Source: a virus. From it: a stretch of DNA of 33,313 nt. Shown one piece after another: positions 1 through 33,313 of the stretch (positions are counted from its first letter, which is position 1; every line of letters begins with the position of its first letter). The notes under the pieces are model-generated. The model saw only the letters and a program-made list of their open reading frames with translations, was not told the origin of the DNA and did no database searches. The translations under genes were made by a program, and so were the position numbers. The stretch is taken from the IMG/VR virus record IMGVR_UViG_3300009412_000015, positions 1 to 33,313 of that record; one strand, given 5' to 3'.

Positions 1-48
1 CCTTGAAGCCTGGAAGGTATCGTTAGCATCACGGAGAGGGGAGCTTGC

Positions 49-2481
49 ATGACGGCACTGGTAGGCGCAGAGTGGTGGCGCCTGCCGGTCGAGATGCAAC
101 AGAGGAACCAGTGGTGCATTGCTGGTCCCGATAAGGCTCCGTACCTCGCAGGCCCCAGCGGTCCATATCACGCCAGCCCAGTAGTGGGCCCATGGCTTGA
201 CTTCGAAACCGCTTGCAATTATGCCCGCCAGTATGGTTGGGGTATTGGATACATTATCACGCCTGATGACCCGTACACTTGCATTGACATGGACGTCAAG
301 GATGCGGAGAGTCTGGATAAGGAGGGGAACCCATACCCGAGAGATAAGTGGACGAGCAAGTACGACCTGGACTTCTACACGGGTATCGTTGAGTTCGCTG
401 ACAGCTATACCGAGCTCAGCAACAGCCGCAAGGGCCTACACGTTTGGGTCCGAGGGGACATTGGCAAGGGGCGTCGCGGCAAGGGGATTGAGGTCTACTC
501 CCGCGAACGCTTTATTGTCTGCACGGGTGTTCCTGTGTCGGGTGTCAAGTATCACTTGATGAACGGCATTGCGATTCCCCTGCTACACGAAAGCCGACAG
601 CTCCCTATAAAGGACGGGTCGCTCATTCTGCAGAACCTGACCAAGGAGCTTGGGCTGGCCGATACGCAGATAGAGCTGACGGAAGTTGAAGCTGAGTTAA
701 CCGATCCAGAAATTTGGGAGCGTGCAACTACGGCAGGGAACCACGAGAAATTCGTAGACCTGTGCGCGGGTCGATGGCAAGGATACGGGTTCCCGAGTCA
801 GTCCGAAGCGGACTTGGCCCTGATGTCCATGTTCACGTTCTACAGCAAGTCGAACGAACAGTGTCGTCGCATGTTCCGTCAGACTGTGCTAGGGTCTCGT
901 GAGAAAGCTGTCAAGAATGATGTGTACCTCAACAGGACGCTTGAGATCATACGGGCACGGCAAGCCAAAGAGGCGACACGCAATGACCACGGTTCCGCGG
1001 TGGCTCGGGCGCTCTTATCAAACTACAGGGAACCTGAGCAAGCGCAGGCACCTGGAGGGCTGCGAGTGGACCCGCATGTTCGTGACTTTGTTGCGCACAT
1101 GGACCAGACGCAGTACACGGAAGCTGAGCCCAACGTTGTTCGCTTCAAACCACCCGAAGCAGCAGGCCTAGAGTGGCCCCCTGGGCTCGTTGGGGCCATA
1201 GCAGGGTTCATCTATAGCAGTGCTCCCCGTCCAGTGAAAGAGGTTGCTATAGTTGCGGCGCTTGGCCTTATGGCGGGCATTACGGGCAAGGCGTACAACG
1301 TGGGGCAGACCGGTCTTAACCTGTACATTATCCTCATCGCACGAAGCGCAATCGGGAAGGAGGCAATGCACAGCGGGATCGGGCATATCCTGAGGAGTCC
1401 ATGTGGTCACGTTGTCAGCCCGTTTGTCAACTTCACGGACTACGCATCGGGGCCAGCACTCGTCAAGGGCATGGAAGGCTTTCCCTCGTTTGTGAACGTG
1501 AGCGGGGAATGGGGTCGCAAGCTGCAACGCATGGCCGAGGACAGGCGCGATGGGCCTATGCAGCAACTCCGCACGGCAATGACCAACCTCTACCAGAAGT
1601 CGGGCGCTGCCTCGGTTGTGGGCGGTCTAAGCTACTCCAACAAGGAACAGAACGTCCAGTCAACCAACGCTATTGCATACAGCATGATCGGGGAAACAAC
1701 ACCCGGCACGTTCTACGACTCGCTCACCAGCACAATGATGGAAGATGGCTTCCTGTCACGTTTCAATATCGTCGAGTACCTGGGCGACCGCCCACCTGAG
1801 AACAAGAACCAGCTTCTGCAAGTGCCACAGGACATATCGGACACCCTTGCAAGCATCGCGAGCCACTGCGCCAGCGTTGCAATGTCGCCCAACGTCATCC
1901 AGGTCAAGACGGACCCTGTAGCTGATAACATGCTCCAGGAGTTCAACGAAATGTGTGACGAGGAGATCCACAAGGCAGGGGAGGACGAGAGTCAACGGCA
2001 GATGTGGAACCGGGCACACCTAAAGGCCGTTCGGGTGGCAGGTGTTCTTGCTGCATCGGACAACCATATCAACCCGACAATCACTGTGGAGCACGCTACC
2101 TGGGCCATTGAGCTTATCAAGGCAGACGTGTACTCAATGCGAGCTAAGATCCTGGGCGGTGACATTGGTATTGATGACACTACGCGGTTCAAGAAGCTGC
2201 AAAGCGTACTCGAGGAGTTCATACGCGGCAAGGTGTCTAAGAGCTATGGCATTGACTCCCGTATGGTTGCTGACGGTATTGTTCCCCGCAAGTACCTACA
2301 GGGACGCACAGGGCAGGTTCGCTGCTTCGTTAACTACAGGATGGGCGCCACGCTCGCACTTGACCACACTATCAAGACGGCGATCGATAGCGGCTACATC
2401 ATGGAGGTCGCAAAGGACAAGGCGGTCGAGCTGTATGGGTATCACGGGCGGTGTTTCCGGGTCCTTGATATGGACCGTTAA
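49..2481 (+). CDS. Primase-polymerase / DUF3987 helicase fusion
   Basis: This 810-residue protein probably primes phage DNA synthesis and unwinds the duplex. The N-terminal ~190 residues look like the Prim-Pol (archaeo-eukaryotic primase) fold: a metal-binding DxD at D80/D82, SRKGLHVW with H131, and the GIEVYS strand supplying a third acidic residue. From about residue 375 the sequence follows DUF3987, a helicase-like P-loop region common in phage and plasmid primases, including the VSGEWG stretch that resembles the second acidic motif of that family. The expected P-loop reads AIGKE (G436-K437-E438) instead of GKS/T, so nucleotide binding may be altered. The start at 49 is supported by GGAGAGGGG just upstream. 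The first 48 bases contain that ribosome site and no other feature I can defend. Domain assignment is from motif recognition. The order of the two activities is firm; helicase competence is not. Confidence 0.8.
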   Translation: MTALVGAEWWRLPVEMQQRNQWCIAGPDKAPYLAGPSGPYHASPVVGPWLDFETACNYARQYGWGIGYIITPDDPYTCIDMDVKDAESLDKEGNPYPRDKWTSKYDLDFYTGIVEFADSYTELSNSRKGLHVWVRGDIGKGRRGKGIEVYSRERFIVCTGVPVSGVKYHLMNGIAIPLLHESRQLPIKDGSLILQNLTKELGLADTQIELTEVEAELTDPEIWERATTAGNHEKFVDLCAGRWQGYGFPSQSEADLALMSMFTFYSKSNEQCRRMFRQTVLGSREKAVKNDVYLNRTLEIIRARQAKEATRNDHGSAVARALLSNYREPEQAQAPGGLRVDPHVRDFVAHMDQTQYTEAEPNVVRFKPPEAAGLEWPPGLVGAIAGFIYSSAPRPVKEVAIVAALGLMAGITGKAYNVGQTGLNLYIILIARSAIGKEAMHSGIGHILRSPCGHVVSPFVNFTDYASGPALVKGMEGFPSFVNVSGEWGRKLQRMAEDRRDGPMQQLRTAMTNLYQKSGAASVVGGLSYSNKEQNVQSTNAIAYSMIGETTPGTFYDSLTSTMMEDGFLSRFNIVEYLGDRPPENKNQLLQVPQDISDTLASIASHCASVAMSPNVIQVKTDPVADNMLQEFNEMCDEEIHKAGEDESQRQMWNRAHLKAVRVAGVLAASDNHINPTITVEHATWAIELIKADVYSMRAKILGGDIGIDDTTRFKKLQSVLEEFIRGKVSKSYGIDSRMVADGIVPRKYLQGRTGQVRCFVNYRMGATLALDHTIKTAIDSGYIMEVAKDKAVELYGYHGRCFRVLDMDR

Positions 2482-2498
2482 ATTATCAGGCGTTACGC

Positions 2499-2527
2499 TT
2501 TACAAGCATGTGGCGTTCGCCTATATT
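2499..2527 (+). promoter_or_regulatory. Sigma70-like promoter TTTACA-17-TATATT with overlapping dyad
   Basis: A -35-like TTTACA (2499-2504) and a -10-like TATATT (2522-2527) are separated by 17 bases in the 96-base gap before the MazG-like gene. A perfect 7-base inverted repeat, TATTGCA (2524-2530) and TGCAATA (2541-2547), overlaps the -10 and the expected start of transcription. It could be a repressor operator or form a hairpin at the RNA 5' end. It would drive the mazG-rnh-thyX-ligase run. Prediction from sequence only. Confidence 0.55.
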
Positions 2528-2577
2528 GCATTCCGTGCTCTGCAATAACGCGGCACAAAATAAGAGGAAAAGACAAG

Positions 2578-3108
2578 ATGAGCATTACCCACCCAGAGTT
2601 GGTAAAAGCGTTGGCGAAGTCGGGCGCGGACATCTGTAGCACTATGGAAGCAAGCGAAGCACACATCCTCCACATGGCTGTTGGCGTGTCGGGTGAAGTG
2701 CTGGAGCTGCTCGGCGCTATCGTTGAGGACGACCGGGACAACGCCCTGGAAGAGCTTGGCGATATTGAGTTCTACTTTGAAGGGCTGTGTCAGGGAACAG
2801 ATGCAGTGATTGCCCGAACCGTGGTTGACCCTGCAACGCTCACGAAAGATCCATTCACTGACGTTCTCATTCAAGCGGGGAACGTTCTGGACACTGCCAA
2901 GAAACTCGTCATCTACAAGGACGGCTCCAAGATGCCCGCCTTGCGTATTGAGATGCAACGTTTCCGCGCCAAGTTGGACGAGTTCTACGCCTTGGCTGAA
3001 TTCACTCACGAGGACGCTCTGGCAGGCAACATCACGAAGCTGAGCAAGCGTTACGAGGGGTTGAGCTACTCCGACAACGCTGCACAAGCCCGAGCAGACA
3101 AGGTCTAA
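2578..3108 (+). CDS. MazG-like nucleoside triphosphate pyrophosphohydrolase
   Basis: The protein (176 residues) has the all-alpha NTP pyrophosphohydrolase signature: an E40xxE43 helix (GEVLEL) followed by E59xxD62 (LEELGDIE), the four magnesium-binding acids of MazG-type enzymes. The C-terminal stretch L-S-K-R-Y-E-G-L then D-N-A-A-Q-A-R-A-D-K is typical of phage members. Such enzymes cleave (d)NTPs to NMPs plus pyrophosphate. Phage versions are variously linked to nucleotide-pool cleaning or to lowering host alarmone. The start at 2578 follows AAGAGGAAAAG. It is the first gene after the promoter at 2499-2527 and sits upstream of other nucleotide and DNA enzymes (ThyX, ligase). The substrate cannot be read from the sequence. 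In a phage predicted to modify guanine it could act on damaged or unmodified nucleotides, but that is speculation. Confidence 0.8.
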   Translation: MSITHPELVKALAKSGADICSTMEASEAHILHMAVGVSGEVLELLGAIVEDDRDNALEELGDIEFYFEGLCQGTDAVIARTVVDPATLTKDPFTDVLIQAGNVLDTAKKLVIYKDGSKMPALRIEMQRFRAKLDEFYALAEFTHEDALAGNITKLSKRYEGLSYSDNAAQARADKV

Positions 3109-3112
3109 GGCC

Positions 3113-3364
3113 ATGGATAATCTGGCGGAAGCACTGGAGCATCAGGCGCGAGTCATGCTGCTTCAACAATCGCTCTACCGCCTCATCGAGCAACATGGGG
3201 GATCAGTAGAGCTCCCATTCGCTGAGGTAATGGACGGGAGTGGAATGGGTGGCGTCGCTATTGAAGTCAACGGCGAGACAGGCATGATCAAGCTGACCGC
3301 TATGGACGAGGCAACATGCGACGCCTTCCAGGAATCTCTCAAACGTGACACTGACCCAAACTAG
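3113..3364 (+). CDS. Small hypothetical protein (83 aa)
   Basis: An 83-residue acidic protein that I do not recognise. It begins four bases after the MazG-like stop codon and ends nine bases before the next gene, so it is probably translated from the same message. The N-terminal third (residues 2-27) looks helical with spaced Leu/Gln/Glu; the middle is predicted strand-like and contains several Gly (DGSGMGGVAIEV). There is no signal peptide, membrane segment or cysteine pair. The upstream ribosome site (TAAGG) is weak, consistent with coupling to the preceding gene. Codon use resembles its neighbours. Confidence 0.65.
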   Translation: MDNLAEALEHQARVMLLQQSLYRLIEQHGGSVELPFAEVMDGSGMGGVAIEVNGETGMIKLTAMDEATCDAFQESLKRDTDPN

Positions 3365-3373
3365 GAGACAGCA

Positions 3374-3796
3374 ATGGCTGAGATCCCTGAGAACGCTGTA
3401 ACCCAGGCCGACCTCGCAAAGTGGTACGAACTGGCGGACCAGCTCAAGAAAATCCGTGCCCAAGAGATGACGCTTCGTAAGAAGATCTTCGGCAACGCAT
3501 TCCCTGACCCCAAAGAGGGGACCAACAGCTACGAGCTAGGTGACGGGTATGTGTTGAAGGCGCAGCACAAGCTCGAGCGCAACATTGACCCAGGTGCGCT
3601 GGACGCACTGAAAGAGAAGTTGCGTGAGAATGAAATCAACCCTGACGTCCTGGTGCAGTATAAGCCAAGCCTGGTCCTGAAGGAGTACCGCACACTGACG
3701 GACGAAGAGCGTGCTCTGTTTGACCAGTGCCTGATCGTTAAACCGGGCTCACCCTCACTGGAGATCGTTCTCCCCAAGAGAAAGGCGACCAGCTAA
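3374..3796 (+). CDS. Conserved phage protein of unknown function (140 aa)
   Basis: A 140-residue soluble protein. Its helical N-terminus (residues 11-38, Leu/Lys/Arg-rich) leads into a segment with the look of a known phage family (KKIFGNAFPDP, then YELGDGYVLKAQ), followed by a second helical part and a strand-rich C-terminus ending in a basic KRKATS tail. I associate this pattern with uncharacterised proteins encoded beside phage replication and recombination genes, but I cannot name a function. The start has a good AGGAGA site. The stop overlaps the RNase H start in a TAATG, so the two are translationally coupled. It lies inside the mazG-ligase run, so a role in DNA metabolism is likely by context only. 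Confidence 0.7.
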   Translation: MAEIPENAVTQADLAKWYELADQLKKIRAQEMTLRKKIFGNAFPDPKEGTNSYELGDGYVLKAQHKLERNIDPGALDALKEKLRENEINPDVLVQYKPSLVLKEYRTLTDEERALFDQCLIVKPGSPSLEIVLPKRKATS

Positions 3797-4281
3797 TGTG
3801 GGTGACAATCATAGCTGACGCTTCGTACTGTCCTGAAACAAGCAAAGCGGGCTATGGTTTCTGGATTGCGTCGCAGCGTGGAAAGCATGGCGGGGATGGT
3901 GTAATCGAAGCGGACGTTGTCAACAACATTGCCGCGGAGATGATGGCGCTTCTAAATGCTTTACACGTTGCACGCAAACGGGGGCTGGTGCTACAGAGGG
4001 ATTCCGTGCTTCTGCAGACAGACTGTCAGCCAGCAATAGACGCCTTCAAGGGCGTTAGGACAAACATCACGGACCAAGAGAAAGAACTGGTGTCATGGTA
4101 TAGCGACTTCGTTACGTCGCACGAACTTCACATACGATTGAAGCATGTGAAGGGACACACCAAGAAAGCAGATGCCAGATTCGTAGTTAACAACATCTGC
4201 GACCGCAAGGCCCGTCAGCACATGCGCAAGGCCCGTGACCGGTATCGCATCCAAAAGATTAGGGAGTTCCTCCATGGTTAA
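3796..4281 (+). CDS. rnhA: Ribonuclease HI
   Basis: RNase HI (161 residues) hydrolyses the RNA strand of RNA-DNA hybrids, here most simply removing primers laid down by the phage primase. The catalytic acids of the family are in order and spacing: D8 (IIADAS), E48 (NIAAEMMAL), D76 (LLQTDCQ), the flexible-loop histidine H121 (HVKGHT) and D136 (NICDRKA). Length matches single-domain bacterial RNase HI (~155). The start overlaps the previous stop (TAATG). The end overlaps the AAA ATPase start by eight bases. It works naturally with the DNA ligase at 5832-6776 for lagging-strand maturation. Confidence 0.9.
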   Translation: MWVTIIADASYCPETSKAGYGFWIASQRGKHGGDGVIEADVVNNIAAEMMALLNALHVARKRGLVLQRDSVLLQTDCQPAIDAFKGVRTNITDQEKELVSWYSDFVTSHELHIRLKHVKGHTKKADARFVVNNICDRKARQHMRKARDRYRIQKIREFLHG

Positions 4282-5095
4282 AGAGCAGCAAGAAGTCCTG
4301 GACCAACTGAATCGCATCATTCAGATTTATCGCACGTCTGAGGGTTGCATTCGTCCGCACTTTGTACTGACTGGCCCCAGCGGCAGCGGCAAGTCACATA
4401 TCGCACAGCACCTGGCAGAGGAGCACGAGGTAGACTTCCTCGAGATCAATGCTGCACAGTTGACGAAAGAAGGCACGTCCGGCAACAGCCTGTCTAAGGC
4501 GCTGTCCCCGCTTGCCAACAAGGGCAACACGCTCACAATCTGCTTTGTTGACGAGTTCGACAAGCTGTTCATCAGCGGTAACAGCAACAGCCACCTGGCG
4601 CACGAGACCACCAACGGCGTGCAGAACGAGTTCCTCAAGGTGCTGGAAAGCAAGTCTGCATCCGTGTACGGGGATTATGGCAAGTATGTTGACGTCGCTG
4701 TCGACAAGGTCTTGTTCATCTTTGCGGGTGCCTTCAACGGGGAAGAGAACCTCAACCTGGACCGCTTGCGGGACTTCGGTATCAAGACAGAGTTCCTGGG
4801 CCGCGTAGGGTTGATCTACAACCTGAAGAAGCTGTCGCTGGAGTCCATGTATCATACGCTCCTGAATTCGCGCCTGCTGGCAATGTACTTGAAGCTCTTC
4901 CCGGATGTGCAGAAGGATGTTGTGGTCAATGAGATCATGGAGGTCGTTGCACGCCTGCACGAGCAGAACACGCTTGGCATCCGCATCCTCAACACGTTGC
5001 TGAACCGCTACTTTATCAACAACGGCAAACTCGAGGACGAAGAAGTCAACCAGTCCTCATTCCAGAAAACGCTCACATTCGGAGTCAATCAATGA
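4274..5095 (+). CDS. ClpX-like AAA+ ATPase
   Basis: A 273-residue single AAA+ module. Walker A is GPSGSGKS (K40), Walker B is FVDEFDK (D93/E94), a sensor-1-like FIFAGAF follows, and a sensor-2-like GIRILNTLL is near the end. The overall arrangement resembles the ATPase core of ClpX/FtsH-like phage AAA proteins, with no zinc domain and no protease domain. It may remodel a replication or transcription complex, load a helicase or unfold a protein; the substrate is unknown. I chose the ATG at 4274 over an in-frame ATG at 4235 because AGGGAG lies eight bases before it, whereas the longer form would overlap RNase H by 47 bases. The end overlaps thyX by ATGA. Confidence 0.8.
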   Translation: MVKEQQEVLDQLNRIIQIYRTSEGCIRPHFVLTGPSGSGKSHIAQHLAEEHEVDFLEINAAQLTKEGTSGNSLSKALSPLANKGNTLTICFVDEFDKLFISGNSNSHLAHETTNGVQNEFLKVLESKSASVYGDYGKYVDVAVDKVLFIFAGAFNGEENLNLDRLRDFGIKTEFLGRVGLIYNLKKLSLESMYHTLLNSRLLAMYLKLFPDVQKDVVVNEIMEVVARLHEQNTLGIRILNTLLNRYFINNGKLEDEEVNQSSFQKTLTFGVNQ

Positions 5096-5835
5096 GCCAG
5101 CCAGAACCAAACTACACAGGAAAGGGCGCCATCGCTATGGACGTCCTCGATCATGGGTTCGTCGCCTTGCGCAACCTGTCAGGGCCAACCCGTCGACCTG
5201 AAGCCGACTTTGATGCAAGCGACGTCGACCCGGCCAACAGTGCTCGCATGTCGTTTGAGAACATGGACAGCGGCAGGGCAGAAGAGGATGACCACAGGCT
5301 GGCACGCTACCTGATGCGCAACTGGCACACGACACCGTTCGAGATGATTGAGTGTTGGATTGAAATGAAGATGCCAATCTTTGTGGCTCGCCAGTTTGTG
5401 CGCCACCGTACTGCTACCATTAACGAGGTGAGCGGGCGTTACATCACGCTCCCTGAAGAATGGTACATCCCTGAAGTGGTAGGTGGCAAACCGAAGAACG
5501 CAAAGCAGGGACAGGACGATGGGCTTCCGCAGATCAAGCAAGATGTGTTCAAGCGTAGACTTGACGACCAGTGCCAACAGAGTTACTTCCAGTATACGGC
5601 TGCCATTGCGGACGGCGTTGCAGCGGAACACGCTCGCATGTTTCTGCACCTGAACCACTACACGCATTGGCTCTGGAAGCAGGACCTTCACAACATGATG
5701 CACTTCCTGGCACTGCGCAAGGACAGCCACGCTCAGATTGAGGCGCAGAAGTATGCGGTGGCGATCCTGGAAATGCTCCGCACGTACCTCCCGCACAGCA
5801 TGGCGCTCTTTGATGAATATCGGAGGCACGGATGA
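5092..5835 (+). CDS. thyX: Flavin-dependent thymidylate synthase ThyX
   Basis: ThyX makes dTMP from dUMP using methylene-tetrahydrofolate, FAD and NADPH. The defining RHRxxSxNExSxR motif appears as R104-H-R-T-A-T-I-N-E-V-S-G-R116, with a Thr or Ala where the motif usually has its first Ser. Length (247 residues) is normal. The start overlaps the AAA ATPase stop (ATGA) and is preceded by CGGAG; the end overlaps the ligase start by four bases. Together with MazG-like and RNase H it forms a nucleotide/DNA synthesis run. ThyX uses reduced folate, so the phage FolE further downstream could also be imagined to serve folates, but its neighbours point to 7-deazaguanine instead. Confidence 0.95.
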   Translation: MSQPEPNYTGKGAIAMDVLDHGFVALRNLSGPTRRPEADFDASDVDPANSARMSFENMDSGRAEEDDHRLARYLMRNWHTTPFEMIECWIEMKMPIFVARQFVRHRTATINEVSGRYITLPEEWYIPEVVGGKPKNAKQGQDDGLPQIKQDVFKRRLDDQCQQSYFQYTAAIADGVAAEHARMFLHLNHYTHWLWKQDLHNMMHFLALRKDSHAQIEAQKYAVAILEMLRTYLPHSMALFDEYRRHG

Positions 5836-6776
5836 AGCCTATACTCGCATGTGATGTGGACGTAGAAAAGCTCCGCTTCCCCGTTGCAGCAATGCCGAAG
5901 ATAGACGGTGTGCGGGCGCTTAACGTGGACGAGCGCCTTGTGGGTCGTAGTGGGAAGCAGTTCAAGAACAAGCTGAACACAGCGTTTTATAGCGACCCAC
6001 GCTTCAACGGTTTTGACGGAGAGATGGTTGTTGATCGGATAACCGGGTACGGCATCTGCAACGAGACGACCAGCGCCCTGGGCACTATCAAAGGTGACAT
6101 CCAGACTCGCTGGTGCCTCTTTGACTATGTGCGGGACGGGTACAATAACCACAATCCATACCGCGAGCGATACACGGAGCTGGCCAGCAAGGTGCTAGCA
6201 CTGACTGAGTCGGATCCCTCGCTCAAGGACAAGCTGTGGGTCGTGCCCATGGAAATCGTGTATTGCAGGGAGCAGCTTGAAGCACTCGAGCTAAAGATGA
6301 TCAGCGAGCAGTACGAGGGCCTGATCCTGCGTGACCTGGACGGCGTGTACAAGTACGGGCGCAGCACTGCCAAGGAGAACACGTTTCTTCGACTCAAGCG
6401 TTTCATGGATGCCGAGATTGAGATTACGGACGTCGTTGAGGGTAAGTCCAACCAGAACGAGCTCAAGCGTACTGCCTACGGGTATGCTGAGCGGAGCACT
6501 GTAGCTGATAACATGGTGCCGAACGGCATGGTCGGAACCATTGTTGGGCGGGCGCTTGAGGACGTGCTGTTCAATGAGCGGGTGATAGTCCAGAAGGGTG
6601 CAGTTATCGAAGTAGCGCCTGGCAAGATGTCACACAACGACCGCCGGTACTACTTCGAGAACAAGCATGACATCGTCGGGAAGATTGGCAAGTATCAGTT
6701 CTTCCCTGTAGGTGTCAAAGACAAGCCCCGTTTCCCGACTTTTCAGGGGTTCCGCGACCCCGTGGATATGGGATAA
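5832..6776 (+). CDS. ATP-dependent DNA ligase
   Basis: This 314-residue enzyme seals nicks in duplex DNA. Nucleotidyltransferase motif I is K23-I-D-G-V-R, with K23 the residue adenylated by ATP. Motif III is FDGEMVV, motif IV is YEGLILRD, motif V is LRLKRFMDAE, and an OB-fold-like C-terminal part (about 210-310) follows. It is close to the compact T7-type ligases, slightly shorter. The start overlaps the thyX stop and has GGAGG six bases upstream. It is likely to act with RNase HI on Okazaki fragments and in recombination. It is the last gene before a 73-base gap. Confidence 0.92.
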   Translation: MKPILACDVDVEKLRFPVAAMPKIDGVRALNVDERLVGRSGKQFKNKLNTAFYSDPRFNGFDGEMVVDRITGYGICNETTSALGTIKGDIQTRWCLFDYVRDGYNNHNPYRERYTELASKVLALTESDPSLKDKLWVVPMEIVYCREQLEALELKMISEQYEGLILRDLDGVYKYGRSTAKENTFLRLKRFMDAEIEITDVVEGKSNQNELKRTAYGYAERSTVADNMVPNGMVGTIVGRALEDVLFNERVIVQKGAVIEVAPGKMSHNDRRYYFENKHDIVGKIGKYQFFPVGVKDKPRFPTFQGFRDPVDMG

Positions 6777-6790
6777 ATCGTAGAAATATC

Positions 6791-6819
6791 TTGTGTTTAA
6801 CGTGGCGGGCCTGTAGCAT
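6791..6819 (+). promoter_or_regulatory. Weak candidate promoter before the Sak4-like gene
   Basis: The gap after the ligase gene holds TTGTGT (6791-6796) and TAGCAT (6814-6819) at 17-base spacing, followed by an excellent AGGAGG ribosome site (6838-6843). Both hexamers are poor matches, so this is only a candidate for a second start of transcription for the recombination genes. Confidence 0.25.
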
Positions 6820-6849
6820 TATTTGGGCAATTACAAAAGGAGGGCGTTC

Positions 6850-7575
6850 ATGCCTTTGAACTTCACAACATCGGAACAGGCTTCCCAAGTGGCAGGGGTC
6901 AAGACGCTCATCTACGGCGGCTCTGGTATGGGTAAGACTGTTCTCTGCGCTACTGCGCCAGCCCCGATTGTGCTATCCGCCGAGTCCGGTCTGTTGTCCC
7001 TTCGCAAGAAGAACCTTGAACGCTTGTTCGGGGTTGGGAACCAGATGGTGACGTACAACGTTCCCGTCATACAGATCAACACAGTGGATGACCTTGCCGA
7101 CGCCTATAACTGGTGTTATCAAAGCCACGAGGCCCGCCAATTCCAAACAATCTGCATCGACTCGCTATCAGAGATAGGCGAGACTGTGCTCAACAATGCC
7201 AAGCGCCAAGTGAAAGATCCCCGCCAGGCGTATGGCGAACTCATTGAGAAGATGGAAACCACAATACGCTGGTTCCGTGACCTACCCGGAAAGCACGTCT
7301 ACATGGCTGCCAAGATGGAGCCTGTGAAAGACGAAATGTCTGGTGTGGTCAAGTACGGCCCTTCTATGCCTGGTTCAAAGCTGGGTCCGAAGCTCCCGTA
7401 CTTCTTCGACGAGGTGTTCCGTCTTGGACTAAACAAGACGCCACAAGGCGAGAGCTACAGGTTTCTGCAGACTCAGCCTGATTTGCAATACGAGGCCAAA
7501 GATCGGTCAGGATCATTGGAAGCCCTCGAACCTCCATTTCTGACCAGTGTCTTCAACAAAATCCTAGGAGATTAA
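6850..7575 (+). CDS. Sak4-like RecA-fold ATPase (recombination)
   Basis: A 241-residue P-loop ATPase of the phage AAA_24/Sak4 type, a RecA-like core thought to promote single-strand annealing together with a phage SSB. Walker A is GGSGMGKT (K29), Walker B is TICIDSLSE, and a motif-like AAKMEP follows at the place of the RecA-core third strand. The ATG at 6850 was chosen because AGGAGG lies six bases upstream; a longer reading from the TTG at 6823 would place that ribosome site inside the gene. The next gene, three bases downstream, is a DUF669 protein, the usual partner of such ATPases, and an exonuclease follows. That gives a recognisable ATPase, SSB-like, exonuclease recombination set. Confidence 0.82.
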   Translation: MPLNFTTSEQASQVAGVKTLIYGGSGMGKTVLCATAPAPIVLSAESGLLSLRKKNLERLFGVGNQMVTYNVPVIQINTVDDLADAYNWCYQSHEARQFQTICIDSLSEIGETVLNNAKRQVKDPRQAYGELIEKMETTIRWFRDLPGKHVYMAAKMEPVKDEMSGVVKYGPSMPGSKLGPKLPYFFDEVFRLGLNKTPQGESYRFLQTQPDLQYEAKDRSGSLEALEPPFLTSVFNKILGD

Positions 7576-7578
7576 ACA

Positions 7579-8382
7579 ATGGCTCAATTGAATTTCGATG
7601 CCTCCCAAGTCGCCCCGAACACCGGAACCCCTGATCCGGTTCCTGCGGGCTGGTACAATGTGCAAGTTGACGAGTCGGAAATGAAGCCGACCAAAGACGG
7701 AACAGGTACTTATCTTCAGCTTCGCTTTACCATCATTGATGGACAGTACGCGAACCGTAAGATCTACGCACGTCTGAACCTGCGTAACAGCAACCCCGTC
7801 GCCCAGGAAATCGCCTACGGGGAACTGTCTGCGATTTGTCACGCCACTGGCGTAATGCAGCTCCAGGACAGCCAGCAGCTCCACGGTATCCCGCTGAAGA
7901 TCAAGGTGAAGCTCCGTCCCGCGAAGGACGGTTACGACGCCTCCAACGATATCGCCAACTACAAGAACATCAACGAGCAGGTTGAAGACGCGCCTGCGGC
8001 CGGTGGTGCTCCTGCTAGCGGTGGTGCTCCTGCATGGGCAGGTCAGCAAGGCGGTGGTGCTCCTGCGAACGCTCAACAGCCTGCACAACAGCCGTGGCAG
8101 CAACAGCCCGCTCAACAGCCCGCCCAGCAACCGGCACAGCAGCCACAGAACCAGCAACCGGCACAGCAACCCTGGCAACAGCAACCCGCACAGCAACCGG
8201 CCCAACAGCCTGCACAGGAACAGCCTGCACAGCAGCCGCAACAGCAGGGCGCACAGCAGCCTTGGCAGCAACCCGCTCAGCAACAGCCAGCCCAACAGCC
8301 TGCCCAACAGCAGCCGCAGACAACGGCTCAGCCTCCGCAGGACCAAGGGAACGGAATGCCGCCCTGGGCACAAGGTCAGTAA
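7579..8382 (+). CDS. DUF669 protein, probable ssDNA-binding, with Q/P/A repeat tail
   Basis: Residues 1 to about 135 match the DUF669 pattern (PAGWYNVQVDESEMKPTKDG near the N-terminus, then IYARLNLRN, and LKIKVKLRPA). This small beta-rich domain is found in phages next to RecA-like ATPases and exonucleases and is believed to bind single-stranded DNA. Residues ~140-164 hold three GGAPA units, and ~165-247 are runs of QQPAQQP with interspersed W-Q-Q. The protein ends in a Pro-Trp-rich tip (PPWAQGQ). A long disordered linker followed by a conserved tip is the layout of SSB proteins, whose tip recruits partners, which fits but does not prove an SSB role. The start follows AGGAGA. A perfect terminator begins eight bases after the stop. 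Confidence 0.82.
   Translation: MAQLNFDASQVAPNTGTPDPVPAGWYNVQVDESEMKPTKDGTGTYLQLRFTIIDGQYANRKIYARLNLRNSNPVAQEIAYGELSAICHATGVMQLQDSQQLHGIPLKIKVKLRPAKDGYDASNDIANYKNINEQVEDAPAAGGAPASGGAPAWAGQQGGGAPANAQQPAQQPWQQQPAQQPAQQPAQQPQNQQPAQQPWQQQPAQQPAQQPAQEQPAQQPQQQGAQQPWQQPAQQQPAQQPAQQQPQTTAQPPQDQGNGMPPWAQGQ
8071..8319 (+). repeat. In-frame QQPA-coding tandem repeats
   Basis: Imperfect repeats of cagcc(c/g/t)gc(c/a)caacagcc type encode about 80 residues of Gln, Pro and Ala with a few Trp. They account for a spurious Leu-rich reading frame on the opposite strand. Such tracts can change length by slippage, so copy number may vary between relatives. Confidence 0.85.
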
Positions 8383-8389
8383 GGTTAGT

Positions 8390-8414
8390 GGCCCGCTTCG
8401 GCGGGCCCTTTTTT
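8390..8414 (+). terminator. Rho-independent terminator after the DUF669 gene
   Basis: GGCCCGC (8390-8396), loop TTCG, GCGGGCC (8401-8407), then CTTTTTT: a perfect seven-pair GC-rich stem with a UUCG-type tetraloop and a T run. It is the clearest terminator in the window. It would end or weaken transcription of the upstream run before the TraR-like gene, which starts 21 bases later, so some read-through or an extra promoter is expected for the exonuclease-helicase genes. Confidence 0.92.
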
Positions 8415-8434
8415 CGACGTAAAGAGGCAACGCT

Positions 8435-8626
8435 ATGGCTGACGCAGCTGACAACGCTGACATCATTATTGACAGCTACACAACGAACAAGCAGAACGAA
8501 GCACGCAAAGCGGTCTCCGAAATGCCTAAGGGCAACCCTGGAGAGTGTGACCTTTGCGGGGAGTGGAGCGGACGATTAGTGGGTGGAGCTTGCGCCCCTT
8601 GTCGTGGCAGACACAACCTACCATAA
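8435..8626 (+). CDS. TraR/DksA-family small zinc-finger protein
   Basis: A 63-residue protein with the TraR/DksA layout: an acidic MADAADNADIIID start, a short helix with K/R, then GECDLCGEW...CAPCRGR, two C-x2-C pairs that would bind one zinc. TraR-type proteins enter the RNA polymerase secondary channel and change promoter choice without needing ppGpp; the acidic N-terminal tip (D2-3-like DxxD) is the part expected to reach the active site. Membership is by pattern only. It has its own AAAGAGG site and sits directly after the terminator, overlapping the next gene's ribosome site. It may help shift host or phage transcription. Confidence 0.75.
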   Translation: MADAADNADIIIDSYTTNKQNEARKAVSEMPKGNPGECDLCGEWSGRLVGGACAPCRGRHNLP

Positions 8627-8635
8627 GGAACGCTC

Positions 8636-9544
8636 ATGGCTGTTCATTTAGCAACAAAGACGCTCCTCGCTATTGAGGAAGCTATCCAAGCGGACCAAGG
8701 GGCCAAGTTCCGAGGCTGGCTTGGCAAAGTTATCCCGCACATGGGTGACGCATACCGGGAGGACGAATCCCCGTTCCGCACGCACTTAGGCGCCTCCGGT
8801 GTTGGCGATGATTGCGCTCGGAAGATCTGGTACGGGTTCCGCTGGACTACTCGACCGAAGTTTGATGGGCGCCTACTGCGTCTGTTCAACAGGGGCCATC
8901 TTGAGGAAGCTCGGTTCATTGCTATGCTCCTCACCATTGGAGCGGAAGTTTACCAGCAGGACGAAAACGGGAACCAGTTTCGGATCAGCGATGCTGGCGG
9001 ACACTTTGGCGGGAGCGGTGACGGCATTGTGGTCAACATTCCCGACCTTGATCCTGGTGTTGCTGCACTGTGCGAGTTCAAGACAAGTGCTGAGAAGCCG
9101 TTCCTCAAGCTGGAGAAGGAAGGCGTTCGCGAGTCCAAGTTTGAGCACTATGTTCAGATGCAAGTGTACATGAGAAAGATGGGTATCGCTGTCGCTCTGT
9201 ACATGGTAGTGAACAAGAACAACGACAAGCTCTACGCTGAGATCGTTCCTTTCAATGCGGAAGTGGCTGACCAGTTTATCGACAGGGGTGTTCGCCTCGT
9301 ATGGATGGACGTCCCACCAGAGAAGATAAACCAGTCTCCAGGTTGGTACCAGTGCAAGTGGTGTGACCACAGACCTGTCTGCCACCTTAAAGCTGAGCCC
9401 GATCGTAACTGCCGCACCTGCCAGCACTCCAAGCCCCTTGAAGATGGGACGTGGAAGTGTACCAACTTTGAAAGTGACTGCTATGGTTTGCGTGATAAAG
9501 AACAGCAGATCGAAGGTTGCTCCAAGTATAGAAGGAAGTTCTAA
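8636..9544 (+). CDS. PD-(D/E)XK exonuclease (RecB/Cas4-like)
   Basis: A 302-residue nuclease of the PD-(D/E)XK superfamily. The active site reads G-S-G-D129-G followed by C-E147-F-K149, with the family's later Gln-helix Y-V-Q-M-Q-V-Y. The C-terminal ~65 residues hold nine cysteines (CKWCDHRPVC, CRTC, then three more), probably an iron-sulphur cluster or zinc sites as in Cas4/AddB-type nucleases. Placed after the Sak4-like ATPase and DUF669 genes, it probably resects DNA ends for phage recombination. The start follows AAGGA; the end overlaps the J-domain gene (TAATG). Confidence 0.85.
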   Translation: MAVHLATKTLLAIEEAIQADQGAKFRGWLGKVIPHMGDAYREDESPFRTHLGASGVGDDCARKIWYGFRWTTRPKFDGRLLRLFNRGHLEEARFIAMLLTIGAEVYQQDENGNQFRISDAGGHFGGSGDGIVVNIPDLDPGVAALCEFKTSAEKPFLKLEKEGVRESKFEHYVQMQVYMRKMGIAVALYMVVNKNNDKLYAEIVPFNAEVADQFIDRGVRLVWMDVPPEKINQSPGWYQCKWCDHRPVCHLKAEPDRNCRTCQHSKPLEDGTWKCTNFESDCYGLRDKEQQIEGCSKYRRKF

Positions 9545-10155
9545 TGCCTGAACTTTACGACATCCTGGGCGTGCCTAAAGACGCAAGCCAGGAGGAGATC
9601 AAGAAAGCGTTTAAGAGCAAGGCTGGCAAGTGCCACCCCGACCGCAATCAAGACGATCCGAACGCCACTAGCAAGTTCCAGAACCTTCAGCGGGCGTATG
9701 CAGTGCTGAAGGACGAGAGCCGACGTCAGCGGTATGACGAGACTGGTTCCGAGGAAACGAACGTTCCCTCCCTTGACGAAAACGCCAACGGGATTATTGC
9801 CAAGATCTACTTGGACCTGGCACAGCGAAACGGCTTCGTTGCTCGCGACTACCTTGCCGACACGACCAAGGCGCTTCAAAACGCTTTGCGGCAGTGCCAC
9901 ATTGACAAGCGCAAAGCGGAGGAAGAGTACAGCCGTCTGGAGTACCTCATTGACAACACTGCCGCAGGGGAATACCTGATCGCAATGCTGCAAGACCACC
10001 TGAGCGAGATTGGGCGCACGAAGGCGCACGCTGCCGAGGGTGCTGAGGTCATGGGACGGGCGCTTGAGCTTCTAGACGAATACCGCTACACTGGAGAAGT
10101 TCCACAGCCTAACGGCTCGCAACCCTGGACGCACGCTGACCCCTGGATCTCATAA
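9544..10155 (+). CDS. J-domain (DnaJ-like) protein
   Basis: Residues 2-65 are a complete J domain: YDILGVPKDAS, a basic helix II, the essential H31-P32-D33 loop, and the KFQNLQRAYAVLKDESRRQRYD helices III-IV. The remaining ~135 residues are mostly helical and show neither the G/F region nor the zinc-finger domain of full-length DnaJ. A J domain stimulates the ATPase of DnaK-type Hsp70, so this protein could recruit host DnaK to a phage client, perhaps a replication or recombination complex. The gene overlaps the exonuclease stop and ends two bases before the SF2 helicase, which makes those proteins candidate clients. The ribosome site GAAGGAAG supports the start. Confidence 0.88.
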   Translation: MPELYDILGVPKDASQEEIKKAFKSKAGKCHPDRNQDDPNATSKFQNLQRAYAVLKDESRRQRYDETGSEETNVPSLDENANGIIAKIYLDLAQRNGFVARDYLADTTKALQNALRQCHIDKRKAEEEYSRLEYLIDNTAAGEYLIAMLQDHLSEIGRTKAHAAEGAEVMGRALELLDEYRYTGEVPQPNGSQPWTHADPWIS

Positions 10156-10156
10156 C

Positions 10157-11962
10157 ATGGCTATGAAGTTTCGACCCTACCAGTGGGACGCTGTCTGCGC
10201 GATTTGGGAATACTTCAAAAGCGGTAAGACGGGCAACCCGATTGTGGCTATGCCTACAGGTACGGGCAAGTCGCTAGTCATTGGTGGCTTCGTTCGTACT
10301 GTATTTGATGCTTTCCCGAATCAGCGCGTGATGGTGCTTACCCACGTCAAAGAGCTCATTGAGCAGAATCATGAAAAGCTGATGGCGATATGGCCCACGG
10401 CGCCAGCCGGGATATACAGTTCCGGTCTAGGTAGACGGGACCTGTACAACAACATCACATTCGCTGGCATTGCCTCCGTCGCTAAACGGGCGGAAGAGTT
10501 TGGGCACATTGACCTGATCGTGATTGACGAAGCTCACCTTGTGAGCCCGCATGACGACACCATGTATCAGGCATTCATCCAGGCGCTGCTAGCCTACAAT
10601 CCCCATCTAAAAGTGATCGGTCTTACTGCTACACCCTACCGCCTGGGGCATGGACAGATCATCGAGAAAGGCAGCCTTTTCACTGACGTCTGCTACGACA
10701 TCACAACGCTGGACGAGTTCAACAAACTCATCCAGGAAGGCTACCTTGCCCCGCTTGTGCCCAAGCGAACAGATCTAATGCTGAACGTCGATGGGGTCCA
10801 CAAGCGGGGCGGGGAATTCATTGCCAAGGAGCTGCAACAGGCAGTCGACAAGTTCGAACTCACTGAAGCAGCGATCAAAGAGGCCCTTGAAGTTGGCGCT
10901 GATCGCAAGTGCTGGCTCGTGTTTACGGCGGGCGTTGAGCACGCTATACACACAGCAGAGATCCTCAACATGCTTGGCGTCCCTGCCAAGGCTGTGCATA
11001 GTAGCAACAAAGACCACAAGATGACTGACGGGGAGCGTGACGAAGCCATCGCGCAGTTCAAGCGAGGTGAGCTCCGTGCGTTAGTAGGCAACAACATCTT
11101 CACGACGGGCTTCGACCACCCTCCCATTGACATGATCATTATGTTGCGCCCAACTAGCTCCCCTGGGCTTTGGGTGCAGATGTTAGGCCGAGGTACGCGC
11201 CCGCTATACGCTGACGGGTTCGACCTGGACACTATAGACGGTCGGCTCGCTGCCATCGCACACAGCGAAAAGCAGGACTGTATGGTGCTGGACTTTGGCG
11301 GGAACACTAAGCGACTTGGTCCGATCAATGATCCTGTACTGCCTCCCCGTAAAGGAAAGAAGAAAGGTGACGCGCCCATTAAGCTGTGCGAGGGGATCAC
11401 AGTAGACAACAAAGTCTGCAACACCTGGGTCCATGCCAGCGCCAGGCACTGCCCGCAGTGTGGCAACGAATTCAAGTTCCAAACTAAGCTCAAGCAGGGT
11501 GCAGGGACTGACGAACTTATCAAAGGTGACTTGCCAGTCGTGGAGGAGTTTAAGGTTGACCACATCACCTACTCCGAACACACCAAGATGGACAAGCCAC
11601 CTATGATGAAGGTGTCGTACTATTGTGGGTTCCACATGTACAACGAATATGTCTGCTTCGAGCACGAAGGCTATGCCCAGCACAAGGCCAAGCGTTGGTG
11701 GAGTGAGAGGTCAGAGATGCCCTTCCCTCGAAGCACGGCAGAGGGTATCGAGTTCTCCGACAAGCTGGCAGCCCCTACAAGCCTGCGAGTCTGGACCAAT
11801 AAAAAGTATCCGGAGATCATGGCTTACTGCTACGACGGGACCCACTTCGGCAAGGAAGAAGAGGATCCTTTCTCCAAGCCTAGCATCCAATCGGATAAGC
11901 CAATTCCCTTGGAAAACAATCCGATAGCTGAGGATGAGTTCGAGGACGATATCCCCTTCTAA
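10157..11962 (+). CDS. SF2 DEAH helicase, RadD-like
   Basis: A 601-residue superfamily 2 helicase. Motif I is PTGTGKS (K38), motif II is D124-E-A-H, motif III is GLTATPYR, and motif VI lies in QMLGRGTRP. A zinc-ribbon-like segment with four cysteines (LCEGITVDNKVC ... HCPQCG) follows the helicase core, and a C-terminal ~170-residue region is unique to this group. Core plus ribbon resembles RadD/YejH-type repair helicases and many phage replication helicases. It lacks an obvious Q-motif. It may unwind branched DNA or act as the replicative motor alongside the DUF3987 protein. The ribosome site is weak, consistent with coupling to the J-domain gene. An AT-rich stretch and a promoter follow. Confidence 0.87.
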   Translation: MAMKFRPYQWDAVCAIWEYFKSGKTGNPIVAMPTGTGKSLVIGGFVRTVFDAFPNQRVMVLTHVKELIEQNHEKLMAIWPTAPAGIYSSGLGRRDLYNNITFAGIASVAKRAEEFGHIDLIVIDEAHLVSPHDDTMYQAFIQALLAYNPHLKVIGLTATPYRLGHGQIIEKGSLFTDVCYDITTLDEFNKLIQEGYLAPLVPKRTDLMLNVDGVHKRGGEFIAKELQQAVDKFELTEAAIKEALEVGADRKCWLVFTAGVEHAIHTAEILNMLGVPAKAVHSSNKDHKMTDGERDEAIAQFKRGELRALVGNNIFTTGFDHPPIDMIIMLRPTSSPGLWVQMLGRGTRPLYADGFDLDTIDGRLAAIAHSEKQDCMVLDFGGNTKRLGPINDPVLPPRKGKKKGDAPIKLCEGITVDNKVCNTWVHASARHCPQCGNEFKFQTKLKQGAGTDELIKGDLPVVEEFKVDHITYSEHTKMDKPPMMKVSYYCGFHMYNEYVCFEHEGYAQHKAKRWWSERSEMPFPRSTAEGIEFSDKLAAPTSLRVWTNKKYPEIMAYCYDGTHFGKEEEDPFSKPSIQSDKPIPLENNPIAEDEFEDDIPF

Positions 11963-11991
11963 AGTTTTTTGAATCTTTTTGCGAAAAACAC

Positions 11992-12019
11992 TTGCATCTA
12001 TGACAAGGATGTCTATACT
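11992..12019 (+). promoter_or_regulatory. Sigma70-like promoter TTGCAT-16-TATACT
   Basis: TTGCAT (11992-11997) and TATACT (12014-12019) are spaced by 16 bases, with an A/T-rich region (T-runs at about 11965-11990) just upstream that could serve as an UP element. The ten bases ending the -35, ACACTTGCAT, recur exactly at the promoter at 22164-22192. It would transcribe the three-gene block at 12077-14258. Confidence 0.7.
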
Positions 12020-12024
12020 TAGTG

Positions 12025-12052
12025 TCATGTGTAGCAAAACAGCAGCACATGA
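12025..12052 (+). promoter_or_regulatory. 5'-leader hairpin or operator
   Basis: TCATGTG (12025-12031) and CACATGA (12046-12052) form a perfect seven-base inverted repeat around a 14-base spacer. It begins at about the expected first transcribed base of the promoter at 11992-12019, so it could be an operator or a stabilising 5' hairpin in the RNA. Confidence 0.45.
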
Positions 12053-12076
12053 ACAACTAACCCAGGAGATGCAAAG

Positions 12077-12745
12077 ATGAAAACATACGCCAACAAATCC
12101 AACGCAAAACGCGCCGCCATCAAAGCCATCGTTGCAGAGCGCGGCGTAGAGGAAGCAGAAGTTAAGGCCAACGCTGATCAATACTTCGCTATCGAAGGTG
12201 ACAAGGACAACGGCTTCTATCCCCACTACAAAACAGAGCGCGTTGGTGTAAGCGAAGAGAAAGAGAAGCAGCTGAAAGCCGAGCGTGAGTTCGATGAGCA
12301 GTACATTGAGAAGTTCGGAACTGCACATTGCCCACACTGCAACGTCCACCTGGAAAACGGTGCATGGACATTTGACGAGGCACTGGAAGAGCACTTGGAT
12401 CCGAAGTCCAGCGCATTTCCTGAAATGTTCACACACGAGTTTCTGTGCCTGGGCTGTGGTGAAGAGTTTGGCGAAGAGCGCGAGCTGCCTGTCAAGGGTG
12501 AGGGTATCAAGATCGAAAAGGATCGCCCAGAGCAGAATGGAATCGTGCGTCCGTCAGCTGGTGGCAAGTGTCGCGCCATTTGGGACTTCTGCGACGAGCT
12601 GAACGAGAAGGGCGTCATGCCTATGCCGAAGCTGCTGAAGGAAGCCGCTCGGGAGAAAGGTTGGAACGAAAACAACGCAGTGATTGAAATGTACCAATGG
12701 CGCAAGTTCCACGGCATTGTCGGCCGTCAAAATACAAGCAAGTGA
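12077..12745 (+). CDS. Zinc-ribbon protein with shared C-terminal 'EQNG-RP' domain
   Basis: A 222-residue protein with three parts. The basic N-terminus (MKTYANKSNAKRAA) is followed by two C-x2-C pairs, C85/C88 and C124/C127, that would make a zinc ribbon. The C-terminal domain (149-218) begins PEQNGIVRP and ends YQWRKFHGIVGR. That last domain is repeated, with clear similarity, in the gene at 13653-14258. The function is unknown; basic, Trp/Arg-rich and zinc-containing features favour nucleic-acid binding. The start follows CAGGAGATG-type sequence (GGAG) and a dedicated promoter. It is first in a block placed directly before the DNA-modification genes. Confidence 0.75.
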   Translation: MKTYANKSNAKRAAIKAIVAERGVEEAEVKANADQYFAIEGDKDNGFYPHYKTERVGVSEEKEKQLKAEREFDEQYIEKFGTAHCPHCNVHLENGAWTFDEALEEHLDPKSSAFPEMFTHEFLCLGCGEEFGEERELPVKGEGIKIEKDRPEQNGIVRPSAGGKCRAIWDFCDELNEKGVMPMPKLLKEAAREKGWNENNAVIEMYQWRKFHGIVGRQNTSK

Positions 12746-12771
12746 GTCCGAGGACTCAACGACAAGAGATA

Positions 12772-12793
12772 GGCGGGTCCAATGAGGCCCGCC
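12772..12793 (+). terminator. GC hairpin, possible weak terminator or attenuator
   Basis: GGCGGG-T-CC (12772-12780) can pair with GGCCCGCC (12786-12793) around loop AATGA, with one bulged T. The T run after it is poor (AACTCGTTT), so full termination is doubtful. It lies in the 68-base gap before the next gene. Confidence 0.4.
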
Positions 12794-12813
12794 AACTCGT
12801 TTAAGGGGAAACG

Positions 12814-13557
12814 ATGTATATTCTAATTGACCGCGAAAGAATGGTGTTACTGCATAAACACGCAAGCCTCTACGTCCTTGCTGACGTTGCCTGGATTGAG
12901 TGCCATAACTCTGCCTACTGCATCTTCGGCGTTGACGATGCAACGGGATTCCGAGACTTCACTGATATGGAGCTTCGGATGCTTTACCACAACATCACGG
13001 GCCTTGATTACGGCAACCGCTTCAATCGAACGCAGTTACTCCAGATCCTTTATGACTTAACCTCCCGCATCAGCGAGTCAGACATCAACGCTGTCGAAGC
13101 CGAAAGGCAGGCTGAGCACGTTGCTGAAGGGGACGAGCGGAAGTGGATCTACGTCCGTGGGGCCAAGCGTCCAGCGGAGAAGCCAGATCTCTTTGCGCCT
13201 GCTTGCCGCCGTGCAAGTAGAAGTGAAAGCGAAGAGGAACGTGCAAAGGCAGGGGAGCTCCCGGCTTTGAAGCGTAAAGTGCGGCCGCGTAGCCCGAGCA
13301 CAGGCGGCGATCGGCCCGCCCCCGCTACACAGCAACGGGCCCCAGGCGCCAGCGGTCCCAAGCGCGGCACAGCCAAGGCAATCATTTGGGCCACTGCCGA
13401 TAAGTTATGGGAGGAAGCGGGCAAGCCAACTGACAAGCCTACCATCCTGGCGCTTCGCAAACAAATCATGGACACTCTCGAGAACGACGAAGCGATAAAA
13501 CGCGCCAGCTCAAGCTCTGAATTAGGCGTGTGGCACAAAACACGGGCTCCGTATTGA
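12814..13557 (+). CDS. Hypothetical protein with disordered middle and possible shared C-terminal domain
   Basis: A 247-residue protein that I do not recognise. Residues 1-95 look like a compact alpha/beta domain (MYILIDRERMVLL..., WIECHNSAYCIFG). Residues ~115-190 are rich in Pro, Arg, Ser, Ala and Gly and are probably disordered. The last ~60 residues (GTAKAIIWATADKLWEEAG..., ending ELGVWHKTRAPY) align loosely with the C-terminal domains of the genes on either side through the I/A-W-x3-D-x-L helix and a terminal Trp-x-Lys. This match is much weaker than the one between the two neighbours. The ribosome site AAGGGGAAACG precedes the start. Confidence 0.65.
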   Translation: MYILIDRERMVLLHKHASLYVLADVAWIECHNSAYCIFGVDDATGFRDFTDMELRMLYHNITGLDYGNRFNRTQLLQILYDLTSRISESDINAVEAERQAEHVAEGDERKWIYVRGAKRPAEKPDLFAPACRRASRSESEEERAKAGELPALKRKVRPRSPSTGGDRPAPATQQRAPGASGPKRGTAKAIIWATADKLWEEAGKPTDKPTILALRKQIMDTLENDEAIKRASSSSELGVWHKTRAPY

Positions 13558-13571
13558 AAAGGAGTTGCAAT

Positions 13572-13618
13572 CGTGAACGGGTGCTGTTAAATTTGCACTC
13601 CGTTCACGTTGTAACGTG
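13572..13618 (+). promoter_or_regulatory. Hairpin plus overlapping 14-bp dyad, candidate operator
   Basis: CGTGAACGGGTGC (13572-13584) pairs with GCAC-T-CCGTTCACG (13595-13608) with a single bulged T around a ten-base A/T-rich loop. Overlapping its right arm is a perfect dyad, CACGTT-GT-AACGTG (13605-13618). The pair sits between two genes and across a candidate promoter, so protein binding or attenuation is plausible. Confidence 0.5.
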
Positions 13619-13622
13619 TATT
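13593..13622 (+). promoter_or_regulatory. Candidate promoter TTGCAC-18-TGTATT
   Basis: TTGCAC (13593-13598) and TGTATT (13617-13622) are separated by 18 bases. The CACGTTGTAACGTG dyad fills much of the spacer, the usual place for a repressor site. It would express the coiled-coil gene that begins at 13653. Confidence 0.4.
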
Positions 13623-13652
13623 AAGAGACCCTGATAATTTTGGAGACCCACC

Positions 13653-14258
13653 ATGTCTGAGAAACTTGCTGAACTGAAAAACGCCGCTGTCGAAGCCGAA
13701 AGCACTGTTGAAAACCTGCGGGCTGAAGTGTCCGCCCTGGAAGCTGCCGATGAGGTTGACAAGGAAGCAGTCAAGGCGAAGAAGGCGGAACTGCGCACTG
13801 CTGAGAGCGCACTGAAGAAGGCCAACACTGCCGTTGACAAGGAAATCAAGGCTGTCGAGCGCGAAGAAGAGCGTGCTGCGAAGCGTGCTGCCAAGGAAGA
13901 GGAAAAGCGCAAGCGCGAAGAAGAGCGCGAAGCCAAGCGCAAGGAGAAGGAAGAAGAGAAAGCTCGTAAGGAAGCGGAACGCGAAGCGAACCGTATGCCT
14001 GAGCAGAACGGTATCCGTCGTCCGAAGCCGAACACGAAGTGCGGCCGTGCCTGGGCGATTGCTGATGAGCTGTCTGCAGAGCTGGGTCAACCCACTCCTG
14101 TCAAGCCCCTCCTGGAGCGTGCTGTTGCTGAAGGCCTCAACGAAGGCAACGTCAAGGCTGAGTATGCACGGTGGCGCAAGTTCAACGGCGTAACTGGCCG
14201 TATTACCCTGCCGAAGGAAGAAGCTCCGGCGGAGCAGGAAGAAGCTCCTGCTGAATAA
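13653..14258 (+). CDS. Charged-helix protein with shared C-terminal 'EQNG-RP' domain
   Basis: A 201-residue protein. Residues 1-65 show heptad-like Leu/Ala/Val spacing (coiled coil). Residues ~66-114 alternate Glu and Lys/Arg almost without hydrophobics, the signature of a stable single alpha helix that acts as a rigid spacer. Residues 114-185 repeat the domain of the gene at 12077-12745: PEQNGIRRP, a Trp-containing helix, and YARWRKFNGVTGR. A short acidic Pro/Ala/Glu tail ends the protein. The function is unknown; a spacer holding a nucleic-acid-binding domain away from an oligomerising stalk is one reading. The gene has its own promoter and dyad elements and a GGAGA site, and it directly precedes the queE leader. 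Confidence 0.75.
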   Translation: MSEKLAELKNAAVEAESTVENLRAEVSALEAADEVDKEAVKAKKAELRTAESALKKANTAVDKEIKAVEREEERAAKRAAKEEEKRKREEEREAKRKEKEEEKARKEAEREANRMPEQNGIRRPKPNTKCGRAWAIADELSAELGQPTPVKPLLERAVAEGLNEGNVKAEYARWRKFNGVTGRITLPKEEAPAEQEEAPAE

Positions 14259-14281
14259 TCTAGCTTCGGGCGCTCGACCCT

Positions 14282-14289
14282 GCTACACT
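14282..14289 (+). promoter_or_regulatory. Candidate extended -10 promoter for the 7-deazaguanine genes
   Basis: TGC-TACACT (14281-14289) is an extended -10 form; no good -35 lies 17-18 bases upstream. An alternative is that the overlapping ACACTTGC (14285-14292) is itself a -35, as in other promoters here, but then the -10 (near TCCGTA, 14313) is poor. Either would start the transcript of queE and the genes behind it. Confidence 0.35.
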
Positions 14290-14292
14290 TGC

Positions 14293-14336
14293 GGGGTCTA
14301 GCCTTGCTGGACTCCGTAACCCATCGGCAAAAGCCG
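14293..14336 (+). ncRNA. Folded leader of the queE transcript
   Basis: Two hairpins precede the queE ribosome site. One is a nine-pair stem, GGGGTCTAG (14293-14301) with CTGGACTCC (14307-14315), including two G-T pairs and a CCTTG loop. The other is CGGC-AAAA-GCCG (14325-14336). The blocks AGCCTTG (14300-14306) and GGACTCCGTA (14309-14318) recur in the same order in the dpdA leader. It does not match the preQ1 riboswitch sequence patterns I know. A regulatory role is inferred from position and recurrence only. Confidence 0.4.
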
Positions 14337-14355
14337 TTAACTTCCCGGAGGTTCA

Positions 14356-15042
14356 ATGAACACCCAACCAATAGAAAAACGACACCCCGGTTCAGGACAT
14401 CACCTGGACATCGTAAGCATCTTTCCCACCATTCAAGGCGAAGGCCCATTCACTGGGCACAGAGCCATCTTTGTACGCCTAGCTGGCTGCAACCTTCAAT
14501 GTCCCGGCTGTGATACGGATTACACTTCCGGTCGCGAGAAGCAGCACGTTGGCGACATCTGCAGAAGCATTATTGAGCACGGCGAAGCTCCCCGTCTTGT
14601 GGTCATAACAGGGGGAGAGCCCTTCCGACAGAACATCTCCGTCCTTGCCAACGGTCTCATTGCTATGGGATACGATGTGCAAATTGAGACGAACGGAACA
14701 CTCCCGCCAAGCCCAGGTCTGTCCGAGCAAGTGTGCGTCGTATGTAGCCCGAAAGCTGGAAAGCTGAACAAGGTGATTGCTGACCGCGCTGACTGCTTCA
14801 AGTATGTGATGCACGCTGACAGCGTTGCGGATGACGGGCTTCCGATACTTGCACTTGACCACAGTGCCAAGCCCAGGGTGGCGCGTCCACCTTCAGGCAG
14901 CAAGGTTCCCGTCTACCTGCAACCCATGGACTCGCAGAATATCGCGCAGAACCACCGCAACATTGCGGCAGTGGTTGCAAGCTGCATGGAGCATGGATAC
15001 CTGCTCCAACTTCAGATTCACAAGATAGTAGGAGTCGAATAA
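14356..15042 (+). CDS. queE: 7-carboxy-7-deazaguanine synthase QueE
   Basis: QueE is a radical-SAM enzyme that rearranges 6-carboxytetrahydropterin into 7-carboxy-7-deazaguanine. The sequence (228 residues) has IFPTIQGEGPF at the start, the cluster-binding C45-x3-C49-x2-C52, the glycine motif ITGGEP, and QIETNGT in the region of SAM contact. The spacing is the standard CxxxCxxC rather than the expanded loop seen in some QueE proteins. A GGAGG site precedes the start; the stop overlaps the next gene (TAATG). It is the first gene of the queE, GATase-queC, queD, folE, dpdA series. Confidence 0.95.
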   Translation: MNTQPIEKRHPGSGHHLDIVSIFPTIQGEGPFTGHRAIFVRLAGCNLQCPGCDTDYTSGREKQHVGDICRSIIEHGEAPRLVVITGGEPFRQNISVLANGLIAMGYDVQIETNGTLPPSPGLSEQVCVVCSPKAGKLNKVIADRADCFKYVMHADSVADDGLPILALDHSAKPRVARPPSGSKVPVYLQPMDSQNIAQNHRNIAAVVASCMEHGYLLQLQIHKIVGVE

Positions 15043-16454
15043 TGTGCTCAATCTTTGGAGCGTTGCTCCCGAAAACGAATAACACCCACGACACCATTAA
15101 GGCGGGCGTTGACCTTCGCCTCATTATGGAGCACAGCATGGCGCGGGGCCGGGACGGTTATGGGTGGAACAATCATTTCTTCCTGTTCCAGAAAGGTGCG
15201 GATGATTGCCGAAAGGTCGCTCGCACGTTCACACTAGATGAAATCGTGCAACCTGACTTCGAGACGACGGTACATGGTGCGGCTATTATTGGGAACTTTC
15301 GTGCTGAGCCGACTACCGAATACGTGATGAAAAAGCGGGCACACGATCAGCAGCCGTACAGGCTTATGAAGTGGGCCACTGTGCATAACGGGACCGTCGC
15401 AAACGACAGGGAGCTCCGCACCCATGAGGTCCAAACATCTATTGACAGTGCAGCGATTGTTGAGTCGCTGTGCAAGCAACCCCAGCTCTTTGAAGGACCT
15501 GATGATCTGTACAGCACCTTCCACAACACGGTGAAGAAGGTTGTTGGTAGTTACGCCATTCTGGCGACCCACATGGACTTCCCGAATCAGGTGTTGCTGG
15601 CTGCCAACTACAGGCCGATCTGGGTGTCAATCAACGCCCACGGTGTGTTCTTTGCAAGTGCTGAGGAATACTTCCCTGACGACCATACACCCATCGCGAT
15701 CGAGCCGTACAGCACTGCGTCATTCCGCTACACGGACGAGGGCCACTTGGAGTTTGAGACTAACACTCTGCGCCCGAAGCGTGACCCTAATGTGAAGCCA
15801 CGAGCCCTAGTAGTTGCAAGCGGGGGCCTTGATAGTACCGTTGCCGCTGCACAGTGCATCAAGGACGGTTACGACGTTGAGCTGATTCACTTCACCTACG
15901 GGTGCCGCGCTGAGGGAAGGGAAGTCCACGCAGTTCGTAAGATTGGGCAGGAGATGGGGGTCCCCGTCACAGTGTTCCCAATGGAAATCTATGAACCTTC
16001 CGACTCCCGTTTGTTCGATCGAAACAGTGACATCGCTGGCGGGGAAGAGGGAGCTGAGTTTGCCCATGAGTGGGTTCCGGCGCGAAACTTGGTGATGCTT
16101 AGTGTGGCCACAGCTATCGCCGAAGCACGCGGGTTCGAGTATATCGTCCTGGGCAACAACCTGGAAGAGGCTGGCGCGTATCCCGACAATGAACCCGAGT
16201 TTATTAGACGGTTCAACAACCTGCTCCCGTTCGCTGTGGGCGACGGCAAGCGGGTCGAAGTGCTCATGCCAGTTGGGGACCTTATGAAGCACGAAATCGT
16301 CGCTCTGGGCAGCACAAACGGCGCTCCGCTGCACTTGACCTGGAGCTGCTACAAGAACGGGGGCCTGCACTGCGGCAAGTGCGGTCCCTGCTTTATGCGA
16401 AAGACTGCATTCAATATCAACGGGCTTGAAGAAGTCATCCAATACGAGGAATAA
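15042..16454 (+). CDS. queC: Glutamine amidotransferase-QueC fusion (preQ0 / 7-deazaguanine amidine synthesis)
   Basis: Residues 1-240 are a class II glutamine amidotransferase: Cys2 as N-terminal nucleophile (MCSIFGA), NFRAEP, and HNGTVAND for glutamine binding. Residues ~250-470 are QueC: the PP-loop S260-GG-L-D-S265, EWVPARN, and a zinc site C436, C444, C447, C450. QueC uses ATP and ammonia to make 7-cyano-7-deazaguanine (preQ0) from the QueE product. Fused amidotransferase-QueC proteins are known from Crenarchaeota and from phage 9g, where they are linked to the amidine base archaeosine (G+). By that precedent this phage is predicted to make G+ for its DNA, rather than stopping at preQ0. 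The AGGAGT site and TAATG overlap support the start. Which final base is made cannot be told from sequence. Confidence 0.93.
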   Translation: MCSIFGALLPKTNNTHDTIKAGVDLRLIMEHSMARGRDGYGWNNHFFLFQKGADDCRKVARTFTLDEIVQPDFETTVHGAAIIGNFRAEPTTEYVMKKRAHDQQPYRLMKWATVHNGTVANDRELRTHEVQTSIDSAAIVESLCKQPQLFEGPDDLYSTFHNTVKKVVGSYAILATHMDFPNQVLLAANYRPIWVSINAHGVFFASAEEYFPDDHTPIAIEPYSTASFRYTDEGHLEFETNTLRPKRDPNVKPRALVVASGGLDSTVAAAQCIKDGYDVELIHFTYGCRAEGREVHAVRKIGQEMGVPVTVFPMEIYEPSDSRLFDRNSDIAGGEEGAEFAHEWVPARNLVMLSVATAIAEARGFEYIVLGNNLEEAGAYPDNEPEFIRRFNNLLPFAVGDGKRVEVLMPVGDLMKHEIVALGSTNGAPLHLTWSCYKNGGLHCGKCGPCFMRKTAFNINGLEEVIQYEE

Positions 16455-16457
16455 GAA

Positions 16458-16964
16458 ATGCACGAAGTACACCGCTATCACGACATCTGCGCAGGGCATC
16501 GCGTTACAGGGCACGAGAGCAAGTGCCAGCACCTGCACGGGCACAACTACCGGGTTCACTTCACCTGCGTCATGGACACTGCTTCGCAGAGCAAGGAACT
16601 TGGCGCAACAAGAACCCTCGACGACATCGGTCGAGTGATCGACTTCAGCGTTGTCAAGGAAAAGCTGTGCATGTGGCTTGAGGATAATTGGGATCACAAG
16701 TTCCTCGCATGGAAGGAAGACCCCTTGATGAAAGCCATTGCAACAGACGTCTCGTTCCTGGGCTTTGAAAGTGACGTTGGCAAGCGTGCGGAAAACATGC
16801 TGGACGCTTCAATGGTGTGGACTGACTTCAACCCCACTGCTGAAAACATGGCGCAGCACCTGGTCGACGTTGTAGGTCCTCAACAGCTTGCTGGAACCGG
16901 TGTGAAGCTGGTGAAAGTGCTTATCGAAGAAACTGCTAAATGCCACGCTTCATACGGAGTATAA
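16458..16964 (+). CDS. queD: 6-carboxytetrahydropterin synthase QueD
   Basis: QueD (PTPS family, 168 residues) converts dihydroneopterin triphosphate from FolE to 6-carboxytetrahydropterin, the QueE substrate. The catalytic and zinc motif C23-x3-H27-x-H29 is present in CQHLHGHNY. Other landmarks are VIDFSVVK, WDHKF, NPTAENMAQ and the closing EETAKCHA. Compared with short QueD proteins (~120) there is an insertion after the WDHKF strand (about residues 82-115), as in longer PTPS-type members. GAGGAA upstream supports the start. It ends one base before the folE fusion. Confidence 0.93.
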   Translation: MHEVHRYHDICAGHRVTGHESKCQHLHGHNYRVHFTCVMDTASQSKELGATRTLDDIGRVIDFSVVKEKLCMWLEDNWDHKFLAWKEDPLMKAIATDVSFLGFESDVGKRAENMLDASMVWTDFNPTAENMAQHLVDVVGPQQLAGTGVKLVKVLIEETAKCHASYGV

Positions 16965-16965
16965 G

Positions 16966-17868
16966 ATGACACAAGTAATTCTGAAACACAGCGACATTGA
17001 AAACCTCTGCTTGGCCCTGGGTGACTTGCTTGCCTCTATGGGGAACGCTCCTGGAACCGACCTGAAGTGCTTCCCTATTCCGAACGGTGGTGTTCCTGCC
17101 GCGTATGCACTGGACGCCAACTTCGGGCTTGAGTTTGTCACTGACCCCAACGATGCTGACTTCTTCTTTGACGACATCATTGACAGCGGCGCTACAATGC
17201 GCAAGTGGTGCGATGAGTACCCTGGCAAGCCTTTCCTGGCGCTGATCGACAAGCTCGACCCTGCATCGCCTTACAGGGACTCCTGGGTCGTGTTCCCTTG
17301 GGAGGGGACGGCAGAAGTAGGGATCGAAGACAACATCCGTCGGATCCTGCAATACACGGGTGACAACGCGGAACGTGAAGGGCTCCTGGAAACGCCGAAG
17401 CGTGTGGCCAAGGCTTTGAACCACTGGTTCAGCGGGTACGCACAGGATCCCAAAGAGATCATGAAGGTGTTCGAAGACGGGGGTGAGGACTACAACCAGA
17501 TGGTCGTTGTCAAGGACATCCCCATCTACAGCAAGTGTGAACACCACATGGCTGACATCTTCGGAACTGCAACCATTGCTTATATCCCTGACGGGAAGAT
17601 CGTTGGGCTGTCGAAGCTGTCCCGCCTTGCAGACGTGTTCGCACGGCGCCTGCAAGTGCAGGAACGGCTCACTTCTCAGATCGCACATGCGATCCAGGAA
17701 CACCTCGATCCGAAGGGTGTGGGTGTTATGATTAAGGCGCGTCACATGTGCATGGAGTCGCGTGGTATTTGCCAACAGGGGCACCACACTGTGACCACAG
17801 CACTTGTCGGCGCGTTCCTCAACGAGCCTGAGACCCGAGCTGAGTTTATGGCACTTGCGAGACAATAG
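16966..17868 (+). CDS. folE: Purine phosphoribosyltransferase-like domain fused to GTP cyclohydrolase I (FolE)
   Basis: The C-terminal ~185 residues are GTP cyclohydrolase I, which opens GTP to dihydroneopterin triphosphate. C191-E-H-H194 and C262 provide the zinc ligands, with GLSKLSRL and TVTTALVGAF as further landmarks. Residues 1 to ~114 form a type I phosphoribosyltransferase domain: an IPNGGVPAA loop, the PRPP-binding D69-D-I-I-D-S-G-A-T77, a DK near 91-92, and W-V-V-F-P-W112-E, the base-stacking end typical of xanthine/guanine phosphoribosyltransferases. The usual RGG pyrophosphate loop is NGG here. FolE alone is ~220 residues, so this is a true fusion. A role in returning guanine or a related purine to the nucleotide pool is an inference from the motif and from DpdA chemistry. 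CGGAG precedes the start. Confidence 0.88.
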   Translation: MTQVILKHSDIENLCLALGDLLASMGNAPGTDLKCFPIPNGGVPAAYALDANFGLEFVTDPNDADFFFDDIIDSGATMRKWCDEYPGKPFLALIDKLDPASPYRDSWVVFPWEGTAEVGIEDNIRRILQYTGDNAEREGLLETPKRVAKALNHWFSGYAQDPKEIMKVFEDGGEDYNQMVVVKDIPIYSKCEHHMADIFGTATIAYIPDGKIVGLSKLSRLADVFARRLQVQERLTSQIAHAIQEHLDPKGVGVMIKARHMCMESRGICQQGHHTVTTALVGAFLNEPETRAEFMALARQ

Positions 17869-17884
17869 CGGCGGGTGTTAGAAT
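17855..17884 (+). promoter_or_regulatory. Extended -10 promoter for dpdA
   Basis: TTGCGA (17855-17860) lies 18 bases before TAGAAT (17879-17884), which is preceded by TGT (an extended -10). The -35 is within CACTTGC, a block shared with other promoters in the window, and overlaps the end of folE. It would start a transcript of about 97 bases ahead of dpdA. Confidence 0.5.
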
Positions 17885-17896
17885 ACCGTTTGGACG

Positions 17897-17964
17897 GGTG
17901 TAGGACACCTATCAAGGGCGCACGAGCCTTGGCAACGCGGAAGGGACTCCGTATCAAGTGCGCC
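17897..17964 (+). ncRNA. Structured leader of the dpdA transcript
   Basis: The 119-base gap before dpdA can fold. GGTGT-AGG-ACACC (17897-17909) makes a tight hairpin. GGCGCAC (17917-17923) pairs perfectly with GTGCGCC (17958-17964). Inside this, CCTT (17927-17930) can pair with AAGG (17941-17944). AGCCTTG (17925-17931) and GGACTCCGTA (17944-17953) are shared with the queE leader. It is too short for a tRNA. It may sense a pathway product or bind a protein; no known riboswitch class was recognised. Confidence 0.4.
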
Positions 17965-17987
17965 TGACTTTATGAACAGGAGGAATG

Positions 17988-18905
17988 ATGTACATATACA
18001 TGGCCGCACTTCACTCAAACGGATACCGGCATACGAACCGTTATGTGAAGCTGAACGACAGAGAAAAACAAGTCGTAGACAACCTGCCGCACTTGCTTGA
18101 GTCATACCACTATATTCACAAAGACAGCTTTGTGCAAGCCATACGCGAGAAAGGCGATAAGATATTTCTTGACTCCGGTGCGTTCTCTGCTTACACCCTG
18201 GGCGTGGATCTCGACCTGCCTACCTATTGCGATTACATAAAGCGCAACTCCGACATCATACGTGTGGACGATGGCATTGTCATGGCATCCGTATTGGACG
18301 GCATCGGCGACCCTCAGCTCACCTATGAGAACCAGCTCGCAATGGAGGCCCATGGGGTGCGCCCCCTCCCCTGTTTCCACGCAGGCGAGGACGAACGGTA
18401 TCTAGAATGGTACGTTCAGAACTACGATTACATCACGCTGGGCGGTATGGTTGGCTCTAGTACAAAGCAGCTCATGATCTGGCTTGACCGGATGTGGGAC
18501 AAGTACCTGACGGATGGAGCAGGGAACCCGCGCATTAAGGTTCACGGGTTTGGTATTACGTCCATCCCCATTATGGAGCGGTACCCGTGGTGGTCCTGTG
18601 ACTCCTCTTCCTGGATTCAGTCCGCTGCCTACGGCAGTGTGATCAGCCCCGAATTCGGTCCCCTGTCAGTGTCCGAGAAGTCCCCTAGCAGGCACGAAGC
18701 GAACCAGCACGTTGAAACACTCCCGCCAGTTATGCAAGAGCAGGTCCTTCGCATGTTTGAATCACAGGGGTTCACATACGAGCGTCTGTCCACTGTGTAT
18801 GAGTCCAGGGCTGCCTACAACCTCTGGGCGTTCACAGAGATCAACAAGATGATCGATCGTGATAACCCCAATAACTTCAAATGCGAATACCAGGAGCTGT
18901 TCTGA
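17988..18905 (+). CDS. dpdA: DNA 7-deazaguanine transglycosylase DpdA
   Basis: DpdA is a relative of tRNA-guanine transglycosylase that exchanges guanine in DNA for a 7-deazaguanine base. Family landmarks are visible: FLDSGAFSA near residue 58, PCFHAGED, YITLGGMVGS, KVHGFGITS and the RYPWWSCDSSSW segment. The protein is ~305 residues, the compact phage length, and lacks the zinc-binding cysteine set of tRNA enzymes. Two ATGs are adjacent: I chose 17988, four bases after AGGAGG, because the ATG at 17985 leaves only one base of spacing; either adds or drops one Met. Its own promoter and leader separate it from folE, so modification may be timed apart from base synthesis. The stop overlaps a 44-residue ORF (TGATG). 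Confidence 0.93.
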   Translation: MYIYMAALHSNGYRHTNRYVKLNDREKQVVDNLPHLLESYHYIHKDSFVQAIREKGDKIFLDSGAFSAYTLGVDLDLPTYCDYIKRNSDIIRVDDGIVMASVLDGIGDPQLTYENQLAMEAHGVRPLPCFHAGEDERYLEWYVQNYDYITLGGMVGSSTKQLMIWLDRMWDKYLTDGAGNPRIKVHGFGITSIPIMERYPWWSCDSSSWIQSAAYGSVISPEFGPLSVSEKSPSRHEANQHVETLPPVMQEQVLRMFESQGFTYERLSTVYESRAAYNLWAFTEINKMIDRDNPNNFKCEYQELF

Positions 18906-19039
18906 TGAGTAACCTATGGATTAACTGGAGGTTCGGAACTCGCCACTTGCAAATTGGCCCCGATAAGCCTTATGTGACGTTCCGTGTGAATCCCTACCAC
19001 GTCGCCAACCCACCCAAAACATGGTTCGAGGTGATGTAA
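18905..19039 (+). CDS. 44-residue ORF between dpdA and the clamp gene
   Basis: A short ORF beginning MSNLWINWRFGTRH and ending KTWFEVM. It overlaps the dpdA stop by one base (TGATG) and the next start by one base (TAATG), the arrangement of a translated, coupled gene. It is rich in Trp, Phe, Tyr and Arg with a neutral-basic character, no cysteine and no membrane segment. I do not recognise it. Its tight fit makes it more likely real than chance, though it might serve only to carry ribosomes to the clamp gene. Confidence 0.6.
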   Translation: MSNLWINWRFGTRHLQIGPDKPYVTFRVNPYHVANPPKTWFEVM

Positions 19040-19992
19040 TGTTAAAGGAACTCAAGTTCGTTCAGGGTGCAGTAGCGAAGAAAGACTTCTTGCCTGCGCT
19101 TACACACTTCCGAATCGAGAATGGGAACGTTCGCAGCTTCAACGGTACGCTTGCACTGAGCAGCCCAATCAACCTGGACATAGACTGCACCCCGAAGGCT
19201 GAGCCGTTTGTCAAAGCGATTCAGAACTGTAAAGAGACGGTCACAATGAGCATGACGCCCGCTGGGCGCTTGGGCATTAAGTCGGGTTCCTTTAAGGCCT
19301 TCATTGAGTGCGTTGAGGAACAAACCCCGCACGTTGTACCGGAAGGGGAGGAGTTTGAAATAGACGGGGACGCACTACTGAAGGCTCTCAAGACGATTTC
19401 CCCGTTTATCGGTGACGATGCGTCACGCCCTTGGTCGAACGGGATCCTTCTTAAAGGGCAGAGCGCCTTTGCTACAAACAACGTTTCACTGATCGAATAC
19501 TGGATTGGCAGCACCTTCCCTATCGTTTGCAACGTGCCTAAGGCCGCTGTAAGGGAAATGATTCGTATTGGCGAAGCGCCGGAGCGTGCTCAGGTGGACG
19601 ACAAGAGCATCTCGTTCCACTACAGCGACGGGCGTTGGATCCGTGCTGCACTGCTTGAGATTGGCTGGCCTGACCTTAACAAGGTCCTGGACGTACAAAG
19701 CGACGCGAAGCCCATTGATGAGCGCATCTACGAAGCACTTGACACCATTAAGCCCTTCACAGACAAGCAAGAGCGAGTCTATATCCACGACGGGAAGATG
19801 AGCACGACACTGGTGGAAGGGGAAGGGGCTAGCTATGACATTCCCGACTTCCCTTATGAGGGCGTGTACCAACTGCACATTCTGAACCTGTTACGTGGAA
19901 CAGCGGACTCAATAGACTTTTCAAGCTACCCGAAGCCGTGCTTATTCTTCGGTGACAGGTTGCGGGGAGCGATCATAGGGATGCGAGCATGA
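19039..19992 (+). CDS. Sliding-clamp-like protein (DNA polymerase III beta-like)
   Basis: A 317-residue protein resembling a divergent bacterial/phage beta clamp. It has repeated beta-alpha-beta units, an early FNGTLALSSPI strand pair, AFIECVEEQ, a second unit around DALLKALKTISPFI and GQSAFATNNVSLIEYWIG, and a third around the C-terminus (LFFGDRLRGAIIGMRA). Such a ring would tether the phage polymerase encoded immediately downstream. Sequence similarity is weak, so the call rests on the repeat pattern and on position. The ATG at 19039 was chosen over 19021: it has GAGGTG upstream and overlaps the stop of the 44-residue ORF, whereas 19021 lies inside that ORF. The end overlaps the polymerase by ATGA. 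Confidence 0.68.
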   Translation: MLKELKFVQGAVAKKDFLPALTHFRIENGNVRSFNGTLALSSPINLDIDCTPKAEPFVKAIQNCKETVTMSMTPAGRLGIKSGSFKAFIECVEEQTPHVVPEGEEFEIDGDALLKALKTISPFIGDDASRPWSNGILLKGQSAFATNNVSLIEYWIGSTFPIVCNVPKAAVREMIRIGEAPERAQVDDKSISFHYSDGRWIRAALLEIGWPDLNKVLDVQSDAKPIDERIYEALDTIKPFTDKQERVYIHDGKMSTTLVEGEGASYDIPDFPYEGVYQLHILNLLRGTADSIDFSSYPKPCLFFGDRLRGAIIGMRA

Positions 19993-22160
19993 GGCGTGAT
20001 TCACTGGGCCTCTTTTGGGAGGACACGGATTACAAGACAGAGAAGAAGCAAGACCTGCTAACTGAAGAGGGATGGGTTCAGGTGTTTGCAGGCTTTTGGG
20101 CCGAGCAATGGCGGATTGACAAGGGTGAGAACCCGCGCTCGATTTGCTTGGGGTTGGACACAGCCTACAGCATTGCGAAGGCCAACAAGACAGGGGAGAA
20201 GCGGAGCCCGCCGGAGCCAGTGTGGTTAGCTCCAGACTACCTACCTGGGCTGGAGGAAGCACGCGCCTTCAACGTACCGCTAATGACAGACGAGGAGCTT
20301 GTCGGGCACGCCCAGGAGCAGTTCACAAAAGGCAAGCGTCACCCACTTGTTTATGACATCGAGTGTTATGGCAACTACTTCTTGATCGCGTTCGTGTCCC
20401 TGCATACTGGCAAAGTCCTGTTCTGCGAGCTCAGTGACGATTACAGTTTGGACTGTCAGAAGCTGAAGTGGGTCTTTGATAACTTCTGCGTCATTGGCTT
20501 CAACTCACGTAACTACGACATCATTATTGCAGCGATGGCGGTCCATGGCTGCTCCACAGCAATGATGAAGTCTGCCACCACCGCGATCATTGAGTACCAG
20601 GAGCGGGGCTGGCAGGTGCTGAAGCACTACAAAGTGAAGGCCCTGGATTGTGACCACATTGACCTCGTTGAAGTGGCGCCGCTATTTGCAAGCCTAAAGA
20701 TCTATGGCGGGCGTATGCACTCGCAGCGAATGCAGGACCTGCCGTTTCACCCTGACACTGTGCTCAGCGAGCCGCAACGTGCAATCGTCCGCTGGTACTG
20801 TGTGAACGACTTAACGACCACCGTTGAGCTGCATAACTCCATCATAAAGGAACTCACTCTACGGGAGGAAATGGGTGCCGAGTACGGAATGGACCTGCGT
20901 TCCAAGTCAGATGCCCAGATTGCCGAGGCTGTAATCGGCACAGAGGTCGAGAAGCTGAATCGCTGCCGCGCACATAAGCCCCACATTGAACCGGGTACTG
21001 TGTGCCGCTACAGGGTCCCACATTTCATTCGCTACCAGACTCCGCTTATGCAGAAGGTTTTGAACGTTGTAGCGAATGCGAACTTCATTGTATCCGAGCA
21101 CGGAAACATCGGCTTGCCCCAGGAGCTGAAAGACCTTTCCATTACAATGAACCAGAGTACCTACAAGATGGGTATCGGGGGACTGCACAGCACAGAGAAG
21201 AGCACTGCACATTTCAGTGACCACAACCATAAGCTGGTCGACAAGGACGTGACGTCCTACTATCCATTCATCATACTGAACCAGGGTTTGTACCCGCAGC
21301 ACTTGGGGCCGAACTTCCTGTTGGTGTATCGGGGCATCGTTGAGCGTCGTATTCGTGCAAAGCGCGAGAAGAACAAGACGGTCGCTGACAGCCTGAAGAT
21401 CGTTATCAACGGGTCCTTCGGTAAGCTGGGGAGCAAGCACTCCATCCTCTATTCCCCTGACCTACTCATCCAGGTGACAATTACGGGACAGCTGAGCCTA
21501 CTGCTACTGATTGAGCGGCTGGAGCTCGCAGGCATTCCTGTGGTCAGCGCCAACACGGACGGGATCGTAATTAAGTGCCCGCGCACCCTGGAGCCTCAGC
21601 TTGACGCTATTGTTGAGAAGTGGGAGCGGGACACAGGATTCGAGACCGAGGAAACGTTGTACAAGGCCCTCTACAGCAAGGACGTGAACAACTACCTCGC
21701 GATCAAGGATCCTAGCACTTGGGAAGAGGACGCGGAGCTTGATGATAAGGTTAAGACGAAAGGGGTGTTTGCGAAGCCTGGGTTATCAAAGAACCCACAG
21801 AACGAAATCTGTGTCATTGCAATCAAAGAGCTCCTGATCAACAACAAGGCGATTCACGAGACCATTCGTGAGTGCAAGGACATCCGCAAGTTCCTGAACG
21901 TGCGGACTGTGAAGGGTGGTGCTGTTAAGCTGTACGACCCGAATGAACCAGGTGTGTTCCTGGGTAAGGCGATCCGCTGGTACTACGGGAAAGACGTGCC
22001 GGGTGAGATCGTGTATGCTAGCAGTGGTAACAAGGTTCCAAAATCGGATGGAGCCCAACCGCTCATGGATCTACCCGATGAGTTCCCGTCGGACGTGGAC
22101 TATGACTGGTATGAGAAGGAAGCTCTGAAAATCCTGAAGAAGATAGATTATGCGATTTAA
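19989..22160 (+). CDS. Family B DNA polymerase with 3'-5' exonuclease
   Basis: The phage replicative DNA polymerase (723 residues). Exonuclease motifs: Exo I D123-I-E125, Exo II GFNSRNYD, Exo III YCVNDLTT. Polymerase motifs: A, D420-V-T-S-Y-Y-P; B, K470-x3-N474-G-S-F-G; C, A-N522-T-D524-G. In motif C the family B DTD is NTD; the second, essential Asp (D524) is kept. An N-terminal ~110-residue extension precedes the exonuclease. The length is short for cellular family B enzymes but normal for phage. It overlaps the sliding-clamp-like gene, and the pair probably acts with the primase at the left end. The ribosome site is AGGGA. Confidence 0.88.
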   Translation: MRRDSLGLFWEDTDYKTEKKQDLLTEEGWVQVFAGFWAEQWRIDKGENPRSICLGLDTAYSIAKANKTGEKRSPPEPVWLAPDYLPGLEEARAFNVPLMTDEELVGHAQEQFTKGKRHPLVYDIECYGNYFLIAFVSLHTGKVLFCELSDDYSLDCQKLKWVFDNFCVIGFNSRNYDIIIAAMAVHGCSTAMMKSATTAIIEYQERGWQVLKHYKVKALDCDHIDLVEVAPLFASLKIYGGRMHSQRMQDLPFHPDTVLSEPQRAIVRWYCVNDLTTTVELHNSIIKELTLREEMGAEYGMDLRSKSDAQIAEAVIGTEVEKLNRCRAHKPHIEPGTVCRYRVPHFIRYQTPLMQKVLNVVANANFIVSEHGNIGLPQELKDLSITMNQSTYKMGIGGLHSTEKSTAHFSDHNHKLVDKDVTSYYPFIILNQGLYPQHLGPNFLLVYRGIVERRIRAKREKNKTVADSLKIVINGSFGKLGSKHSILYSPDLLIQVTITGQLSLLLLIERLELAGIPVVSANTDGIVIKCPRTLEPQLDAIVEKWERDTGFETEETLYKALYSKDVNNYLAIKDPSTWEEDAELDDKVKTKGVFAKPGLSKNPQNEICVIAIKELLINNKAIHETIRECKDIRKFLNVRTVKGGAVKLYDPNEPGVFLGKAIRWYYGKDVPGEIVYASSGNKVPKSDGAQPLMDLPDEFPSDVDYDWYEKEALKILKKIDYAI

Positions 22161-22163
22161 CAC

Positions 22164-22192
22164 TTGCATTCTAGACGCTTCTCCACTACAGT
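22164..22192 (+). promoter_or_regulatory. Sigma70-like promoter TTGCAT-17-TACAGT
   Basis: TTGCAT (22164-22169) and TACAGT (22187-22192) lie 17 bases apart directly after the polymerase stop. The ten bases ACACTTGCAT are identical to the promoter at 11992-12019. It would express the three small genes that follow. Confidence 0.6.
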
Positions 22193-22211
22193 ACATCTGA
22201 GGGTTAACGTT

Positions 22212-22628
22212 ATGAAGAAAGAAACAGCAAAGAAAGCAACTCAGCACAGCGTCGCCGTTGATAATGGCCCGCTGAAAGGGATGTCTTTCACAGTTGAAGA
22301 TCAGACGCCAGTTGAGAAAGGCCGAGTTCGTGTGAAATACATGGCACCCGGTAACGGCCCTCGAGCGGTGGTTGAGCACAGGATGGTCCGGGGTGAGTTT
22401 CGCGACGCAGACAAGCGTGAGGACGTGCGTATTGCGTTTTCCAAGCTCATCCCGGCTAGCATACGCTGGAGCGCCGATCAGGGCTACAGCGAGCGCACAA
22501 GCGGCAAGGCGCTGACTTGGGACCACCAGCTTGCTCGCTTTGTACACAAACCGGAGAGCAGTAATGCCAAAGCCAGTACACAACCTGAAGAAGATAACAG
22601 CGGGGAGCTACCTGGAACTGAAGAGTAA
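22212..22628 (+). CDS. Hypothetical protein (138 aa)
   Basis: A 138-residue basic protein that I do not recognise. It opens MKKETAKKATQH, has a probable beta-rich core (GPLKGMSFTVEDQTPVEKGRV around residues 20-40 and RAVVEHRMVRGEF), and ends in an acidic, Asn/Glu/Pro-rich disordered tail. It has no cysteines or membrane segments. The ATG at 22212 is used rather than a TTG at 22164 that lies inside the promoter -35. The ribosome site is modest (GAGGG). Position behind a dedicated promoter at the end of the early-type genes suggests an accessory function. Confidence 0.65.
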   Translation: MKKETAKKATQHSVAVDNGPLKGMSFTVEDQTPVEKGRVRVKYMAPGNGPRAVVEHRMVRGEFRDADKREDVRIAFSKLIPASIRWSADQGYSERTSGKALTWDHQLARFVHKPESSNAKASTQPEEDNSGELPGTEE

Positions 22629-22773
22629 AGCAGACCAGAGTGGGCTCTCATATTTTGGAATAAGGAGTAACGGAAATGGTTTCGAATGCTATCTCATTAT
22701 TGAAGAGCCCACTCGCATGGCTTCTACTGTTGCTGGTAAGCGCATTGATGATGGTGGGTCAGATGGACTATGA
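22564..22773 (+). CDS. Small overlapping ORF (69 aa)
   Basis: A 69-residue frame starting five bases after a strong GGAGAG. It overlaps the end of the preceding gene by 65 bases and the start of the following membrane protein by 98 bases, each in a different frame. The predicted protein (MPKPVHNLKKITAG... then FGIRSNGNGFECYLIIEEP) has a plausible fold-like pattern in its first 50 residues, while the part over the next gene is Gly/Asp-rich and looks less natural. Long overlaps on both sides lower confidence. I report it because the ribosome site and start are good. Confidence 0.4.
   Translation: MPKPVHNLKKITAGSYLELKSKADQSGLSYFGIRSNGNGFECYLIIEEPTRMASTVAGKRIDDGGSDGL
22638..22714 (+). repeat. 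Perfect 11-bp inverted repeat enclosing a start site
   Basis: GAGTGGGCTCT (22638-22648) and AGAGCCCACTC (22704-22714) are exact inverted copies separated by 55 bases. Between them lie the ribosome site (AAGGAG, 22662-22667) and the ATG (22676) of the membrane protein. In RNA the arms would close a large loop presenting or hiding that start. Confidence 0.6.
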
Positions 22774-22882
22774 GGACGCCGTCCTCGCTGAGCGCCATTA
22801 TTGTGACATGCTAGAGCGGTTTGAGAAGAGTGGCGGGGAGTACGGATACCCTCCGTATGACCCCGCCATTAACTGTAATTAA
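22676..22882 (+). CDS. Small single-pass membrane protein (68 aa)
   Basis: Residues ~12-29 (PLAWLLLLLVSALMMVG) form one membrane-spanning helix. The acidic and Tyr-rich rest (DYEDAVLAERHYCDMLERF...GGEYGYPPYDPAINC) would probably face the periplasm. Similar short proteins with a single helix followed by a Y-C-x-M and G-E-x-G-x-P pattern occur in many phages, function unknown. A holin role cannot be excluded but there is no endolysin beside it, and superinfection exclusion is also possible. AAGGAG lies eight bases before the start, inside the loop of the long inverted repeat. The stop codon overlaps the stop of the opposite-strand tail-tip gene. Confidence 0.72.
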   Translation: MVSNAISLLKSPLAWLLLLLVSALMMVGQMDYEDAVLAERHYCDMLERFEKSGGEYGYPPYDPAINCN

Positions 22883-25800
22883 AGCACGAACTTTCTAGTT
22901 GGGGGTGCGAACCGTCCTTTATAACGGGCCACCCCTTTTGTTATTCTGAAGTCCGCGATGTTTCCCTGCCAGAACTGTGACAGCGATTGGTTGGTTCCAA
23001 GGGTTGCGCTAGCCTGCCCAACCGATGTCGTTATAGTGCTTGAAGTTGCTTCCAACACCCCGTCAACGTAAAGCCGGATTCGGTTGTTCTCACGTACAAA
23101 GGCAAAGTGGTACCACGTATTGGCCACAAGGTTTGTCCCACCTTCGGCATAGGTCCCGTCAGCCGTGTTATAACCTGCGATCCGGTTGGTATAGCGCCAG
23201 TAGAAGTTCCAGTCATTAGAAGCGTCCCGCAGGCTCAGCAGTACCCGACTGGCGCCAGTGGCTGTAGCGTATACAAAGCATTCAATGGTGAAGTCCCCAT
23301 CTCCAAGTTCAAAGTCGACGGATGAGGCTGCACTAATATAGTCACTTGTCCCATTCAATGCCAAGGACGTTGTTCCGAACTTTGACCTTGTGCTGGATAG
23401 CGCCGCGCCAGACTCTGCTGTCCACGTTGCGCCAGTTTCGTCAGTCATCGTGGTGCTGCCGTCGGTCCCTTCAAAGTTGAGAAGACGAACAACCTTGTCC
23501 GCAAGCTGGTCGACACGCTCATCCCTCACCAGGATCTTAGCTCGTATTGAGTCCGTATAGGGGTCGTTATTTGTCCCGGCAGTACGCTCAGCTCTGTAAA
23601 CCATATCCGCATAACGCGACCCGACCGGTAGCCCCATTGAGAAACCTCTGCGATACCAGTACCAAGGATCGGAGCTAGAGTAAGGGGCCTCGTCCGCCTC
23701 TTGGCGTGCTTCAAGTAGTTGGGTCTGAGAAGCGTCCAAAGCCCTCATTCCTACTGTACCCGCATCACTGGAACTCCAGGAACTCTGATACCAGCCGTTT
23801 AACAGCCAAACGTCCTTAGTCGGGTCATCCAGTTCTGCGGAGGTCACAGAGGAGTTAGTAAGAAGCTCTGTCCTGTTTCTCGATATAGTAAGAGCGTTCG
23901 CACCACCATAGAAGTAGGCGCCGCCTTCCGGTGCGTCTGGGTTGCCTGTTCGAAGCGCGATTGAACCTTGCTCATTTACCCAGTTGGTAGTATCGCCCAA
24001 TTCCGCTGCACCATTTAGAATTGTGACATCGTACTCAGTAAGGGTACGGAGCTCATAGCTACCGGATACAGTATCATTATATTCGGTTTCCGTCATTGCC
24101 TTGTTTTGAATGCGAAGGTTCTTCACATACCCAAAGCAGTAACCGTTCTGGAATCCAGGGTCCGTGTCAGGAGGTCCCATAACTGTAAAACAGTCAGGTG
24201 AGGCGGTAGGCGTGTGGTTAAAATTGTCAAACAGGTAATTGTTCAACTTGACTGTTATTGTGTCAACCCCATCAAAGATCATTTCCACGACGTTTTCAGC
24301 AGGCATCCCATCCGCAGTTGAACTCCAAATACTATGCCAGCCGTCCCCGCCCCCGCCAGTATCCCGCCAACCTTCAGTTGAGGTCCAGACTTCACCTGTG
24401 ACAGGGTGGAAGGAGATGTCCTCGGGATACCCGGATGGAGCAACAGTCTTGAAGTCCGGTGTTAGCGTTGCACCGTCTGCAGAGCTTGTTAAAAGCGCCT
24501 CGGCGGAATCATAACGTTCAAGCCATCCTGTCCCGTTTGCGTCATAGGAAGCAGAGTTACGCATTAACCACAATTCGTCATTATGAACGTCAACACCCTG
24601 TATGGTTATTCCCACTGCAAAACGCTTATAACGGTTGGCGATGTCAAAGACGCTTGCATCAACCATTTCAGTTACAGGGATCACATAGAGGTACGGGCTG
24701 CCCCCTGTACTGTATTCCCCGATCAAGACGTATTCAGTTCCTGACAGTGTAATAAAGGAAATACCTGAAACTATATTTAGAACTGAAGTGTCCCAATCCG
24801 CCAATATGACTGCTGAGCCTGAGCTCAAAGATGCTGCCAAATCAACTTTGAGCGTGTGCCCAGTATCGTAATCCACACACCAAAGATCCCCTGCGGAGTT
24901 TGTAGCAAAGGAAGCCACATGCCTATGCGTGGTTGTGCCAAACGAGAAGGTTCCAGTGACGCTCATATCCGATGGGTCAACCCGAAACACCACGGATTCC
25001 TGGTTGTCATAGTGCGCAGAAATGAGCAAGTTGTTGGCGTCAACAAAATAAACGCCTTGTGGCTTGGCCCCGTAGCCGTTTCTTTCTTGCTCAGGGAATT
25101 GTCCGTGGAACTTCCAGCTTGGTTTGAATACAGGGTAGTCTTCCCGAACTGCATCATAAGTTTCCAGTGACACATAACTCACTTCGCTATTGTTGGGATC
25201 GGGTAGCTTTGTGAGTGCAAGTTTCGCATTCGGAATGGTACCGGAGGTGTTCTCACCGTGGAACAGGATTGTCTCTCTACTTGTGTTGCGAACATGCTCC
25301 TCAAAGACTCGCACCGATGCTGAGATTGAAATACGTGAAGTGGACATGTTTGCCCAGACAGGGATATCCGTGGCTTTCAATAATCCCTCGTACCCATCCC
25401 CCATGAATCCGTTCGGAGTAATAAGCCCCGCTCCCCCATAGCTAGCAAACTGCATAGAGCCCTCCGCTGAGGCTTCGTTGTAGGTTAACGGGTAAACCAT
25501 GAACAGAGTTGCCAATGTGAATTCAAATACACTCTGAGCAGGCTGCCATGACAAATAACCGTCACGCTCCGAATAGATTTTCACGTGAGCCACTTCTGTT
25601 GGCAAGCCTGCGAGATTGAATACAAAGTTGGTATCTGTGATCCCGGAAGTTTCGTCGTGCAGTACACCACCCTCTGTGAAGAGCTGTGCCCGGTATGTGG
25701 TGCCGGGCTCCGGACCAACACTACCCGCCAGGTGATCCAGAATCTCGCCTGCTGTTTGCTGTATGCGGTCCCTGTGAACCCATGTGGCCACAACTTCGTT

Positions 25801-28104
25801 TGAAGCTACTAGCTCGGGGTAGGATACGCCGTCTATTTCCAGGTTCCCTGGAGGGTACGGACGCACCGCTCGGCTATTCATAGTCACTGTGTCAGTAGCT
25901 GTGTCTTCTAGTGCAAGCGTACCCGCGCCAGTTGTAGGCCTAATTTTCCCGTTGATTGTTTCGCTGAAGGCGTATTCAACGTTATCACCTTCCAGGTAGA
26001 CATCCCAAAACATCAGAACGCTGCCAGCAGGGTGCCCGCCAACTGCCGGGGTAGTGTCCAAGGCTCCGCGACCAATAGTGACTGTTAGTGCTTCAGTATC
26101 AATTGATTCAAGAACTACAATCTCCCCGTTCAAGTACCCATGAGTCCCGACAACTAGGAGATCCAGGTCCTGCCCTTCGGTATATGCAAAGGTCTTCTGT
26201 GTTTGCGTAATGTCGTTCACTAGCTCAAGTGAAGGTGAGAAATCCATAACAACGACGTCTTCATAGCCCACCCCGTTGTCAACTGAGAGCACTGCGTTGA
26301 TTGCATCGCCTGGTCTCGCTGCGGCGGCTGCAATATAACCCGCTTCAGGCCTGTCAGTTAGAAGCGTGTCCGTCTCCGACTGACCGAGTGCTTGAATAAG
26401 CTCGTAATAAGGGGTCTCCACAAAAGCTCGGGCAGGGGGACCTTCAGGCGGTTGGTTGGGGTCCGTCCATCCTGGGGTCTCGCTACCGACTTGTGAAGTT
26501 TCAGGGAGCGCATACACATCCTCTGAGCACGTGATCTTGACAGTGTTCTGTCTTGCTGTGCCCAAAGATATTTGGTTCACCCTCATAATGACGTAGCCCT
26601 CATGGTAGTCGGGCCAGTAGAATTTGAAAGTGTCCCCGATATTGAGCTGTGCGGCCTCCCTGTTCGCTGTTATGGTACAGCTGAGCAACGGGGAAGACAA
26701 CGCCCTAAGGTCGCGCTGTGCGGCCCTGTTGGCCACCTGTGGGTTGGTAAAACCCGGGTACTGTACTGTCGTGCTAACGACTCGACCCTGTTGCTGCACT
26801 AATGCAAGATCGTCAGCAAGTGTGCTCCCGTCTTCGCCTGTTGCCGCATCCCAATACTTGACCACAACAGTGTTCACGCCCTCCTGCGGGCTGTTGCGGT
26901 TGTAGTCCTTCACCTTCTGAATGTTGTCTTCGTTGAGTATGAGGAGGTCTTCCTCAACATAATCGTCCCGAATTAGTTTGAGGACAAACAGGCCCGTAGT
27001 TCTATCAACATACAAGGTCGCATCAATATGACGAATAATCTCGTTGACAAAATCCTCAATTGGCATCTCACGATCCCATATAAGGCTGATACCCATCTTT
27101 TCGTCAAACAGCCGGTCGGCAGAAGCCTTGAAGCTAGTGTCATCAATATCCGCATCCAAATAGCCCATCCCCCAATCGGGGTCCGTTAAGCATTCCCGGA
27201 TAATATGGGCAGGGTTCATGTCTACATGTGTACCCACTTCACAGGATAGAAAAGTGTTGTCGCTATTGCCGTAATCCTGAGGATCATCCAGAGCTTGCAG
27301 AGCTATTTGGTGATCCCCTTCTGTGGCCATTGACCTAGGAATCAATATATCGTAACGGGGTCCTCCAGTTATGTCATCGTTACTTGGATTGAATTCACCA
27401 ACTAGCGTACCATCCCAATAGACACGCAGAGCATTCTCATAATTCCCGCTAATTCGGACGGGCTGAAGCCCGTTGCAGTTGACCACACTGCGTATCCAGA
27501 GACCCGTATCTGGTCCCCAATAGGTGTTGGTAGGGTGAACAGGGGTATAGGTTGGAGTGTGTCCAAACGGTGCTCTACCTGTATTATTCCATCCCGTGGT
27601 GGGTATTGAACCAGACCAGCTATTGGAAGTTATTTGATATTCCCAATAGTCCTCCATCCCAATGGCACCGCCGCGAATAGCAGCGGCTTCGTCATACCAC
27701 TGGTTCAATCCGTTCTGTCGGGTATACACCCGTTGAGCACGAAACTCCCAGGGCTTAAGGTATGGGTTCATTCCAAGATACATCTGACGGAGAACTACAC
27801 CCACCACTCCCCTGAAGGCAGGTATGAGTGAACCTAGGCGAGCTTGCAAGTAATCATTCTGCCCTTGGTTATCCCGTCCCATCTCTAGGTCCAGGGAGCC
27901 TGAAATACCACCTTCCCTGCTTTCGCCCCCAAAGAGGCCGAGCTTGCTAACGCTTATTCTCCCGCCGGAACTTGACCCCTCCCATAATGTCCGCTTATCA
28001 ACACGGATACGGGTAAGTCTGTCTATCGGGCCATGGCAGAGAACCATGTGCTCGCCGAGGTAGTATTTATAACCAACTGTGACTTTCTTACTGCTTCCGC
28101 CCAC
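22879..28104 (-). CDS. Tail-tip / central fibre protein (J-like) with LamG and beta-propeller modules
   Basis: A 1741-residue protein at the tail tip that probably binds the host receptor. Residues 1-150 resemble the start of J-like hub proteins. About 155-280 looks like an inserted carbohydrate-binding-type beta sandwich. About 290-540 resembles the conserved phage tail hub domain (FVNEIIRHIDATLYVD). Fibronectin-III-like strands follow (~700-860). Around 869-1350 is a LamG/concanavalin-like fold that appears interrupted by a propeller-like region (~1000-1280; repeated GDLWCVD, DELWLM and GEVWTS blades). The last 204 residues (1538-1741) are a clear LamG domain (FTIECFVYA, WYHFAFVR, LYVDG, IADFRI). 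The start is GTG with GGAGG six bases upstream. Residue limits are estimates. Confidence 0.85.
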   Translation of the reverse strand: MGGSSKKVTVGYKYYLGEHMVLCHGPIDRLTRIRVDKRTLWEGSSSGGRISVSKLGLFGGESREGGISGSLDLEMGRDNQGQNDYLQARLGSLIPAFRGVVGVVLRQMYLGMNPYLKPWEFRAQRVYTRQNGLNQWYDEAAAIRGGAIGMEDYWEYQITSNSWSGSIPTTGWNNTGRAPFGHTPTYTPVHPTNTYWGPDTGLWIRSVVNCNGLQPVRISGNYENALRVYWDGTLVGEFNPSNDDITGGPRYDILIPRSMATEGDHQIALQALDDPQDYGNSDNTFLSCEVGTHVDMNPAHIIRECLTDPDWGMGYLDADIDDTSFKASADRLFDEKMGISLIWDREMPIEDFVNEIIRHIDATLYVDRTTGLFVLKLIRDDYVEEDLLILNEDNIQKVKDYNRNSPQEGVNTVVVKYWDAATGEDGSTLADDLALVQQQGRVVSTTVQYPGFTNPQVANRAAQRDLRALSSPLLSCTITANREAAQLNIGDTFKFYWPDYHEGYVIMRVNQISLGTARQNTVKITCSEDVYALPETSQVGSETPGWTDPNQPPEGPPARAFVETPYYELIQALGQSETDTLLTDRPEAGYIAAAAARPGDAINAVLSVDNGVGYEDVVVMDFSPSLELVNDITQTQKTFAYTEGQDLDLLVVGTHGYLNGEIVVLESIDTEALTVTIGRGALDTTPAVGGHPAGSVLMFWDVYLEGDNVEYAFSETINGKIRPTTGAGTLALEDTATDTVTMNSRAVRPYPPGNLEIDGVSYPELVASNEVVATWVHRDRIQQTAGEILDHLAGSVGPEPGTTYRAQLFTEGGVLHDETSGITDTNFVFNLAGLPTEVAHVKIYSERDGYLSWQPAQSVFEFTLATLFMVYPLTYNEASAEGSMQFASYGGAGLITPNGFMGDGYEGLLKATDIPVWANMSTSRISISASVRVFEEHVRNTSRETILFHGENTSGTIPNAKLALTKLPDPNNSEVSYVSLETYDAVREDYPVFKPSWKFHGQFPEQERNGYGAKPQGVYFVDANNLLISAHYDNQESVVFRVDPSDMSVTGTFSFGTTTHRHVASFATNSAGDLWCVDYDTGHTLKVDLAASLSSGSAVILADWDTSVLNIVSGISFITLSGTEYVLIGEYSTGGSPYLYVIPVTEMVDASVFDIANRYKRFAVGITIQGVDVHNDELWLMRNSASYDANGTGWLERYDSAEALLTSSADGATLTPDFKTVAPSGYPEDISFHPVTGEVWTSTEGWRDTGGGGDGWHSIWSSTADGMPAENVVEMIFDGVDTITVKLNNYLFDNFNHTPTASPDCFTVMGPPDTDPGFQNGYCFGYVKNLRIQNKAMTETEYNDTVSGSYELRTLTEYDVTILNGAAELGDTTNWVNEQGSIALRTGNPDAPEGGAYFYGGANALTISRNRTELLTNSSVTSAELDDPTKDVWLLNGWYQSSWSSSDAGTVGMRALDASQTQLLEARQEADEAPYSSSDPWYWYRRGFSMGLPVGSRYADMVYRAERTAGTNNDPYTDSIRAKILVRDERVDQLADKVVRLLNFEGTDGSTTMTDETGATWTAESGAALSSTRSKFGTTSLALNGTSDYISAASSVDFELGDGDFTIECFVYATATGASRVLLSLRDASNDWNFYWRYTNRIAGYNTADGTYAEGGTNLVANTWYHFAFVRENNRIRLYVDGVLEATSSTITTSVGQASATLGTNQSLSQFWQGNIADFRITKGVARYKGRFAPPTRKFVL

Positions 28105-28288
28105 GGGCCACCTCCACTACTCTGCGAGCCATGTGATCATTAGTGTTCAACAGGCTACTCGCAGGCACCCCGTTCTTTAGGAAATCAGACCAATCCAGGT
28201 TATGCTTGCAGAAGAAATCGCGAGTCCCCTTTGAGCACATTTTGGCCGCCCGTATATCGGACATGTAAATAGTAAAATCCTCGGTCAC
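28088..28288 (-). CDS. Conserved small tail-region protein (66 aa)
   Basis: A 66-residue protein (MTEDFTIYMSDIRAAKMCSKGTR at its start, later LDWSDFLKNGVPA) of a pattern often found directly upstream of J-like genes in phages of Gram-negative bacteria. Its function is not known. It is helical with two cysteines. It starts with GTG overlapping the previous stop (GTGA) and overlaps the J-like gene by 17 bases, so it is translationally coupled on both sides. A part in tail-tip assembly is an inference from position. Confidence 0.72.
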   Translation of the reverse strand: MTEDFTIYMSDIRAAKMCSKGTRDFFCKHNLDWSDFLKNGVPASSLLNTNDHMARRVVEVARGRKQ

Positions 28289-28515
28289 TTCTTGCCCCCT
28301 TTCTTCTTGACTGCTACAGCGCGGAAGTGACCGTACCAGACCACGTTTGGACCTTTGATATCGCGAGTACCAAAAAGGACGCCTATTTCACGTCCTTCTT
28401 CAGCTGTCGGAGCTTTAACATCGTTCAGGCCGGCAGGGGGTTGGCTTTGTGGTTTTGGTGCGAAGGCATAGGCTGCAACCAACGCAACAACAAAGACCGC
28501 AATATACCACCACAT
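28285..28515 (-). CDS. Conserved small membrane-anchored tail-region protein (76 aa)
   Basis: A 76-residue protein with an N-terminal hydrophobic helix (WYIAVFVVALVAAYAF), a Pro-rich link, then PTAEEGREIGVLFGTRDIKGPNVVWYG and a basic KKKGGKK end. The central block is a recurrent pattern in proteins encoded beside tail-tip genes, function unknown. The hydrophobic helix could insert into the host membrane during DNA entry or be buried in the tip. It sits 10 bases after the upstream tail gene and overlaps the next start (GTGA). Confidence 0.72.
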   Translation of the reverse strand: MWWYIAVFVVALVAAYAFAPKPQSQPPAGLNDVKAPTAEEGREIGVLFGTRDIKGPNVVWYGHFRAVAVKKKGGKK

Positions 28516-28525
28516 AATAATTCCT

Positions 28526-29350
28526 CTATACTATAGATGACCCGCCCATCGGGTTGTTAGACGGGATCCACTTAAAGCCGCCCTGATTTAGTAAATTATT
28601 AAACTTATTGTGGCAAGTTGCAATAGTTCTATCACAACCCGGATAAAGTGTAACGTCTACCGTATTGGTTCCAGGTATTAAATTATCGCTCAAATAACGA
28701 ATTGGCCTGTTCAGAGTAATGGCTGAACCTGAATGAGAAACAATTGAACGATAAGAGCCATCCGGGAATTCAATAATCCCACCAGTAAACCACCCGCTCG
28801 CCTGTAATTCAGCTCCAACCGCATTGAGAGTGTTTCCTTCCATATTGTCAACGGATCCCGCTACAGCAAATAGACTCTTATCTACATTGCAGCCGCGACC
28901 GTATAAAGCATGTCTGCAAGTCCGCTGATACCTTGCACGAGCCCCGGACTTTTTCATTGAAGTAAACATGGACTCACAGTTAAGTTCAAGGACTGACTCC
29001 TTCAACTTGTGGGATGAAACCCGTCCTTTCCAATAGACCAGCGTTTCTGTTTCACCCACATGCCCACGGCGGATGCTCATTGTAACAATCTGGTCTGGAA
29101 ACCACCCTAGAAAGAGATCTGATATTGTCCCCTCCTCAACTGGTGTTTCTATTTTAACGGAGTTCTTTGAAGCGTCGTCCGACTGTTTGACATCGCTGTG
29201 ACTGATTGGTTTAGCAAGCCAGGTTTCACTGAGAATACTAACATCCTTCGAAAGGTTAGTGTAGCGAAAGGTTCCCCCGGAAGTGTTGAACTCGTATAAG
29301 TAAAAAGGGGATCCGTTCGCTTTAGAGCTTTCTCTGCTTGCATATGACAT
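28526..29350 (-). CDS. Tail protein, phage BR0599 / DUF2163 type
   Basis: A 274-residue tail component. The C-terminal pattern YPGCDRTIATC...KFNNLLNQGGFKWIPS is diagnostic of the BR0599/DUF2163 group found between tape-measure and J-like genes. Conserved cysteines are placed in CRHALYGRGC and in the C-terminal motif and could form disulphides or bind a cluster, as in lambda L-type proteins. Residues 1-110 are mainly beta strands (FYLYEF, FRYTNL, VKIETPVEE). It probably joins the distal tail ring to the tip. The start overlaps the upstream stop (TAATG on this strand). Confidence 0.8.
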   Translation of the reverse strand: MSYASRESSKANGSPFYLYEFNTSGGTFRYTNLSKDVSILSETWLAKPISHSDVKQSDDASKNSVKIETPVEEGTISDLFLGWFPDQIVTMSIRRGHVGETETLVYWKGRVSSHKLKESVLELNCESMFTSMKKSGARARYQRTCRHALYGRGCNVDKSLFAVAGSVDNMEGNTLNAVGAELQASGWFTGGIIEFPDGSYRSIVSHSGSAITLNRPIRYLSDNLIPGTNTVDVTLYPGCDRTIATCHNKFNNLLNQGGFKWIPSNNPMGGSSIV

Positions 29351-30489
29351 TAGGTGACCTCTATGACAGATGCTTTAACATCCGCCCCGTTGCTTTCGGT
29401 ATACGAGAATTCAATGGTGTCCGTGTTTAATCTCATCTCGACCAACTTGCAGACCATTTCAATATCGTTCAGGGGTATAGTATCGTTGAAAGTGGTCGTC
29501 ATAAGCAAGGAGTCTTCGTCCTCGTTTACATTGCTAATCATCTGGATTTCTGCAAAGACTAAAGAACCGTCCCGCTTAACAATGCAGACCGGACCTACAT
29601 ACGTGTGGTCAAGTGCAGGGTTTCGCTCAATGTAGACATACGCAGTACCGGATGATATAGGCCTGCTCGCTTGGAACTCATTCACCCACCTGGGCATATA
29701 GAAACTCGTCATTTTTCCTTTGAGCACATAGAACCAGTTTCGGAGCTCTTTTATTTGCTGCCTAGTGTCCAGTGACCACATTATAGTTCCGTCAGAGATT
29801 GGGTCAGCATATTCCGTCTGATAGCTGATTGGACCCGCAACACTGTCGAACTCTATTGCTTCGCGCCTATGCTTATCCGTTTTTGAACCTTCCAATATAG
29901 GTCTGGACGTCAGGACTGTAAGACCCAAGTAAGATGGGAATGGGTTTGCTGGGGAGTTGGGTATTTCTTGCGAAATATAGAACTCACATTTACCGATCAG
30001 ATATAAGTCTGATCGTTTCGTCATAGACCAGTCTGAGGACATAAGGCCAGTGAGGGCGGGCACAACATGGCACTCCCCATAACTCATTTCCAAGGCAGAA
30101 GTAAGATAGATTGAATTGTTTGTGAGGGTTTCTATTTGCTTAAATTCAAACCTGTTGTCTAGACCAATGATGTAAACATATTGACCCTCAATAAAACGTG
30201 CGTCATCAAAACCCACAGACAATGATACCGCTCCTTGACTGAGGTTTGATAACGGCAATAGATCCGACCACAGGGGGATAATCATTTCCCCTGTTTTGCC
30301 GTACTGCTTTGCCAACTCGCTTGCCGCGTAACCCTCAGGACCCCGTAATTGAAAAGTCTGCTCAATTTTAACTCGTGGAACTGGGCGGAGGCTTATTCTT
30401 TGTTCAGAAGACTTGGTACGAATAACTTCAGTCAGCCACTCGTACTTTTCCTTTATCCCTCGTTGTGGAATGAACGGCCAACCCTCCAT
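29350..30489 (-). CDS. Tail protein between tape measure and tip (379 aa)
   Basis: A 379-residue beta-rich protein immediately downstream of the tape measure in transcription order. Features include an N-terminal RVKIEQTFQLRG strand pair, ISYQTEYADPISD, LRNWFYVLKGKMTSFYMPRW near the middle and a strand-rich end. The Trp-x-Phe-Tyr-Val-L-x-G pattern is common in phage distal-tail or tip-adjacent proteins. No enzyme motif was seen. It overlaps its neighbours by TAATG at both ends, so the four genes from tape measure to BR0599 are one coupled run. The name is positional. The stretch 28.5-30.5 kb is visibly richer in A/T than its surroundings. Confidence 0.7.
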   Translation of the reverse strand: MEGWPFIPQRGIKEKYEWLTEVIRTKSSEQRISLRPVPRVKIEQTFQLRGPEGYAASELAKQYGKTGEMIIPLWSDLLPLSNLSQGAVSLSVGFDDARFIEGQYVYIIGLDNRFEFKQIETLTNNSIYLTSALEMSYGECHVVPALTGLMSSDWSMTKRSDLYLIGKCEFYISQEIPNSPANPFPSYLGLTVLTSRPILEGSKTDKHRREAIEFDSVAGPISYQTEYADPISDGTIMWSLDTRQQIKELRNWFYVLKGKMTSFYMPRWVNEFQASRPISSGTAYVYIERNPALDHTYVGPVCIVKRDGSLVFAEIQMISNVNEDEDSLLMTTTFNDTIPLNDIEMVCKLVEMRLNTDTIEFSYTESNGADVKASVIEVT

Positions 30490-32906
30490 TATGCAGCACT
30501 CCCAATTGAACTCACTGTTTCTGGGTTGTTTCGAATCACATTAAGGATCACTTCTTCTCCTGCTTCGGATCCCAAGTAATCCGCCATAACGGATGGGTCA
30601 ATACTGTTGATGATGCGAATGTTATTCTGAACGCCAGAGGCTTCGCCCGCGCTAGAGGATTCATCTTTAGCGCCGTTGAACATTTCAGCGGTTTCCCTAC
30701 GGCTTCTGACGTTTGCGGGACCCTCAACAAGCTCAGGCCCAAACTCCCCTACAAGGCCCACTTTGCCTTGCCCAATAGTACCACCGCTATCATAGGCCCC
30801 GGAGTATTGCGTGCCGCTAATCGTGCTTACAATGCCAGCAGTGGCGCTGACCACACTAGCCATCGCTCCAAGGTTTGTGGGCCAGGGCATAGCGGCAGCG
30901 TTAGCGATACCCTGTTGAATCTTTATCACTGCGTCTGCGATGGCGAAAGCCTTACTGGCAGCGAACATGAGTTTATAGGTGGTGCTCTGTTCGCCCGCAA
31001 ATTGTTTGGCAAGACCAGCCAGACCGTCAAATAGTTCAGAGCTGCTTTGGAACACTTGGCTGAGGCGCTCTTGCTCCAACTGTGCGAGGCGCTCGTTACG
31101 CTGGGCAGTAAGCTCAGCTTCTAGCTCTGTACGCTGCTCCTCAGTGAGCTGGGCGTTGTTGAGAATTAACTCGCGCCGTGCGTTATAGAATTCTTCGAGC
31201 TGGTTTAGCTGCTCATCATACGTGTCAGGATTGGCAAGGTCGCCCAGCGCACTGGTAGCGAATTCCTCGTCCAACCTTTGTTTGAGCTCTGCTTGCTTAA
31301 CTGATCCTTCCTCGGTGTTCTCCAGGATAATGGCGAGCCTGTTGTCGTAGCTCTCCTGGATCACTTCCTCTTCCGTGCGGAGTGACTTGCGCAGATTCTC
31401 GAACGCCTTCTCGCGTGCTGCTTTCTCGCGCTCAATCTGCTTCAGCTCGGAGGCGCTGGGGCCGCTGTCCTCGCCTGTAGCCCCTTGAGAGAAGCCAGCG
31501 AGCCTATCCCCTTGACCTTCCTTGCGAGCGCGTGCTGCCGCGTCGTACTGCTCGCGTAGGCTTTGGGCTGCTTGAATCTGCGTGTCGAAGCTGTTAAGGG
31601 CCGCTTCGCGCTCTTCCAGAATGGACTCAATGCTCGCTCTACGGGCGTCACGTGTAATGGCGACCTGCTTCTCAGCTCGGCTGAAGGACTTGTCAGCCAT
31701 ATCCGCTGCAATGCTGTCAAGCCGACGGAGTTCAGCCTCAAGGTCGAACTCCCCGTCATCGAACGGGTTGATTGCTTGCCCAATCGCTTTACCGTAGGCC
31801 TCGGCCTTCATCACAATCTTGCCGAATTCTGACCCGAGCACCTCCCCGAACGCTTGCCCGTATGCCCTACCGTAGTCAACAAGGGCTGCGATCTCAACTG
31901 CCATCAGCTGGATCACCGCTCGGATGTTCTCCGGCAGGTTTTTGAATGCCTGAATTATGAATGCGATCGTTTCATTTGTCGCGCCAGCTACACCCTCACC
32001 CTCCGGCGTCCCAAGCCAGTCGTTCCAGAGACCTGTGAGGATATCAAGCGTGGTTGCAATGTCCTTGCCAAAGCCATCAAACTTCCCTGCCAGCGCATCC
32101 AGGTAGGCTTCCATCTCGCCCGAGGACAGCATAGCGTTGAGCTCCGCAATGACGTCGATCGCCATGCGGACGCTGTCTTCGATTAGCTCCCCGATACCCT
32201 GCTCACTGATGTTTAGCCACAGCTTGTCCCACTCGTCCCCAAGGTTGGACAATGCCCCGTCGAGCGTGTCCATACGCTGGGCCATTGCGCCTGCGAAGTT
32301 GTTCTCGCCCAGCGCGATCAGGTAGTCCTCAATGGCTGCGGATTCTTTTGCAACTGTTGTGGTCACCCCGCGGAACGTGAATGCAACCTGATCACCCTGG
32401 GAGCTTGCACGTATGCCGAACTCTTTAAGGCGCTCGAACTCACCCGTGGCGGCGTCAGCTACTGCCTCAATGAGCTGGTTGAGGTCCTTACCCATTGCAG
32501 ACGCTGTGTCGCCGTATGAGGTGAGCGCACGCTCTGAGGGTGTAAGTCCGAGGTTGACGAGCTTGGTAAAGCTCTCTGTGACTTGTTGCAAGTCGTAAGG
32601 CGTGTTAGTGGCGAAGTCCTGAATGGCTTCAAAAGCAACCCCAGCATTCTCGGCGGACCCAGTAGCCGTGATCAGCTGGGCATTCAGGACTTCAAACTGT
32701 CGAGTGACATTGACAACCTTCGTGAGCGACGCAACAGCGCCCGCCATAACAGCAGCGGGGCCCGCGAAGCGTGCCATTGTACTCATTAGACCGTCGGTAG
32801 CACGTTCAGCCTTTGCGCCGCTGCGTGCAAGTCCCTTGAGGCGTCGGTCAGCGACCTCAGCCTCAAGTGACTGTATTCTTATTTGAAGGCGAGCGAGATC
32901 ATCCAC
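30489..32906 (-). CDS. Tape measure protein
   Basis: An 805-residue tape measure. It has a helical N-terminus with a hydrophobic stretch (FAGPAAVMAGAVASLTKV), then the lambda-type tape measure domain (QFEVLNAQLITATGSAENA, TPYDLQQVTESFTKL), long charged coiled-coil segments at ~420-640, a second hydrophobic segment near 655-720 and the typical GLVGEFGPELVEGP end. At about 1.5 angstroms per residue it predicts a tail near 120 nm, so a siphovirus tail. The start is GTG at 32906, with GGAGAG six bases upstream, and it overlaps the stop of the chaperone frame by eight bases. It lies directly downstream of the frameshifted chaperones, the standard order. Confidence 0.93.
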   Translation of the reverse strand: MDDLARLQIRIQSLEAEVADRRLKGLARSGAKAERATDGLMSTMARFAGPAAVMAGAVASLTKVVNVTRQFEVLNAQLITATGSAENAGVAFEAIQDFATNTPYDLQQVTESFTKLVNLGLTPSERALTSYGDTASAMGKDLNQLIEAVADAATGEFERLKEFGIRASSQGDQVAFTFRGVTTTVAKESAAIEDYLIALGENNFAGAMAQRMDTLDGALSNLGDEWDKLWLNISEQGIGELIEDSVRMAIDVIAELNAMLSSGEMEAYLDALAGKFDGFGKDIATTLDILTGLWNDWLGTPEGEGVAGATNETIAFIIQAFKNLPENIRAVIQLMAVEIAALVDYGRAYGQAFGEVLGSEFGKIVMKAEAYGKAIGQAINPFDDGEFDLEAELRRLDSIAADMADKSFSRAEKQVAITRDARRASIESILEEREAALNSFDTQIQAAQSLREQYDAAARARKEGQGDRLAGFSQGATGEDSGPSASELKQIEREKAAREKAFENLRKSLRTEEEVIQESYDNRLAIILENTEEGSVKQAELKQRLDEEFATSALGDLANPDTYDEQLNQLEEFYNARRELILNNAQLTEEQRTELEAELTAQRNERLAQLEQERLSQVFQSSSELFDGLAGLAKQFAGEQSTTYKLMFAASKAFAIADAVIKIQQGIANAAAMPWPTNLGAMASVVSATAGIVSTISGTQYSGAYDSGGTIGQGKVGLVGEFGPELVEGPANVRSRRETAEMFNGAKDESSSAGEASGVQNNIRIINSIDPSVMADYLGSEAGEEVILNVIRNNPETVSSIGSAA

Positions 32907-33313
32907 TTATAACTCTCCAATAAAGTCTGTCGAGGGTCCTCACGAGATCCACCTCCCAAGCAAGCAAGGTCTGATGAGTTAGTTCTGCCCAACTCTTGAT
33001 CTCTGTGAATGAAAGCGGCTCCCCGCTTCGCATCTCCAAATACCATTCCCACATGTACCGAAGTTCTTCAGGGAAGTCTGGCTGTTCTGCTAGCTCCTTC
33101 GGTTTGCGACCTAATGTCTTCCAGACCTGATTCAGGTGGTCTCGGAGTTTGACTTTTGAGCCTTTTGGCGGCTTCTCGAGCTTGATTTCCGCTTTTGCCC
33201 AGTCGCAGAGCTGCCTGACTTTTTTGAGAAGAACTCAGCTCTCCGTGCTGCGTAGCGATTCACCATGTCGGCAATTTGCGGGGCTTCACGTAAGAAGTTG
33301 ACCACATTATCCG
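32899..33313 (-). CDS. Tail-assembly chaperone GT-type frameshift product (5' end outside window)
   Basis: The frame that ends at the TGA at 32899-32901, overlapping the tape measure start, is open back to the slippery site at 33219-33225 and has no start codon of its own with a good ribosome site. It is reached if ribosomes move back one base there. The C-terminal part reads KLRDHLNQVWKTLGRKP..., then FPEELRYMWEWYLEM and ...WEVDLVRTLDRLYW, a helical Trp-rich pattern of tail assembly chaperone extensions. In lambda-like phages the equivalent GT protein bridges chaperone and tape measure. The 5' part lies beyond 33313. Confidence 0.75.
33132..33313 (-). CDS. Tail-assembly chaperone G-type, zero-frame product (5' end outside window)
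   Basis: The last 59 residues of the unshifted protein are visible: DNVVNFLREAPQIADMVNRYAARRAEFFSKK, then a Ser/Arg/Lys/Gln-rich disordered end stopping at 33132-33134. It would be the abundant chaperone, the counterpart of lambda gpG, coating the tape measure during tail assembly. It shares its N-terminal part with the frameshift product. Confidence 0.7.
   Translation of the reverse strand, partial: DNVVNFLREAPQIADMVNRYAARRAEFFSKKSGSSATGQKRKSSSRSRQKAQKSNSETT
33219..33225 (-). promoter_or_regulatory. Programmed -1 frameshift slippery site A_AAA_AAG
   Basis: On the minus strand the codons read TCA AAA AAG, giving the heptamer A_AAA_AAG, the most efficient -1 slip sequence known in Escherichia coli. 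A one-base backward shift moves translation from the short zero frame into the frame ending at 32899. No convincing downstream pseudoknot was seen. Confidence 0.8.

Follow-up and report, generated by a model that had tools for sequence, protein, structure and literature searches.

The window, that is the whole stretch of DNA analyzed here, is the 33,313-base virus record IMGVR_UViG_3300009412_000015, a Queuovirinae-like phage sequence. At positions 14356-18905 it carries, in this order and on the plus strand, genes for a QueE-like radical SAM protein (7-carboxy-7-deazaguanine synthase; 14356..15042; phrog_2076, 2e-57), for Gat-QueC, a class II glutamine amidotransferase-QueC fusion (15042..16454; PF06508, 3e-55; phrog_10428, 4e-200), for QueD (6-carboxytetrahydropterin synthase; 16458..16964; PF01242, 8e-23), for a fusion of a putative phosphoribosyltransferase (PRT) domain to GTP cyclohydrolase I (FolE), and for DpdA, the DNA guanine transglycosylase (17985..18905; phrog_887, 9e-89). 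FolE, QueD, QueE, Gat-QueC and DpdA are thus found together, as in a DpdA-type 7-deazaguanine DNA modification cluster, and polymerase clamp and DNA polymerase genes lie downstream. By analogy with phage 9g (PMC6884629), Gat-QueC points to dG+ (archaeosine) as the predicted modified base. Between the helicase gene and queE, two ORFs of unassigned function (12077-12745 and 13653-14258) are partial paralogues, their C-terminal regions matching at 47% over 68 amino acids.

The fusion is encoded by one gene (ORF 16966-17868, plus strand; 300 amino acids) with an ATG start and GGAG upstream, which begins directly after the QueD gene. Its product comprises a predicted mini purine PRT domain (residues 1-114; 16966..17307), a flexible linker (about residues 114-118; 17308..17319) and the FolE domain (residues 119-299; 17320..17868, including the stop codon), which Pfam GTP_cyclohydroI (PF01227) matches over residues 120-298 at 3e-71. 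The FolE zinc and catalytic residues C191, H193, H194, H260 and C262 are intact and do not vary across 17 full-length fusions. Modeling of the whole protein (overall pTM 0.61) gave confident structures for both domains, with the five-residue linker as the sole segment with a pLDDT below 50 and no firm interface between the PRT and FolE domains. The closest cultured relatives of the window FolE are found in Stenotrophomonas, Pseudomonas, Variovorax and Xanthomonas phages, including Nipunavirus. We note that inteins with traces of an HNH endonuclease interrupt the FolE domains of two fusions, immediately before the zinc-binding CEHH in one (L009:5905-7644) and further downstream in the other (L066:5875-7647).

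Fold and active site of the N-terminal domain

The initial annotation had described a FolE protein with an N-terminal PRT domain, and this description was borne out by modeling and profile searches of residues 1-114. The AlphaFold2 model of the domain (pLDDT 92.5) gave top Foldseek matches that were all xanthine-guanine PRTs (XGPRT), with the E. coli and Yersinia enzymes best (E ~1e-5, TM 0.68-0.74). A 15-member family profile searched against the PDB matched the Pyrococcus purine PRT 1vdm (2e-6) and the E. coli and Yersinia XGPRTs (~1e-5); with the window domain as a single sequence, only chance matches were found in the PDB, and XPRT was weak (0.06). A family profile from which the window and its closest relative had been left out recognized the window domain at 3e-44, as compared to a best value of 0.03 in 10,000 shuffles. 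In addition, phrog_8995 ('phosphoribosyl transferase') matches residues 66-117 of the whole window protein at 5e-7. The Pfam PRT model (PF00156) scores the window domain at 13.7 bits, under its curated cut-off of 26.3, whereas the unfused mini-PRT of Flavobacterium phage immuto clears it with 35.1 bits. Taken together, models and profiles support well the assignment of the N-terminal domain as a purine PRT.

A chance motif in an unrelated extension was rejected as an explanation on the basis of the leave-out profile, the shuffles and the fold. The dN/dS of the PRT domain (~0.06-0.5) indicates purifying selection, even though this domain changes several times as fast as FolE; these values, together with the fixed active-site residues, led us to reject a decaying remnant for the family.

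The three motifs singled out initially, DDIIDSGAT, WVVFPWE and NGG, are all present in the window protein, where they correspond to a PRPP loop at D69-T77, to the end of the PRT domain and to a pyrophosphate (PPi) loop at P39-N40-G41-G42. The fold, the DDxxDS/TGxT PRPP loop and the base-binding Lys and Trp are common to the fusions, E. coli XGPRT (Gpt), Pyrococcus 1vdm and Sulfolobus GpT-2, and most fusion PRT domains end similarly to the W-I/V-V-F-P-W-E of 1vdm. In the window, the two acidic residues and the catalytic Asp of the PRPP loop are D69, D70 and D73, and the 6-oxopurine contacts are K96 (Lys115 of XGPRT) and W107 (Trp134).

Residues were counted in the 93 fusions with a complete motif, after mapping onto E. 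coli XGPRT numbering. The equivalents of D88, D89, S/T93 and G94 are present in all 93, D92 in 91, and T96 in 92 with one Ser; K115 is kept in 86 and W134 in 92, so that the base residues K115, W134 and D92 are overall 92-99% conserved. Conservation of the motifs is partly aided by the finding of loci through DDIIDSG or WVVFPWE patterns; nevertheless, fusions from a FolE-based sample, found without these patterns, keep the same motifs. The conserved residues do not discriminate between guanine, hypoxanthine, xanthine and a 7-deazaguanine as the PRT base.

Two features depart from known 6-oxopurine PRTs. Archaeal and E. coli enzymes carry RGG in the PPi loop, as do most fusions (the R37 equivalent is Arg in 83 of 93, Lys in 4 and Asn in 2), whereas the window has NGG, with N40 in place of the Arg. 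This replacement, to which the initial annotation had drawn attention, is real and unusual, being common to just one other fusion; a close relative that is 79% identical in the PRT domain (L002) has RGG. It could mean lowered function in the window protein. The second feature is general: the segment between the PPi and PRPP loops, where the flexible catalytic loop lies (between strands 2 and 3), has 28 residues (21-43) in the fusions as opposed to 49 in XGPRT. Compared to XGPRT and the archaeal enzymes, the fused domain is thus ~20 residues shorter at this loop, in every fusion, and we refer to it as a 'mini-PRT'. Since loop II of HPRT covers the active site in catalysis (PMC6783271), activity of the mini-PRT may be low or lost.

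Distribution and relatives of the fusion

The initial annotation had linked the fusion to DNA modification by DpdA, and a survey of its occurrence is in line with this link. DpdA was present in the same record for 89 of 94 distinct PRT-FolE fusion loci, and in the five other records (L024, L032, L078, L137 and L152) the contig is truncated next to the cluster. In a FolE-based sample of 80 records that were not selected for PRT (25 fused, 55 unfused), DpdA accompanied 23 of the 25 fusions versus 34 of the 55 unfused FolEs (Fisher p 0.004, uncorrected for kinship); in these 34 dpdA phages with unfused FolE, no PRT was found in the flanks examined. PF01702 (TGT) detects no phage DpdA, even in known carriers, and its negatives were left out. 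We found no PRT-FolE fusion in untruncated phages lacking DpdA. Among the matches listed in a motif-based scan of 84,980 bacterial and archaeal species genomes, the fusion occurred in one MAG only, on two contigs carrying a full que/dpdA cluster, and no folate-only bacterial fusion appeared; a fusion common in folate-only contexts, which would have spoken against the link, was thus not seen. The association is near-strict in one direction: a fused PRT is almost never found without DpdA, while DpdA phages are often without PRT.

The mini-PRT also exists as a separate gene. In the DpdA-type clusters of Flavobacterium phage immuto and L037 it neighbors FolE, and in L082 it is found between QueD and QueE. 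The immuto_2-6A cluster resembles that of the window in that mini-PRT and FolE adjoin, in the company of QueD, QueE and an annotated DpdA, but PRT and FolE are separate genes and its DpdA belongs to a different family (phrog_19058). In a 170 kb virus record (L070), a standalone mini-PRT is located just before FolE and QueD is present; DpdA of either type was not found there, and this unfused protein is the sole exception to the association among phage mini-PRTs.

The history of the two domains differs. The FolE tree requires 23 changes between the fused and unfused states, at least 6 of them on well-supported branches, whereas the PRT tree requires 3. This disparity suggests a single PRT lineage with repeated loss or exchange of FolE, although many forks have weak support. 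In four loci (L024, L025, L035 and L080) the FolE partner is of another lineage, close to the FolE of large phages, while the attached PRT clusters with the remaining fused PRTs; here FolE appears to have been exchanged behind the PRT.

Longer standalone PRTs neighbor FolE or QueD genes in phages where DpdA was not detected (L018, L020, L177-L179 and L090). The phrog_8995 standalone PRTs of Cellulophaga phiST, Synechococcus BUCT-ZZ01, Campylobacter Firehammervirus and Brevundimonas MaInes belong to the same overall family as the fusion PRT and share a WxxFxWE/D end, several of them accompanied by FolE, QueD or QueE genes. Unlike the fusion, they mostly have the full loop, are unfused, often carry Asn or Arg in place of K115, and most occur in phages without detected DpdA. 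Since longer relatives adjoin FolE or QueD in such phages, the wider PRT family is not linked exclusively to guanine release. PRTs of the DpdA-less phages carry a DDIND motif and mostly Asn at K115, where the DpdA-linked mini-PRTs keep Lys, which suggests that the two classes act on different bases. In Brevundimonas phage vB_BpoS-MaInes (L180:1660-6474), RNR beta, RNR alpha, a dNMP kinase, FolE and a purine PRT form an operon, with QueC and QueD elsewhere in the genome and no DpdA detected; we consider this operon a candidate modified-dGTP pathway.

The literature describes Campylobacter phages as lacking DpdA. We dropped them as a clean DpdA-less case because gp069 of CP21 (L184:2813-3589), an immuto-type DpdA-like gene missed by phrog_887, shares 45% identity with the DpdA annotated in Flavobacterium phage immuto; its likeness to phage DpdA is remote (hhalign E 3e-5, probability 72%). 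It is thus possible that a further DpdA-like family (phrog_19058) has been overlooked so far and, the DpdA families being diverse, absence of DpdA from phages classed here as DpdA-less is not proven.

Possible roles of the fused PRT

Base exchange by DpdA frees one guanine for each modified base, as established for the TGT family. The best-supported reading of our data, which we hold at even confidence, is recycling of this guanine by the N-terminal domain, acting as a reduced 6-oxopurine PRT. DpdA would release free guanine from DNA, the mini-PRT would join it to PRPP to give GMP, host kinases (Gmk, Ndk) would convert GMP to GTP, and FolE would restart 7-deazaguanine synthesis from the GTP pool. 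Guanine is itself a TGT-family substrate, and its removal by the PRT would also spare DpdA its product and competitor and may favor exchange. What we observe is the architecture, the PRT fold, the PRPP and purine residues, purifying selection, an intact FolE and the near-strict association with DpdA; from these we infer catalysis by the mini-PRT, guanine as its substrate and a recycling flux. With assumed figures of 57 kb, 30% of G modified and a burst of 100, simple arithmetic gives ~1e6 guanines released, similar to the 6e5 GTP molecules of a 1 mM pool in 1 fL.

The recycling proposed in the initial annotation is partly supported. GMP is not usable as a FolE substrate and two kinase steps separate the PRT and FolE active sites, so that direct channeling is impossible; the fusion probably ties expression and stoichiometry rather than channeling substrate. 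Guanine PRTs are also generally present in bacterial hosts. These host enzymes, the many dpdA phages without detectable PRT, the missing flexible catalytic loop and the need for two kinases all argue against a tight loop.

PRT folds act as regulators in PyrR and PurR, and the domain could instead have given up efficient catalysis and serve as a ligand sensor for PRPP, GMP, GTP or ppGpp that tunes FolE. Such a role would fit the absence of the flexible catalytic loop from every fusion, attachment to the committed GTP-consuming step, the non-consecutive PRT and FolE steps and the binding of ppGpp to HPRT pockets (PMC6783271). We nevertheless judge it unlikely, given the high conservation of the catalytic Asp and of the Lys and Trp that contact the base, none of which a PRPP-only sensor would need, the flexible linker in place of a firm domain interface in the model, and the occurrence of the mini-PRT unfused beside FolE.

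A PRT that converts a 7-deazaguanine base (preQ0, ADG or archaeine) to its nucleotide and supplies a modified-dGTP route alongside DpdA is less probable still. The catalytic Asp of HGPRT acts on N7, an atom that 7-deaza bases do not have, and in a DpdA phage such an enzyme would consume the free base needed by DpdA; the K115 of the mini-PRTs, as opposed to the Asn and DDIND of most DpdA-less PRTs, also speaks against it. In its favor are the longer PRTs that accompany FolE or QueD in phages where DpdA was not detected (L018, L020, L178 and L090), the company of RNR and dNMP kinase in MaInes, and the modified-dGTP proposal for Campylobacter phages cited by Hutinet 2019 (PMC6884629). The two settings could be joined in a single scheme, which we put forward as doubtful: in DpdA phages a loop-less mini-PRT would close a guanine cycle, while in DpdA-less phages a re-specialized PRT (Lys to Asn) would make modified dGTP from free 7-deazaguanine, one family thereby serving two opposite routes.

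XGPRT accepts several 6-oxopurines, the active site is XGPRT-like and HGXPRTs are among the closest PDB profile matches, but general salvage of hypoxanthine, xanthine and guanine from degraded host nucleic acid, raising GTP for FolE with no special DpdA link, is very improbable in view of the near-absolute DpdA association and of the lack of fusions in untruncated DpdA-less phages or, among the matches listed, in cellular genomes outside a DpdA cluster.

Recycling of the expelled guanine by a PRT would bear on a matter that was not addressed in the literature searched, namely the fate of guanine expelled by DNA transglycosylases. A PRT fused to the entry enzyme, almost only in the company of DpdA, offers a concrete and assayable answer. 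The fusion is assembled from known families, and as a combination is an apparently undescribed variant: no description of it was found in the literature searched, although prior mention elsewhere is possible. The FolEs of 7-deazaguanine clusters in phage 9g and Nipunavirus NP1/Quinobequin-P09 (Hutinet 2019) are of the same family and lie in DpdA clusters, and that of Nipunavirus carries the same PRT fusion as the window; the literature searched on such phage FolEs does not mention an N-terminal PRT. Public records annotate the fusion genes as GTP cyclohydrolase only, an annotation that is corrected here, and the finding extends to Pseudomonas, Stenotrophomonas, Xanthomonas and Vibrio phages in culture.

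Natural loop-less PRTs also provide material to probe the role of the flexible loop. Standalone loop-less mini-PRTs were observed in Synechococcus/Prochlorococcus genome records (L095:7941-8348 and L096:7902-8300), with Glu replacing the catalytic Asp; that of L095 lies directly before a nucleoside 2-deoxyribosyltransferase gene (PF05014).
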